Source: Cyanobacteriota bacterium (GTDB lineage Bacteria > Cyanobacteriota > Vampirovibrionia > LMEP-6097). From it: a stretch of DNA of 56,035 nt. Position numbers and translations under genes: made by a program. The stretch spans positions 1-56,035 of the forward strand of contig JAQCFG010000004.1 of NCBI GenBank assembly GCA_027618255.1, in the 5' to 3' direction. Shown in pieces: positions 1 through 56,035 of the stretch; position 1 is the stretch's first letter; every line of letters starts with the position of its first letter. Below the pieces are notes generated by a model that saw only the letters and a program-made list of their open reading frames with translations, did no database searches and was not told the DNA's origin.

Positions 1-312
1 TTGATTATTGTTTGAAATTATTGTTGCGTTTGAATCTGCATCGCCGCTTGTATCTACTGCTCTTGCAAGACCTGTTGGATCAGCACTTGCCAAGCGTCCT
101 TGATTATTGTTTGAGATTATCGATGCACTTGACGGAGCACCACCACTTCTTCTTAAAGTAGTACCGGTAGCACTAATAATCCGCCTTGAACTAGTTCTAC
201 TTACAAATCGATTGCGCGATATCGGTAAAGGAATGCGTGCAACAGCAGCATCAGTAAGCAAAAAACTCACTAGCAAGATGGATAATATACGGACTATGTT
301 CTTTCTAATCAT
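1..312 (-). CDS. Secreted repeat protein, N-terminal part (runs off window)
   Basis: Open reading frame on the minus strand from an ATG at 312-310 to the left edge, 104 codons with no stop. The first 25 residues look like a signal peptide: charged MIRKN start, hydrophobic core, then AVA before Arg26. The mature part is Ser/Arg/Ala-rich and carries the heptapeptide IISNNNQ twice, 33 residues apart; the DNA copies start at bases 1 and 100. I do not recognise the family. A long repetitive exported or surface protein is the most that can be inferred. No strong Shine-Dalgarno precedes the ATG; the nearest upstream in-frame stop is at 334-336. Confidence 0.6.
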   Translation of the reverse strand, partial: MIRKNIVRILSILLVSFLLTDAAVARIPLPISRNRFVSRTSSRRIISATGTTLRRSGGAPSSASIISNNNQGRLASADPTGLARAVDTSGDADSNATIISNNNQ

Positions 313-400
313 AACTGGCACAAATCGTATCACTCATTGAAAGCCCTTTGCTCAGTTAATTTGGGTAAATATTGAGCCCCGCCCAGGGGTAAACCCCTAA

Positions 401-1522
<1,122 letters not shown>

Positions 1523-1549
1523 AGCCAGCGGGATTAATACTAAAAGCGG

Positions 1550-2836
1550 ATGGAAGAAGAGCCGGAAAATAACGAAGAACTAAGTTTTGAGCAAATTGAA
1601 GAAGAGGCTCAACTAGAGAAGTTTGAACAATCGGAAGATGGTACTCTACTTCTAGAAATTGATGATGATGATGAAAAACCCAAAGTCACTTCCTCATCAA
1701 AAGATCCTTGGCTCAATTTTAAAACAATAGACTTTGGTAGAGATATAAAGAATTTGATCAATAAACCATTTTGGGTTTTGGTGAACTTTCTTTTGATTCT
1801 CTTTTTAGTATTCTTTTTGTTGCTATTTGCTGATTACTTAGAAGAAACTAAATACAACGATCTAATTGCATACGTTGCCGTCAATCATCATATGCCAGAA
1901 AACTACCAAGGTGAAATACCAGAACTCGCACAGGAATTGATGCATCACCATCATCTCAAACAAGCTCAAGTAGAAGAAGCGAGGAAACTAGTCAAAGATG
2001 ATCCTCGAATTAATGATCCTGTAATGGGGGACTTTTATCCGGAAGCATTATCAAATGAAGATGTCATTCTCATACTACAAGGACAAGACATTGGGATGGT
2101 AACAAGAAGCGGTGCTGTCAAAACTGAACTAATGAATTTATCAGGCTTAGACTTGAGTAAATTGAGTTTTGATGAAATGAATAATTTCTTACAAAGTGAC
2201 TTGCGTTACACAAGTTTTGAAGGAGTCAACCAAGCCAATATGAGCTTCAGAGGGGCTTCTGCTGAGTATGCCCAATTTGTAGATGCCAAACTACCAGAAG
2301 CCAACTTCATTAGAGCGAGAATAGACAGTGCGAATTTCTATAATTCAACAGTGTATAATTCTTTATTCACAGGTGCTATAGGTCCAAGAGCTTTAATGTC
2401 AGAAAGTGATTTTCATAATTCGAAGTTCGACGAGACCTTATTCAAACTAGCAGACTTTTCTGGATCCAATCTTGAAAACTGCAATTTCAGATCATCCAAC
2501 TTGGAAGCTGCCAGTTTCCGCGGAGCTAATCTCAAAAATGTTAATTTCAAAGGCTCTAACTTGCGTAGTGTTAATTTTGTTAATGCCAATCTAGAAGGCG
2601 CTGACCTGAGCAATACTGGACTTGAAGCCGCCAATTTTGAAGGAGCCAATCTTCAAGACACTAAATTCAATGACGCTGATCTCAATCAAGCCAACTTTCA
2701 TAAAGTCAGAAATGCAAACGAAAAACAATTCAAATCCAGTAAAACCAAAGTTGGTATCCGCAATATACCTGACTATGTCTTCCCTAAACAAAGAAGCTAT
2801 AGAGAAAGGTTTAGTGCGCCGAATGATGTTTATTAA
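1550..2836 (+). CDS. Membrane-anchored pentapeptide-repeat protein
   Basis: 428 residues. An acidic cytoplasmic N-terminus (1-50) is followed by one hydrophobic helix at about 73-95, an alpha-helical stretch, and then from about residue 185 to 390 a long run of pentapeptide repeats of the A(N/D)Lxx / SNFxx type, which fold as a right-handed quadrilateral beta-helix. Such proteins often act as scaffolds; the specific role here is unknown. Topology (one transmembrane segment, repeat domain outside or inside) cannot be decided from sequence alone. It lies 27 bases after tgt. Its stop overlaps the convergent Ppx/GppA-like gene by 4 bases. Confidence 0.85.
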   Translation: MEEEPENNEELSFEQIEEEAQLEKFEQSEDGTLLLEIDDDDEKPKVTSSSKDPWLNFKTIDFGRDIKNLINKPFWVLVNFLLILFLVFFLLLFADYLEETKYNDLIAYVAVNHHMPENYQGEIPELAQELMHHHHLKQAQVEEARKLVKDDPRINDPVMGDFYPEALSNEDVILILQGQDIGMVTRSGAVKTELMNLSGLDLSKLSFDEMNNFLQSDLRYTSFEGVNQANMSFRGASAEYAQFVDAKLPEANFIRARIDSANFYNSTVYNSLFTGAIGPRALMSESDFHNSKFDETLFKLADFSGSNLENCNFRSSNLEAASFRGANLKNVNFKGSNLRSVNFVNANLEGADLSNTGLEAANFEGANLQDTKFNDADLNQANFHKVRNANEKQFKSSKTKVGIRNIPDYVFPKQRSYRERFSAPNDVY

Positions 2837-3678
2837 TCAAGCGAAAATCCATTCTCTGAAATATAATTCATCGATTGTCCTGGCGTATAAATAAATTCAG
2901 GACAACGCAATTCTATAGCGCAGTTAAGAATAATCTTGAAGGCGTTATTAATTATTGCTAGTCTAAAATCAACCAAGAGTTTATGGACAGACACATCTGG
3001 AATAAGCAACTTGAGAAAGTCTCTTCGAGCAGCGACATCCATTGGTTCAAGCTCAGCAACGATTTGGCTTAATGTACTTCTGCTGATATTTGTGATTGCT
3101 CTTAGAATTAATGCACTAGTACCGATCAAAGCAAGTGGTTTATCAAATGAATAATTAGAGGCAAGGTAATTTGGCAATCTGGTTGTATTAAGATCAACGT
3201 GTGAACCTATCGGGAAGGACTTCTGTCTCACTATCTCACCAGCACTGATTTCCACCAATTGGTGACTAGCTCCACCAGTATCTAGTAATAGAAAATCCTG
3301 ATACTTGTCTTTGAGATCTTCATAGACAGCCATGGCAGCATAACAACATTCTTGGTCTTCAGAAAAAACCCTAATGTCTTTGAAACCAAAACCACGAAGC
3401 TTCTTTAAGAAACTCTCACCACTACCGCGCGGATCTTTCATCGCTTCTCGAATTGCAGCAGTTGCAAAAACCAATAGCTCAGCTGGCTCAATATTGTTCT
3501 TGGCTAAGAAAGGAATAATTTCTTCGCGAAGACTAGTAAGTGCGATCTTGACAGACTCTTGTGCAAGATGTGATTTTCTAAGTCCCTTACCAAGAGAGCT
3601 TTGAAAGCGCAAACTAAAAGCACCTTCCTTATGTAGTTTGTAGCTGCCGCTACCAATTTCCAGGACTGTATAAACCAC
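2833..3678 (-). CDS. Ppx/GppA-family phosphatase, short form
   Basis: 281 residues of the exopolyphosphatase / pppGpp phosphohydrolase fold (ASKHA superfamily). Recognisable stretches are the N-terminal LEIGSGSYKL phosphate loop, FATAAIREA, FSEDQECCYAA and LLLDTGGASHQLVEI. The last replaces the common DIGGGSTE motif, with Ala where Gly is usual and Gln where the catalytic-region Glu is usual, so substrate or activity may differ. It is shorter than typical Ppx (about 300-500 residues) and lacks the C-terminal HD-like domain. The start is a GTG with a TATAAT only 6 bases upstream, a strong leaderless signature. Confidence 0.8.
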   Translation of the reverse strand: MVYTVLEIGSGSYKLHKEGAFSLRFQSSLGKGLRKSHLAQESVKIALTSLREEIIPFLAKNNIEPAELLVFATAAIREAMKDPRGSGESFLKKLRGFGFKDIRVFSEDQECCYAAMAVYEDLKDKYQDFLLLDTGGASHQLVEISAGEIVRQKSFPIGSHVDLNTTRLPNYLASNYSFDKPLALIGTSALILRAITNISRSTLSQIVAELEPMDVAARRDFLKLLIPDVSVHKLLVDFRLAIINNAFKIILNCAIELRCPEFIYTPGQSMNYISENGFSLD

Positions 3679-3684
3679 TATTCA

Positions 3685-3690
3685 ATTATA
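3685..3690 (-). promoter_or_regulatory. -10 box of the Ppx/GppA gene
   Basis: TATAAT on the minus strand, 6 bases before the GTG start, so the predicted transcription start coincides with the start codon. The box overlaps the outer edge of the inverted repeat at 3689-3859. Confidence 0.55.
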
Positions 3691-3859
3691 TAGTAAACCA
3701 ATAAAATCTTCTTAATTCTTGACAAAGCTCTTTTCGCCCTCAGACCGTGGCTAAGAAGGGGTTTTTGTTGTTTTTGCTATGCAAAAACGAATAGGCAACC
3801 TCAATCCGAATGGCTCAAAGACTTTGCAAAAATTTCGAAGACTTTATTGGTTTACTATA
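3689..3859. repeat. 171-bp element with terminal inverted repeats (MITE-like)
   Basis: Bases 3689-3711 and 3837-3859 are reverse complements over 23 positions with one mismatch. Weaker complementarity continues inward for about 15 more bases (CTTGACAAAG against CTTTGCAAAAA). A perfect 8-bp hairpin GTTTTTGC-TAT-GCAAAAAC lies inside. There is no coding capacity. It fills the gap between the uvrA stop and the ppx-like start. It could be a miniature transposable element or a structured member of the dispersed hairpin family described at 6799-6917, although the conserved boxes of that family are not clear here. Confidence 0.65.
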
Positions 3860-3882
3860 ATCGCAACCGACAATGACTCGGA

Positions 3883-6726
3883 TTACAAATACTGAGCAGT
3901 ATAGGATTTAGTGCTCAATGCAACTTCTTCTGGGCTTCCTTGAGCAAGCAGCTCACCGCCAGCATCACCGCCCTCGGGACCAAGATCAACAATATGATCA
4001 GAGTGTTTAATTACATCCAGATTGTGCTCGATTACCAAGACGGTATTACCAGTATCTACCAAACGATTAAGCACATTCAAAAGATGTTGAATATCAAACC
4101 AATGCAAGCCTGTTGTCGGTTCATCGAGTAGATACATTGTTTTGCCAGTAGGGCGCTTGGATAATTCAGAGGCTAGCTTGATTCTTTGAGCCTCACCGCC
4201 AGAGAGAGTCGTGGCAGCTTGCCCAAGACGAATATAATCCAAACCTACATCCTGCAGAGCTTGGAGTTTCTTTTTGACTTGAGGGATAGCATCAAAGAAG
4301 CTAAGTGCTTCTTCAACTGTCATTTCTAAAATATCAAAAATGGATTTGTTTTTGAATTTAACTTCAAGCGTTTCTTGATTATAACGGCGTCCTTTGCAAA
4401 TATCACACTTGACATAGACAGAAGGTAAGAAATTCATCTCAATCTCAACCAAGCCAGCCCCGCCACAAGCCTCACAACGACCGCCTTTGACATTGAAACT
4501 AAAACGTCCTGGATTATAGCCTCTTGCCTTGGCTTCTATAGTTTGCGAGAAGACTTGACGTATAGGATCAAAAACTCCGACATAGGTCGCTGGATTAGAG
4601 CGAGGAGTTCGACCAATCGGGCTTTGGTCAATTACAATTACTTTATCAAGTTCTTTGTGTCCATTGATTGATTTCAATTCCCGCGGCATTGGCACCTTGT
4701 AACCAAGCTTGTGCATCAAAGCTGGCCTTAATAAATCATTTATCAAAGAGCTTTTGCCAGAGCCGCTCACTCCTGTTACTGAAATGAATTTGCCAAGCGG
4801 GAAATCAACACTGATGTCTTTGAGATTATTTTTTGTGGCACCATTAATACTCAAATAATTTCCATTACCTTCACGTCTAGTTGAAGGTACCTCTATCTTA
4901 AGCCTACCAGACAAATAAGCGCCAGTAATAGAATCTGGAGCATCCATAATATCCTGTACGCTACCTTGAGCCACCACGTAACCACCATGAACACCAGCTT
5001 TGGGGCCAATATCTAAAACATGATCTGCCTTGATAATTGTCTCTTGATCATGCTCCACTACCAAGACAGTATTACCAATATCACGCAAATGATTAAGGGT
5101 AGCAAGTAATTTATCATTGTCTTTTTGATGTAAACCAATAGACGGTTCATCTAAAACATACAAAACACCAGTCAAGGAAGAGCCAATCTGCGAAGCCAAG
5201 CGAATACGTTGAAACTCACCACCAGAAAGAGTCTTAGCTGAACGTGACAAAGTCAAATATGACAAGCCCACATCTTTCAAAAACTTGAGCCTCGCTCTAA
5301 TTTCAATCAAAACCTGATGGGCTATCTGTGCATGTTGTGGATTCAAAAACAGTTCAAGCTTAGAAAAGAAATCATCTGCTTTCTCAACAGAGAGCCTGGA
5401 GATATCAGCTATGCTTTGTCCAGCAATTTTGACAGCTAAGACAGAAGGCTTGAGTCTTGCACCATTGCACTTGGGGCAATCTGTTTCGATCATATATTGC
5501 TCAAGCTCAGCTTTCCAGCTCTCTGAACCAGATTCTTTGTAGCGACGCTGCAGTTGCCCAACCACACCTTCATAATAGACATTGTAATTACCGTAACCAA
5601 GATTGGGATATTTTTTGGTATCAATCTTGACTCGCTTTTCATCATAACCATTAAAAATTATATCTTTGGTTTTGTCAGAAAACTCTCCAAAAGGAGTTTT
5701 CATCGACAACCCGAGTGTCGTCATCAAAGCATCTAGCAATGCTTTATAAAAAGGGTTATTGGTTTTTGCCCAAGGCTTGATAGCACCTTCAGCAAGAGTC
5801 AGGCTTGGCACGGGTACCAAAAGATCTTCTGACAATTCTTGCTCCATACCCAAGCCATCACAAGCGCTGCAAGCACCGTGCGGGCTATTAAAACTAAAGT
5901 TTTTGGGTTCAAGCTCTGGCAAACTACCATGACCATTGGGACAAGCCATCAACTCAGAGAATAGGTGATCTTTCTCTGTACTTAAATCATGGACAATGAC
6001 AACTCCCTCACCGCGACTCAAAGCCAAAGCGAGACTATCAGCAATACGACTTCTAGCAGAGTCTTTAATTACTATCCTGTCGACAACTAATTCAATGTCA
6101 TGCTTTTTAGTTTTGGCAAGCTTGATTGTTTCTTCAAGTGTATAAACAACTCCATCTACTCGCACTCTGACAAAGCCCTCTGATTTAAGTGCTGAGAACA
6201 AGTTTTGGTGCTCTCCTTTTTTGTCTTTAACTAAAGGAGCCAAAATCATGGCTTTACTACCTTGCTGCAACTCAAGCACTTGATCAATAATTTGATCGAT
6301 AGTTTGCGCTTCCACCTTAGCGTCACATTCAGGACAATACTGCGTACCAATTCGCGCGTATAATAAACGCAAATGATCATAGATCTCAGTGACAGTACCA
6401 ACTGTAGAGCGAGGATTATACGAGGATTGTTTTTGATCAATTGAAATTGCTGGACTCAAGCCCTTGATCTCTTCAACATCAGGCTTATCCAACTGTCCAA
6501 GAAACTGCCTAGCATAAGCCGAGAGACTCTCGACATAACGTCTCTGTCCTTCTGCAAAAATCGTATCAAAAGCAAGCGAGCTTTTACCAGAACCACTCAC
6601 ACCTGTAATCACAACGAGTTGATTCTTAGGAATAGTTACATCTATATTTTTGAGATTGTGTTGCTTAGCCCCGCGTACTTCAATGCAATCATCGAGCTTT
6701 ATTTTTTTGAGGGTTTTTGTGCTCAC
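3883..6726 (-). CDS. uvrA: UvrABC excinuclease subunit A
   Basis: 947 residues, full length. Two ABC ATPase modules: Walker A GVSGSGKSS near 42-50 and again near 640; signatures LSGGEFQRIRLASQ and LSGGEAQRIKLASE; each followed by LDEP. The zinc modules are visible, including the pair CPECD and the C-terminal CEACGGAG...CDICKGRRY. UvrA dimers recognise bulky DNA lesions and load UvrB. No uvrB or uvrC is nearby. The start is GTG (6726), with a TATAAT at 6753-6748, giving a very short leader. The gene stands alone between two repeat-filled gaps. Confidence 0.98.
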   Translation of the reverse strand: MSTKTLKKIKLDDCIEVRGAKQHNLKNIDVTIPKNQLVVITGVSGSGKSSLAFDTIFAEGQRRYVESLSAYARQFLGQLDKPDVEEIKGLSPAISIDQKQSSYNPRSTVGTVTEIYDHLRLLYARIGTQYCPECDAKVEAQTIDQIIDQVLELQQGSKAMILAPLVKDKKGEHQNLFSALKSEGFVRVRVDGVVYTLEETIKLAKTKKHDIELVVDRIVIKDSARSRIADSLALALSRGEGVVIVHDLSTEKDHLFSELMACPNGHGSLPELEPKNFSFNSPHGACSACDGLGMEQELSEDLLVPVPSLTLAEGAIKPWAKTNNPFYKALLDALMTTLGLSMKTPFGEFSDKTKDIIFNGYDEKRVKIDTKKYPNLGYGNYNVYYEGVVGQLQRRYKESGSESWKAELEQYMIETDCPKCNGARLKPSVLAVKIAGQSIADISRLSVEKADDFFSKLELFLNPQHAQIAHQVLIEIRARLKFLKDVGLSYLTLSRSAKTLSGGEFQRIRLASQIGSSLTGVLYVLDEPSIGLHQKDNDKLLATLNHLRDIGNTVLVVEHDQETIIKADHVLDIGPKAGVHGGYVVAQGSVQDIMDAPDSITGAYLSGRLKIEVPSTRREGNGNYLSINGATKNNLKDISVDFPLGKFISVTGVSGSGKSSLINDLLRPALMHKLGYKVPMPRELKSINGHKELDKVIVIDQSPIGRTPRSNPATYVGVFDPIRQVFSQTIEAKARGYNPGRFSFNVKGGRCEACGGAGLVEIEMNFLPSVYVKCDICKGRRYNQETLEVKFKNKSIFDILEMTVEEALSFFDAIPQVKKKLQALQDVGLDYIRLGQAATTLSGGEAQRIKLASELSKRPTGKTMYLLDEPTTGLHWFDIQHLLNVLNRLVDTGNTVLVIEHNLDVIKHSDHIVDLGPEGGDAGGELLAQGSPEEVALSTKSYTAQYL

Positions 6727-6758
6727 ATACTCAGATTAGCACACGAGATTATAGTCAT

Positions 6759-6796
6759 TAGACCTCTTTCGAAACCGAAGGTTTCGTGTAATGATG
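6759..6796 (+). repeat. Short dispersed hairpin repeat, copy 1
   Basis: 38 bases matching 16990-17027 (opposite strand) with three mismatches. The core is a perfect 7-bp hairpin, CGAAACC-GAA-GGTTTCG (6770-6786), preceded by GACCTCTTT and followed by TGTAATGATG. The other copy has a different loop (read as TAA on its coding strand). The 3' end resembles the 3' box of the longer repeats (GCGTAACGATG). It abuts the longer repeat at 6799-6917 in the uvrA-sulP gap. Confidence 0.7.
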
Positions 6797-6798
6797 TA

Positions 6799-6917
6799 GG
6801 ATTGGTTACAAAATTGTTCAGAACAAGGCTTGCGAAAGCCCGAAGGGCGTTCCCGAAGTTTGCTGTCGCAAATGAGGGTGAGGGTAACGCAGTTCTGGGC
6901 GATTTGGTGACCAATCC
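6799..6917 (+). repeat. Long dispersed hairpin repeat, copy A
   Basis: Outer arms 6799-6824 and 6892-6917 are complementary over 26 bases; the five mismatches are all transitions, which G-U pairs would tolerate. Inside are the 5' box ACAAGGCTTGCGAA (6823-6836), hairpin GCCC-GAA-GGGC, a second hairpin GTTTGC-TGTC-GCAAAT, and the 3' box GGGTAACGCAG (6882-6892). From 5' box to 3' box it spans 70 bases, the same as copy B. The element starts directly after the sulP stop codon, so it could also serve as a 3' end structure. Confidence 0.7.
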
Positions 6918-8459
6918 CTATTTGGTTCGGTCTTTTTCGGCAGTACTCGCATACTTAGAAAAACGATCTGTAAGCGTATGAAGCTCAAGTACTACCTTCC
7001 CACCACTAGCCATATATTGAGTTTCCCAATTAACCAAAAAATCAATACAAGAATGGTCAATGTACTGGCACTTGTCAAAGAATATATAAACTTTTTTCTT
7101 CTGCTCAAGAGCCCCTAGTAGATCAGCAATTTGCGGCAATGTCACAAAATTGGCAGCACCTTCAAGATCAACTTCTATTACATCGGTTCCTTCAATTGCT
7201 TGAGTTGAGATTTCAAGATGATTAATTTGGTGTAAGAGTCTAATAAATGAAACAAGTAAGCCAATGATGATTCCTTGAAGTAAGTTAGTTAGGAGTACTG
7301 CAGTAACTGTTATTAGATAGATTATAAATTCAGCCCGGCTATAACTGTAGATCTTAATCAGAGCTTTGTAGTTAACTAGCCTAACACCGGTATAGACGAG
7401 GATTGCTGCAAAGCAAGAAGTTGGGATTATCTCCAAAACATGAGGGAAAATAATGATAAATACTAACAAGAATATTCCATGAAGAATTGTTGAGATTCTT
7501 GTTTTAGCACCAGCTGTAACATTGGCAGCACTACGAATTATAACTCCAGCAATTGGTAAAACTCCCAGAAATCCTGCCACCAAATTACCAGTAGCTTGAG
7601 CAAAGACCTCTTGATTGTAATTAGCACGAGCGCCTGTATGTAATTGATCGACAGCTGTTGCAGTAAGCAAAGTCTCGGCAGTTGCAATGAAAGCCACAGT
7701 AAAAGCAGCGAGCATATAACTTGAATTAGTTAGAGCTGGTATAACTGCATTGAAGTCAATTATATTTATATCCTGCATGAGTCCATCGGGTAGATTTAAG
7801 TGTTTGATAGGGAAATGAAAAATTTGAGTGACAAGAATTGAAACAACTACACCAACCAAGGCTGGCGGAATAGCTTTGATACGCTTGGGAACAAGATTCC
7901 AGAGCATTATTGTTCCAATTGTGATGACACCAATCAATGCAGACATATGGTAAACAGAGCCATCCATTGGAAATAAGCCATGTAATAAAGAACCGGGAAT
8001 TAATGCTAAATTTGCAATTGGATTATGATTTGGGCTATCTCCAACCATGACATGGAACTGAGAAGCAAAGATAGAGACACCAATCGCGCTGAGCATACCT
8101 TGAATAACTGATGGTGCTACGGTTCTGAATACTGGTCCAAGTTTCAAGATCGCAAAAATCAATTGAATAATTCCAGCAAGAAAAGCAATTAATCCAAGTT
8201 GCTTAAGACCGAAGTTGGTAATTATCTCTGCCACGATAATCATTAAACTAGCAGTTGGACCACTAACTGATAAAGGACAGCCAGAGAGTAAACCAACTAC
8301 AATACCACCAACTGCTGCTGAAATAATCCCAGATGTTGGTGAAGCTCCAGTTGCAACTGCAACACCAATTGATAAAGGTAATGCAACTAAAAAAACCACA
8401 AGAGCCGCTAAGCCTTCATGCTTGAGACTTGTTTTGTTACGACTAAAATATTTCATCAT
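6918..8459 (-). CDS. SulP-family inorganic anion transporter with STAS domain
   Basis: About 513 residues. A membrane domain of roughly 10-14 hydrophobic helices (residues about 15-415) holds the SulP-typical ALPLSIGVAVATGASPTSG segment after helix 1 and the LPIAGVIIRSAANVTAGAKT region. A C-terminal STAS domain follows (about 425-513). Family members carry sulfate, bicarbonate or other anions by Na+ or H+ coupling; the substrate cannot be told here. I chose the ATG at 8459 because AGGA stands 9 bases upstream; that site and the more upstream ATG (8477) both lie in the right-hand inverted repeat 8466-8494. The repeat thus provides the translation signal. Confidence 0.9.
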   Translation of the reverse strand: MMKYFSRNKTSLKHEGLAALVVFLVALPLSIGVAVATGASPTSGIISAAVGGIVVGLLSGCPLSVSGPTASLMIIVAEIITNFGLKQLGLIAFLAGIIQLIFAILKLGPVFRTVAPSVIQGMLSAIGVSIFASQFHVMVGDSPNHNPIANLALIPGSLLHGLFPMDGSVYHMSALIGVITIGTIMLWNLVPKRIKAIPPALVGVVVSILVTQIFHFPIKHLNLPDGLMQDINIIDFNAVIPALTNSSYMLAAFTVAFIATAETLLTATAVDQLHTGARANYNQEVFAQATGNLVAGFLGVLPIAGVIIRSAANVTAGAKTRISTILHGIFLLVFIIIFPHVLEIIPTSCFAAILVYTGVRLVNYKALIKIYSYSRAEFIIYLITVTAVLLTNLLQGIIIGLLVSFIRLLHQINHLEISTQAIEGTDVIEVDLEGAANFVTLPQIADLLGALEQKKKVYIFFDKCQYIDHSCIDFLVNWETQYMASGGKVVLELHTLTDRFSKYASTAEKDRTK

Positions 8460-8465
8460 AGGGTG

Positions 8466-8578
8466 GTATCCTGACATCGGACATAATCTTGTATTATTGT
8501 CTCATCGTCCTCTAATCTTTATACCCGATTAGTACTGAGATTAATTGTGATACAAGATTATGTCCAATGTCAGGATAC
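8466..8578. repeat. 113-bp inverted-repeat element between sulP and hypothetical gene
   Basis: Bases 8466-8494 and 8550-8578 are reverse complements over 29 positions with one mismatch, with a 55-base non-coding middle. The left arm supplies the Shine-Dalgarno and possible start of sulP; the right arm supplies the TGA stop of the gene at 8570-9547. No target-site duplication is obvious. MITE insertion or a large transcription terminator/attenuator hairpin are both possible. Confidence 0.65.
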
Positions 8579-9547
8579 GACCCTTGGTCCACCAACAGGA
8601 TAATTACGCTCACCATTGGTATTAGACCAAGTCATAAACATACGACCGATACCACTACCCACAAAATAAAGTGCCATAGTCACTGGTTCGTTGTTTTTTT
8701 GTTTGGAGGCCATTTCACAAAGTGAACCCATAATAAATGAGAGTCCTGAATTTATATAATTAGTACGTTTGCAAGCCCAGTGATCTTTACCTAATTGGAA
8801 AGAATCAACAAGGATTTCACCAATACCTTTGATCCAACCACCTGCTTTGGTGCTACCAGTCAAGAGCCAAGTAAGCACACCGGCACCAGAAAAAATACCA
8901 CCCCAAGTTCCAGAAAGTAATCCAAAGTTGTCGGAGAGATTTTTATAAGTATCAAGTGTTAATATTTTTTTCAAAGCAAGAGACATTCTGCTGCTGACCA
9001 TCTTAAAATTGTCTCCATAGCTCTTGGACTCCGATGTCTGTGCCATACTGGTAACGAAGTTGGGGATTTGATAAAGCGTAAACGCCAGTCCACGCAAGAG
9101 CCCCATGATTTTACGAGGAGCAAACATAGCAATCACAAGTTCAGAAAGATAGCCTGCAACATTGAATACTTCTTTTTGTTTATGTCCATTATAAATATTG
9201 AAAATCGAATTAATACCCATGGATAACTTGGCACCAATATCAGCAGTCATGTTAACCAACTTATTGTTTTTAGAAGCTCTAGAAGAATTGACCAAGGCAG
9301 AAAGACTATTGGTAATAATATTAATCACATTAGCAAAGTCTGTGCTTTTCTTTAAAATATTATATAAATGAATATCGTCTTGTTTTTCAGACTTAACTTG
9401 AATCTTGGAAATAGGTTGCATGGCATGTAGCTCAGTAGGATCATTAAAATCTGAAAGCTCAAATTCACCAGCAGGTCTTGCTCTTTTGGAACTGGCTTGA
9501 CCATAGTCCAAAATTGGTGAAAAATCGAGTGCCTCTGCGACCTGCAT
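8570..9547 (-). CDS. Hypothetical protein, 325 residues
   Basis: Not recognised. From the preferred ATG (9547) the protein begins MQVAEALDFSPILDYG. Residues 1-60 look disordered and polar; about 70-325 is helical with several moderately hydrophobic Gly/Ser-rich segments (for example FGLLSGTWGGIFSGAGVLTWLL), consistent with a membrane-associated or pore-like protein. A longer frame begins at 9607, but that upstream part overlaps the mtnB promoter. The ATG at 9547 has a TATTAT 8 bases upstream, like other leaderless starts here. The stop codon is contributed by the inverted repeat at 8550-8578, so the C-terminus may have been altered by that insertion. Confidence 0.6.
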   Translation of the reverse strand: MQVAEALDFSPILDYGQASSKRARPAGEFELSDFNDPTELHAMQPISKIQVKSEKQDDIHLYNILKKSTDFANVINIITNSLSALVNSSRASKNNKLVNMTADIGAKLSMGINSIFNIYNGHKQKEVFNVAGYLSELVIAMFAPRKIMGLLRGLAFTLYQIPNFVTSMAQTSESKSYGDNFKMVSSRMSLALKKILTLDTYKNLSDNFGLLSGTWGGIFSGAGVLTWLLTGSTKAGGWIKGIGEILVDSFQLGKDHWACKRTNYINSGLSFIMGSLCEMASKQKNNEPVTMALYFVGSGIGRMFMTWSNTNGERNYPVGGPRVVS

Positions 9548-9555
9548 CAAGAAAT

Positions 9556-9600
9556 ATAATAGCAAGATTTGCTGACTTGTTATGACAAATATGCTACAAT
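9556..9600. promoter_or_regulatory. Divergent leaderless promoters (hypothetical gene / mtnB)
   Basis: Minus-strand TATTAT (9561-9556) lies 8 bases before the ATG at 9547. Plus-strand TACAAT (9595-9600) lies 10 bases before the mtnB ATG at 9611. Neither gene has a Shine-Dalgarno. The two transcription starts would be only about 50 bases apart. Confidence 0.45.
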
Positions 9601-9610
9601 TTTGCAAATC

Positions 9611-10255
9611 ATGCTAAAAACCACTAATTTAAGGCAAGAAATCATTGAAGCAGCTGGTCTTTTGGCAGCTCAAGGAATGCTTCCTGCTACTAGTGGCAAC
9701 TTATCGATGCGCGAAGCTGGCACAAGTGAATTCACCATTACACTATCTGGCAAGTCCAAAGCAAAGCTAACGGAAGCTGATTTTATTGATTTAAACCTTG
9801 ATGAAACTAATGATCAGGTGCTTAAACTCGCTTCTGCTGAAATGGAGCTGCACCGCCAACTCTATAGGTTTGCAAATAAAATCAACGCCGTCTTTCATAC
9901 TCATTCAGTCAATAGTGTCGTGATGTCCAAGCTCTACCCGCAAGAAATTCGCCTGGAGAATTATGAGCTTCTCAAAGCTTTTGCAGGCAATACTACTCAT
10001 CAATGCGTTGAAATTATTCCTGTCTTTGCCAATACTCAAAACATAGAATCACTTGCAAGAGCAGTTGATGCATATATGTCCAATAATCCTCATATTCATG
10101 CCTATATTATTAATGGGCATGGACTCTACACTTGGGGTCAAACTCAAGCTGAAACACTAAGACATATAGAAGCATTGGAAGCTCTGTTTGAAATTGAACT
10201 AAAATATAAACTTATCGAAGGAAATTCTAATGACTCTTGTAAAAATTTATTCTGA
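9611..10255 (+). CDS. mtnB: Methylthioribulose-1-phosphate dehydratase
   Basis: 214 residues, class II aldolase fold. In methionine salvage it dehydrates 5-methylthioribulose-1-phosphate to diketo-5-methylthiopentyl-1-phosphate. Motifs: ATSGNLSMR near 26-34, active-site Glu in SAEMELH (75-81), zinc ligands His96 and His98 in VFHTHSVNS, and His170 in INGHGLYTWG. The ATG at 9611 is preferred over an upstream in-frame start at 9569, because a -10 box lies 10 bases before it and the homologous region begins just after it. It overlaps mtnD by 26 bases, implying translational coupling. Confidence 0.9.
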   Translation: MLKTTNLRQEIIEAAGLLAAQGMLPATSGNLSMREAGTSEFTITLSGKSKAKLTEADFIDLNLDETNDQVLKLASAEMELHRQLYRFANKINAVFHTHSVNSVVMSKLYPQEIRLENYELLKAFAGNTTHQCVEIIPVFANTQNIESLARAVDAYMSNNPHIHAYIINGHGLYTWGQTQAETLRHIEALEALFEIELKYKLIEGNSNDSCKNLF

Positions 10256-10802
10256 TACTAATCCAAACAAAGTTGAAACCATTGACGACTTTAGCTCAAT
10301 CCAAAAAGCTCTAGCCTTTGTCAATATCAAAATTGAGAGATGGCAAATCCGAACCGATTTAGCTCACAACGCTGAGTCAGACGACATACTCGAAGCTTAT
10401 GATCAAGACATTCAAAGGATTATGCGCAACCATGGATTTAGCGCCGTTGATGTGATCAGTATGCATGGCTGTTCTAATTTAAGCAAAGAAGACTTAAACA
10501 AAGCAAGAAATAGATTCCTTGATGAACACAAACACTCAGATGACGAGGTAAGATTCTTTATAGATGGTCAAGGATTGTTTTGCGTGCACGAAGCAGACAA
10601 GGTAATTCAAATACTTTGCAAAGCTGGTGACTTCATTAGTGTCCCAGCCAACACCAAGCACTGGTTTGATATGGGAGCGAATCCTGATTTTAAATGTATT
10701 AGATTTTTTGGAGAAGAGACTGGTTGGGTCGCAAATTATACGGGTGACAATATATCAACGAACTTTCCAAAACTTAATGATATATTGTTACCCGTCGCCT
10801 AG
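10230..10802 (+). CDS. mtnD: Acireductone dioxygenase (ARD)
   Basis: 190 residues, cupin fold. Oxidises acireductone with O2 to the methionine precursor 2-keto-4-methylthiobutyrate plus formate (iron form), or to off-pathway products including CO (nickel form). Metal ligands are visible: His100 and His102 in DEHKHSDDE, Glu106, and His144 in TKHWFD. Shine-Dalgarno AAGGAAA precedes the ATG, inside the mtnB coding sequence. The O2 requirement implies at least occasional aerobic conditions. Confidence 0.95.
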   Translation: MTLVKIYSDTNPNKVETIDDFSSIQKALAFVNIKIERWQIRTDLAHNAESDDILEAYDQDIQRIMRNHGFSAVDVISMHGCSNLSKEDLNKARNRFLDEHKHSDDEVRFFIDGQGLFCVHEADKVIQILCKAGDFISVPANTKHWFDMGANPDFKCIRFFGEETGWVANYTGDNISTNFPKLNDILLPVA

Positions 10803-10820
10803 TGAAGACGGACTAAATAA

Positions 10821-11462
10821 ATGAGCAGTATCAAAGTCATTCTTACCGACATTGAAGGAACAACAAGTTCTATTAGCTTCGTAAAGGATATTTTGTTTCC
10901 CTATGCTTATGAGAAATTAGAAGGTTTTGTTGAAGCGAATAAAGAGGATCCTGAAGTGCAGAGGATTTTAAAAGAAGTTGGCAAAGACCCAATTCAAACT
11001 CTCAAACACTGGATCAAACTAGATTTAAAAAACAAAGCATTAAAAGACCTTCAAGGATTAATCTGGGAGAAGGGATATAAGGATGGGGATTACCAGGGTC
11101 ATATCTATGATGATGCATATAGTTTCTTGGTCAAATGGCACGAGCAAGGTATCAAACTATATATTTATTCATCCGGTTCAGTGTACGCCCAAAAACTTCT
11201 CTTTGGTCATACTAAGCATGGTGATCTCAATAATTTATTCACTGGCAATTTTGACACCAGTGTCGGAAATAAACGTGAGGCAAAATCCTACATTAATATA
11301 TATGAAGCGATTTTCAAAAAAACTCCTCAATTAGAACCAGCGGAAATTCTTTTTCTCTCAGATATTCAAGAAGAACTGGACGCTGCTCAAGATGCAGGTC
11401 TAAAAACCCAACTGATTACTAGAGAAGATGGGATTGATTTCAATATCATCAAACTGACCTAG
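10821..11462 (+). CDS. mtnC: Enolase-phosphatase E1 (2,3-diketomethylthiopentyl-1-P enolase/phosphatase)
   Basis: 213 residues, HAD superfamily. Carries out enolisation and dephosphorylation between the MtnB and MtnD steps. HAD motif I is LTDIEGTTSS (Asp10, Glu12), motif II YIYSSGSVYAQK, and motif IV FLSDIQEELDAA. It follows mtnD after 18 bases, so mtnB-mtnD-mtnC form one operon in which MtnC replaces the MtnW/MtnX route. The upstream enzymes (MtnA, and MtnN/K or MtnP) are not in this window. Confidence 0.95.
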   Translation: MSSIKVILTDIEGTTSSISFVKDILFPYAYEKLEGFVEANKEDPEVQRILKEVGKDPIQTLKHWIKLDLKNKALKDLQGLIWEKGYKDGDYQGHIYDDAYSFLVKWHEQGIKLYIYSSGSVYAQKLLFGHTKHGDLNNLFTGNFDTSVGNKREAKSYINIYEAIFKKTPQLEPAEILFLSDIQEELDAAQDAGLKTQLITREDGIDFNIIKLT

Positions 11463-11644
11463 AACTAGATGAACAAATTCTAATTCATGTTTGTTGGGCT
11501 AAGCACCGATGGTAATAAACTAGTACAGAAATAGGCTCTTATGAATATTTATTGGATAATTTGTTTAGATTAAAGAAATTTAAGCTAAACAGTGTTCGAT
11601 TCTTATCTAAAAGTGGTCTATTTAATCTAGGGAGATTAAGTTAG
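11463..11644. other. 182-base gap between mtnC and the secreted protein gene
   Basis: AT-rich. A weak inverted repeat AACAAA/TTTGTT follows the mtnC stop. GGGAG at 11631-11635, about 9 bases before the downstream ATG at 11645, could be a Shine-Dalgarno. No clear -10/-35 pair and no RNA gene were seen. Confidence 0.4.
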
Positions 11645-14407
11645 ATGTTTAAAAAATTAACAGTTTTAGTAGTTTTGATGAGTTTTATGGGCAATTATTT
11701 GCCAGTGTTAGCAGTCCCTGATGAAGGCGCAACGGTAGGGACAATATTCCTTATCGATGAAGATGGCACAAAGCACTCTATCGGTTCTGTGATAGTAGAA
11801 AATGGCGTTGGTCACGCTCTGGTTCCAGCAGGAACTCCATTAGATGCCCACATTGAAATTTCAACAGTGGACGATGATGGCGAAGCACACATGAAGCCTG
11901 TGCCAAGTGATTATGATCCGGACAAGGATATACTTGATGAGCCAAATATGGCTAATACAGCTGCATCATTGTTATGTGACTATATTCTTGCCAATATGGG
12001 GCAACTTGGTGCCGATAATGAGCAAAAAGATGTCATTTATAACGAGCTTAATGAACATATTACAAAAGTTTTAGAAGAGAATCCAGTAAGTTCTATGGCT
12101 GATGCCTTAGATATTATTGCAGCCAATTTGACATTCAACTCTGGTGTTATTGGTGAAGCAATTGAAAAAGCTGGTTTTGTAGTAGATCCTGAAAAGGCAC
12201 TAATTGCAGCAGTGGCAGCAAAAGATGGCTTAGCTTTAAACGAAGCAGGCAAACTTGATATCGCCGGTTCTATTGAGGCTACTGATAAAAATTTAGCAGA
12301 CTTTGCTGCAGGACCTGAATTTGCAGGTCTTCACTTACCTCCTTTCATGCAAGGTGATAAAGGAATGGAATTCTATCATGCGATGGCTGGTATGGATAAA
12401 GGACATCCTGATCAATATGACTTATCCAATATTGGTCTATATGACGTGTCTTTGACTTCACCAATAAGTCCTCGCGATGGTGTTAAATTCCATGATGGAA
12501 TGGTATTTTTTGATGGAATGGAAGTAGGCGATCCGTCACAACTTCCTGAATTTCCAGGAGCGTTTGGACCAGCATTCATTATGAATTTAGATGAAACAGA
12601 AGTTAATTTCTTGAATGAAAAGATGGGCAATATGCCTCCAGAGCAACTAGAATTATTCGCAATTCCAGAAAATTCTCCGTACATACCAGAAGGACTTGGA
12701 ATGCCAATATTGGATGCTGAGGGATTTGAAGCAATGCAACAAATAGTGGGCGCAACTCCATTTTTCTCTACAGATGGAATAACAAGCTTGGTTCCAAGTA
12801 GTTTTCAGCCGGGAACTGATTTTGAACCGCATGGCATTATTTACCCGAGACCAATGTCTGCAGAAATGGAAGCTATGTTTACAGCACATGCAAATGAATA
12901 TTTTGATGGTCCTCAAGGTAGCAAAGGTCCTCAAGGTGAAGAGTTCACTCATTACGAACTTCCACCAATGCCAGCAGGAGGCTTAGACTTCTCCGGTATG
13001 CGAGGTATGGATTATGTACCATTTGAGGATCTAGGTTACTCAAGACCAAAAGGTATACCAATGTTTGATCCACATGGCATGACTTATGCTGACATGGAGT
13101 CATTTAAAGCAATGGCAGATCTGTTTGATCCAGCTGCAACATTCTTTGCTGATGGATTTGATCCAAATGCAGAAGATCCGTTTGTACCACCGAATATTGC
13201 ACAAGGAATGTTAGGCGAAGAGTTTGCTCACATGAGTCCTGAAGAAGCAAAAGCGCATTGGGACTCAACGGGAGGAAGCTTTGATGGGTTTACTCATGAA
13301 GCACCACCAGTAGATGGTAACTTTGATCCTAGTAGCTTTGATGGAACTCAGCCACCTCCAGATGGTGAATTCCATGATGATTTCGGAGACCAACCGCTGC
13401 AACCAGGTGAGGAGTTTATCGATGACGGTACTCAAGTGCCTGCAGAAGGTGAATTCAAGGACGATGGCGGCACTGCACCATTAGCAGAAGGTGAATTCAA
13501 GGACGATGGTGGCACTGCACCAGCTCAAGATCCGGCAGCAGGTGGAACAGCTCCAGCACAAGATCCGGCACCAGCACCGGCTCCTGCGCCAGCACAAGAT
13601 CCGGCACCAGCACCGGCTCCTGCGCCAGCACAAGATCCGGCACCAGCACCGGCTCCAGCGCCAGCACAAGATCCTGCACCAGCACCGGCTCCTGCGCCAG
13701 CACAAGATCCGGCACCAGCACCGGCTCCAGCGCCAGCACAAGATCCTGCACCAGCACCGGCTCCTGCGCCAGCTGAAGATCCAGATAAATCTCAAAGAGT
13801 TAAAGCTAACAGTAATAAAACAGTATTACTCTCAGCTGCAACTAGTTTAAATGCTGATGCTGGTGTGAAAACCGTACTTACTATTAGCACGAGCAAAAAA
13901 GCAAGTAAAGTAACAGCAAGTAAAGGTGTCTACTCAATTGGAAAAGCGAGAACTGCCAAAACTAAAACAATAGTTCCGATTATTGTTGATCCAGCAGTTG
14001 CAACTGATTCAGTTGATATCAACGTAGCTTTTACTGATGGAAATGCTGATATAGAAACTGTTAGTGTTGATAAAGAAGATTCAACAGAATTGGTAACGCA
14101 ACTTGATGGTAACAAAATTGAGATTACGACTGCCAATGCTGGACTTGAAGACTTTGACTTCACTTCAGTTACTGGATATCTTCTTGCACCAGGAACAAGT
14201 ACCTTAAAAATCCAAAAAGCGATTAAAGTGAAAGGTAAACTTGTTGAAGGTGAATCAGGACAGATTGTTCAATTCGATATATCGAAGAAGCTAAGTAGCT
14301 TAGAAGATGGTGTTTACACTATTGTCTTTGAAGATGGTGGCAAGACTTACTATGGTCGTGTAACAATCGGTAGCTTGTCAGCTAGAACAATCAAAGTTAA
14401 TTTGTAA
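11645..14407 (+). CDS. Large secreted protein with Pro-Ala repeat and C-terminal beta domain
   Basis: 920 residues, unrecognised. A signal peptide covers about residues 1-23 (MFKKL, hydrophobic core, VLAVP). Residues 25-110 are acidic. About 110-220 is Ala-rich and helical. About 220-600 is Asp/Gly/Pro-rich with recurring FDP, FxDG and MGM patterns. Then come GEF(K/H/I)DD repeats and six perfect 12-residue units QDPAPAPAPAPA (about 639-710). A Thr/Val/Lys-rich C-terminal domain (about 715-920) looks like a beta-sandwich. The Pro-Ala stretch resembles wall- or periplasm-spanning linkers. No LPXTG motif or other sorting signal is obvious. Shine-Dalgarno GGGAG is upstream and a strong terminator downstream, so it is probably a single-gene unit. 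Confidence 0.85.
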   Translation: MFKKLTVLVVLMSFMGNYLPVLAVPDEGATVGTIFLIDEDGTKHSIGSVIVENGVGHALVPAGTPLDAHIEISTVDDDGEAHMKPVPSDYDPDKDILDEPNMANTAASLLCDYILANMGQLGADNEQKDVIYNELNEHITKVLEENPVSSMADALDIIAANLTFNSGVIGEAIEKAGFVVDPEKALIAAVAAKDGLALNEAGKLDIAGSIEATDKNLADFAAGPEFAGLHLPPFMQGDKGMEFYHAMAGMDKGHPDQYDLSNIGLYDVSLTSPISPRDGVKFHDGMVFFDGMEVGDPSQLPEFPGAFGPAFIMNLDETEVNFLNEKMGNMPPEQLELFAIPENSPYIPEGLGMPILDAEGFEAMQQIVGATPFFSTDGITSLVPSSFQPGTDFEPHGIIYPRPMSAEMEAMFTAHANEYFDGPQGSKGPQGEEFTHYELPPMPAGGLDFSGMRGMDYVPFEDLGYSRPKGIPMFDPHGMTYADMESFKAMADLFDPAATFFADGFDPNAEDPFVPPNIAQGMLGEEFAHMSPEEAKAHWDSTGGSFDGFTHEAPPVDGNFDPSSFDGTQPPPDGEFHDDFGDQPLQPGEEFIDDGTQVPAEGEFKDDGGTAPLAEGEFKDDGGTAPAQDPAAGGTAPAQDPAPAPAPAPAQDPAPAPAPAPAQDPAPAPAPAPAQDPAPAPAPAPAQDPAPAPAPAPAQDPAPAPAPAPAEDPDKSQRVKANSNKTVLLSAATSLNADAGVKTVLTISTSKKASKVTASKGVYSIGKARTAKTKTIVPIIVDPAVATDSVDINVAFTDGNADIETVSVDKEDSTELVTQLDGNKIEITTANAGLEDFDFTSVTGYLLAPGTSTLKIQKAIKVKGKLVEGESGQIVQFDISKKLSSLEDGVYTIVFEDGGKTYYGRVTIGSLSARTIKVNL
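13559..13774 (+). repeat. Six tandem 36-bp units (QDPAPAPAPAPA)
   Basis: Six in-frame 36-base units without gaps. Units 1 and 2 are identical. Units 3-4 and 5-6 form two essentially identical 72-base doublets distinguished by CCAGCG/CCTGCG and CCGGCA/CCTGCA variants, so the array grew by duplication of a two-unit block. GC content is far above the surroundings. Confidence 0.95.
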
Positions 14408-14440
14408 ATCAAACCAAATTTGACTGTAATAAAACAGAGG

Positions 14441-14490
14441 CTCCTCTTGGTATTTACTAAGAGGAGTTTCTTTTCTTCCTTTTTTCTTTA
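14441..14490 (+). terminator. Rho-independent terminator of the secreted protein gene
   Basis: Perfect 8-bp stem CTCCTCTT / AAGAGGAG with a 10-base loop (14441-14466), extendable by G-T pairs, followed by a T-rich tract (14467-14490). Confidence 0.85.
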
Positions 14491-14521
14491 GATTCAAGCG
14501 TCATGGAAATCTGTAATCTGC

Positions 14522-14527
14522 TATAAT
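14522..14527 (+). promoter_or_regulatory. Extended -10 promoter of the RRM protein gene
   Basis: TGCTATAAT, an extended -10 (TGN plus TATAAT). It predicts a leader of about 75 bases ending in Shine-Dalgarno AAGGA. This is one of the few long leaders here, in keeping with the leader-based temperature control known for cyanobacterial rbp genes; that control is inferred only. Confidence 0.6.
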
Positions 14528-14608
14528 ACATAACAGCTAATTTAGGTTCCGAAGTAATTTTTTATTTTCAGTCCTACAAGAAGTGAAGAAAATAAGGAAA
14601 GAAAAAAA

Positions 14609-14923
14609 ATGAACAACAAACTATTTATGGGTAATCTTGACTACTCAGTAACAAGTGAAGAGCTTAAGGCTTTTTTATCTGAGAAGTGGGAAGTAACCGA
14701 ATGTAGAGTTATCGAAGGTAAGGGATTTGGTTTCGTTACTTTTGCAAGTGCTGATGCAGCAACTCAAGCAAAAGACGAACTCAATGACGCTGAATTCAAA
14801 GGACGTAAACTTAAAGCAGATTTTGCTAAAGAAAGAGAACGTACTGGCGGCGGCGACAGAGACAGAGGTGGCGATAGAGGCGGCGACAGAAGAGGCGGCG
14901 GCGGCTACAAACCAAGATACTAA
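14609..14923 (+). CDS. Single-RRM glycine-rich RNA-binding protein
   Basis: 104 residues. One RRM domain (residues 3-77) with RNP2 LFMGNL and RNP1 KGFGFVTF, then a Gly/Arg-rich RGG-type tail ending in KPRY. This architecture is typical of cyanobacterial Rbp proteins and is also found in other phyla; members bind RNA and are often cold-induced. A long 5' leader and a good Shine-Dalgarno are present. The stop overlaps the convergent metallo-beta-lactamase gene by 4 bases. Confidence 0.93.
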   Translation: MNNKLFMGNLDYSVTSEELKAFLSEKWEVTECRVIEGKGFGFVTFASADAATQAKDELNDAEFKGRKLKADFAKERERTGGGDRDRGGDRGGDRRGGGGYKPRY

Positions 14924-16275
14924 ATAGAGTAACTATCTAAATAATCAGGGATACAAACATCCCAAGAGAACCGCTCTCGGATTTTATTTCCAAGAGCGGT
15001 TCTTGCTTCATCCTCACCATGCGTAATAAAGACCTTATTGGGTTTATTACGCATGGTCGCTAACCACTGTAGAATCTCACTATAATCGGCATGAGCTGAT
15101 GCCGTATCTAGATTTGCGATGCGAGCTTTAACATCATAGTCCTCACCATGAATCCTCACAGTTTTGGCTCCCTCAACAAGCTTGCGCCCCCTAGTGCCAG
15201 CAGCCTGATAACCAGCAAACAAGACTGTGTTTTTATGATCGCGCAAAAACGCTTTCATATGATGCAAGACTCTACCGCCTGATGCCATGCCACTAGCCGA
15301 AACAATCACAGAAGGATAAGGCTCATGATCTATAGCCTTGGATTCTTCCACGCTTTGGACATACTTTGCACTATCAGTAATGTCCTTACAATCATCAGCA
15401 CTAAGTTTGTGTAATTTATGATGCTTGCAAAGAACCTCTGTTGCACGTATAGACATCGGACTATCCAAATAAACCGGAATATCAGCAATGATTTTTTTTG
15501 TTTTGAGTTGATGTAAATGATACAAAATACTTTGAGCTCTGCCAACAGCAAAAGCCGGAATAATTATAGAACCTCCCTTGGCTGTAGTTTTGTTTATGAT
15601 CTCGCCGATTCGCTCTTGGATATCAACATCACCATGCAGACGATCACCATAAGTAGATTCCACAACTAAGCAATCAGCCTCTTGCAATGGAGCAGGATCA
15701 CGCATAATCGGATCACCATACCTACCAAGATCACCAGAGAAAATTATCGAACTAGTTTCATCATTAATTCTCAAATAGGAGGCACCAAGTATATGACCAA
15801 CTGGCTCGAAGTTAAAATAGATCTTCTCGTCAATATGATAAGTCTTAGAAAACTCCTTTTTCTTAAACTATTCCAATGCTTTGTATGCATCTTCCTCAGT
15901 GTAAAGTGGCAAAGCTGGCTTGTGCTTAGTATAGCCATAGCGATTAGCACGCTTGGCATCCTCCTCGTGAATATGCCCACTATCAGGTAACAGGATTGAA
16001 CACAAGTCTGCGGTAGCTTCAGTGCAGTAAATAGGCCCCTTAAAACCACTTCTCACAAACAACGGCAAATATCCAGAATGATCTATATGAGCATGAGTTA
16101 AAAGCACTGCATCAATCGTTCTTGGATCAATCGGTAAAGAAGACCAGTTGCGCAAACGCAATTCTTTAAGCCCTTGAAACAAACCACAATCAACTAAGAT
16201 ACGCTTGCCTCTCGTTTCAATTAAGTATTTAGAACCGGTGACTGTACCAGTTGCACCCAAAAAAGTAATTTGCAT
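14920..16275 (-). pseudogene. MBL-fold/beta-CASP RNA-processing exonuclease, interrupted by TAG
   Basis: Two same-frame pieces together make a full-length protein of about 451 codons. The N-terminal piece (16275-15868) holds the metal site HAHIDH (His61 to His66). The C-terminal piece (to 14920) holds the beta-CASP motifs IPAFAVGRAQ, SASGMASGGR and SAHADY. A single in-frame TAG (15870-15868) separates them, and the 31 codons after it are open and conserved-looking (FEPVGHILGAS). Relatives usually have a polar residue such as Gln there, so CAG to TAG is plausible. Other genes here end in TAG, so TAG is not reassigned. Possible explanations are a nonsense mutation, readthrough or a consensus error. 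It starts directly after the nitroreductase stop (TAAATG). Confidence 0.8.
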
Positions 16276-16878
16276 TTAGAACTGCTCCTTTACACTAAGT
16301 TCTTTAAGTGCTAGTTGTCCGCCACGTGGATGTGCTGCTTTGATTGATTTGCCAACAGGAAGCAGCATGCCAATAATATGATCCTCTGGTAAATTAATAA
16401 TCTCTGCAACAGCGGCTGGATCAAAACCAATCATTGGGCAGCTATCATAGCCCATGTCTTTTGCTCTTAGCATAATAGTTTGAGCTACTATTCCAGTAGA
16501 TCTCATGGCTTCATCTCTTTGCAATTGCTCGTTACCTTGATAGAACTTGGTAATCATCGGCACCAAAAACTCTTGAGTTTCCTTGGGCGCATTTTGCCAA
16601 TAACGCGCAGGCTCTTTATCCCAAGCCTTCAGGTCAGCACAAACAACAATCACAATAGAAGCATCAGAGACTTGGGCTTGATTCCAAGCAGCCTCTTTGA
16701 GTTTGTCTTTTTGTGCTTGATCCGTGACAACAACAAAACGCCAATTTTGGATATTAAAAGAACTCGGTGACAAAATCGCGGCAGACAACAATTGCTCAAT
16801 TTCTTGCTCTGTCATCTTATGACCAGGGTCATAGGTCTTGACCGCTCTTCTTTGTTCTATGGCTTCAATTGTTTGCAT
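16276..16878 (-). CDS. Nitroreductase family oxidoreductase
   Basis: 200 residues, FMN-dependent NAD(P)H oxidoreductase fold. The N-terminal IEQRRAVKTYDP contains the FMN-phosphate-binding Arg pair, followed by AAILSPSSFNIQNWRFVV and C-terminal MGYDSCPMIGFDP and LPVGKS segments. Close family members reduce nitroaromatics or quinones; the physiological substrate is unknown. It is the first gene of a two-gene unit with the MBL protein. TAAACT 6 bases before the ATG may be a -10 box. Confidence 0.92.
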   Translation of the reverse strand: MQTIEAIEQRRAVKTYDPGHKMTEQEIEQLLSAAILSPSSFNIQNWRFVVVTDQAQKDKLKEAAWNQAQVSDASIVIVVCADLKAWDKEPARYWQNAPKETQEFLVPMITKFYQGNEQLQRDEAMRSTGIVAQTIMLRAKDMGYDSCPMIGFDPAAVAEIINLPEDHIIGMLLPVGKSIKAAHPRGGQLALKELSVKEQF

Positions 16879-16936
16879 AGTAATAGTTTAAAGCATTTTG
16901 ATTACTCTTGAGGATTTTGGCAGCAATCTTGCGAGA

Positions 16937-17656
16937 TTAGCGTTCTTCTATCGGTGAATCTCCGTTAGATTTAGCGTTTTTGGTTGCGGCCTCATCACAC
17001 GAAACCTTAGGTTTCGAAAGAGGTCTAGTAAAAAACTTCGGCAAAAAACTCGCCAAAATCAATAATGCCACTGCCACAGATAATTTACCAATGAGATACT
17101 GAGAACCTTCTGAAGCTTCTTGCCCGACATAACCAAGATAGACATAAACAAAAGTCAACGGAGTCATAAATATAAAACTAGTAACAGCAAATGTCATTGC
17201 TGACATATTGGTTAAACCAAAAGCAAAATTGAGAATGGTAAATGGAAAGACAGGTAGCAAGCGAGCAAAAGCTAGAAAGCGCCAACCCTGCTCTTCTACC
17301 TTCGTCTTAATACTAGTGAGCATCGTTATATTTTGCTTCTCAACCCAATCACGGGCAACATAGCGAGCTACCAGAAAAGCCAAAGTCGAACCAATTGTAG
17401 CTCCTATCATAGTATAGACAGTGCCCCAGAGAGGTCCAAAAAGAAAACCAGACAAGATCGTCAAAATAGTGCCAGGGAAAAACACAACCGGTGCAATAGA
17501 ATAAATTAGAATATAAACAAATGGTGCCCACAACCCAAGACCCAGAAGCAAAGCATCCAAGTTTTCTCTAGCAAGAGACTCTCTATTGACAAAACCCAAA
17601 ATTGCAAAAACAAGGATAAACGAAACGAGAACTATTTTTTTCAAATCAAATTTCAT
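16937..17656 (-). CDS. TVP38/TMEM64 (DedA-like) membrane protein with repeat-derived tail
   Basis: 239 residues with about six hydrophobic helices. The VTT-domain core GTILTILSGFLFGPLWG and the following GATIGSTLAFLVARY are clear. Proteins of this family are scramblase- or transport-like inner-membrane proteins. After the last helix (ending LPKFF) the protein gains about 30 hydrophilic residues; the first part, RPLSKPKVSCDE, is encoded by the dispersed hairpin repeat at 16990-17027 read in frame. Family members normally end near the last helix, so the tail is probably an insertion product. Confidence 0.9.
   Translation of the reverse strand: MKFDLKKIVLVSFILVFAILGFVNRESLARENLDALLLGLGLWAPFVYILIYSIAPVVFFPGTILTILSGFLFGPLWGTVYTMIGATIGSTLAFLVARYVARDWVEKQNITMLTSIKTKVEEQGWRFLAFARLLPVFPFTILNFAFGLTNMSAMTFAVTSFIFMTPLTFVYVYLGYVGQEASEGSQYLIGKLSVAVALLILASFLPKFFTRPLSKPKVSCDEAATKNAKSNGDSPIEER
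16990..17027 (-). repeat. Short dispersed hairpin repeat, copy 2 (in the TVP38 reading frame)
   Basis: 38 bases matching 6759-6796 with three mismatches, on the coding strand of the TVP38 gene. The hairpin CGAAACC-GGTTTCG (17000-17016) is retained with a different 3-base loop. It is translated as part of the C-terminal tail. Confidence 0.75.
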
Positions 17657-17716
17657 TGTTTTGTTTGTACCCTCTTGTTGTCGACCTAGAACGACTTGGG
17701 AGCCCTCTTTATTAAT

Positions 17717-18250
17717 TTATACAACTGAACCCTTGAGGAACTTCAAAGAACCGCTTAAAGACAAAACTAGAGCGAGTAAAAGTAGAGCATTAACAATATA
17801 ACCGAGTATCGTCATTGAAACTCCAATAGCGGTAATATGAATCAACATCGCCAAACTCAGAATCACAAAACTAAGCACCGTCTTGAGCTTGCCCATCATA
17901 TTGGCTTTGTCATATACCTCATGTTTTTTTAAATCCTTGAGTCGAATTACTGTAACAGCAATATCTCTACTAGCAAGAATCCCCACCAAAAGTGGATTCA
18001 ATAATCCAGAACAAGAAAAAAATATCAAACAAGGAATGATCACTAATTTATCAGCAATTGGATCAAGAATTCCACCCATTTGTGATTCCTGTTCATATTT
18101 TCTAGCTATATAACCATCAAAATAATCCGTTAATGCAGCAAGAATAAAAAGTATCAATGCATATAGATATTGAGAACTTACCAATAGCAATAAAATAATC
18201 GGCGCAAGGATGATTCTAGAGATTGTTAAGTTATTTGCAAGCGACTTCAT
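17717..18250 (-). CDS. pgsA: CDP-diacylglycerol--glycerol-3-phosphate 3-phosphatidyltransferase family
   Basis: About 177 residues; a GTG two codons upstream (18256) is an alternative start. Four to five hydrophobic helices and the CDP-alcohol phosphatidyltransferase signature: DYFDGYIARKY, then eight residues, GGILDPIADK, with the four catalytic Asp residues in place. The start MKSLANNLTISRIILAP is typical for PgsA. It makes phosphatidylglycerol phosphate in the inner membrane. TATAAT lies on the minus strand within the 30 bases before the start. Confidence 0.9.
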   Translation of the reverse strand: MKSLANNLTISRIILAPIILLLLVSSQYLYALILFILAALTDYFDGYIARKYEQESQMGGILDPIADKLVIIPCLIFFSCSGLLNPLLVGILASRDIAVTVIRLKDLKKHEVYDKANMMGKLKTVLSFVILSLAMLIHITAIGVSMTILGYIVNALLLLALVLSLSGSLKFLKGSVV

Positions 18251-18429
18251 TAGCACAGTGTTATTTAATTATAGTCTCATCTAAACGAAAATTGTCCGAT
18301 CCTGTAATAATTGGAATAATATAACTATAGCGTGATAAATATCCTGCCAGAGATGCCGATTATCTCTACTTATTACTGTAATTAGCCTCATCTAATGAGA
18401 GTTGATAAGTATTATTGCGTCCAAAATCT

Positions 18430-19215
18430 TCAGCTAAAGAATTGCAATTCAAGTCTCAGTCCAATAATACCTGCAACCGAAGCAGCGACTATACCACGAG
18501 GTCCAAACCAACCTATCAATAATCTCTCTTCAAATTTCATATCGCTTGCAACAGTAGCGAGCATAATAGAAACCAATCTAATAACAAAAACAACCAGAAA
18601 AATGACACTCCGCCTGAAAATTCCTACTCCCCGCTGCAAGCAGACGGGGTATCTACGGAATTTTCTGCCCTTCGGGCACCGGCTACGCGTCGTTCATCGC
18701 GCAGCTCATCCCCGAAGCAACTTGTTTCCTCAATGATCTTCGTTTCAAAGCCGAATAAGCTTCGGGGTATTCGCCTTGCTCAGAATAAAAACTAGATGTC
18801 TCCAACTAAGCATTTGCAAAATCTCAAAATTGATACTTGCGGAAAGCAGTATAAACACTAGTGAAACAGAGAAAATACTAATTGACTCTTTAAACTTTTT
18901 TAGATCTGTTAAAACCAACATTTGTTTATTCGCAAAATACATACCAAGTAGGGTTACAGCCAATAGTCCTAAACCGTTTTGAACTTGTTTTGAAATTATA
19001 AATATAAGCAAGATCGTAGCTAAAGCTATCAAAATCACATCAGAAGCGGATCTTACGCCACTATAAGTTATATATTGATAGACTATCGCTGTAATCAAAA
19101 CTCCCAAGGGATCATTGATAATTGCTTCCCATTTAAGATATTGACTTAGTTTTTTGGGTAGATTCGCTTGCCTTACTTTCGCAAAGAGTCTAATAGGTAA
19201 CCAAATTACCAGCAA
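18430..19215 (-). pseudogene. Na+/H+ antiporter (CPA1/NhaP-like) remnant
   Basis: Middle and late parts of a CPA1 cation/proton exchanger. Upstream piece: LLVIWLPIRLFAKVRQ, INDPLGVLITAIVYQY and KESISIFSVSLVFILLSASI. Downstream piece: FVIRLVSIMLATVASDMKF and GWFGPRGIVAASVAGIIGLRL. A GC-rich palindromic repeat (about 18616-18779) interrupts the gene and brings in stops. The first 150-200 residues of the family are missing, where a decayed IS now lies. The frame also breaks near 18430; a second frame continues for about 20 codons with plausible antiporter C-terminal sequence. Not functional. Confidence 0.85.
18616..18779. repeat. GC-rich composite palindromic repeat inserted in the antiporter gene
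   Basis: A 50-base hairpin lies at 18616-18665: GAAAATTCC / GGAATTTTC outer stem and CCCCG / CGGGG inner stem around GCTGCAAGCAG. Further hairpins follow: GCCC-TTC-GGGC (18667-18677), and CCCCGAAGC pairing with GCTTCGGGG about 50 bases on. GC content far exceeds the flanks. On the minus strand it begins AGCAAGGCGAA, loosely like the 5' box of the long hairpin repeats. Exact boundaries are uncertain. Confidence 0.7.
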
Positions 19216-19390
19216 TTCTTGATTAAACTATTTTGAATGTAGATTTAGCTACAGCAATGATTCCTTAATTTTGTTTAATCAATAATTATTGCTAATCTCA
19301 AGGATTTTCAACAGTTAGAGTCTAGAATTTTCAAAAAATACGTGCAAAATCAACAGAGCAATCGCCCTGCAAAGAAATCAGCGCATAGCC
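19216..19390. other. 175-base gap between antiporter remnant and IS remnant
   Basis: AT-rich, with no gene. It contains GTTTAATCAA followed by ATTGCTAAT on the plus strand, an imperfect inverted copy of the antiporter breakpoint sequence near 19215-19240. This may be a scar of rearrangement. No clear IS terminal repeat was found. Confidence 0.35.
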
Positions 19391-20743
19391 TTATGAGCTG
19401 TTTGCAACGAGTGTTCCAGAAACTGGATCATATCTAATCTCAGGAGGATTCAGTAAGTATTTCAGTAAGTCCTCTAGCTCAAGAAATAAAATATTACGGA
19501 TAGCAGCTCGAATTGAATCCCAGAAATTTTTCTTTGTTTCTTTTTTCTCTCTAAGTTGTCGATATTGTTCGTCACCAAGTTCATGGGCTTGATGATATAA
19601 ATGAGCTAGTAGAGTAAGCTGAAAAAAATTAAATGCTAAATTATCTTCTCCATGTCCATAATTATGCTCAAGCTCATAATCATGATTCTTTAAAATATTA
19701 AATCCTTCATTCTCGACTTTCCATCTACTACGAGCTACTGCTACTAAATTTACGATATCTTCTTCAGCAAGCTCTAAATTCGTTACCCAGGTATTCTTGT
19801 AAGTTATCGTGCGAGTCTTTAAATCTGTAATAGTAAGACCAATGTAATTAGCATTAGTGGTCTCACCTGTTTTCTTGAAAGCAATCTCTGACGACCATTC
19901 ATAGCGATAAAGTTTACCATTCTTGTTGATCTCTATTGTTTGAATTCTTCCTGCTTCTCTCCGTCTTTCTACTTCTTCTAAAAATCCTTTGTTGTAATCT
20001 GGACTAACAACCAGCATGAAATCATATTCATTCTCGGTTATCAAATCAATAAGAGTTTGCTTTGCGTACAAGCCATCTCCAAGAATAATCAAGCGATAAT
20101 CTGGATAGTATTTTTTGAGTTTTGGAATCAATCTTTTAGAAGCATTGATCTCACAATCTTATTTTTTCTTTCCGTCCTCATTTCTGATTTCCTCTGGCAT
20201 TAAAGGCAGTACCTCTTTGAGTTTTGGATTAACAATCGCTGGCACTAATACTTGATGAGAATAGCTTGTTGTTTTGTTGCGATGATTTTTGGTTAGACAA
20301 TGCTTGCAATGCACCTTCCCAGAGCAATGATATTGAGATCCATCTATTAAACACAAATACTTACCATTGATTGAGAATTTTTTTAGTTCACCTGAGCTAT
20401 TCAGCTTGCTGATTATGTTTGAGAATATTGGTGCAAAAGTATTAGGATTAATTTTATCAAGCATTGTTCTCAAGGTTGAGTCTGATGGAATATTTTTCAC
20501 TCCAAATAAATTTCTCAAATTGGAACTTTGATGTTCGTCTTCCATTTTTCTTTGGAACTGCAACATTGATGCGTCTTGAAAAAACATCATTGCAAAATTT
20601 GAGATCACGCAATCTGAGATTCTGTAATCAATTCGTGTTTGGTCTCGAGAATCCTGACTATTAAGATGTTCTATTACTTCTTTAACTGAGTTTAAAAGAG
20701 ACTGAAATCCAACTAAATTTTTGAGGCTCATACCTCTATTCAC
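19391..20743 (-). mobile_element. Decayed insertion sequence, DDE (IS4-type) transposase with in-frame TAA
   Basis: One transposase of about 450 codons on the minus strand, split by a single in-frame TAA (20161-20159). DDE landmarks are present: first Asp in CLIDGSQYH, second Asp in IILGDGLYAK, and Glu in SRWKVENEGFNILK. The segment around the stop reads EDGKKK-stop-DCEINASKRL. The expected residue after KKK is polar, and CAA to TAA would explain it. The C-terminal HNYGHGEDNLAFNFFQLTLLAH is typical of the group. The real start is probably MSLKNLVGF (20731). Terminal inverted repeats and target duplications were not identified. Confidence 0.8.
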
Positions 20744-20788
20744 ACATCTAGCTTCATAGTTGGCCAGACCTACATCCGTAAGAGTCCG

Positions 20789-23700
20789 CTAGTTGAGAAT
20801 ATTCTCATTAAGAATTGCTGCCAAATTACGAGATCCTATTATTCTCTTATACATTTTTTCATTATAGTCTTCTAGCATTCGCTTAGCAGCAAACTCAACA
20901 CCATACCTAGCAATAGAGGCTTTCATCATTTTAACCCAATCGTTTGGTATGCCATTTCCATCCTGTCCATAATAAAGCGGAAGAATCTTACTTTCTAAAA
21001 TATCATAAATCTCCTGAGATTCTTTTTGATTCATCTCACCAAGGTTGACTGATTCAATAGGAGTAATGGTGAAGCCAGCTTTGGGATCTTGCCCTTCATG
21101 CCACCAACCATCTGGCAATGAGAAGTTTAGGACTCCATTCATCGCAGCTTTCATTCCACTAGTACCACAAGCTTCTTTACCGAGAATCGGCGTATTGAGC
21201 CAAAGATCAACACCTTGAGTCATAAGAGCTCCCCAGTACATATTATAATTTTCCAAAAGAATAATTCGACCATAGAATTCTTCTTCAAGCATTGTTTCAT
21301 AGATACTATGTATCAAATCCTTACCAACTCCATCAGCAGGATGTGCTTTGCCGGCAAAAACGATAGTAGCTGGTTTGTCACCACTGTTCAATATCTTTCT
21401 GAGTCGATCTTTGTCTGCCAAAAGCAAATCAGCTCTTTTATAAGAGGCAAATCTTCTAGCAAAGCCAATCAGTAAGCTATCTGTATCCAGTTTATCCGTG
21501 ATAGTTTTGATCACACTCATTCCTATACCTTTGCGAGTATATTCATCAAGTATCTTGATTTTAAGTTCATCAATAAAGGTCTGTTTTTGATTTTGATGTT
21601 TTTGCCATATGACTTCATTCGGTAATTCAGTGACATGGGGATCCGAAAATAAACCCTTAATCTCCTTACCCATCCAAGTATCAACATGTACGCCATTAGT
21701 CACGTGACGAATAAAGCTTTCTTCAGGCACGATATGTTTCCACATATCACGACTAACTTCCCCATGCAATGCAGATACCGCATTTGCCATTATCGAAATT
21801 CTAAGTGCTAATATCGTCATGGAAAATTCTTGAGAGCCAGGTTCTGACAAACCTAGCTCAATAAATTTATCAAGAGATACGTGCATGGTATTAAAGAAAT
21901 CACCAAAGGCATTCCTGATCAAGCTCAAATCAAACGCTTCATTACCGGCTGGTACAGGCGTGTGTGTGGTAAACATCGTATTAGATTTAATGGCTTCAAT
22001 TGCAGTATCCAAAGAATAACCCTGTTGAGTTAATCTACGGATAAGTTCCACTGACATAAAAGCACAATGCCCTTCATTTAAATGATATACAGCAGAGTCA
22101 ATATTAAGCACATCTTTAAGTAACCTAATTCCAGCAATTCCAACAAGCATCTCCTGTTGGATCCTAGTTTCGCGGTCACTGGTATAGAGCTTAGAACATA
22201 TTGCTCGATCTTTCGCTGAATTTTCATGAATATCAGTATCAAACAAGAAAAGAGGGATTCTACCAACATGAGCAACTATCACTCTTGCCCAAACTTTACG
22301 TCCGGGAAATTCTACCGGTATTTTAACAGGTTCTCCAAATTGATTAAGCAATAATTTAAGAGGCAAAGTACTCCAATCCAAGTGAGGATAGTGCTCAACT
22401 TGCTTACCTTCACCATTAATCTCCTGGATATAGTAACCATTATTATAAAAAAGACCGATGCCAACCATATTCAAAGCCATATCTGAAGCTGCTTTGATGT
22501 GATCACCTGATAAAATTCCTAAACCACCAGAATAAATAGGCAAACATTCATGTATACCATACTCCATAGAAAAATAACTAATTACAGGTTTAGATCTATC
22601 AACTAATTCATGAACAAAAACTGAGCCCATATAATCCTTGAACTGTTTGTGAACAGACTTATACTGAAGCATAAATTCTTCATCAGCTTGTAACTCATGC
22701 AACTCAGCATAAGGCACGCTTTTGAGTAGCTTCACTGGATTATGATCAAAGTATTTCCAAAGATTGGGGCTAATAGATTTCAACATTGCCTTCGCTTCGT
22801 CATTCCATGACCACCAAAGATTCTGAACTATTGAATTCAAACCAGTAAGTTTCTCTGGCAAATCAATTTTGAGTTCTAAACAATGCAATGAAGGATTATT
22901 GGACCCCAATGTACAGTAACCATCCCTAAGCGGATTATTATTCATCAAATGCTGATCCTTACAAGCTAATGATCTATGATGTCCTTTTGCCAGTGCAATA
23001 TCATAAGCTGAGACATAATTATGATAGATCTCACTCCAGTCAATAATTTCAGCAAGTTGCTCTGTCATTTTCAGGAGTTTAGCTTTATCACCGAGTCCTG
23101 TAAATAATGCCCTTTCTAAGATCTCAGACAACAAAGAAATAGCTTCATCATCAGCTCTATTTCTCCGATGTACCACTTTAACAAGTGTATCCCAGTCGTC
23201 ATCCAAGGTTTCAATCCAATGACCAAAGCCAGACAGATCAGAAGTTACCGTAGGTACCCCCATAGCAATGCTTTCAAGCGGCGTATAACCCCATGGTTCA
23301 TAGAATGACGGAAATAAACTAAGATCGACACATTGTAAAATATCATTGTAAGGAATATCCAAGATACCATCAGCACCATCAAAATACAATGTTGAAAAAA
23401 CAACTTTGACAGGTGAAGCCTTTTCATCCAAACTCAATCGCTTACAAGTATTAATGATAGCGTCATGCTCTGGTTGATAAACCGAATTAAGCGCTATCGG
23501 ATTTTTGGAAGAGTCTTCAGGTCTATTCCATTCATTGACATTAGCTTTGCCGTGATCAGCTGCAACAGCAAACAATACTAATACCGGAGGAATATCATTG
23601 CCTTTTCTTTTTTTGATGTCAGCGAGTGCCTCTAGAATAAGGTCATAGCCTTTATTTCTATATTCATAACGTCCCGAGCTTAACCAAATCTGTGTATTAC

Positions 23701-24583
23701 CTGGCAATTGCTCTTCCAAAAATGCAGAACAAGTCTCTAATATCTTTGCTCTAGTTGCAGCAATGGTTTTTTTATCGTACTTTGGTAGATCCTTAAAGTT
23801 CAAACCATTATAAACAACCATATCTGGCTTTTGACCCAAAACTAAATATGCTTCTCTACTAGTGAATTCACTAACGGTTGTAAAACAATCAGCTGCCTTG
23901 GCTGCTGCTGCTTCAAGTGAGTGTTTACTTTTGACTCCACGTTCATGTGCCTTCTGGTTAACATTTTGAGAGAGTTCCATTTCATGGTAATAAAAAGGAT
24001 TAGTATGCGCTATCGCTCTACCCAAGACTGTTGCGTGAGTAGTAAAGACGGTACCTACTCGCGGTAGATTCGTTTCTAAATAAAGTATCCCTGCTCCGCA
24101 AATCCATTCATGAAAATGTGCAACTGCATGATCCTTATATTCATCAAGTTTGTTTTTAACTATAAGTTCAATCGCTTCACCGCAGGCAGTAGAAAAAAGT
24201 ACAGGTTCGATATAATCCCAACCACCTTCATAAGAATCTACTCCATAATGCTGCCAACCAGAATAAAGCAGCTTGTCTATATTAAATCTCTCAATAAAAC
24301 CACCAAGCAAAATTAGTGGCGGCTTACCAGCCACATCCCATCTACCTATTCTTGTTTTGATCCCGGCACCATCTAAGATAGCCTTGATCTCCTTGAGAGA
24401 TTTTTGCTCATCAGCTTCCATATCAACTTCAAGGAATTCATGAGTTTGTCCCAAATCTGGACCTAGAGTGAAATAAGCATCACCATACTCCTTTAATGCT
24501 TCTTCAACCTTGGTTGATATAACAGTATGAATGCCTCCAACTTTATTGCAAACTTCCCAACTTATTTCAAATACATACTGCAT
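20789..24583 (-). CDS. Fused glycogen synthase (GT3) - alpha-glucan phosphorylase (GT35)
   Basis: 1264 residues. The N-terminal half (about 1-550) is a GT3 glycogen synthase: FEISWEVCNKVGGIHTVI, TVFTTHATVLGRAI, LSSGRYEYRNKGYDLILEAL and FPSFYEPWGYTPLES. A DUF3417-like linker (LTGLNSIVQNLWWSWN, near 580) leads into a GT35 phosphorylase: YFSMEYGIHECLPIYSGGLG, TTHTPVPAGNEAF, and PLP-lysine region GTSGMKAAMNGVLNFS. Fusions of this type are known from Bacteroidetes. One polypeptide would both extend and phosphorolyse alpha-1,4-glucan, presumably under separate control. Start ATG with Shine-Dalgarno GAGGAAA inside the end of the GH57 gene (17-base overlap). Confidence 0.93.
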   Translation of the reverse strand: MQYVFEISWEVCNKVGGIHTVISTKVEEALKEYGDAYFTLGPDLGQTHEFLEVDMEADEQKSLKEIKAILDGAGIKTRIGRWDVAGKPPLILLGGFIERFNIDKLLYSGWQHYGVDSYEGGWDYIEPVLFSTACGEAIELIVKNKLDEYKDHAVAHFHEWICGAGILYLETNLPRVGTVFTTHATVLGRAIAHTNPFYYHEMELSQNVNQKAHERGVKSKHSLEAAAAKAADCFTTVSEFTSREAYLVLGQKPDMVVYNGLNFKDLPKYDKKTIAATRAKILETCSAFLEEQLPGNTQIWLSSGRYEYRNKGYDLILEALADIKKRKGNDIPPVLVLFAVAADHGKANVNEWNRPEDSSKNPIALNSVYQPEHDAIINTCKRLSLDEKASPVKVVFSTLYFDGADGILDIPYNDILQCVDLSLFPSFYEPWGYTPLESIAMGVPTVTSDLSGFGHWIETLDDDWDTLVKVVHRRNRADDEAISLLSEILERALFTGLGDKAKLLKMTEQLAEIIDWSEIYHNYVSAYDIALAKGHHRSLACKDQHLMNNNPLRDGYCTLGSNNPSLHCLELKIDLPEKLTGLNSIVQNLWWSWNDEAKAMLKSISPNLWKYFDHNPVKLLKSVPYAELHELQADEEFMLQYKSVHKQFKDYMGSVFVHELVDRSKPVISYFSMEYGIHECLPIYSGGLGILSGDHIKAASDMALNMVGIGLFYNNGYYIQEINGEGKQVEHYPHLDWSTLPLKLLLNQFGEPVKIPVEFPGRKVWARVIVAHVGRIPLFLFDTDIHENSAKDRAICSKLYTSDRETRIQQEMLVGIAGIRLLKDVLNIDSAVYHLNEGHCAFMSVELIRRLTQQGYSLDTAIEAIKSNTMFTTHTPVPAGNEAFDLSLIRNAFGDFFNTMHVSLDKFIELGLSEPGSQEFSMTILALRISIMANAVSALHGEVSRDMWKHIVPEESFIRHVTNGVHVDTWMGKEIKGLFSDPHVTELPNEVIWQKHQNQKQTFIDELKIKILDEYTRKGIGMSVIKTITDKLDTDSLLIGFARRFASYKRADLLLADKDRLRKILNSGDKPATIVFAGKAHPADGVGKDLIHSIYETMLEEEFYGRIILLENYNMYWGALMTQGVDLWLNTPILGKEACGTSGMKAAMNGVLNFSLPDGWWHEGQDPKAGFTITPIESVNLGEMNQKESQEIYDILESKILPLYYGQDGNGIPNDWVKMMKASIARYGVEFAAKRMLEDYNEKMYKRIIGSRNLAAILNENILN

Positions 24584-25778
24584 GATTTTTCCTCGTTATT
24601 TCTTCTACTAGAGTTTCCTCAAAATCTCTCAAAATATTTTGATAATTTATATAAGCCTCATAGGGGCTTTCGTATGGATTAAAATACTTGTGCACATCCC
24701 CGTCAGAGAACCACTTAGTACACATATAATAAAAATGGTCAGATGTTTGTAAAGATCTCCAGGTATTTAATAAATCCTTATTACCTGTTTGATATACCTG
24801 ATCTTGCAAAGCAAAAACTGCATCAAGCGCATCCTCTTGCAAGTGATTGCCTTTCCATGCCGACAAATCTCTTTCCATATCCGCCCATGACATAAAATCT
24901 GGAACATCTAAAGTCCCCAAACCTGCATATTCCTTAGATACTTCTGAAGGTGTGCTAAATTTGAATTCTGGATGTTTAAAGATATAATCTGGCAAGACCT
25001 CCATGAAATTAAATATGCCCGTATCAGACCACTGATGTTCACCAAAAGTCTCATAATCCATAAATAGGTTAATTGTATTAGCCTTACCATCAAATTGATG
25101 TACCCAATTAGAGAATTTAGGCGCCGTAAGAGGGTGTTCTTCCCAAGCTCTGTTTGAAAACCTAAAAGCAATATCGTCTGCAAGACTATAGTTCCTTAAT
25201 AAGACTTTAATCTCAGAATTTGGTGGATGATAGACGAAATTGGCATTACGCCAATCAAGTATTTTATCAGCACCCTCAGCAAGTATTGTTTTGTAGCCCA
25301 GTTCCTCAACGGTCTTGGCAAGATCATTGTTGTAGATCAACTCGGTATTTCTAAAAGTCGTAGGACGTTGACCAAATTCCTGAAAAATCAATTCTCTATG
25401 TTGTTCAACTTGTTTTATAAACTCCTCTTTTGAATAGAGATAAGCCAAACTGTGATAATAGGTCTCTGATATTAATTCAACACAGCCAGTATCAACCAGT
25501 CGCTTAAAAGAATCGAGTGTTTCAGGACTATATTTTTTCATCTGTTCAATTGCAACACCCGTTATAGAGTAAGAGATACGGAATCTGCCTTGATGACGCT
25601 TAATCAGGCTGAGCATTAATTCATTTGTTGGTAGGTAGCACTTCGCTGCCACTTTTCTCATGATTGTTGAATTAGCTTCATCATCTTCATAAAGATGAGA
25701 GTTGCCAATATCAAAAATCGTATAGTTGCGCAAACGCTTGGGTTGATGAACTTGAAAATAAAAACAGATACTTGGCAT
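24567..25778 (-). CDS. Glycoside hydrolase family 57 alpha-amylase-like enzyme
   Basis: 403 residues. GH57 signatures are the N-terminal YFQVHQPKRLRNY, nucleophile Glu146 in TFRNTELIYNN, acid/base Asp241 in LFMDYETFGEHQW, and a conserved C-terminal helical part. It hydrolyses or rearranges alpha-glucans and is cytoplasmic (no signal peptide). A good Shine-Dalgarno AAGGAG precedes the start. It lies between the GT4 gene and the GT3-GT35 gene in one operon, with a 17-base overlap to the latter and 18 bases to the former, which supports a role in intracellular glycogen turnover. Confidence 0.93.
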   Translation of the reverse strand: MPSICFYFQVHQPKRLRNYTIFDIGNSHLYEDDEANSTIMRKVAAKCYLPTNELMLSLIKRHQGRFRISYSITGVAIEQMKKYSPETLDSFKRLVDTGCVELISETYYHSLAYLYSKEEFIKQVEQHRELIFQEFGQRPTTFRNTELIYNNDLAKTVEELGYKTILAEGADKILDWRNANFVYHPPNSEIKVLLRNYSLADDIAFRFSNRAWEEHPLTAPKFSNWVHQFDGKANTINLFMDYETFGEHQWSDTGIFNFMEVLPDYIFKHPEFKFSTPSEVSKEYAGLGTLDVPDFMSWADMERDLSAWKGNHLQEDALDAVFALQDQVYQTGNKDLLNTWRSLQTSDHFYYMCTKWFSDGDVHKYFNPYESPYEAYINYQNILRDFEETLVEEITRKNHAVCI

Positions 25779-25796
25779 TAGATTGATCTCCTTGGT

Positions 25797-27098
25797 TTAT
25801 AATAATGAGCTGTATAGCTCTATGACTTGCTTTGCAGAATTCTCCCACTGTATATTTTTTAGCTCTTCAGCTGCCTGAATATAAAGCTCTTTCTTTAACG
25901 CAGGATATCTAATCACGCCGCAAATCTTATTTGCAAGTTCATTAGTATCCCAAAAATTAACTTTGAGTGAATGAGACAAAACCTCTGCCACTCCTGATTG
26001 CTTAGAAATGATAACTGGAACATCAAACAAAACAGCCTCCAATGAAGATATACCAAAAGGCTCTGAGACGCTAGACATTACATAGACATCAGTCGAAGCG
26101 AATAATTCTTCTACTTCAGGTCTATCAAGAAATCCAGTAAAATGCACATTTCTTGATATTCTCAGTTGGGCAGCTCTTTCTATCAAACGGTTAATCATAT
26201 CTCCGGTACCAGCAATAATGAATCGTACAGTTGGATCTATTTTTAAAACCTTGGCAGCAGCTTCAAGAAAGTAATCTGGTCCTTTTTGAAAAGTTAATCT
26301 ACCCAAAAACAAGACTACTTTTTCATTTGGCTTTTTTTTGAATTTGAACTTGCTTTTGACTACTTTTGTTTTTGATACTGCGTTATGTACCACAACTATC
26401 TTCTCTGGATCTATATGATAATTATCAACAATATTTTTTTTGGTTAAATAACTAACTGCAATAATTTTGTCTGCAAGTTCTAAACCTCTCTTCTCAATAC
26501 CAAAAATATCAGGGTTGACATTCTTGCCACTTCTATCAGTTTCTAATGCGTGCACATGGTAGATAAGAGGTTTATTACTAACTGCCTTAGCTTCAATTCC
26601 TGCCATCACTGTAAGCCAATCATGGACATGGATGAAGTCATGTTCTACTTCCTTGGCAATAATTCCTGCAACGTAAGCATAACGCAATACTTCACTGATT
26701 AAATTTGGTCCATAATCACCAGAAACACCTAGCTTATAAAAATGATCTTTGTCCTGCAGATGATAATTTTGCTCTAGCAATTTTTCGATAAGCTTAACGT
26801 AGCTCAGTTCATTTAAGTAAGGACTCAAAGGGCTATCTATTTGATAAATTCTCGCAAGTTCGGAATAAGACTCTTCTTTTACTGTTTCAGCAATTGTGCT
26901 CTTGGTCTCAATATCATGACTACTAACCAGCTTAAGGTGTAAATCTGCTGCTGGTTGTGATTTTAATTTAGGTAAAACAAAAGTTATGTCAATTCCAGCT
27001 TGATTTAATGCCTTAGTTAGATCATAACAGGCAACACCAAGTCCTCCACTAATATGTGGAGGAAATTCCCAGCCATACATTAGTACCTTGTAACCCAT
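25797..27098 (-). CDS. GT4-family glycosyltransferase (glycogen synthase-like)
   Basis: 433 residues, GT-B fold. The N-terminal GWEFPPHISGGLGVACYDL is the ADP/UDP-sugar synthase-type glycine-rich loop. HVHDWLTVMAGIEA, VVHNAVS, FLGRLTFQKGPDYFLEAA and SSVSEPFGISSLEAVLF with the GT4 E-x7-E region follow. Likely an alpha-glucan or maltosyl synthase, given its place at the head of the glycogen operon. Shine-Dalgarno AAGGA is 9 bases before the ATG. The 178-base upstream gap is shared with the divergent debranching enzyme. Confidence 0.92.
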   Translation of the reverse strand: MGYKVLMYGWEFPPHISGGLGVACYDLTKALNQAGIDITFVLPKLKSQPAADLHLKLVSSHDIETKSTIAETVKEESYSELARIYQIDSPLSPYLNELSYVKLIEKLLEQNYHLQDKDHFYKLGVSGDYGPNLISEVLRYAYVAGIIAKEVEHDFIHVHDWLTVMAGIEAKAVSNKPLIYHVHALETDRSGKNVNPDIFGIEKRGLELADKIIAVSYLTKKNIVDNYHIDPEKIVVVHNAVSKTKVVKSKFKFKKKPNEKVVLFLGRLTFQKGPDYFLEAAAKVLKIDPTVRFIIAGTGDMINRLIERAAQLRISRNVHFTGFLDRPEVEELFASTDVYVMSSVSEPFGISSLEAVLFDVPVIISKQSGVAEVLSHSLKVNFWDTNELANKICGVIRYPALKKELYIQAAEELKNIQWENSAKQVIELYSSLL

Positions 27099-27276
27099 TT
27101 GACTTTATCCTTAACGCTAACAAGTATAACCTATCTAATCTTACTTAATGTTAAAGAAGTCAAAGATGAGCCGACAAACTAGCCAGAAGAACTGTCTGAT
27201 AAGAATCATCAAATAAAAACAAAATTGGTGATTTGAAAAGCTCACAAAAAGAGCTAAGTGCATATAGTATTAGTTT

Positions 27277-29303
27277 ATGTCAACAATATTAGAGAATACA
27301 CAATTGATTAATCACACTGCTCCCAAAATAAATACTTTACTTGACCATGAATGGCTTGATACCAATGGGATAGGTGGCTATGCTTCAAGTACTATCGTCA
27401 ATTGTCATAGCCGTAAATATCACGGACTCTTGGTTGCAGCATTAAAAGATACCAGTGATCGTTATGTATTTTTATCCAAATTTGATGAAAGACTTGACTA
27501 TGATGAGCAGAGCTATCTACTCAATTTTCATTATTACAAACCTGGTGTTTTCATTCCCTTTAATGAAGAAGAGATGCTTCCTATGAGTTTTGATTTTGAT
27601 AAACAGAATCAATGGATCTACAAGCACAAAGATTTTCACCTTGAAAAAGAGTTGCAGATGGTCAATGGTGAAAATACCGTCTTGCTTAAATATAGTATCA
27701 AAACAAAGAAAAAAACCTATCTGCAATTAAGCTCAATCTCAAACCCTTGCTTGCATATAGAACTTTTCACGGCAATAGTTACCAGAATGATCATATAAAT
27801 CTCGATTATGCACATGGTGATAATTACTGTTCAATCAGTCCCTATCAAGGTTTGCCAGAGATCAAGTTTAATTTCAACAACAAAGCTGTGATTTCTCCAC
27901 ATCCATTTTGGTATAAGAATTTCCTCTTTAAAGAGGAAGAAGCAAGATCTTATGATGCTAATGATGATTTGGCTTGCCCTGCCAATTTTGAATTTGAACT
28001 CAAAGCAGGAGAAGATCTTTATATCTCAATTTCTGTTGAAGATAGTGTTACCGAAGCTAAACAAGCTTGGCAAGAGGAAAGCAAAAGAAGAGAAAGATTC
28101 TCAAATCAACTTAAACAAACTAACAAAATCAAAAGTCTATTTAATGGCTCGCAAGACTTTATTGCAACTTTAAATCACGCTGCACAGAAATTCATCATTA
28201 AGCCAAGTTGGAATTCTACTGATGATGCTGACGAGTATTCTATTATTGCTGGCTATCACTGGTTTGGAGAGTGGGGTAGAGACACAATGATCTCTTTACC
28301 AGGCTTGTTACTTGATACAAATCAAGATGATATTTACAAAAAAATCCTAAGACGATTTTTAAATTACCAGCAAGATGGCCTGATTCCTAATATCATTGGT
28401 AGTCCTCCTGCCTACAACAGTGTAGATGCTTCACTATGGTTATTTTGGGCAGTTCAACAACTGGAGACAAACACAGGCTCTAATAAATGGATCAAACAAG
28501 AATTCTGGCAAGATCTGAAAAACATCTTCACTGCTTACTCAACAAGCAATACTGATAAATTAAGATACCAAGAAAATGGCTTGATTGAATCCGGCAGCAA
28601 ACAAGACTCACTTTCCTGGATGGATGCTTGCCTAGATGGTAGCTCTGTCATACCTCGCAGCGGAGCAATAGTGGAAATTAACGCTCTTTGGTATAATGCC
28701 GTCTGTTACACAGAACAATTAGCTAAGTCATTCAATGATCCCATCGTTGATAAAGCAGCTGAAATCAAAACAAAAATAGAAGAATCTTTTACTAAGACTT
28801 TTTATATACCAGAGAAAAAATATCTAGGTGATTTCTTCAATGAAGCAAAATTAAACCAACAACTTAGACCAAATCAGCTATTAGCCTGCTCACTTCCCTT
28901 CTCACCAATCGATATCAAGATTGCTCAAGAGATAGTTGAAGCTTGTACCCAAAAGCTCCTCACTCCCTTTGGGATGCGCACTCTTGCGCCGGATGATGTA
29001 AATTATCAAGGGCACTATCAAGGAGATACCCATAGTAGAGATCGAGCCTATCACAACGGCACCGTTTGGCCTTGGCTTTTGGGTCCTTATGGTGAAGCTC
29101 TATTACGAACCAGCTCTAACAAAACTCAGGCGAAAAAAACTATCAAAGAAATCATTAGCAACTTTGAACAACATCTCAGTGAATCTGGAATAACTTCAAT
29201 CTCTGAAATTTTTGATGGCGACTTACCTTACCAAGCAAGAGGCTGCATTGCTCAAGCTTGGAGTGTTGCAGAGATTAGACGACTAGCACTCCTAGTCTCG
29301 TAA
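27277..29303 (+). pseudogene. Glycogen debranching enzyme (amylo-alpha-1,6-glucosidase, GH133-type), frameshifted
   Basis: The first frame (27277-27798) encodes LDHEWLDTNGIGGYASSTI, SRKYHGLLVAAL and the N-terminal beta domain. The second frame (from about 27738 to 29303) encodes NLKPLLAYRTFHG, IIAGYHWFGEWGRDTMISLPGL, the catalytic (alpha/alpha)6 domain and HNGTVWPWLLGPY. The join is at about 27729-27740: adding one A in the TTAAGCTC stretch restores a continuous protein of about 675 residues with the expected LKLNLKPLLAYR. This is either a real pseudogene or a one-base consensus deletion. The enzyme would clear branch points left by phosphorylase, completing the neighbouring glycogen pathway. 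Confidence 0.88.
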
Positions 29304-29313
29304 GAACTACTCA

Positions 29314-31038
29314 TCAAAAATGATAACTATCTGGCTCAAGAATTTTTCTAGTAGCTACCTTGATAGCTTTGATTTTATTTCTAGCTGCAGCTTTCCCTAG
29401 TTCAACTAAACTATCAAAGTCATCAAATCCAAAGTTGGAATAAGCACTGGTATTAGGGTTAATAGCAATATCTGCTTTAGCCGCTTCCATACTAGATTCA
29501 GACCATGACAATAAATCCCAAGAATGATTAATGATACTACCAAGATTGATACCTTTGGTTAATTCGAAAGTATTTTGCAAGTCATAAAGAGCACCATCAA
29601 TATCACCAACGAGACATGCTTGTGATTGTGTGTCACACGAAAAAATACCTTTGGCGGTTGTTGCATTTACAGCAATTTGCAGTGAACATTTTCTCTTGCG
29701 TAATAATCCTACTGGCACCTTACTGGTTAGAGCACCATCGACTAAGACCTTGCCATCTTTGATCAGAGGAGGAAAGATACCAGGAATTGCAGAAGTAGCC
29801 AAGGCTGCATCTCTCAACAAGCCTGAATTAATAATATGCCTAGTGGCTTGCCCAAGATCCGAGCTTACAACTTCAACTGGAATAGTTAAATCTGCAAAAG
29901 TTGTATCAGAAAAAACTCGTTCAGCTGTTCGTCTAATCTTGTCTCCTCTAAGCAAGGACTGTCTTGGAAAGAAGGATATGTCTTGAACTTTGCGTTTGGC
30001 TCCGATCGCTTCTTTGATTAATTCAGTCGTTTTGTAAGCTGATTGAGTTAAGGAATATGCAATTGCTACAATACCTCCAATACTTGTACCACTAATAAAA
30101 TCTATCGGAATATCCTCGTCTTCTAGTATTTGTAAAACTCCCAGGTGAGTAAAGCCTCTTGCCGCACCCGAACCCAATGCCAGCCCCACTTCTTTTTTAA
30201 TAGCAAGTCTTACCATGCGACCAAAGTCTTGATTTGATTTAAGCTTGTAGCAATGTTCGGCGTCACCTGACTGCTCATTGATAGACAGAAAAAAGGTTTT
30301 CGGTTTTTTATAGCTAGTCTTGAAGACTTGATAATCCTCATAACAATCAACAAAAACAATACAGTCATGCTCATTGAATAAAGCTGCAAGTTTTGCAAGA
30401 TTAGAACTATTCAGTGAAACGACTAAAGGGTGACCGATAGGACCACATTCCTTCCAGCTTTGTATTTCTTGATCAATACTTTCAAGATCAGAATCTTGAT
30501 CATTTATAAATTTGGTTTTACTACAAGCTTGCCGGATACCTTCTTGAATTTGTTTTACATGAGCTCTTAGTTCTTCATTATTCTCTTGAAAAACAAATAC
30601 TGAGACAAAAGAATTGAACTTAGTTAATTCAAGCGGAGATTTGTATTGGAGCCTCGTCGTCAGGATTCTCATTAGAGCTTCATGAAGCTCAGGTTCATCT
30701 TCAAGGATTTTCCGAAAGCTTTCATGACTGATTGAAATAAGTTTCGAATCTTCAGCAGCTTTGATCTGTGCAGGGATGTTGATATTAGCAATCAACGCAA
30801 GCTCTGATAACACACTACCTTCTTGAAAAATCAATTCAGATTGCGAAGCATGTGCTTTAGCTGATAATTTGGCAATTAATTTACCTTGAACCAAAACCAG
30901 AAGAGATGCAGAATCCTCAGCTTCTTCTATAATTATTGATTCTTTGGGATAGTCTTTAATCTCAATATAGTTCTTTAGCGCATTAATCTCTTTTGCACTT
31001 AATTTTGAAAAAAAACTTATATCCTCCAGCTCTAGCAT
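29314..31038 (-). CDS. Patatin-like phospholipase with cyclic-nucleotide-binding domain
   Basis: 574 residues. An N-terminal cNMP-binding/Crp-like domain (about 5-125; EGSVLSELALIANINIPAQI) is followed by a linker and a patatin domain (about 284-480). The oxyanion loop is GSGAARGFTHLG, the nucleophile elbow GTSIGG (Ser319), and the partner Asp434 is in VDGALTSKVP. This is the neuropathy-target-esterase-like arrangement (lysophospholipase/esterase), probably membrane-associated. Start ATG with TATTAT 9 bases upstream and no Shine-Dalgarno. Divergent from corA. Confidence 0.93.
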   Translation of the reverse strand: MLELEDISFFSKLSAKEINALKNYIEIKDYPKESIIIEEAEDSASLLVLVQGKLIAKLSAKAHASQSELIFQEGSVLSELALIANINIPAQIKAAEDSKLISISHESFRKILEDEPELHEALMRILTTRLQYKSPLELTKFNSFVSVFVFQENNEELRAHVKQIQEGIRQACSKTKFINDQDSDLESIDQEIQSWKECGPIGHPLVVSLNSSNLAKLAALFNEHDCIVFVDCYEDYQVFKTSYKKPKTFFLSINEQSGDAEHCYKLKSNQDFGRMVRLAIKKEVGLALGSGAARGFTHLGVLQILEDEDIPIDFISGTSIGGIVAIAYSLTQSAYKTTELIKEAIGAKRKVQDISFFPRQSLLRGDKIRRTAERVFSDTTFADLTIPVEVVSSDLGQATRHIINSGLLRDAALATSAIPGIFPPLIKDGKVLVDGALTSKVPVGLLRKRKCSLQIAVNATTAKGIFSCDTQSQACLVGDIDGALYDLQNTFELTKGINLGSIINHSWDLLSWSESSMEAAKADIAINPNTSAYSNFGFDDFDSLVELGKAAARNKIKAIKVATRKILEPDSYHF

Positions 31039-31046
31039 TAATCATT

Positions 31047-31053
31047 TATAATA
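31047..31053. promoter_or_regulatory. Overlapping divergent -10 boxes, patatin and corA genes
   Basis: Minus-strand TATTAT (31053-31048), 9 bases before the patatin ATG, overlaps plus-strand TATAAT (31047-31052), 31 bases before a GTG at 31084. The two polymerases would compete for the same bases. Confidence 0.5.
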
Positions 31054-31121
31054 CATAATTAAGCGGGCAATAAGAGCTATTTTGTGATTTCAAACAATTT
31101 TTCAAGAAAGATAGAACAGAT

Positions 31122-32189
31122 TTGGGGCTAGCTCCAGGTACTATAGTCATAAGTGAACACGATAAAGAGCTTGATTTTTCAAGTCTTTCAGTATCTAAAA
31201 TCAATTATAACGAATCCTTCTTTGACAAAGAAGTTATAAATAAAATTCCCGAACTTGAACAATCATTTACTAATTTCAAAGACGATCAGATAACTTGGAT
31301 CAATATTGATAGCTCAAAAGCAAACATAGTAAAAAAAGTAGGCGAAATATTAAAGATACACCCTTTGGTTCAGGAAGATATAGTGAACACCCATCAGGTT
31401 CCTAAAATTGAAAATTGGGATGATTACTTGTACGTTGTCATAAGGATGTTTTACTATGACAAAGAAAAAAAAGAAACTAACCATGAACAAATCAGTTTTA
31501 TATTAGGTGATAATTATTTAATAAGTTTTCAGGAAAAACCTGGAGATGTATTCAATAATGTTCGTTCAAGAATTGAAAATACCAAAGGTCGCATTCGAAC
31601 AATGCATGCTGATTACCTTCTCTATTCACTACTCGATTCAATTGTAGATCAATACTTTACTGTTATTGATAAATTTAGTGAGTTGGCAGAAACCATTGAA
31701 GACCAGCTTGAAAATAAATTAAATAATGCAAATCTAAAAAGAATTCAAAAGCTCAAAAGAGAAATTTTGTTCAATAGAAGGTATATAGTGCCAACAAGAG
31801 AGTTGATTAGCTCTCTAATTAAAACTGAATCAACTCTAATTAGCAAAGATCTACTTCCTTTTTTAAATGATTTATATGACCATGCTTTTCAAGTTAATCA
31901 GTCTTTTGAAATGCTGAGAGAATTTATAGTTAGTATTATCGAAATTGCACATTCTAATTTGAGCAATAAAATGAATGAAATTATGAAAGTACTTACTATG
32001 GTATCTACTGTTTTTATTCCGATTACTTTTATAGTAGGTGTTTATGGAATGAATTTTGTAAATATGCCAGAGCTTTCAATTCCTTGGGCATACCCAGCTG
32101 TTATTGCATTAATGCTGTTGATAGTCGTAGCTATGTTTATTTACTTTAAAAAGAAACATATGCCTAGCAATGAGCGATCGTGTGGCTAG
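31122..32189 (+). CDS. corA: CorA-type magnesium/cobalt transporter
   Basis: 355 residues from the TTG used here. A large cytoplasmic N-terminal domain is followed by two C-terminal membrane helices: the first near VSTVFIPITFIVGVYGMNF with the signature YGMNF, the second near YPAVIALMLLIVVAMFIYF. The frame upstream of the TTG is homology-like (FFKKDRTDLGLAPGT) but has no start codon. Adding one T to the T5 run at 31098-31102 would join it to the GTG at 31084. So the annotated start is likely too late, because of a one-base frameshift in the homopolymer. Transports Mg2+ as a pentamer. Confidence 0.9.
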   Translation: MGLAPGTIVISEHDKELDFSSLSVSKINYNESFFDKEVINKIPELEQSFTNFKDDQITWINIDSSKANIVKKVGEILKIHPLVQEDIVNTHQVPKIENWDDYLYVVIRMFYYDKEKKETNHEQISFILGDNYLISFQEKPGDVFNNVRSRIENTKGRIRTMHADYLLYSLLDSIVDQYFTVIDKFSELAETIEDQLENKLNNANLKRIQKLKREILFNRRYIVPTRELISSLIKTESTLISKDLLPFLNDLYDHAFQVNQSFEMLREFIVSIIEIAHSNLSNKMNEIMKVLTMVSTVFIPITFIVGVYGMNFVNMPELSIPWAYPAVIALMLLIVVAMFIYFKKKHMPSNERSCG

Positions 32190-32323
32190 AACGTGCCAGT
32201 TTGTGGCTTCATTCTTAGGTTAATGGAAGATCTTCACTCTAAGTCAAGTTTTAATTAGTTTCTTACTTATTCTCAACTATCCGGAAATTCCAGATAGTTC
32301 AAAACTGTTGACTTCTCACCACC

Positions 32324-32462
32324 AAAGTCAACGAAATGGGTACTTTTGTTGACTTTATAAACTATTCTAATTTAAAACCTAATAATATCAATGGTTTTTA
32401 GCTCATAAGATTTATTGACTTTTGCAGCACAAAGTCAACAAAAGTACCCATTTCGTTGACTT
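32324..32462. promoter_or_regulatory. Two long palindromic sites upstream of the Fic gene
   Basis: Site 1 (32324-32356) is a 33-base palindrome with 9-bp perfect ends AAAGTCAAC / GTTGACTTT. Site 2 (32431-32462) is its exact reverse complement over 32 bases, so the pair also forms a long inverted repeat. Extra half-sites GTTGACTT and TTGACTTT occur at about 32307 and 32414. This looks like a multi-copy operator in the 320-base gap before the Fic gene, whose protein has a C-terminal winged-helix segment; autoregulation is inferred. Confidence 0.65.
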
Positions 32463-32509
32463 CTGCCAATTCAAGAGCTAAAATACAGATCAGAGGTTTA
32501 AGACACTAA

Positions 32510-33643
32510 ATGGAAATAGGGAAATTAAAAAAACAAACTCAAGGCTATAACGCATTTATTCTCAATAAATTTCCGCCAAAAGAAGGTTTTGAATTTAACA
32601 ACAAAATCATCAAAAAAGCAAGTCAAGCAAACTTGCTACTAGGAAGACTTGATGGAATTACTCAATTACTTCCCAATATAGATTTTTTCTTATTCATGTA
32701 TATTCGTAAGGATGCTGCATCATCAAGTCAAATCGAAGGTACTCGAGCAACTATGCTTGATGCGATAGAAGCCGAATCTAAAACTTCACAAAAGTTACCT
32801 GATGATGTTAATGATATTTTGCACTACATTAGTGCCTTAAATTATGGTTTAGAAAGATTAGGAGAATTTCCACTCAGTCTTCGCTTTATAAGAGAAATTC
32901 ACGAAGAGTTAATGAAAGATGCAAGATCCACTCATTTCTCCGATCCTGGAAATTTCAGGAAAAGTCAAAATTGGATAGGAGGTACAAACCCTAATAATGC
33001 TGCCTTTGTGCCACCGCCGCCAGAAGATATGCACAATGCTTTAAATGATTTTGAAAGTTTTTTAAATTCAGAAGATGAACTTTTACCAGTGATTAAAGCT
33101 GGTATTCTTCATGCTCATTTTGAAACAATTCACCCATTTCTTGATGGCAATGGTAGAACTGGAAGAATTTTAATTACCTTATTTTTATGGCTTGAAAAAT
33201 TACTTGATAAACCTATACTGTTTCTCTCTGCTTATTTCAAAAAACATCAACAGCTCTATTACGATAAATTATCTCAATATCATTCAGAAGAAAGTAATAT
33301 CGAAGCATGGTTAGAATTCTTTTTGGATGGAGTAATCGATGTTGCTAAGGAATCAATCGAAACCGTTAAGCAAATTAACATACTTCGAGATGAAGACATG
33401 GCAAAAATCCATAGCTTAGGAAAAACGGCCTCGGCTAGTGCATTACAAGTATTACCAGAGCTTTATAAACTACCAATAGTTAATGTCCATACGATTCAAT
33501 CTTGGACTGGCTTTACAAAGCAAGGTGCTCAAAATGTTATTGATCGATTTATAGAGTTAGGTATTCTGGAGATAAAAGATCAAAATGTAAGTTATGACAG
33601 ATCCTTTATATACAGACGTTACGTTAATATTTTTAGCAATTAA
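32510..33643 (+). CDS. Fic/DOC-family protein (class II) with C-terminal winged helix
   Basis: 377 residues. An N-terminal Fic_N domain contains the autoinhibitory motif SSSQIEG (Glu76). The Fic core has catalytic HPFLDGNGRTGR (His208) preceded by GILHAHFETI. The C-terminal part (about 320-377) reads like a helix-turn-helix (TIQSWTGFTKQGAQNVIDR). Family members AMPylate or otherwise modify protein hydroxyls, and the inhibitory helix keeps them off. No antitoxin gene is adjacent. Preceded by palindromic sites and followed by a hairpin terminator, so probably monocistronic. Confidence 0.93.
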   Translation: MEIGKLKKQTQGYNAFILNKFPPKEGFEFNNKIIKKASQANLLLGRLDGITQLLPNIDFFLFMYIRKDAASSSQIEGTRATMLDAIEAESKTSQKLPDDVNDILHYISALNYGLERLGEFPLSLRFIREIHEELMKDARSTHFSDPGNFRKSQNWIGGTNPNNAAFVPPPPEDMHNALNDFESFLNSEDELLPVIKAGILHAHFETIHPFLDGNGRTGRILITLFLWLEKLLDKPILFLSAYFKKHQQLYYDKLSQYHSEESNIEAWLEFFLDGVIDVAKESIETVKQINILRDEDMAKIHSLGKTASASALQVLPELYKLPIVNVHTIQSWTGFTKQGAQNVIDRFIELGILEIKDQNVSYDRSFIYRRYVNIFSN

Positions 33644-33705
33644 TCAATTGAGAGCCGATCTCTCACCTGAAAAGCTCTAAATTAACTGCGCACTTTCTGC
33701 CATTT

Positions 33706-33745
33706 GAGAGCTTTGCGGAATTTAGCCTTAAAAGCTCTCTTTATT
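33706..33745 (+). terminator. Terminator-like hairpin after the Fic gene
   Basis: Perfect 9-bp stem GAGAGCTTT (33706-33714) / AAAGCTCTC (33731-33739) followed by a short T-rich stretch. A smaller GAGAG/CTCTC hairpin precedes it, and related AGCTCTCT words recur through 33670-33755. Confidence 0.5.
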
Positions 33746-33835
33746 GCAGCTCTCTAGTGTGTTTGTTTTTAAAGATCCCCGCTAAACGCGGGTAATTCGC
33801 TTGAAACCCAATCGGTGGAAGGGATACAGCTTTAA

Positions 33836-33923
33836 TGGCGGACGGGGAGGGATTCGAACCCTCGGTAGCTTTCACTACGACAGTTTTCAAGACTGCTCCG
33901 ATAAACCGCTCTGGCACCCGTCC
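33836..33923 (-). tRNA. tRNA-Ser (anticodon UGA)
   Basis: 88 bases including an encoded CCA. The acceptor stem GGACGGG / CCCGTCC pairs fully. The anticodon arm GCAGT-CTTGAAA-ACTGT gives UGA. A long variable arm and the T-arm GGTTCGAATCC are present. A GC hairpin CCCGC/GCGGG (33778-33792) lies 44 bases beyond its 3' end. Confidence 0.97.
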
Positions 33924-33942
33924 ACTCAGTATTGTACTGGAT

Positions 33943-34060
33943 CAGGGGTTAAATGACCCCCTTAAATCAGATTCTTTAGCTAATTTTTTAGAAATTAAAG
34001 CAAATCTATTGATATATCTAGACATTCGGGCTTAATACCAGAGGTTAAATGACCCCTTTC
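33943..34060 (+). repeat. Pair of ~20-base direct repeats with internal dyad
   Basis: CAGGGGTTAAATGACCCCC (33943-33961) and CAGAGGTTAAATGACCCCT (34039-34057), 96 bases apart. The first is a hairpin GGGG-CCCC. The segment between is AT-rich and non-coding. Possibly the edges of a small lost element. Confidence 0.5.
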
Positions 34061-34092
34061 GTTTGACAAGCAGCTTAGTTATCATTAAAGCC

Positions 34093-34209
34093 ATGAGGTC
34101 GAAACACAAAATCAACTATGCTGATTCTGATAAATTCAAAGCTGAATTAACTAAATACTGTGGATTGGTATTAGCCACACCCTTTGCTGGGACCTGTTAC
34201 ATTTTTTAG
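34093..34209 (+). CDS. Small uncertain ORF, 38 residues
   Basis: ATG to TAG frame MRSKHKINYADSDKFKAEL... ending TCYIF. No Shine-Dalgarno and no recognised family. It sits between a repeat pair and a truncated gene copy, so it may be a fragment of something larger. Low confidence. Confidence 0.2.
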   Translation: MRSKHKINYADSDKFKAELTKYCGLVLATPFAGTCYIF

Positions 34210-34227
34210 CTAATGAAGCAGCAATGA

Positions 34228-34374
34228 ATCTATTTTGGATTCACTGGAATACTTATTGCGCTATTTATGTTTGGCAGGATGATCTTCTTGTTTGAAGAAG
34301 ATCCTAGCAAGCGTCCCAAAAATAACATAAAACATTCATTGCGAGTTTTATTCTTAGACGGACTGATTAAATAA
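34228..34374 (+). pseudogene. 5'-truncated paralogue of the 62-residue membrane protein
   Basis: Encodes GFTGILIALFMFGRMIFL, then FEEDPSKRPKNN and LRVLFLDGLIK, matching the intact gene at 34396-34584. An in-frame TGA just precedes the shared part and the start is missing. Bases 34235-34291 are identical to 34445-34501 (57 bases) while the following 80 bases are much more diverged, which points to recent gene conversion over the shared block. Confidence 0.75.
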
Positions 34375-34395
34375 ATCCAAAAAAGCTTCTAAGAG

Positions 34396-34584
34396 ATGAG
34401 CGATATATTACTAAGATTTATGTCTGAATATCAAAATGACATTATTGGATTCACTGGAATACTTATTGCGCTATTTATGTTTGGCAGGATGATCTTCTTG
34501 TCTGAAGAAGACCCACAAACACGACCAAAGAATAGTCTCAAATACGTCTTGAGAGTTGTATTCCTGGACGGTCTAATCAAATAA
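34396..34584 (+). CDS. Small single-pass membrane protein, 62 residues
   Basis: MSDILLRFMSEYQ, one hydrophobic helix (GFTGILIALFMFGRMIFL, about residues 18-36), then a basic cytoplasmic tail ending VFLDGLIK. Unrecognised. A truncated second copy lies immediately upstream, showing that the family duplicates locally. First of a run of small exported-protein genes continuing to 36780; the next gene starts 8 bases after its stop. Confidence 0.65.
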   Translation: MSDILLRFMSEYQNDIIGFTGILIALFMFGRMIFLSEEDPQTRPKNSLKYVLRVVFLDGLIK

Positions 34585-34591
34585 ACAATAA

Positions 34592-35152
34592 ATGTCCATT
34601 ACCCACCAACTAAGCCTCTTGCTTAGCTGCTTTGCCTTGTCATCAAGCCTGGTTCAAGCTGCTTCACTACGAAGCTTCTCAAAACCAATTACTAAGCCAG
34701 TCAAACAAGTCAAAGCAAAACCAAGACGCCAAATAGAGAAAACTATTCACACAGCAAAAGCCACACTCGGCTCAGCAATATTGGTCGAACTGCCTTCTTA
34801 TAAATCATTGACAAGAAAATTCACTAATGCTGAATTAGAATTCAGAGATCAAAAAGCACTCTCACTCTTATTAGAGGCTGCTATTCGCAAAGATCCTGAG
34901 CTTGTTAAAGCTCAAAAAGATAGTCAAAACTCATTTCGCTCTCGGACCAAAGAAATAGCAAATGACTATCTCAATGAACGTAGAAACCAAATTAAAATTG
35001 ACTACCTGGAATTTGCAAACTACTATCAAGAGCGCTACCAACTTGATAACAAAACCCGCAAACTCAGTATCAGAGCCGCAGAGAGACTCCAGCTCGAATG
35101 CGGGCAAGAAGCAGTCTCGCAAACTGAACTATTAATCAAAGGAGGCAGGTAA
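34592..35152 (+). CDS. Hypothetical exported protein, 186 residues
   Basis: A probable signal peptide (HQLSLLLSCFALSSSLVQA, residues 4-22) is followed by a highly charged Lys/Arg/Gln-rich, mostly helical mature region. No family recognised. It overlaps the next gene by one base of stop/start (TAATG) and is thus translationally coupled to it. Confidence 0.6.
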   Translation: MSITHQLSLLLSCFALSSSLVQAASLRSFSKPITKPVKQVKAKPRRQIEKTIHTAKATLGSAILVELPSYKSLTRKFTNAELEFRDQKALSLLLEAAIRKDPELVKAQKDSQNSFRSRTKEIANDYLNERRNQIKIDYLEFANYYQERYQLDNKTRKLSIRAAERLQLECGQEAVSQTELLIKGGR

Positions 35153-35790
35153 TGAGGCTACTGCTAATTCTATTGATACTCAACCTAAATCAAGTGCAAG
35201 CAACTAGTATTCCACTTAAGGTCGGTTACGGCAGATTCAGCCTCATTGATTTTGGTTCACTCATTAGCTCAGAACCTTTGCTTGTTGATAAAACCAAAGC
35301 CAGAGTTTATACAATCTCTGGGCTTGATGACGATGAAGCTAAAAGCATAATTGCAATTCAAGGACTCAGTAGAACAGGAGAGACCGATCTTACAGTAGAC
35401 ACCCAAGCAGGAATTTACCAAATTCAGCTCAGCCTAAATGACAATCAAGGAGAGGATCTTATGCTTGGCAAACAAAGCCGCTGCAAGATCATAGCCAAGC
35501 AATTCAAGCTTGCCAAATCAAGATCCACTATCGTTAAACTAAATTCTCATATCAATCAATATATACTTGCAGCAAACCCAGAGCTTGTAACTTATAACAA
35601 TATCAAAGACTACTACGAGCCTGACTTCCTCAAGGTTTTTGCCTTAGTCAGCAAAGATCAAACAGGTACAACCGACATCGTCGTACCAAGCAGGACCGGA
35701 GTATATAAATTCAGCATAGAAATAACAGGAGAAAACAATGATCATAATTCTTTTATTGATTTTAGTTCAGTCAGCAGCCTTCGCTTATAA
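35152..35790 (+). CDS. Hypothetical exported protein with pilus-formation-like domains, 212 residues
   Basis: Short signal peptide (LLLILLILNLNQVQA), then two similar beta-rich segments (about 20-100 and 115-205). The second reads NPELVTYNNIKDYYEPDFLKV and TGTTDIVVPSRTGVYKF, which resembles the N-terminal domain of secretin-associated pilus-assembly proteins (CpaC type); that assignment is inference. Shine-Dalgarno GGAGG precedes the ATG. Its end overlaps the next gene by 53 bases. Confidence 0.55.
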   Translation: MRLLLILLILNLNQVQATSIPLKVGYGRFSLIDFGSLISSEPLLVDKTKARVYTISGLDDDEAKSIIAIQGLSRTGETDLTVDTQAGIYQIQLSLNDNQGEDLMLGKQSRCKIIAKQFKLAKSRSTIVKLNSHINQYILAANPELVTYNNIKDYYEPDFLKVFALVSKDQTGTTDIVVPSRTGVYKFSIEITGENNDHNSFIDFSSVSSLRL

Positions 35791-36385
35791 TGACAGCGGA
35801 TCTTTACTTGAACAACAACTAAAACCAGTCATCATCAATCCAATGACAGACACCAGTGTACAAACAGGTCGCAGCTATAATCAACACCCACAAGCAAGAG
35901 TACTGGCTCCCAAGATCAAGGGCTATCCTTTCTTGGACCAATTAGAATTTTTAATTTATCCAGGAAGAGATTTCAAACTAGAGAACCCAGGTAAACGGCT
36001 CGAGAGACTAGAAACTGCTATCTTTGGTGACAAACAAAAGGGACCAATTCCGGTGAGGCTAAGCCACTTGCAAGATGAAATCACCAGCTGGCAAATAGCT
36101 AACGCTCAAGCTATGGAGATTGTTAACTCGGATAAAAAGCAAGCACATGTATATGAGGAGAAGGGAGTGAAGAATAGGGATTCCCGCGAGACATCAATAA
36201 GCCATAGATCAAACATACAACAATCTCCTCGCTATTCCCTTGCTCCTCCTCCCTACTTCTCCCCGGCTCCGCTCCCAGTCAAGCACACAAGTGCTCGTAA
36301 ACTCGACTATGACTATATGAACTACCGTATGACCACACCTTTGATTCAAAACATCGCCAAGAAAACCATCGATCTAATTTTCTAA
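35738..36385 (+). CDS. Hypothetical exported protein with RL-RLE-FG motif, 215 residues
   Basis: Signal peptide MIIILLLILVQSAAFA. Central motif LDQLEFLIYPGRDF, then RLERLETAIFGD and RLSHLQDEI: the L-x-RL-x-RLE-x-x-FG pattern seen in many exported proteins of Cyanobacteria and Melainabacteria (from memory, not searched). A Pro/Ser/Tyr-rich tail follows. Shine-Dalgarno AGGAG is 6 bases before the ATG, within the previous gene. Confidence 0.6.
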   Translation: MIIILLLILVQSAAFAYNDSGSLLEQQLKPVIINPMTDTSVQTGRSYNQHPQARVLAPKIKGYPFLDQLEFLIYPGRDFKLENPGKRLERLETAIFGDKQKGPIPVRLSHLQDEITSWQIANAQAMEIVNSDKKQAHVYEEKGVKNRDSRETSISHRSNIQQSPRYSLAPPPYFSPAPLPVKHTSARKLDYDYMNYRMTTPLIQNIAKKTIDLIF

Positions 36386-36396
36386 AGGAGAAAACA

Positions 36397-36780
36397 ATGT
36401 TGACAATACTACTGATACTCACAAGCCTGATCAACCCCGTCTGGGCTAATAATACAATCGTCATCAAACGCAAACAAGCTAAGAACAAAGCATTACTTGA
36501 TTACAAATTTGTTTTTATGCAAGAACAAACTGCTTTCAAAGCAAGCCCCCAAACAGAAAAACGCCGTTCTCAGATAAGCTATCCTGCAACCACCAAGCTA
36601 ACAGAAGCTTTTACTCACCCCCAGAAACTCACTCCAGAAATCATAGTTCACAAACAGCACACAAAAACAATACCCAGCAAAGCAGTGAATATCTATAATG
36701 AAGATAACTGGAATGACTTTGCTATCGAAAGCAATCTTGATGAACACTTAGGGGTACAAGCATGGATCATCAAGGAATAA
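36397..36780 (+). CDS. Hypothetical small exported protein, 127 residues
   Basis: Signal peptide MLTILLILTSLINPVWA, followed by a Lys/Gln/Thr-rich mature part with no recognised domain. Shine-Dalgarno AAAGGAG is placed 6 bases before the ATG. Last gene of the small exported-protein operon, ending 10 bases before the convergent pyk stop. Confidence 0.6.
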   Translation: MLTILLILTSLINPVWANNTIVIKRKQAKNKALLDYKFVFMQEQTAFKASPQTEKRRSQISYPATTKLTEAFTHPQKLTPEIIVHKQHTKTIPSKAVNIYNEDNWNDFAIESNLDEHLGVQAWIIKE

Positions 36781-36790
36781 TAAGTATGTT

Positions 36791-38320
36791 CTAACTATTC
36801 ACAAGACAGTCTTTAAATCTTTCTTCTTGTGTTTTAATCTGTTCTTTCATTGAGCCATCACACTTGTGTACTTTAAGGAAGTTCGCTGTACTTCTTGCCG
36901 CAATTGGAATACCACCAGTAATAACAATAGTTTCACCCTTCTCTATATAACCATCGCCAATCAGCCTATCTTCAATATTCATAATGGTTTGAGTTGTTCT
37001 ATGAACTCTATCAAAATAGATAGGAGTCACTCCCCAAATAATCGAAAGGTAACGATAGGTATGCTCATAAGTAGTAGCTGCAATTAAATTAGCCTTGGGT
37101 CTCAATTTTGAAATACGTTGAATACTTCTACCAGAACAAGAAAACGCCACTATGTTTTTAATATGAGCAATCTTGGCAAAATTGTTAATCGACTGAGCGA
37201 TTGCAATATAGTTTACTTCATCCTCAGTATAATCACCGTCGTGAATATCTCTTTGAGCAACTTGAATATCACCGCCAGTTTCAACTTCAAGAGCGACCTT
37301 GCGCATATAGTTGACAGCTTCAACAGGATAAGCTCCAGCAGCAGTTTCCCCAGAAAGCATCACGGCATCTGTACCATCAAGAATGGCATTGGCAACATCA
37401 CTCACTTCAGCTCTAGTAGGAAACGGACTATTGATCATCGATTCCATCATTTGAGTTGCAGTAATCACAAACTTGCCACGAAGATTGGCATCACGAATAA
37501 TTTTTTTCTGTAACAAAGGCACTTTCTCAGGCTCTAATTCAACCCCTAGATCTCCTCTAGCAACCATAACTCCATCTACTTCTTGAAGAATTTCATCAAG
37601 GTGTTCCATCGCCTGAGGTTTTTCAATCTTGGCAATCAGTTTGATTGGACATGCTGGCTTCTGAGCATTAACTAATTGTTTCAGCTCAATAATATCTGCC
37701 GCTTGTCTAACAAAAGACAATGCGATAAAATCAGCACCTACTTTAACGGCTTCTACAATATCTGCTCTATCTTTAGCAGTGATGGCAACAAGCCCCAATT
37801 GTTTGGACTCAGGTAAATTAACACCCTTGTTAGACTTCAGTATTCCGCCTACCATCACTCTAGTGATCACATCACTATCTTGAATAGAAACAACTTCTAA
37901 TCTCAAAAGACCATCATCCAAAAGGATTCTCTGTCCTGGAGTCACTTCAGTAGGCAATTCTGGGTAGTTACGAATAAAAACTTTGCGAGGGTTAGCCTTA
38001 TAATCAGCTGCCGACTCATCGACAGTCAATACGATAGTTTCATTAATAGAAATTTCAATTCCACCCTCAGGTAAAGTTCCAGTTCTAATTTTGGGACCTT
38101 GTAAGTCAACCAAAATTCCGATTGGTCTTTTGTATTCAATAGAAAGACGTCTAATAAGTTCGATTCTGTCTTTGCGATCTTGCCAATCTCCATGTGAGCA
38201 ATTGATTCGAGCAACGCTCATACCTGCTTCGATCATATTGCGAATAGTAGCTTCATTGTCACTAGATGGTCCCAGTGTCGCTACAATTTTGGTAAGTGAG
38301 TTCTTCTTTGATGTTGTCAT
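36791..38320 (-). CDS. pyk: Pyruvate kinase
   Basis: 509 residues. Transfers phosphate from PEP to ADP in the last step of glycolysis. Landmarks: KIVATLGPSSDN at the N-terminus, RINCSHGDWQDR, DLQGPKIRTG, KIEKPQAMEHL with the catalytic Lys, the VARGDLGVE loop, and ITATQMMESMINSPFPTRAEV. The C-terminal allosteric domain is present, ending KDCLVNS. It follows anmK after 4 bases, so the two are probably one unit. Confidence 0.97.
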   Translation of the reverse strand: MTTSKKNSLTKIVATLGPSSDNEATIRNMIEAGMSVARINCSHGDWQDRKDRIELIRRLSIEYKRPIGILVDLQGPKIRTGTLPEGGIEISINETIVLTVDESAADYKANPRKVFIRNYPELPTEVTPGQRILLDDGLLRLEVVSIQDSDVITRVMVGGILKSNKGVNLPESKQLGLVAITAKDRADIVEAVKVGADFIALSFVRQAADIIELKQLVNAQKPACPIKLIAKIEKPQAMEHLDEILQEVDGVMVARGDLGVELEPEKVPLLQKKIIRDANLRGKFVITATQMMESMINSPFPTRAEVSDVANAILDGTDAVMLSGETAAGAYPVEAVNYMRKVALEVETGGDIQVAQRDIHDGDYTEDEVNYIAIAQSINNFAKIAHIKNIVAFSCSGRSIQRISKLRPKANLIAATTYEHTYRYLSIIWGVTPIYFDRVHRTTQTIMNIEDRLIGDGYIEKGETIVITGGIPIAARSTANFLKVHKCDGSMKEQIKTQEERFKDCLVNS

Positions 38321-38324
38321 ATAT

Positions 38325-39398
38325 TTATCTCTGCGCTAAAACCCCTAGAATTGTGGCACGTCTTGCACCCGTTGAACTAGTAAGGTTATTCGGTATCTTA
38401 TGATAACAGGTAAATGCTAGCAAGGAGAACAATATAGCTTCTTTGTATTGACAATTAATATTAAATTCACGATGAGACAAGAATTCTACGTCTGGATTCA
38501 ATTGCTTAAGGTTTTCCATGATGAATTTATTACGCATCCCTCCGCCAGAAATATATACCTTCTTTAAATTATATTTTTGCAGCTCATTACTAATGGTCTT
38601 AGCAGTAAAGTAAGTCACAGTTGCCAAGATATTGTCTTTGTTACCAAGATCAAGAAATTTATCAGCATACTTCTCATCAAATAATTCACGCCCCGTAGAT
38701 TTTGGGGCAGACTGATCAAAGTACGCTGTTTTAGAAATTAATTTATCAACAAAACTAACATCAACTTTACCAGTTGCTGCAATCTTGCCATCCTTATCAA
38801 AATCCATATGGAATAATTTTCTACTGAGTAAATCAATTAAGGTATTCGCCGGACCCGTATCATAAGCAATGGTATCTTGTCCAACCTGCATCACCGTAAT
38901 ATTGGCGATACCACCAAGATTGAGTGTCGCCCTTGACTCAGTCTGGCAGCGAATTACAATATGATCAAGATAGCTTGTTAAAGGTGCGCCGCAACCACCA
39001 GCTGCAATATCAGCAGACCTAAAATCAGCAGCAGTACTGATACCAGTAAGTTCGGCAACGATACTAGGATTACCCAATTGAAAGGTGCTCTTCTCACCAT
39101 GAAAAATAGTTTGTCCATGCATGCCAATCAATTCTATTTTTTCAGTGATATCTTTTTGAAACTCTCGAACCAAAGCTGCAATAAACTGACTATAAAGGAA
39201 ATTGAGATTAGAAATCTCTTCAAGGCTGCCTCTTTGCTTACCAATTAAGATCTCAACATCATGTTTTACCTGTGGATCAAATTGATAACTCTGTTCTTTG
39301 ACAATACGATAGTTCTTGAGATCATTCAAATCCCAATCAACTAAGCTAAAGTCCACTCCATCGACGGAGGTACCTGTATTTACACCAAGAACGAGCAT
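38325..39398 (-). CDS. anmK: Anhydro-N-acetylmuramic acid kinase
   Basis: About 357 residues, ASKHA fold. Phosphorylates and opens 1,6-anhydro-MurNAc during peptidoglycan recycling. Motifs: GVNTGTSVDGVDFSLVDW at the start, IGMHGQTIFH, FRSADIAAGGCGAPL and VYISGGGMRNKFIMENL. I placed the start at 39398 because TATAAT lies 9 bases upstream; the longer frame (39431) would read through the promoter and a palindrome. Presence implies a peptidoglycan wall with recycling. Upstream of pyk in the same unit. Confidence 0.93.
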   Translation of the reverse strand: MLVLGVNTGTSVDGVDFSLVDWDLNDLKNYRIVKEQSYQFDPQVKHDVEILIGKQRGSLEEISNLNFLYSQFIAALVREFQKDITEKIELIGMHGQTIFHGEKSTFQLGNPSIVAELTGISTAADFRSADIAAGGCGAPLTSYLDHIVIRCQTESRATLNLGGIANITVMQVGQDTIAYDTGPANTLIDLLSRKLFHMDFDKDGKIAATGKVDVSFVDKLISKTAYFDQSAPKSTGRELFDEKYADKFLDLGNKDNILATVTYFTAKTISNELQKYNLKKVYISGGGMRNKFIMENLKQLNPDVEFLSHREFNINCQYKEAILFSLLAFTCYHKIPNNLTSSTGARRATILGVLAQR

Positions 39399-39407
39399 GC
39401 AAAAGAT

Positions 39408-39413
39408 ATTATA
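39408..39413 (-). promoter_or_regulatory. -10 box of anmK-pyk, probably leaderless
   Basis: TATAAT on the minus strand 9 bases before the anmK ATG, directly preceded by the perfect palindrome GCTTGC-TTT-GCAAGC. No Shine-Dalgarno. Confidence 0.5.
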
Positions 39414-39442
39414 GCTTGCAAAGCAAGCCATAATATCGGCTT

Positions 39443-39820
39443 GTGTTCACTATCGTTCTCTGCTTGCGGCAGCAAAGCTGCCTGTTTGTGGTCGCTAACG
39501 CTCCTTGCAGCACAAGGCATTATGCTATTATTTTTGCCACTATTGAAAAATCAGTTGCTGACTTTTTAGATGCAGTAGATAAAATATTAAACCTCAGAAC
39601 TGAACTAATAGATGCTGAAGTCAGCGCAGAAGATCCATATCTCAAAAAATTACTAAATGTATCAGGTCCAGTATTAGCCTTCATTAGTCAATTACACTAT
39701 AGCCTCTTTCAAGAAAATAATCAAATCGAAGACCCTTTTATCCAAACTATAACAGCTTTGATAAAAAGAGTACAAGACCTTGGCACAAGGCTTTGGCCTC
39801 ATGATGGGCAACCTACATAA
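39443..39820 (+). CDS. Hypothetical protein, up to 125 residues, start uncertain
   Basis: The convincing part is the last 95 residues, a helical, acidic region (FLDAVDKILNLRTELIDAEV, then LSQ/LFQENN and IKRVQDLGTRLWPHDGQPT). The first ~30 codons run through a palindromic repeat (39468-39511) and look non-native (Cys-rich, unlike the rest). No ATG/GTG/TTG in frame lies at the natural boundary near 39540. Either the repeat replaced the original start or an unusual start is used. No family recognised. Confidence 0.45.
   Translation: MFTIVLCLRQQSCLFVVANAPCSTRHYAIIFATIEKSVADFLDAVDKILNLRTELIDAEVSAEDPYLKKLLNVSGPVLAFISQLHYSLFQENNQIEDPFIQTITALIKRVQDLGTRLWPHDGQPT
39468..39511 (+). repeat. Palindromic repeat, left copy of inverted pair
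   Basis: 44 bases starting with hairpin GGCAGC-AAA-GCTGCC and followed by TGTTTGTGG. The first 24 bases are an exact reverse complement of 39896-39919, with weaker similarity (GCTCCTTGCA / GCTCCTGCA) continuing beyond. Confidence 0.75.
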
Positions 39821-39875
39821 ATTTTCAAATCCTAGCAGCGAGTAAAACGAGCACAAACAGCCTACTTTAGTAGGC

Positions 39876-39919
39876 GCATGCAGGAGCTGCAGGCTCCACA
39901 AACAGGCAGCTTTGCTGCC
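39876..39919 (-). repeat. Palindromic repeat, right copy of inverted pair
   Basis: Minus-strand copy of the repeat at 39468-39511. Neighbouring hairpins GCCTAC-TTTA-GTAGGC and GGAGC-TGCAG-GCTCC are spaced by the word ACAAACA. Together they form a chain of palindromes just after the trpG stop codon and could end both convergent transcripts. Confidence 0.75.
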
Positions 39920-39927
39920 ATAAGTTA

Positions 39928-40521
39928 CTAGGCAATTTCAAGGAAATTACTTAGTAATTTATGTCCATACTCACTCAAAATAGACTCTGGATGATATTGC
40001 ACTCCAATCAAACTTGGATAATCTCTATGACTTAAAGCCATAACAATCCCATCAACCTCTGCTTCTAAAACAAGCTGTGGAGCAGCATCTAAACTAGCTC
40101 TATCAACCACAAGAGAGTGATAACGAGTCGCAATAAAGGTCTCTGGTATATCTTTAAAAATGGCATGAGTGCCCATATGAGTTATTTCACTAGTCTTGCC
40201 GTGCATTAATTCTGGAGCATGCACTACTTTAGCTCCATGCAGCTCGCCCATCGCTTGCATGCCAAGGCAAACTCCCAAAATAGGAATCTTACCCTTGAAC
40301 TCACGGATAATCTCAAGACTAATTCCTGAGTCTTTAGGCTTGCCTGGACCAGGAGAAATAAGTATATGACTTGGCTTCACCTTTGCTACTTCATTAACAA
40401 CTTGATCGATAGGATACTCATCGTTACGCCAAACGATAGTCTCAGCACCAAGCTCAGCGAAGTACTGGACGAGGTTGTAGACGAAGGAATCGTAGTTGTC
40501 GATCACTAGGACTTTTGGCAT
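39928..40521 (-). CDS. trpG: Glutamine amidotransferase of anthranilate/aminodeoxychorismate synthase
   Basis: 197 residues, class I glutamine amidotransferase. The triad is visible: Cys85 in LGVCLGMQA, and His177 and Glu179 in QYHPES. LISPGPGKP is the expected oxyanion region. It delivers ammonia to TrpE or PabB; without the synthase subunit nearby, pabA is an equally good name. The FolK gene elsewhere in the window makes a folate role attractive. TACAAT lies 6 bases before the ATG. Confidence 0.93.
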   Translation of the reverse strand: MPKVLVIDNYDSFVYNLVQYFAELGAETIVWRNDEYPIDQVVNEVAKVKPSHILISPGPGKPKDSGISLEIIREFKGKIPILGVCLGMQAMGELHGAKVVHAPELMHGKTSEITHMGTHAIFKDIPETFIATRYHSLVVDRASLDAAPQLVLEAEVDGIVMALSHRDYPSLIGVQYHPESILSEYGHKLLSNFLEIA

Positions 40522-40527
40522 GAGACG

Positions 40528-40533
40528 ATTGTA
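40528..40533 (-). promoter_or_regulatory. -10 box of trpG/pabA, probably leaderless
   Basis: TACAAT on the minus strand, 6 bases before the ATG; the predicted transcription start falls on the start codon. No Shine-Dalgarno. Confidence 0.5.
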
Positions 40534-40552
40534 GCAGGTTCTACTTCACTGT

Positions 40553-40594
40553 GATCCTAACGTCCTTCACTTCGTTCAGTTCTCAGGATGACAG
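40553..40594 (-). repeat. REP-like palindromic repeat
   Basis: On the minus strand reads GTCATCCTGAGAACTGAAC, then GAAGTGAAGGACGTTAGGAT. The ends ATCCT / AGGAT pair. It resembles a type of dispersed palindrome seen in many bacterial genomes. The word CTGTCATCCTGA recurs at 55498-55509, where it forms the stop of the M20 peptidase gene. Confidence 0.45.
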
Positions 40595-40606
40595 CCCGAC
40601 TAACGA

Positions 40607-40737
40607 CAATTTAGAGATGCGGTATTTGTTTGATTTAACAAGGCTTGCGAAGCCCCGCAGGGGCGTGTTCTCATGTGTTTACACACATGAGAACTCGCGT
40701 AACGATGTTAAATCACAAAAGACCCAGCTCTAAATTA
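40607..40737 (+). repeat. Long dispersed hairpin repeat, copy B
   Basis: 5' box ACAAGGCTTGCGAA (40638-40651), hairpin GCCCC-GCA-GGGGC, a perfect 12-bp hairpin GTTCTCATGTGT / ACACATGAGAAC, and 3' box CGCGTAACGATG (40696-40707). Box to box it spans 70 bases, exactly as in copy A. Outer arms are complementary in two blocks (GATTTAACA / TGTTAAATC and AATTTAGAG / CTCTAAATT), and the right arm includes the fusA stop codon. The hairpin stems differ from copy A at most positions yet stay paired. Confidence 0.75.
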
Positions 40738-42849
40738 TGCGGTGGCTTTTTGTTTGCCAGTCTTAATCTCTTCAGCCACATTAGCAGGAACTTCTTCGTA
40801 AGCCAAGAACTCCATAGTAAATGTACCTTGACCTTTAGTTTTGTTACGAATATCAGTAGCATAACCAAACATATTTGCAAGAGGCACTACAGTAGCAACT
40901 TGTGAAAGTCCTTTGTCTGTTTCCATCTTATCAATACGTCCACGTCTTGCAGAGATATCACCGATAACATCACCCATAAATTCTTCAGGTACTTCAATAT
41001 CTACTTTCATTACAGGCTCAAGAATTGCAGGACTTGCTTTTGCAACACCCTCTTTAAGCGCCATAGATCCAGCGATACCAAATGCCATCTCGTTCGAGTC
41101 AACATCATGGTAAGAACCATGCTTAAGCGTTGCTTGTACACCAAGTACTTCGTAACCAGCCAATACCCCACCTGCCATAGCTTCTTTGATACCTTTCTCA
41201 ACAGCTGGAATATATTCTTTTGGAATAATACCACCAACAATCTTGTTGATAAATACAAGTGGAGGATGCTCTTCGCCATCTTCTTTCTTACCAATTGGAG
41301 CTGGTTCAAAATCAATAACAACGTGACCATATTGACCACGACCACCAGACTGCTTAGCATATTTCATATCAACAGTAGCAGGTTTGCGGATACTCTCTCT
41401 ATAAGCTACTTGCGGCTTACCAACAGTAGCGTCTACTTGGAATTCACGCTTGAGTCTATCTACAAGAATTTCCAAGTGAAGCTCACCCATACCAGAAATA
41501 ATTGTTTGACCAGTTTCGTGATCTACTTTCACTCTGAAGGTAGGATCCTCTTCAGCCAACTTGTGAAGCGCTGAAGATAGTTTCTCTTGGTCTACTTTAG
41601 TAGCTGGCTCAATAGCAACTGAAATAACCGGCTCAGGGATGTGAAGTGACTCAAGAATAACTTGATTCTTCTCATCACAGATAGTATCTCCAGTAGTTGT
41701 ATCTTTAAAACCAACAACCGCACAAATATCACCAGCACGAATATCTTCAATCTCTTGTCTATCATCAGACTGAAGCTTGATCAAACGTGACACACGTTCT
41801 TTGCCGCGTCTGCTTGCGTTATAAACGTAAGAACCAGAATTGATTACACCAGAATACATTCTAATAAAAGTAAGACGTCCAACAAACGGGTCAGTCATTA
41901 CTTTAAATGCAAGAGCAGCCATTGGTTTATTGTCATCACATTCACGAGTAACTTCATTATCGTTCAGATCCAAACCTTTAATAGCTTCTACTTCAAGAGG
42001 ATTAGGTAAATAATCAATAACAGCGTCAAGTAATTTTTGAACACCTTTATTTTTAAAAGCTGAACCACAAAGAACAGGAATCACTTGCAATTTAGCAACT
42101 GCATTATGAAGTCCTGTTTTAAGTTCTTCAACAGTAAACGCCTCTTCACCTTCTTCCAGATATTTATTCATCATCGCATCATCGTTTTCTGCAATTGACT
42201 CAATTAATTCTGTTCTCAATACTGCACACTCATCAGCAATATCAGCAGGGAAACCATCTGTTATTTCAATATCAGATCCAACATCATCTTTATGGACATA
42301 TGTTTTTTTCTCAAGCAAATCTGCAATACCTTTGAATTGATCTTCAGAACCAATAGGATACTGTAGTGGTCTGGCATTCACACGAACCTCTTTCTGTAGT
42401 TGTTTAACAACTCTAAAGAAATCAGCACCTTGTCTATCCATTTTGTTTACAAAAACGAGACGTGGAACTTTATATCTATCAGCTTGTCTCCAAACTGTTT
42501 TAGTTTGGGGTTGAACACCACCAACTGAACACAAACAAATAATCACACCATCAAGCACACGCATAGAACGTTCAACTTCAATCGTAAAGTCAACGTGACC
42601 CGGAGTATCAATTAGATTAATAAATTTGCCTTTCCATTCTGTTGAAATTGCCGCTGCAGTAATCGTAATACCACGCTCTTTCTCTTGTTCCATCCAGTCA
42701 GTAACTGATGTACCTTCATGAACTTCACCAATTTTGTGAATCTTGCCCGAGAAGAATAAAACTCTCTCAGTTGTAGTAGTTTTACCAGCATCAATGTGCG
42801 CAGCAATCCCAATATTTCTATAATCTTCGTACTTAATTTTACGTGCCAT
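40735..42849 (-). CDS. fusA: Translation elongation factor G
   Basis: 704 residues, full length. GTPase that drives ribosomal translocation. G1 [15 protein letters not shown], switch [11 protein letters not shown]3 [10 protein letters not shown]4 NKMDRQGAD, then domains II-V with GEL(H)LEI and the C-terminal [20 protein letters not shown]. Shine-Dalgarno AAAGGA precedes the ATG. rpsG and tuf, the usual neighbours, are absent, so the str operon is split here. Confidence 0.98.
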
Positions 42850-43056
42850 TTTATTATCCTTTAGATCTAACGTTTATTCCAGCGCGCAGAGCGCTAGATG
42901 ACGTCTATATCTATATATTCTAGGTCTTTATGGAAGCGAGAAACAATAAGTCATATACATATTAATGTTTTATTCTGATTGTCTTCCTCCAGACCCTGGT
43001 ATCTGTCGCTCAATCTACGTATCGACTTGTCTTTGCACGTGTTGATCTTCTAGACA

Positions 43057-43079
43057 AGCAAGTATCATCTGTACTTGCT
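43057..43079. terminator. Hairpin in the fusA upstream gap
   Basis: Perfect 8-bp stem AGCAAGTA / TACTTGCT with a 7-base loop, in the 237-base gap 42850-43086, just after the stop of the gene on the minus strand. It lacks a U tract, so termination is uncertain. Another small hairpin AGCGC/GCGCT lies near 42880. Nothing else was seen in the gap. Confidence 0.4.
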
Positions 43080-43086
43080 GAGCTAA

Positions 43087-44628
43087 TTAAGCCCCGAAAA
43101 GTGACTTAATCCAAGCCCAAGTTCGTCCTAATATACCCGTCTGGCTAGTCGGGCGAATTTGAATTGGCACAGGCTGTTCTTGATGTGGAACCAATCCAGC
43201 AGACAGTCTCAGCATATCAACAGCCATATTTTCAAGTCCTTCAGAGCCATGCAAAGCATGCGAGAAGAGATGAAGTTCAGGATTTATAACCAACAACGGC
43301 CTCATAAATGCTTCCCTCATTGATTTCAATCTATCCAAACTATCGATAACATGATTTCCAGCAATTGCCAATAGTTTCATCTGCTGGATTTCACTCTTGT
43401 ATGTTCTTGCAATCAGTTCACCTTGCCTAGCAAACAAATTCAGTATCAACATATGCGTAAATTTGTCGACACCGCCATAATCAGCACTAGCAAAATCAAC
43501 TACTTGTTTATTAGTAGGAATCACAAATTCTGCAGTTGCCTTTCCTGATTCAAAAGCCTTGTAGAGTTTACTTGCCTTGATATCTTCTACTGTAATATGA
43601 GCGTCTAGTTTATATTTTTCAGCTGCATCATTATAGTAAATCGCAAGTCTTTGTAAATAGTCATCTCGTTCTTTGGGCTGATTAATTTTTGAATAGAGCG
43701 TATTATACAAAATCGCAATCTCTCGACGAACTCCCTTGAGCCTTGCAAAGTCCGTTACGGCTTCTTGTCCACCAGCAAAACACTGCTCAACTTCAACCGG
43801 CTTATTGTCACCTTCTAATCTATCAAGTGGTCCAACAAGAAAGTCAGGGAGAGATTGGTAACCAAGTTCATCATTCACGACTTCATTAAAACGAACTGCT
43901 CTTGGATTATAATTGCGCCCGATACCAAATCCAAATCCAGTGCCATTAATGAAACCACCAACACTAGCAATCTTGTCTTCTTGAATCATCTGCTGAATTC
44001 GTTTATCGTGCACTGAGCACAAGGCTCCTAGCATTGTGCGCACAGAATCATTGCAAATATGGACAGTCAGATCTTTACCTGCACCAAGTGTATAAGGCAT
44101 TGATGGAGGGTTAAAAGAATCAATAAAGACAAGCCGTCGATCTGGACTTCTCTGGTGTAATTCTTGCGGCAGATCAATTAAATGATTAGAGCTTGGATGC
44201 AGCGGGGTCTTGCCATCAATATCCGTTAAATCAACATTAGCAACAGCATACAAACCTGGACTAAGATTTGGGATTTTAGCTTGAATAATAGCTTCAGCTT
44301 TCTCGGGATCTTCTTGCACAGCAAAACCAGGGAAATTGAAGTTGGCAATCTCAAGTCCCTTCGTTGACAGCGTCTGAAAAATATCTAAAATAATTTTGAC
44401 TGTGTCACATTGATTAGCACCAGTCAGTTCAATTTGATGTAATTTGATATTGTCTTTATCACTTGCATCTTTATCCCGAGGACAAGAGGCAATGGCAACT
44501 CTAGATCGAGAACAGCCGACCAAACTTGTAAAACTAATCCTGTCTTTGGCAGAAAGCTCCCTAATACCCAGTAAGTTCTCGGCCTCTTTGTACGTAGTAG
44601 CTGCACTTGATGATGAGGTGGCAATCAT
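43087..44628 (-). CDS. Hypothetical protein, possible hexokinase-like ASKHA domain
   Basis: 513 residues, cytoplasmic, no signal peptide. Not confidently recognised. Residues about 184-240 resemble the hexokinase core: LTVHICNDSVRTMLGAL is like the ND-T-GTL phosphate-2 motif, followed by VGGFINGTGFGFGIG like the GTGTN loop, then VVNDELGYQSLPDF like the NxExG region. NFPGFAVQ near 102 could correspond to the sugar-binding segment. The C-terminal 150 residues are helical. No sugar-kinase neighbours. The function is inference. Confidence 0.5.
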   Translation of the reverse strand: MIATSSSSAATTYKEAENLLGIRELSAKDRISFTSLVGCSRSRVAIASCPRDKDASDKDNIKLHQIELTGANQCDTVKIILDIFQTLSTKGLEIANFNFPGFAVQEDPEKAEAIIQAKIPNLSPGLYAVANVDLTDIDGKTPLHPSSNHLIDLPQELHQRSPDRRLVFIDSFNPPSMPYTLGAGKDLTVHICNDSVRTMLGALCSVHDKRIQQMIQEDKIASVGGFINGTGFGFGIGRNYNPRAVRFNEVVNDELGYQSLPDFLVGPLDRLEGDNKPVEVEQCFAGGQEAVTDFARLKGVRREIAILYNTLYSKINQPKERDDYLQRLAIYYNDAAEKYKLDAHITVEDIKASKLYKAFESGKATAEFVIPTNKQVVDFASADYGGVDKFTHMLILNLFARQGELIARTYKSEIQQMKLLAIAGNHVIDSLDRLKSMREAFMRPLLVINPELHLFSHALHGSEGLENMAVDMLRLSAGLVPHQEQPVPIQIRPTSQTGILGRTWAWIKSLFGA

Positions 44629-44782
44629 TGAATAGTAAAACCTATTAGGTTGTCAGAATAATCCAATCAAGTGTTATGCGCATGCCTTGCTCTTGAATTC
44701 TCCGACAAGCTCCCGGATCCAATGAAATCCTATCATTCTCAGAACCTAATGTTTATGGGTAAAAACCCCTGAACTGGCAAAT

Positions 44783-46123
44783 TTAGTTATTCTCTTCAGT
44801 AAACATTCCTGTTGGAGATTTTAATTTAGCTTGAAGTTGAAATTCGCTATATTTTGCATTCGACTCGTCTTCATAATCGCGAGTACCAATAATCAAAGCA
44901 TCATGGAAGTAATGCGAATTATTATTGAGGTTGATTGATAAATCTGAAACATCCTCGGTTGATCTTGCTTTACCAAGAAGCAAAATTTTGCTTTTGCTTG
45001 CGTTCACTCTCTCATACCACATTTCAGCTGGTGTTAAATCACTAAGGTCTTCAAGAATCGTTGCCCAGGGAGTTCTACGTTTGGTGATCCCCATATAAAA
45101 ATCTTGCTCAGCATTCAATTCAGCCTGTTCTTGTTCGAGTCTTTTGTAAGTAGTGATTTGTTTACGATAGCTACTTGATTTTCTTTCTAGTACTGCAAGT
45201 TTGCCTTTCTCGCGAAGAGTGCCCGCTTGAGTAAACACCGTCAAGAAAACCAGAATTACAACTGCAAGAGCAGAACCAAGATAAGTTAAATTACGCGGAG
45301 TCAATGCCAGTGATGGTTTCGGCAACTTTGTAATATTGGCAATATTGAGTTGCTCGGGAGCTTTATGCAAATTACGTGATAAATATTTAACTGGATCGGC
45401 AAAAATTGCATGAGGGTAACTCAAAGCAAAGCCAAGAGATTCATCTCTCATCTTCGGTCCAAAGAGATAAACCATAGAAAGACTTAAATCATCAACGTGA
45501 TCAAAATATTCAACAATAAATCTATTGACGTCACCGATTTGATTTCCAGTATTAGGAATATAAGCAAGAGCTAATGGGTTGTCTTTACCCCAAATAACTA
45601 TCTCAGTTCGATCATCACCAAGCCAAGCTGTAGCACGAAGTTCATTGTGGCGCTCAGCACCAAGTAAAGTGAAACTCGGTACTATCATTGCAATATTGCG
45701 CTCAAGTGCTTTTGCAAGTTGTGCAACTTTGGCATATGCTTCTGCCTTTGGAGCAAGTACAATATAATCGCAAAGCTCTTGATCAGCTTCTACTCTTCCA
45801 GTAACATCTAGCCTACGAATACCAAATCTCTTACCAATGAGTTTATGATTCAACTCAAGACCAAGAAAAACCAACTTCTCTTTGTCAGAAACATTGTCAG
45901 GCAAAGTAACTATTTGATAATTAATACAAGTAATAGGCAAACTGATAATCAAGTCAGAACTAATAAATCCCTTAGAACTTATTTCTGATTTAAGGTGCTC
46001 AACTGCATCGTCTGTATTATTCCAAAAATATTCGCAACTGATATCAGAACTAAACTCAATGCCGCGACATTGCATAGTTATATATTCTTCACTGAAGTCT
46101 AGTATTAGGTTATCTTTGCTCAT
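44783..46123 (-). CDS. PilM-PilN-like fusion, type IV pilus/type II secretion inner-membrane platform
   Basis: 446 residues. The N-terminal ~270 residues form a divergent actin-like PilM/GspL domain (LILDFSEEYITMQ; LIISLPITCINYQIV; APKAEAYAKVAQLAKAL). One transmembrane helix lies at about 277-297 (YLGSALAVVILVFLTVF), followed by a coiled coil (about 300-345) and a PilN-like periplasmic domain (TPWATILEDLSDLTP...MWYERV; ILLLGKARSTEDVSDL). A single-chain GspL-like arrangement replaces separate PilM and PilN. It starts right after the pilD stop (TGATATG), so it is in an operon with the prepilin peptidase. Confidence 0.75.
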   Translation of the reverse strand: MSKDNLILDFSEEYITMQCRGIEFSSDISCEYFWNNTDDAVEHLKSEISSKGFISSDLIISLPITCINYQIVTLPDNVSDKEKLVFLGLELNHKLIGKRFGIRRLDVTGRVEADQELCDYIVLAPKAEAYAKVAQLAKALERNIAMIVPSFTLLGAERHNELRATAWLGDDRTEIVIWGKDNPLALAYIPNTGNQIGDVNRFIVEYFDHVDDLSLSMVYLFGPKMRDESLGFALSYPHAIFADPVKYLSRNLHKAPEQLNIANITKLPKPSLALTPRNLTYLGSALAVVILVFLTVFTQAGTLREKGKLAVLERKSSSYRKQITTYKRLEQEQAELNAEQDFYMGITKRRTPWATILEDLSDLTPAEMWYERVNASKSKILLLGKARSTEDVSDLSINLNNNSHYFHDALIIGTRDYEDESNAKYSEFQLQAKLKSPTGMFTEENN

Positions 46124-46124
46124 A

Positions 46125-47189
46125 TCAGAAACGAGTTTCCAAAATCATCATAGCAGCAATAAATGCAAAAGCCAATGCACCTCCTAATGGGGTGTATTTC
46201 GATGTGAGCTTAACTGAATCCTTGGAGAAAAACGATTTTATCTTACCGAGGATCACTTGAAACAAAGCAATATAGCAAGCCACAATAAAAACCATCAGCG
46301 CAATTACCGGCCCCAAGGCTAAAGCCATCAAAGCAAGAAAACTAGCATCGCCTCCACCAAAAACAGTCAAAGTCTGTTCATCTGTTTCTTCTGCGCCCTG
46401 ATTTGCAAAAACATAATCGATACAAATTTCATTAACCAAATAAGACAAGCCGAGTGCAAGATTGAACCAGAAAAAGATAGTTAGTGGATATTTATAAGCC
46501 AAAAATAATTCAATCGCTGTCAAAATCAAATAGAGCCAAGTCACATACTTAGCCAAAAATTCATTCCTAAAACAAATTCCAGAACTTGCAATATGTAGAG
46601 CTTTCTCTTTAAAATAAAATAAATTAGCAGTATGAGTCAAAGCATCAATCACCAAAATACTTAAGCCATAATAACCAATCCCAGTTGCTAATTCCCCCAA
46701 TGCATCTGGTAGTTTGGTATAGGCTGGAACCGAATCATAAAAAGGGCTAGAGAATAGTGAAATATACAAAACCACAAAAATAGTTCCAGTATAAGTAAGG
46801 GCATGGGGTAAGCGATGATGCTTGACATCAATAAAACCAAGTGCAACAGCAATGGTAATTAAAATCAAAGTGAAAAAATATTCTTGCAGACTTGCAACAT
46901 GCTCAAGCATAAAAATACCGAGCATCCCAACTATTGCTTCAACAATGGGATAAGTAATTGGAATGATTGTTTTGCATTGGCTACAAGCACCCTTGAGAAA
47001 AACATAACTTACTAGTGGAATGTTCTCATACCAAAGAAGTTGATGACCGCAACTTGGGCAGTATGAGCGTGGCGTGAGTATCGAATGGCCAAGTGGCACT
47101 CTATAAATCAAAACATTGGCAAAACTACCAAAGAAAAAAGCTATAATTGCTAACGCAGGGCTAAAACTTTGGACCAAATTCAACATCAT
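46125..47189 (-). CDS. pilD: Prepilin peptidase / N-methyltransferase
   Basis: 354 residues, polytopic. The N-terminal methyltransferase domain has GSFANVLIYR and zinc Cys pairs CPSC (44, 47) and CSQC (69, 72). The aspartyl protease residues are Asp121 in GFIDVKHHRLP and Asp281 in GGGDASF. It cleaves and N-methylates prepilins at the inner membrane. About 100 residues longer than E. coli-type enzymes because of an extended middle part. TAAAAT lies 10 bases before the ATG; the gene overlaps the divergent folK start by 21 bases. Confidence 0.95.
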   Translation of the reverse strand: MMLNLVQSFSPALAIIAFFFGSFANVLIYRVPLGHSILTPRSYCPSCGHQLLWYENIPLVSYVFLKGACSQCKTIIPITYPIVEAIVGMLGIFMLEHVASLQEYFFTLILITIAVALGFIDVKHHRLPHALTYTGTIFVVLYISLFSSPFYDSVPAYTKLPDALGELATGIGYYGLSILVIDALTHTANLFYFKEKALHIASSGICFRNEFLAKYVTWLYLILTAIELFLAYKYPLTIFFWFNLALGLSYLVNEICIDYVFANQGAEETDEQTLTVFGGGDASFLALMALALGPVIALMVFIVACYIALFQVILGKIKSFFSKDSVKLTSKYTPLGGALAFAFIAAMMILETRF

Positions 47190-47636
47190 GTCAAAAACAA
47201 TTTTACTACAGCCTACCTTGGCTTAGGGTCTAATCTTGGCGATAGAGCAGATCATCTTAATAGAGCAATCGAATTACTTGATAATCACACTGCTATTTCA
47301 GTAATTGCTCAGTCCAGTCATTACGACAACCCCGCAATTGAGGGTGCTGGTCCTCAAGACTTCCTTAATTCAGTTATCGAAATCCAAACTAGTCTCAATC
47401 CAATTCAATTACTTGATTTTGTATTAGACCTTGAAATTCATATTGACCCAGATCGCAATTCAAGAGGTCGCAAATTATCGCGCCAACTTGATATCGATAT
47501 TCTTCGCTTTGGTGATCTTGAGATGGACGAAGAGAGATTGATATTGCCGCATCCAAGAATGCAGGAGCGTGATTTTGTGATGAAGCCGCTGAATGAGCTT
47601 TTGGATCTGTCAGCCTCGCAAGGTGGTGCAAGATGA
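47169..47636 (+). CDS. folK: 2-amino-4-hydroxy-6-hydroxymethyldihydropteridine pyrophosphokinase
   Basis: 155 residues. Pyrophosphorylates the pterin precursor in folate synthesis. Signatures: AYLGLGSNLGDR, the DNPAIEG loop, QDFLNSVIEIQT, RxSRGRKLSRQLDIDIL and LPHPRMQERDFVMKPL. The start is a TTG (47169) inside the divergent pilD 5' end, with TATAAT about 24 bases upstream. Coupled to the following GNAT gene by a 4-base overlap. Confidence 0.93.
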   Translation: MDQIQHHVKNNFTTAYLGLGSNLGDRADHLNRAIELLDNHTAISVIAQSSHYDNPAIEGAGPQDFLNSVIEIQTSLNPIQLLDFVLDLEIHIDPDRNSRGRKLSRQLDIDILRFGDLEMDEERLILPHPRMQERDFVMKPLNELLDLSASQGGAR

Positions 47637-48211
47637 ACAAAGTTGTAGATCAAGCTAAAGCAAGCCTTGCAGCCAACCCTCGCTACTGCATCCGCAAGAT
47701 GTATCTTAGTGACGTAGACAGAGTTACAGAACTTGACCCAATTGTATTTGGTGAGATGCATTGGACCCGCAATATTTTTACGAATGAGCTAGCTAACCCT
47801 AATGCAGTTTACTTTGTGGCTTCCAGACTTGATGAAGCAGGTGAAGACACTAGTGAGGTCTTAGGTTACGGCGGCGCCTGGCACGTGCTCGACGAGATGC
47901 ACATCATGACTCTTGGCACTGATCCAGATTATCGCCGTAACAAAATCGCTGAATCAATTATCATCGCACTTATTGCTGATGCCATAGCTGCCAAAATCAA
48001 ATCTATTAGTCTTGAGGTTAGGTTAAGTAACGCCGCTGCCCAAAAGCTCTACGCTCGTTATGATTTTCAGCAACAAGGGATTAGAAAGAATTATTACGAG
48101 AGCGATGGTGAATCAGCTCTTATACTTTGGACCTCTGATATTCAAACTGATGAGTTTCAACAGAACTACCTTGAGCAACTTGAGCGCCTTTCTTTGCCGC
48201 AAACATCCTGA
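47633..48211 (+). CDS. GNAT acetyltransferase, RimI-like
   Basis: 192 residues, somewhat longer than RimI (about 150). The acetyl-CoA loop is TDPDYRRNKIAESIIIALI (R/Q-x-x-G/A-like), followed by LEVRLSNAAAQKLYARYDF and GIRKNYYESDGESALILW, both characteristic of ribosomal-protein-alanine N-acetyltransferases. The start overlaps the folK stop (ATGA). The C-terminal 92 bases are also coding on the other strand (gene at 48120-48824), an unusually long tail-to-tail overlap. Confidence 0.88.
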   Translation: MNKVVDQAKASLAANPRYCIRKMYLSDVDRVTELDPIVFGEMHWTRNIFTNELANPNAVYFVASRLDEAGEDTSEVLGYGGAWHVLDEMHIMTLGTDPDYRRNKIAESIIIALIADAIAAKIKSISLEVRLSNAAAQKLYARYDFQQQGIRKNYYESDGESALILWTSDIQTDEFQQNYLEQLERLSLPQTS

Positions 48212-48824
48212 ATTGCAGCCATTCCAATCGCTTCAGGTCATTATCGACATTGCTATGATCCTCTCTAGACCTAAAACTATTTTCAACTTCATACTTGAAT
48301 TGATGGTACTTAGCTGGATCAAAAAGTGTAAAATATAAATTCAAAGCAGCAATACTATCTAATAAAATATACTTGCTATTAATTTTTTCCAATCTTTCTC
48401 TTTTGAGAGTGATCTCATGAGTCTTAGTTGCTTTGTATTCTTGAATAGCCTTTCCTAAACTAAAATCAAAGGTATCACAAAGATTAGAAGCAAGATCTAC
48501 TAATTCACCATCACTAGTCCTCGCAATTAAAACAGTTTTAATATCTCTAGATTCATCAGCAGAAATTATAGATTCTGCTTGAAATAGGTCAACTAAAAGA
48601 CTCAGCTCCTCACGTAAATCTTTAGCAGCAAAAGTCTCAAGATGTTTTCTCAATCCAATAACCTTGTCTTTAAGTAAAGCCAAATCAGCTAGGTCCGGAG
48701 CTTGATGAAGCTCATGAATCGGAGCTGCTGGCTTAGTGGTCTCTGCCCTAGGCGTTTCCTCTGCAGCAAGACTTACTCCAAGCCCAAGACTCAAAGCAAA
48801 TGCAGTTAAGGGTTTGATGGACAT
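48120..48824 (-). CDS. Hypothetical exported protein, 234 residues
   Basis: Signal peptide MSIKPLTAFALSLGLGVSLA (residues 1-20), then a Pro/Ala/Thr linker and an alpha-helical body rich in Leu, Lys and Glu. No family recognised. It begins directly after the dcd stop (TAAATG), so it is the second gene of a dcd operon. Its last ~30 residues overlap the GNAT gene on the opposite strand; the true stop could have moved outward by loss of an earlier one. Confidence 0.6.
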   Translation of the reverse strand: MSIKPLTAFALSLGLGVSLAAEETPRAETTKPAAPIHELHQAPDLADLALLKDKVIGLRKHLETFAAKDLREELSLLVDLFQAESIISADESRDIKTVLIARTSDGELVDLASNLCDTFDFSLGKAIQEYKATKTHEITLKRERLEKINSKYILLDSIAALNLYFTLFDPAKYHQFKYEVENSFRSREDHSNVDNDLKRLEWLQFRMFAAKKGAQVAQGSSVETHQFEYQRSKV

Positions 48825-49457
48825 TTAGTTAAGCTCAGCCTTGCTGGCAACACTCAGCTCATCTTGCTTATTACGATCCTTGGCAATAACTCTATCAAGT
48901 GCACTTTGCCTTGCACCTCGTTGTCCTTGGTAATTACTCGCACCATGTTTTTTCTTACCGTAAGGATTAGCAACAAACAAATTCTTAGCAAAAATCATTT
49001 GTGCAATTGCTTTGCCAGATTGTAAGACCAAAGGTGTCTTGCCTTGATTAGTTAATTCAACAACCGCCTCACCCTGAAAACCGCTATCAAACAAACCAGC
49101 AGACTCAACATAGAGTCCAAGCCTTGCCCAAGAGCTTTTGCCTTGCAGCACTCCATGAATATAACTAGGAAAATAAAAATACTCCTCAGTAGTTGCAAGT
49201 ACAAACTCACCAGGATTAAGCATAATAAAATCCGCTTCAAAAGTTTCAAAACTTCCATCTGCCATTTGCCTAGCAAAGTCTCTAGCCATATGCACATCAA
49301 GACTATTAGGCTGGACAGCTTCCTTGCGATAATTATCAATGCGCAATAAACCGAGTGTCATATACAAACGAATTTGCCAATCCACTAAATTACCAGGCGC
49401 ATAAAAAATCATGTGCAATAAATAAAGAGTAAATAAAATCAAACCAGGAAGAACCAT
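48825..49457 (-). CDS. dcd: dCTP deaminase family protein
   Basis: 210 residues. Family landmarks: VQPNSLDVHMARDF, LNPGEFVLATTEEYF, QGKSSWARLGLYVESAGLFDSGFQGEAVVELTNQGKTP (in pieces) and IAQMIFAK. It deaminates dCTP to dUTP; some relatives also hydrolyse the triphosphate. The start at 49457 is supported by TAAAAT 8 bases upstream, but it adds a hydrophobic MVLPGLILFTLYLLH that is unusual for this soluble enzyme; the internal ATG at 49412 (MIFYAPGNLVDW) is the alternative. The C-terminal tail after YQGQRG is longer than usual. Confidence 0.88.
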   Translation of the reverse strand: MVLPGLILFTLYLLHMIFYAPGNLVDWQIRLYMTLGLLRIDNYRKEAVQPNSLDVHMARDFARQMADGSFETFEADFIMLNPGEFVLATTEEYFYFPSYIHGVLQGKSSWARLGLYVESAGLFDSGFQGEAVVELTNQGKTPLVLQSGKAIAQMIFAKNLFVANPYGKKKHGASNYQGQRGARQSALDRVIAKDRNKQDELSVASKAELN

Positions 49458-49465
49458 TGATTATT

Positions 49466-49471
49466 ATTTTA
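49466..49471 (-). promoter_or_regulatory. -10 box of dcd, probably leaderless
   Basis: TAAAAT on the minus strand, 8 bases before the ATG at 49457, with no Shine-Dalgarno. If real it fixes the longer N-terminus of the deaminase. Confidence 0.4.
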
Positions 49472-49610
49472 CCGAGTTAATGCCCTCCAGTCTATTAAAA
49501 ATCAATAATCAAACCCCACCCCGGGTATCACAAAAACCCCATACCTGGAATCACTAGTAAATACAAGGAGAACCTCAGCTTGCACATAATATCTTAAATC
49601 TAGTTATGCT

Positions 49611-50696
49611 CTAACCAGCTGCCAGCAACTCTTGAGTAATCACATCAGAACCAAGTAAATTGCGCAACTCATCGGCCTTGGAGCTCTTAGCAATAATATC
49701 CTCAATTCTAACAAGTCCTTGTTTATAAAGATCAGCAAGTGAAGATTCTAGTGTTTGCATACCTTCCTTACGGCCAGTTTGAATTGCAGAATATATTTGT
49801 GAAGTCTTGCCTTCACGAATCAAGTTGGAAATAGCAGGAGTCACAGTCATGATCTCCATAGCCATGCATCTACCGCTACCATCTTTCTTTGGAAGTAGAG
49901 TTTGAGACAGCACAGCCTTGAGTGAGCCACTTAATTGAATTCTAATTTGTGCTTGTTGCTCATGCGGGAAAACATCAACCAATCTATCAATAGTTGTAGC
50001 AGCGGAGCTAGTGTGCAAAGTACCAAAAACCAAGTGTCCTGTTTCAGCTGCAGTAACTGCCAGTGAAATAGTTTCAAGGTCACGCATCTCACCAATCAAG
50101 ATCACATCAGGATCCTCACGTAGAGCTGATTTGAGAGCAGCACTAAAGCTATAAGTATCTGCTCCAACCTCTCTTTGGTTAATCAGACTTTTCTTGGATT
50201 TGTGAACAAACTCAATTGGATCTTCAATAGTTAGTATATGCTCAGCTCTGTGAGTATTAATCCAATCCATAATTGCAGCTAATGTAGTTGACTTACCAGA
50301 ACCAGTTGGTCCAGTAACCAAAACTAAACCTCTTGGCAATTTGGCGACATCCTTAGTGGTAGCCGGCAAACCCAACTGCTCAAGTGAAGGAATATTCTCA
50401 GTAATAATTCTGAAAGCTGCAGCATAGCCAAGCCTATCTTTATAAACATTGATCCTGAATCTACCCATGCCATCGATACCATGAGAAAGATCAAGCTCAT
50501 TAGTTTCATCAAGTGTCTTGGCTTGTTTTTCAGTAAGAAAGCTATAGCAAACTTTTTTGACTTGCTCTTTATCAAAAATAGCAAAATCGGTTCTCTGCAA
50601 AACACCATTGATTCTAAGCATCGGCGGTTCACCAGCAGAAATATGTAAATCACTAGCCCCTGTATCTAAAACTAACTGTAGAAATTTCTTGATCAT
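49611..50696 (-). CDS. pilT: Twitching motility ATPase PilT
   Basis: 361 residues, usual length. Hexameric ATPase that retracts type IV pili. An N-terminal PAS-like region (ASDLHISAGEPPMLRINGVL) is followed by Walker A GPTGSGKSTTLAA (Lys135), the Asp box, Walker B VILIGEMRDLETI, the His box GHLVFGTLHT, and C-terminal GRKEGMQTLESSLADL. TAAAAT lies 6 bases before the ATG. PilM-PilN and PilD nearby support a functional pilus machine, with the pilins encoded elsewhere. Confidence 0.97.
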   Translation of the reverse strand: MIKKFLQLVLDTGASDLHISAGEPPMLRINGVLQRTDFAIFDKEQVKKVCYSFLTEKQAKTLDETNELDLSHGIDGMGRFRINVYKDRLGYAAAFRIITENIPSLEQLGLPATTKDVAKLPRGLVLVTGPTGSGKSTTLAAIMDWINTHRAEHILTIEDPIEFVHKSKKSLINQREVGADTYSFSAALKSALREDPDVILIGEMRDLETISLAVTAAETGHLVFGTLHTSSAATTIDRLVDVFPHEQQAQIRIQLSGSLKAVLSQTLLPKKDGSGRCMAMEIMTVTPAISNLIREGKTSQIYSAIQTGRKEGMQTLESSLADLYKQGLVRIEDIIAKSSKADELRNLLGSDVITQELLAAG

Positions 50697-50700
50697 ATAT

Positions 50701-51546
50701 CTATTTTATACCCGCTTCACAACTTTTGAACACCTTATAACCTGTATCCATCAAAGGCGCAGTATTTTTATTAGCAGCTTGTAGGAGTAAATACTTACCA
50801 CGATATTTTGAAACCATATACCAATGTTGATTATCCTTCAGTAGCAACTGACATAAAGAAGAACCATTAATATCTCTACCGATCGTATTATGATCCGCAA
50901 AAGCAGAAATTAGAGTTTCTTGCGGCATTCCATTCCACTGAAAAAAAGTACTAGTCAAACTATTACCATCTTTGTCAACACAAATTGCACTAGTAATATC
51001 AGGATGCAAATTCTCTAATAAAGCTCTTTCAATACTACCAAGTTTGGTTTCTTCTTTATTATTGCTTTGTTCATAATCCTCTAGATAGAGTTCGTAAAGC
51101 GAGCCCGTACTGGATGCTACTTCAACTTGAGCCTCTGGTCCATGGCGATTAAGCTCCAAGCCAAAAGCCAGTGAGGCAACGAGATTCAAAACAATAATCC
51201 CAAGTATATTCACAGAGACAGAACTAGGTAGTCCCAGACTAGCTTCATTAAAAGCAAAAAGTTTGTGATTAATATCAAAAGGTACAAAACTCAAAACTGC
51301 AAAACTTGTACCAATAAAAGATAGATAGTAAACTCCAACCTTGGTAATCTTGCGCATACTTGACTTAGGCATGGTTGCAAGAAGAAACAAAAATATTAAA
51401 CTAACTTCACCAAGTACTAAACTAATTAGTGGAATGGCTTTCGTCCATTGCAACAAAAATGGCATTGGTGCTGTAAACAAAACCGTGAGCAAAAGAGCCT
51501 GAGCTAAGAAACCAAACCTTACTTCTTTATTACGCAGCATGTTCAT
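50701..51546 (-). CDS. Membrane protein with possible roadblock/LC7-like domain, 281 residues
   Basis: Four hydrophobic helices (about 12-33, 38-58, 68-90 and 110-128), then a cytoplasmic C-terminal domain (about 165-275) with SAICVDKDGNSLTSTF...TIGRDINGSSLCQLLLKD and a final beta strand pair. The pattern resembles roadblock/LC7 or profilin-like modules that pair with small GTPases; this is inference. It ends 4 bases before the pilT start, so the two are probably linked and may act together in pilus retraction. Confidence 0.5.
   Translation of the reverse strand: MNMLRNKEVRFGFLAQALLLTVLFTAPMPFLLQWTKAIPLISLVLGEVSLIFLFLLATMPKSSMRKITKVGVYYLSFIGTSFAVLSFVPFDINHKLFAFNEASLGLPSSVSVNILGIIVLNLVASLAFGLELNRHGPEAQVEVASSTGSLYELYLEDYEQSNNKEETKLGSIERALLENLHPDITSAICVDKDGNSLTSTFFQWNGMPQETLISAFADHNTIGRDINGSSLCQLLLKDNQHWYMVSKYRGKYLLLQAANKNTAPLMDTGYKVFKSCEAGIK
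50703..50708 (-). promoter_or_regulatory. -10 box of pilT
   Basis: TAAAAT 6 bases before the pilT ATG; it overlaps the last codons of the upstream gene, so pilT may have its own leaderless promoter in addition to read-through. Confidence 0.35.
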
Positions 51547-51600
51547 ATCTTAACACCGAAGCCTGATTTTGGCACAATACTCACAATGATGTATTAACAA

Positions 51601-54111
51601 CTAAGCCCTAAAAGCAACACCCAATTCAGCTTCAAGCTTGTTCTTCAATTTTGCAATCTCCTGATCAATCACTTCGCCACTCAATGTTTCAGTCTCTGAC
51701 TGAAACTTCAGTCTAAAAGTAGAACTCTTCGAAATTACATCTTCGTCTGTTCTTCGATAAAGACTCAATAATTTAATAGCTTTAAGGTTAGTTAATTTAG
51801 ATCGTTCAATCATGGACAAAATCACTTCGCAATTAGTCTCATCATCACTGTCAACAGTTATATCTCTTTCTGTAATTGGAGTTGAAGCAATAGGCTTAAA
51901 CTTAACTTGTACCAATTTGGGGTGATCCATTTCTAAGACATAAGTCTCATCAGGCAAATCCCACTCAGCAGCAAGACTCGGATGCAATTTTGCAATCAGT
52001 CCGATACAACGATTATCCTGAAACACTGTTGCAGATATTCCCGGGTGTACAAATGATCCTAGCTCTAAATCTTCAACCGGACCAATCGCTTGAAACTTCG
52101 CTCTTGGATAAAGATTCTCAATTATAGTCTTGAAATAAAAGAAGTTCTCAGCCAAAGTCTTAGACTTGCTTTGAGTCCAATCGGCTTCAGTCTTAACCAT
52201 AATGGCTCCGACTTTATTTTCTTCCCGAGCATCACAGTCACTTGTCGTAGCGGCATCACCGACAAAATGGTAGATCTTGCCAAGCTCGAATAATTTAATA
52301 TCTATGGTTTTGTCATAAGCATAATTGCGACTTGCTGCTTGAATCAAAGCAGGCAACATCGATTGTCTCAAAACACGATGCTCACGCGACAATGGATTAT
52401 CCATCGCTATTGAGTTACCACGATTGACTTGAGTGAGTTTGGCAGGGATTGCATCCAAATCCGTCAAACTATCACCAATCAAGCTACTCAAGCAGGCTTC
52501 AGCAAAACCAGAAGCGACAAAAGCCTGGCGTAATCTCGCCATTATTTTTTGTTTTTGATCTTGCTCTTGCAGCGCAGAAACACTTGATGCAGGTTTTTGA
52601 GCCGGAATATTACTAAAGCCGTAGAGTCTACCCAATTCTTCAATCAGGTCTGCTTCTCTTGTTATATCCATTTGCCTAAAACTAGGAATAGCAAATTTGA
52701 GTTTGGAGTCTGAACCACCTTGAAATTTAAGACCGAGCCTAGCAAGTAAATCAATTACCTGTTTAGATTCAATCTCAATTCCAAGATGTCGCTTAATTTC
52801 TGTAATTCTCAAAGTCACTGACTGCTCCAATATCTTCTCAGAACCAGCAACTAAAATCTCTCCGATCTTCAACTTGGCTCCCGCTGGAGATGCTAATTCT
52901 TTCAATAGATCTACGGCTCTAAGCAAAGCCGTCTTGCTCATCTCTTTATCAACACCACGCTCAAACCTGCGCTTAGACTCTGATTCAATACCAGCAGCTC
53001 TTGAGCTTTTGCGCACTGTCGCTGGATCAAAGACAGCAACTTCAATCACAATATCTCTAGTCGTATCACTAATAGAAGAGTCCATACCACCCATGACACC
53101 AGCAAGAGAACTTGGTCCCTTGGCATCTGCGATCACTAAATTAATTTCACTTAGCTCCTCTTCGTTCTCATCGAGAGTCAATATCTTCTCGCCTGCTTGA
53201 GCGCGCCTTACTGTCAAACTATCTCCAACGATCTTGGCTCTATCATAGAAATGCATTGGTTGACCGAGCTCAAGCAAAACATAGTTACTAATATCAACTA
53301 CATTATTAATTGAGTTGATGCCCATTGCATTAATACGATCTTGCAACCATTGTGGCGATTCTTTGATCTCGATACCTTCAATAGCGATAGTATAAAAAAG
53401 CTGACAATCCTTGGTGTCGGTGATTTCTGGCTTGATTGATTTTACTGAAGTGTCAAATTGATTTTTACCAAGCCTAGTAGTTTTCAAGTCTTTTTTAAAG
53501 ATGGCTGCTATCTCACGCGCCTGTCCGTAGACAGAGAGAGCATCACCGCGATTGCTTCTTGCGCCAACATCAAGCACATAGTCTTGTTTTTGGTTTAATA
53601 CTTTGGCGATCGGCGTAGCTATCTTCTCGCTAGTATCTAGGATATAAATTCCATCGCCTTGTTTTTTTTTGATCTTGGTAACAGTAGCCTCAGAAAGTCC
53701 TAGCTCATCAGGCGAGCAAAGCATACCCAGACTCTCAACTCCTCTGATCTTGGATTTTTTAATTTGAAACTCAGTCCCGTCATGTCTATTGATGACCTTG
53801 GAGCCAACCGTAGCTACTGGCACCAATTGCCCAACAGCAATATTAGACGCGCCGCAAACTATTTGCAGGATATTTTCTGTTCCGTCTTCATTAAAACCAA
53901 CATGTGTTTGAGTAATTTGTAATTTATCCGCTTCTGGATGCTTAATAATTTCCTTGATTTGCCCAAGAACCACATCATCAGCAAGTGCATTACCAGTAGT
54001 CTCAATTCCTTCAACCTCAAAAGCTGACATGGTAAGCTCCTCGGCTAATTTCTCTAAGCTAATATCGCTCAAATCAACAAAATCGTTTAACCAGTTGTAA
54101 GAAAGTTTCAT
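51601..54111 (-). CDS. pheT: Phenylalanine--tRNA ligase beta subunit
   Basis: About 836 residues, long-form beta subunit. Domains in order: N-terminal MKLSYNWLNDFVDL, EMAP/tRNA-binding (LGQIKEIIKHPEADKL), B3/4 editing domain, B5 DNA-binding-like domain, catalytic-like core (KRRFERGVDKEMSK), and C-terminal anticodon-binding FDX-ACB (TERDITVDSDDETN). The start at 54111 matches homologues; the frame stays open upstream to 54192 but that part runs through the M20 promoter. TAGAAT lies 7 bases before the ATG. pheS is not adjacent. Confidence 0.96.
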   Translation of the reverse strand: MKLSYNWLNDFVDLSDISLEKLAEELTMSAFEVEGIETTGNALADDVVLGQIKEIIKHPEADKLQITQTHVGFNEDGTENILQIVCGASNIAVGQLVPVATVGSKVINRHDGTEFQIKKSKIRGVESLGMLCSPDELGLSEATVTKIKKKQGDGIYILDTSEKIATPIAKVLNQKQDYVLDVGARSNRGDALSVYGQAREIAAIFKKDLKTTRLGKNQFDTSVKSIKPEITDTKDCQLFYTIAIEGIEIKESPQWLQDRINAMGINSINNVVDISNYVLLELGQPMHFYDRAKIVGDSLTVRRAQAGEKILTLDENEEELSEINLVIADAKGPSSLAGVMGGMDSSISDTTRDIVIEVAVFDPATVRKSSRAAGIESESKRRFERGVDKEMSKTALLRAVDLLKELASPAGAKLKIGEILVAGSEKILEQSVTLRITEIKRHLGIEIESKQVIDLLARLGLKFQGGSDSKLKFAIPSFRQMDITREADLIEELGRLYGFSNIPAQKPASSVSALQEQDQKQKIMARLRQAFVASGFAEACLSSLIGDSLTDLDAIPAKLTQVNRGNSIAMDNPLSREHRVLRQSMLPALIQAASRNYAYDKTIDIKLFELGKIYHFVGDAATTSDCDAREENKVGAIMVKTEADWTQSKSKTLAENFFYFKTIIENLYPRAKFQAIGPVEDLELGSFVHPGISATVFQDNRCIGLIAKLHPSLAAEWDLPDETYVLEMDHPKLVQVKFKPIASTPITERDITVDSDDETNCEVILSMIERSKLTNLKAIKLLSLYRRTDEDVISKSSTFRLKFQSETETLSGEVIDQEIAKLKNKLEAELGVAFRA

Positions 54112-54149
54112 TGGCAATATTCTAGCAAAAATACCGTACAATATAAGGA

Positions 54150-55508
54150 TTGAGCAATAAACAAGACAAGAGCAATCATTATCAAGAAGCAATTGAGTTA
54201 ATTAAGGCTCTAGCCAATATCAACTCGCATTCTTATAACTTAGACGGCATCGCCCAGGTCTCCAATAGAATCCAAGCTGAGTATCAAAAACGATTTAAAA
54301 ATATAAAAATCGAGGAGATCGAGCTTCCTAATCAAATCAGTGTCGATAACAAAGGTCAAGAACTCAAAATCCCACTTGGCAAAGCTCTCAGTATCAAACG
54401 AATTAATGCCAATGCCGGCGCAAAACCAATTTTGCTGATGGGGCATATGGACACGGTCTATCCTGTTGATTCCAAGTTCCAGACTTGTACTGAAATCCAG
54501 AGCCTATCCGAAAAGCTTCCAGATGCAAGGCTTGCGAAGAGTGGGGAGGCTGAGTTGACTGAGCCGGAATTGTTTAGGGGTAACTACATACGCAAAAGTG
54601 AACAAGTTGGAACTGATGCCCCCGGAGACGAGCACGAGCGTAACGCAGCAGGTGGGACTTTGCGGACAGGCTCTATTTTAAACGGGCCTGGGGTGGCTGA
54701 CTTAAAAGGCGGTTTGGTAGTAATGATGCAAGCACTTGAGTTGTTTGAAGCAAGCGCAGATGCTGGCAAAATAGCTTGGCAAGTATTCTTGAACTCAGAC
54801 GAAGAGATTGGTTCACCAGGTTCGCAAACTCTATTTCCCGAGCTGGCAAAAAACAATGAGCTTGGTTTGATTTATGAACCAGGACTTGAAGACGGATCTA
54901 TAGCCTATCGCCGCAAAGGCGCGGGCAACTTCACTCTCATTGCTCATGGTAAAGCAGCTCATGTCGGCAGAGCCTTCAACGAGGGAGCAAGTGCTATTCT
55001 TGCAATTTCTGATTTTATTCAAGCAGCCAATAAGCTCAACTCTGAATCCATCATCATCAACTTTGGCAAAATAGAGGGTGGAGGACCTCTAAACGTAGTC
55101 CCTGAGCTGGCGAGCCTTGGCATCAATATTAGAATCGAAAACAACGAAGACATGATCATAGTTGAGAATCAGTTAAATAAAATCATCGACAAAATCAACC
55201 AAACAGAAAATATCAAACTAGAACTGCACGGTAAATTCAACCGCAAACCCAAAATCCCCAACGCCAAGCTCGAAGCGCTTTATGATTTAATAGCCAGTTG
55301 TGCCAAAGAACTTAATATCTCCATTTCTAAAAAAGACACTGGCGGCTGCTGTGACGGTAATAATCTCTTTGAACATGGATTAGTCAATATCGACACTCTT
55401 GGAGTGCGAGGCGGCAAGATCCACTCAGCAGAGGAGTTTGTTTGTTTAGATTCTATTGAGGAGAGAGTTAGTTTGAGTCTTGCAATACTCAAAAAACTGT
55501 CATCCTGA
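54150..55508 (+). CDS. M20-family metallopeptidase with repeat-encoded insertion
   Basis: 452 residues, glutamate carboxypeptidase/ArgE-like. Zinc and catalytic residues: His99 and Asp101 in LLMGHMDTVYP, Asp184 in GPGVADLKGG, Glu218/Glu219 in NSDEEIGSPGS, a later Glu in YEPG, and C-terminal GGKIHSAEEF. Between HMDTVYP and GPGVADLKGG relatives have about 20-25 residues; here residues about 117-175 are extra and match the long hairpin repeat (177 bases, in frame). Start TTG, with TACAAT 7 bases upstream. Convergent with an AstD gene, which hints at amino-acid catabolism. Confidence 0.9.
   Translation: MSNKQDKSNHYQEAIELIKALANINSHSYNLDGIAQVSNRIQAEYQKRFKNIKIEEIELPNQISVDNKGQELKIPLGKALSIKRINANAGAKPILLMGHMDTVYPVDSKFQTCTEIQSLSEKLPDARLAKSGEAELTEPELFRGNYIRKSEQVGTDAPGDEHERNAAGGTLRTGSILNGPGVADLKGGLVVMMQALELFEASADAGKIAWQVFLNSDEEIGSPGSQTLFPELAKNNELGLIYEPGLEDGSIAYRRKGAGNFTLIAHGKAAHVGRAFNEGASAILAISDFIQAANKLNSESIIINFGKIEGGGPLNVVPELASLGINIRIENNEDMIIVENQLNKIIDKINQTENIKLELHGKFNRKPKIPNAKLEALYDLIASCAKELNISISKKDTGGCCDGNNLFEHGLVNIDTLGVRGGKIHSAEEFVCLDSIEERVSLSLAILKKLSS
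54499..54675 (+). repeat. Long dispersed hairpin repeat, copy C, inside the M20 peptidase gene
   Basis: 5' box GCAAGGCTTGCGAAG (54525-54539) and 3' box GAGCGTAACGCAG (54637-54649) match copies A and B. The flanking arms 54499-54520 and 54655-54675 are reverse complements (AGAGCCT-TCCG-AAAG shared, about three mismatches and a gap), and differ from the arms of A and B. Total 177 bases, divisible by three, with no stop in the coding frame. The inner part is longer than in A and B. Confidence 0.75.
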
Positions 55509-55518
55509 ACAAATAGCT

Positions 55519-56035
55519 TCACAAAACAATTCCAGGACTCAATTTCTCTGGCAATGTAAGCTCACCTACCTCCATTGAAGAAACTGGATAAGCGCAATAA
55601 TCAGCAGCATAGTAAGCGCTCGGTCTATGGTTTCCACTTAAACCTATACCCCCAAAAGGCGCAGCACTAGTGGCTCCTGTGATTTGCGTATTCCAATTAC
55701 AAAGTCCCGCTCTGATTCGATGACGGAAGTCATCATAGAGCTCTTGGCTGTCGCTAATTAAACCAGAGCTAAGTCCATATTCTGTGTCATTGGCTTTCTC
55801 AATGGCTTCATCCCAGGTTTTGACTCTGTAGACTTTCAACAGCGGTCCAAAATTTTCTTCATCTGCCACTATTAGCCCTGTACAATCAACGATCCCTGGA
55901 CTAACAAAAGCTCCGCCAATATGTTTCATTTCTAGCAAAACCTTTGCACCCTTGGTCGCTAAAGATCTTTGCGCTTGAAGTAATTTACTAGCTTGCGCCT
56001 CGCTAATCACCGGACCCATGAAATTACTTTCGTCA
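55519..56035 (-). CDS. astD: N-succinylglutamate 5-semialdehyde dehydrogenase, C-terminal part (runs off window)
   Basis: At least 171 codons; the frame continues past the right edge (DESNFMGPVIS), so the apparent ATG at 56019 is internal. Aldehyde dehydrogenase C-terminal half with the AstD-characteristic run ITGATSAAPFGGIGLSGNHRPSAYYAADYCAYP. It oxidises succinylglutamate semialdehyde in the arginine succinyltransferase pathway. It ends 10 bases after the convergent M20 gene. The catalytic Cys lies beyond the edge. Confidence 0.92.
   Translation of the reverse strand, partial: DESNFMGPVISEAQASKLLQAQRSLATKGAKVLLEMKHIGGAFVSPGIVDCTGLIVADEENFGPLLKVYRVKTWDEAIEKANDTEYGLSSGLISDSQELYDDFRHRIRAGLCNWNTQITGATSAAPFGGIGLSGNHRPSAYYAADYCAYPVSSMEVGELTLPEKLSPGIVL

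Follow-up and report, generated by a model that had tools for sequence, protein, structure and literature searches.

In the gene of an M20-family hydrolase (54150 to 55508, + strand), a hairpin repeat lies between two conserved motifs and leaves the reading frame intact. How did such a segment come to reside in a conserved enzyme, and does it belong to the protein, to a repeat family, or to both? The gene is located in the stretch of DNA analyzed here (the window, 56,035 nt), which is contig C4 of a 1.99-Mb genome assembled in 104 contigs. The nearest named relative of this genome, which belongs to a lineage related to the cyanobacteria, is the MAG “Candidatus Melainabacteria bacterium SI037S4_bin4,” a name that points to Saanich Inlet and suggests a marine site.

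The insert in the M20 hydrolase gene

The host ORF encodes 452 amino acids of the NCBIfam PRK07338 type, and the insert occupies residues from about 117 to 175. A covariance model of the repeat placed the element at 54498 to 54674 (+ strand; E = 4.4e-14), a length of 177 nt that is divisible by three and free of stop codons in the host frame; the ORF is indeed open across it, as expected from the original prediction of an in-frame hairpin repeat within an M20 peptidase. On the + strand, the element starts with a left arm, CAGAGCCTATCCGAAAAGCTTCCAGATG (54498 to 54525), followed by a 5′ box, CAAGGCTTGCGAAG (54526 to 54539), that is repeated genome-wide, an inner region (54540 to 54635) longer than in the common 129-nt form, the second conserved box at the 3′ side, GAGCGTAACGCAG (54636 to 54648), and a right arm, CAGGTGGGACTTTGCGGACAGGCTCT (54649 to 54674), the partner of the left one. 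The two arms are paired over about 26 nt, with G·U pairs and mismatches. The stability of this copy exceeds that of shuffled sequences modestly (z = -2.5 for the element and z = 0 with wider flanks), so that the structural case rests on the element family, not on the window copy.

The sites in the orthologous genes of five relatives (the sister genome, G002, G004, G005, and G006) are empty, the segment being absent from all of them rather than present without the boxes. In the sister genome, a member of the same genus, the M20 gene is 91% identical over most of its length and lacks the 56 residues of the insert, with QTCKEINDN-ILNGPG aligned to QTCTEIQ-[insert]-ILNGPG in the window. The expectation that M20 relatives would have far fewer residues at this point was borne out by carboxypeptidase G2 (CPG2) as well, which has about 14 residues where the window protein has about 69. 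Since its arms, including the left one, resemble those of young copies at other loci, the window copy looks like a recent insertion. About 56 residues would thereby be added to the M20 hydrolase, between its HxD zinc and GPGVAD motifs; the insert is probably translated and accommodated as an additional loop, which the comparison with homologues would place on the protein surface.

Distribution, borders, and fold of the element family

In the window alone, box matches are not significantly enriched (9 with up to 3 mismatches, versus 4.8 expected), and the argument is therefore carried by genome-wide counts. The whole-genome search with the box and a covariance model, proposed at the outset, was productive: CAAGGCTTGCGAAG has 58 matches with up to 2 mismatches (versus 3 when the pattern is reversed), and the two boxes together, matched exactly, occur 21 times versus 0. 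The covariance model, trained on 19 copies, detected 51 copies in the genome of the window and 85 in the sister genome; each of the 9 genomes of the GTDB family has representatives (51, 85, 69, 42, 28, 17, 9, 6, and 6 copies), and 111 further genomes from the class have none. In this class-wide search, the element family is thus seen in only one GTDB family of “Ca. Melainabacteria.” A phylum scan of 292 genomes, among which no further member of the family was listed, found the exact two-box pattern in the genome of the window alone, and viral contigs contained no match to it. No Rfam family, ribozymes and introns included, matched the element, and no description of this element family was found within the open-access literature.

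Most copies are 120 to 131 nt long, with extremes of 87 and 180 nt, and their inner parts fall into a common form of about 129 nt, a 120- to 123-nt form, and a 176- to 180-nt form, which includes the window copy and several copies in G001. The form in genus g2, CAAGGCTGAG...AAACGCAG, is related but distinct and likewise reads through long ORFs. Copies at unrelated loci are at most 90% identical, their similarity ends at the arm ends, and arm pairing across 138 copies drops sharply to background at 26 to 27 nt. As similarity and pairing both stop there, the unit has definite borders: the element is a defined unit, usually of about 129 nt, with 26- to 27-nt pairing arms, two boxes, and covarying inner stems.

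The predicted pairs were tested on a sequence alignment made without the covariance model. Double (compensatory) changes were found in 27 of 41 pairs, and five measures, among them pairing, covariation, and pair-type counts, exceeded those of 500 of 500 shuffles, as well as slid controls. Arms pair best with their own partners (mean of -37.5 kcal/mol, versus -24.1 kcal/mol with the arm of another copy; p = 3e-29), and their mismatches include 197 G·U versus 23 A·C. Because a G·T on one strand is an A·C on the other, the G·U excess means that it is the sense strand of the element that has been kept foldable. This strand is probably the one constrained to fold, either as RNA or as single-stranded DNA, and the constraint that preserves the fold would probably serve mobility.

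Copies within genes and at stop codons

The genic copies were surveyed among 86 copies from the genome of the window and its sister genome, with “genic” meaning that an ORF reads through the element, a definition that favors in-frame cases. By this definition, 29 copies are inside ORFs (26 sense and 3 antisense), and 24 of these have a length divisible by three, compared with 18 of the 57 others (p = 9e-6). Only two loci, L107:5756 and L151:7153, stood out as candidate interrupted genes. The hosts include DapF, MtnA, Acs, GatB, MutS, DapA, TrmFO, HisC, purine nucleoside phosphorylase, RibE, CysS, TsaB, MurT, a phosphoglucomutase-like enzyme, TrpB, and UppS, where the copy is at the C terminus. 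In many of these conserved enzymes, the NCBIfam profiles are split at the insert or span it. Copies that run through genes are mostly in sense orientation, open, and frame preserving in length, and this dependence on frame is the main argument that the genic copies are retained in mRNA and translated. From the sequences, we infer that the genic inserts are translated rather than spliced out or bypassed. Box 1 is translated differently in different hosts, as DARLA in some and MQGLR in others; being read in two frames, it identifies the nucleic acid fold, not a peptide, as the conserved entity. Not all sites are clean insertions, since the insert has taken the place of some host residues in TrpB and purine nucleoside phosphorylase.

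In the sister genome, the copy in MutS (L129:3713-6490) is just ahead of the Walker A motif, GPNMAGKS, and it could affect mismatch repair.

For the copies outside genes, we examined 101 intergenic copies from six genomes and recorded whether an element end lay no more than a few bases from the stop codon of an opposite-strand ORF of 90 or more residues. The right end is at the stop codon of the opposite-strand gene in 54 of the 101, the left end at a stop codon in 5, and the random-position control gave 0.6%. Both intergenic copies of the window, in which the boxes had been noticed from the start, follow this rule. The first, at 6797 to 6918 (+ strand), is a match to the covariance model (E = 4e-10), and its right end is the stop codon of the ORF at 6918 to 8477 (- strand), a SulP-like transporter according to its G001 orthologue. 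The second, at 40607 to 40737 (+ strand), has the same boxes in a divergent subfamily missed by the covariance model and forms a strong hairpin (z = -6.7); its right end is the stop codon of the ORF at 40735 to 42849 (- strand), which, from its sequence, we take to be EF-G-like. Among the abutting genes, those for thiolase, DapB, LepA, PilC, and trigger factor match their family profiles up to the end or the last residue, and the LepA of the sister genome, where the element is missing, ends at the same residue; this indicates that these genes are not truncated. The intergenic copies may have been inserted at stop codons or selectively retained there. It is conceivable, if on balance not probable, that this pattern marks a stop-codon-directed mobile element with a mechanism so far undescribed in bacteria: an RNA or single-stranded DNA with a strand-specific fold would insert exactly at stop codons, always oriented with its right end on the stop of the opposite-strand gene, and only secondarily in frame within genes.

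The window contains several other repeats. A 35-nt inverted repeat, AGGGTGGTATCCTGACATCGGACATAAT, at 8460 to 8584 resembles hairpins found beside RAYT-like Y1 genes (GGGTCGTATCCTGACATTGGACA), and hairpins of this type probably represent a REP family of their own. A 36-nt sequence, TAGACCTCTTTCGAAACCGAAGGTTTCGTGTAATGA, is present in opposite orientations at 6759 to 6794, adjoining the copy that starts at 6797, and at 16992 to 17027. There are also a perfect 32-nt inverted repeat, with 74 nt between the arms, at 32325 to 32462 and a repeat array with 18-nt spacing at 13512 to 13835.

Origin of the element and its place among known repeats

Orthologous sites of sister genomes differ in several ways. 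In the pair L111:2326-2454 and L125:18881-19009, the arms are kept and the interior is inverted relative to the flanks; in L113/L130, the arms are kept and the inner stem is exchanged; in L098/L147, the interior is kept and the arms differ; and internal deletions are seen at two sites (L106/L141 and L133/L121). The Acs gene provides a clean empty site, where query residues 313 and 358 adjoin in the relatives and exactly 44 residues are absent; the native DLYWCTAD motif serves as the right arm and recurs, inverted, as the left arm. The TrpB insert is common to G001 and G002, with a short remnant-like segment in G000, and here the right arm overlaps the native DYILACVGGG and the left arm is complementary to the native right flank. 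Target-derived arms are claimed for Acs and TrpB only; the more general idea, based on two G004 copies, that the outer arms always derive from the target was rejected, as the comparison of 138 copies shows the arms of those two to be related via an indel. Arm homogenization and spacer inversion are a published signature of polymerase template switching (PMC8604942, PMC8794818), and template switching together with exchange between copies would explain the arm drift, arm re-pairing, spacer inversion, and interior exchange. Compensatory changes are expected from selection on the fold and also from template switching, which can supply them; the comparison of G·U and A·C mismatches separates the two in part, and the G·U bias indicates an additional strand-specific constraint.

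The M20 segment is, with high probability, a copy of a mobile palindromic element, self-folding and non-autonomous, that has become dispersed within a single marine family of Melainabacteria. The element has many dispersed copies, and, as far as the compared orthologues go, the M20 insertion is confined to the lineage of the window. A folded element of this kind would most likely be moved by an enzyme encoded elsewhere. No target-site duplication is evident in the empty sites compared, and no cognate transposase was found among the candidates examined (RT, Y1, and IS630). Reverse transcriptase was discarded as a mobilizer, being absent from G000 to G005.

REP sequences are palindromic and often found 3′ of genes, and mobilization of a REP-like element by a RAYT/Y1 (HUH) transposase acting on a folded single strand would have the merit of accounting for both the strand-specific fold and the fixed orientation. 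Y1_Tnp proteins, mostly of RAYT size (275 to 318 amino acids), are encoded in G000, G001, G002, G004, and G005; the three genomes in which the element has no more than 6 to 9 weak matches yielded none. This origin is nevertheless doubtful: the element is much larger than REPs, a GTAG-type foot was not identified in it, and it is not positioned beside Y1 genes. Those examined are flanked by different hairpins, such as GGGTCGTATCC; only one has an adjacent element match, which is weak and decayed looking (E = 0.6), few have a copy within about 1 kb, and G006 carries the element yet encodes only IS200-sized Y1 proteins. Equally unlikely is an origin as a classical MITE dependent on a DDE transposase, for instance an IS630-like one with TA ends. 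The size, the inverted arms, and the frequent TAG...CTA ends of the element would suit a MITE, but the arm sequences vary between subfamilies, target duplication is not seen, and IS630 DDE_3 genes, which are rare and absent from G001 and G002, show no correspondence with copy number.

The strong covariation, the G·U bias, and the location of intergenic copies at stop codons could also reflect a functional structured RNA (a terminator, a regulator, or a 3′-end stabilizer) instead of a selfish mobile element. We consider this quite improbable, given that the constrained strand is antisense to the abutted gene, that orthologous sites have been gained, lost, inverted, or swapped among sister species, and that the copies in essential enzymes have no evident RNA role. 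Least probable is a mini-intron (a self-splicing or excised RNA) or a ribosome bypass as in mitochondria, either of which would leave the mature protein without the insert: the fold is highly structured, strand specific, and placed between conserved host residues, but frame and stop codons would then be irrelevant, whereas the genic copies lack stops and most have a length divisible by three, many copies are antisense to genes or outside them, and Rfam ribozymes and introns do not match.

Viewed as a mobile palindromic element, the repeat has its closest counterpart in the Rickettsia palindromic elements (RPEs), a likeness that the original prediction drew correctly. RPEs and their Wolbachia equivalents are 100- to 150-bp stem-loop repeats found between genes and in frame within conserved genes, with the host frame intact (PMC3767692, PMC10969869, PMC2229807). 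The Melainabacteria element is similarly a stem-loop of 120 to 180 nt present in many copies, intergenic and in frame in conserved enzymes, with the same sense bias among genic copies. It differs in being found in an unrelated phylum, with boxes CAAGGCTTGCGA and GTAACGCAG, covarying 26- to 27-nt arms, a box 1 used in two frames, one fold-constrained strand, and, in intergenic copies, a right end that meets the stop codon of the gene on the other strand. By description, it would seem to work like an RPE in another phylum, and we do not file it as one. The enterobacterial ERIC and RU MITEs, repeats of about 103 to 168 bp, are mostly intergenic, with some intragenic copies that have open frames (PMC2759123, PMC2229807), whereas about one-third of the examined copies of the Melainabacteria element are in frame within genes, largely of core enzymes, and conserved terminal repeats or duplications are not seen. 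Hairpins embedded in coding genes are also described for Nematomorpha mitochondria (PMC6649704); the Melainabacteria element differs in having a shared two-box core dispersed over many loci, intergenic ones included.

The strand-specific fold and the stop-codon sites are the unusual parts, features of which no description was found for RPEs. With filled, empty, inverted, and swapped sites in sister genomes and an exact relation to stop codons, the question of mobility becomes directly testable in this family. Rickettsia and Wolbachia provide the best-known in-frame “coding palindromes,” and an abundant, structurally conserved counterpart in uncultured Melainabacteria suggests that this kind of protein change has originated repeatedly.
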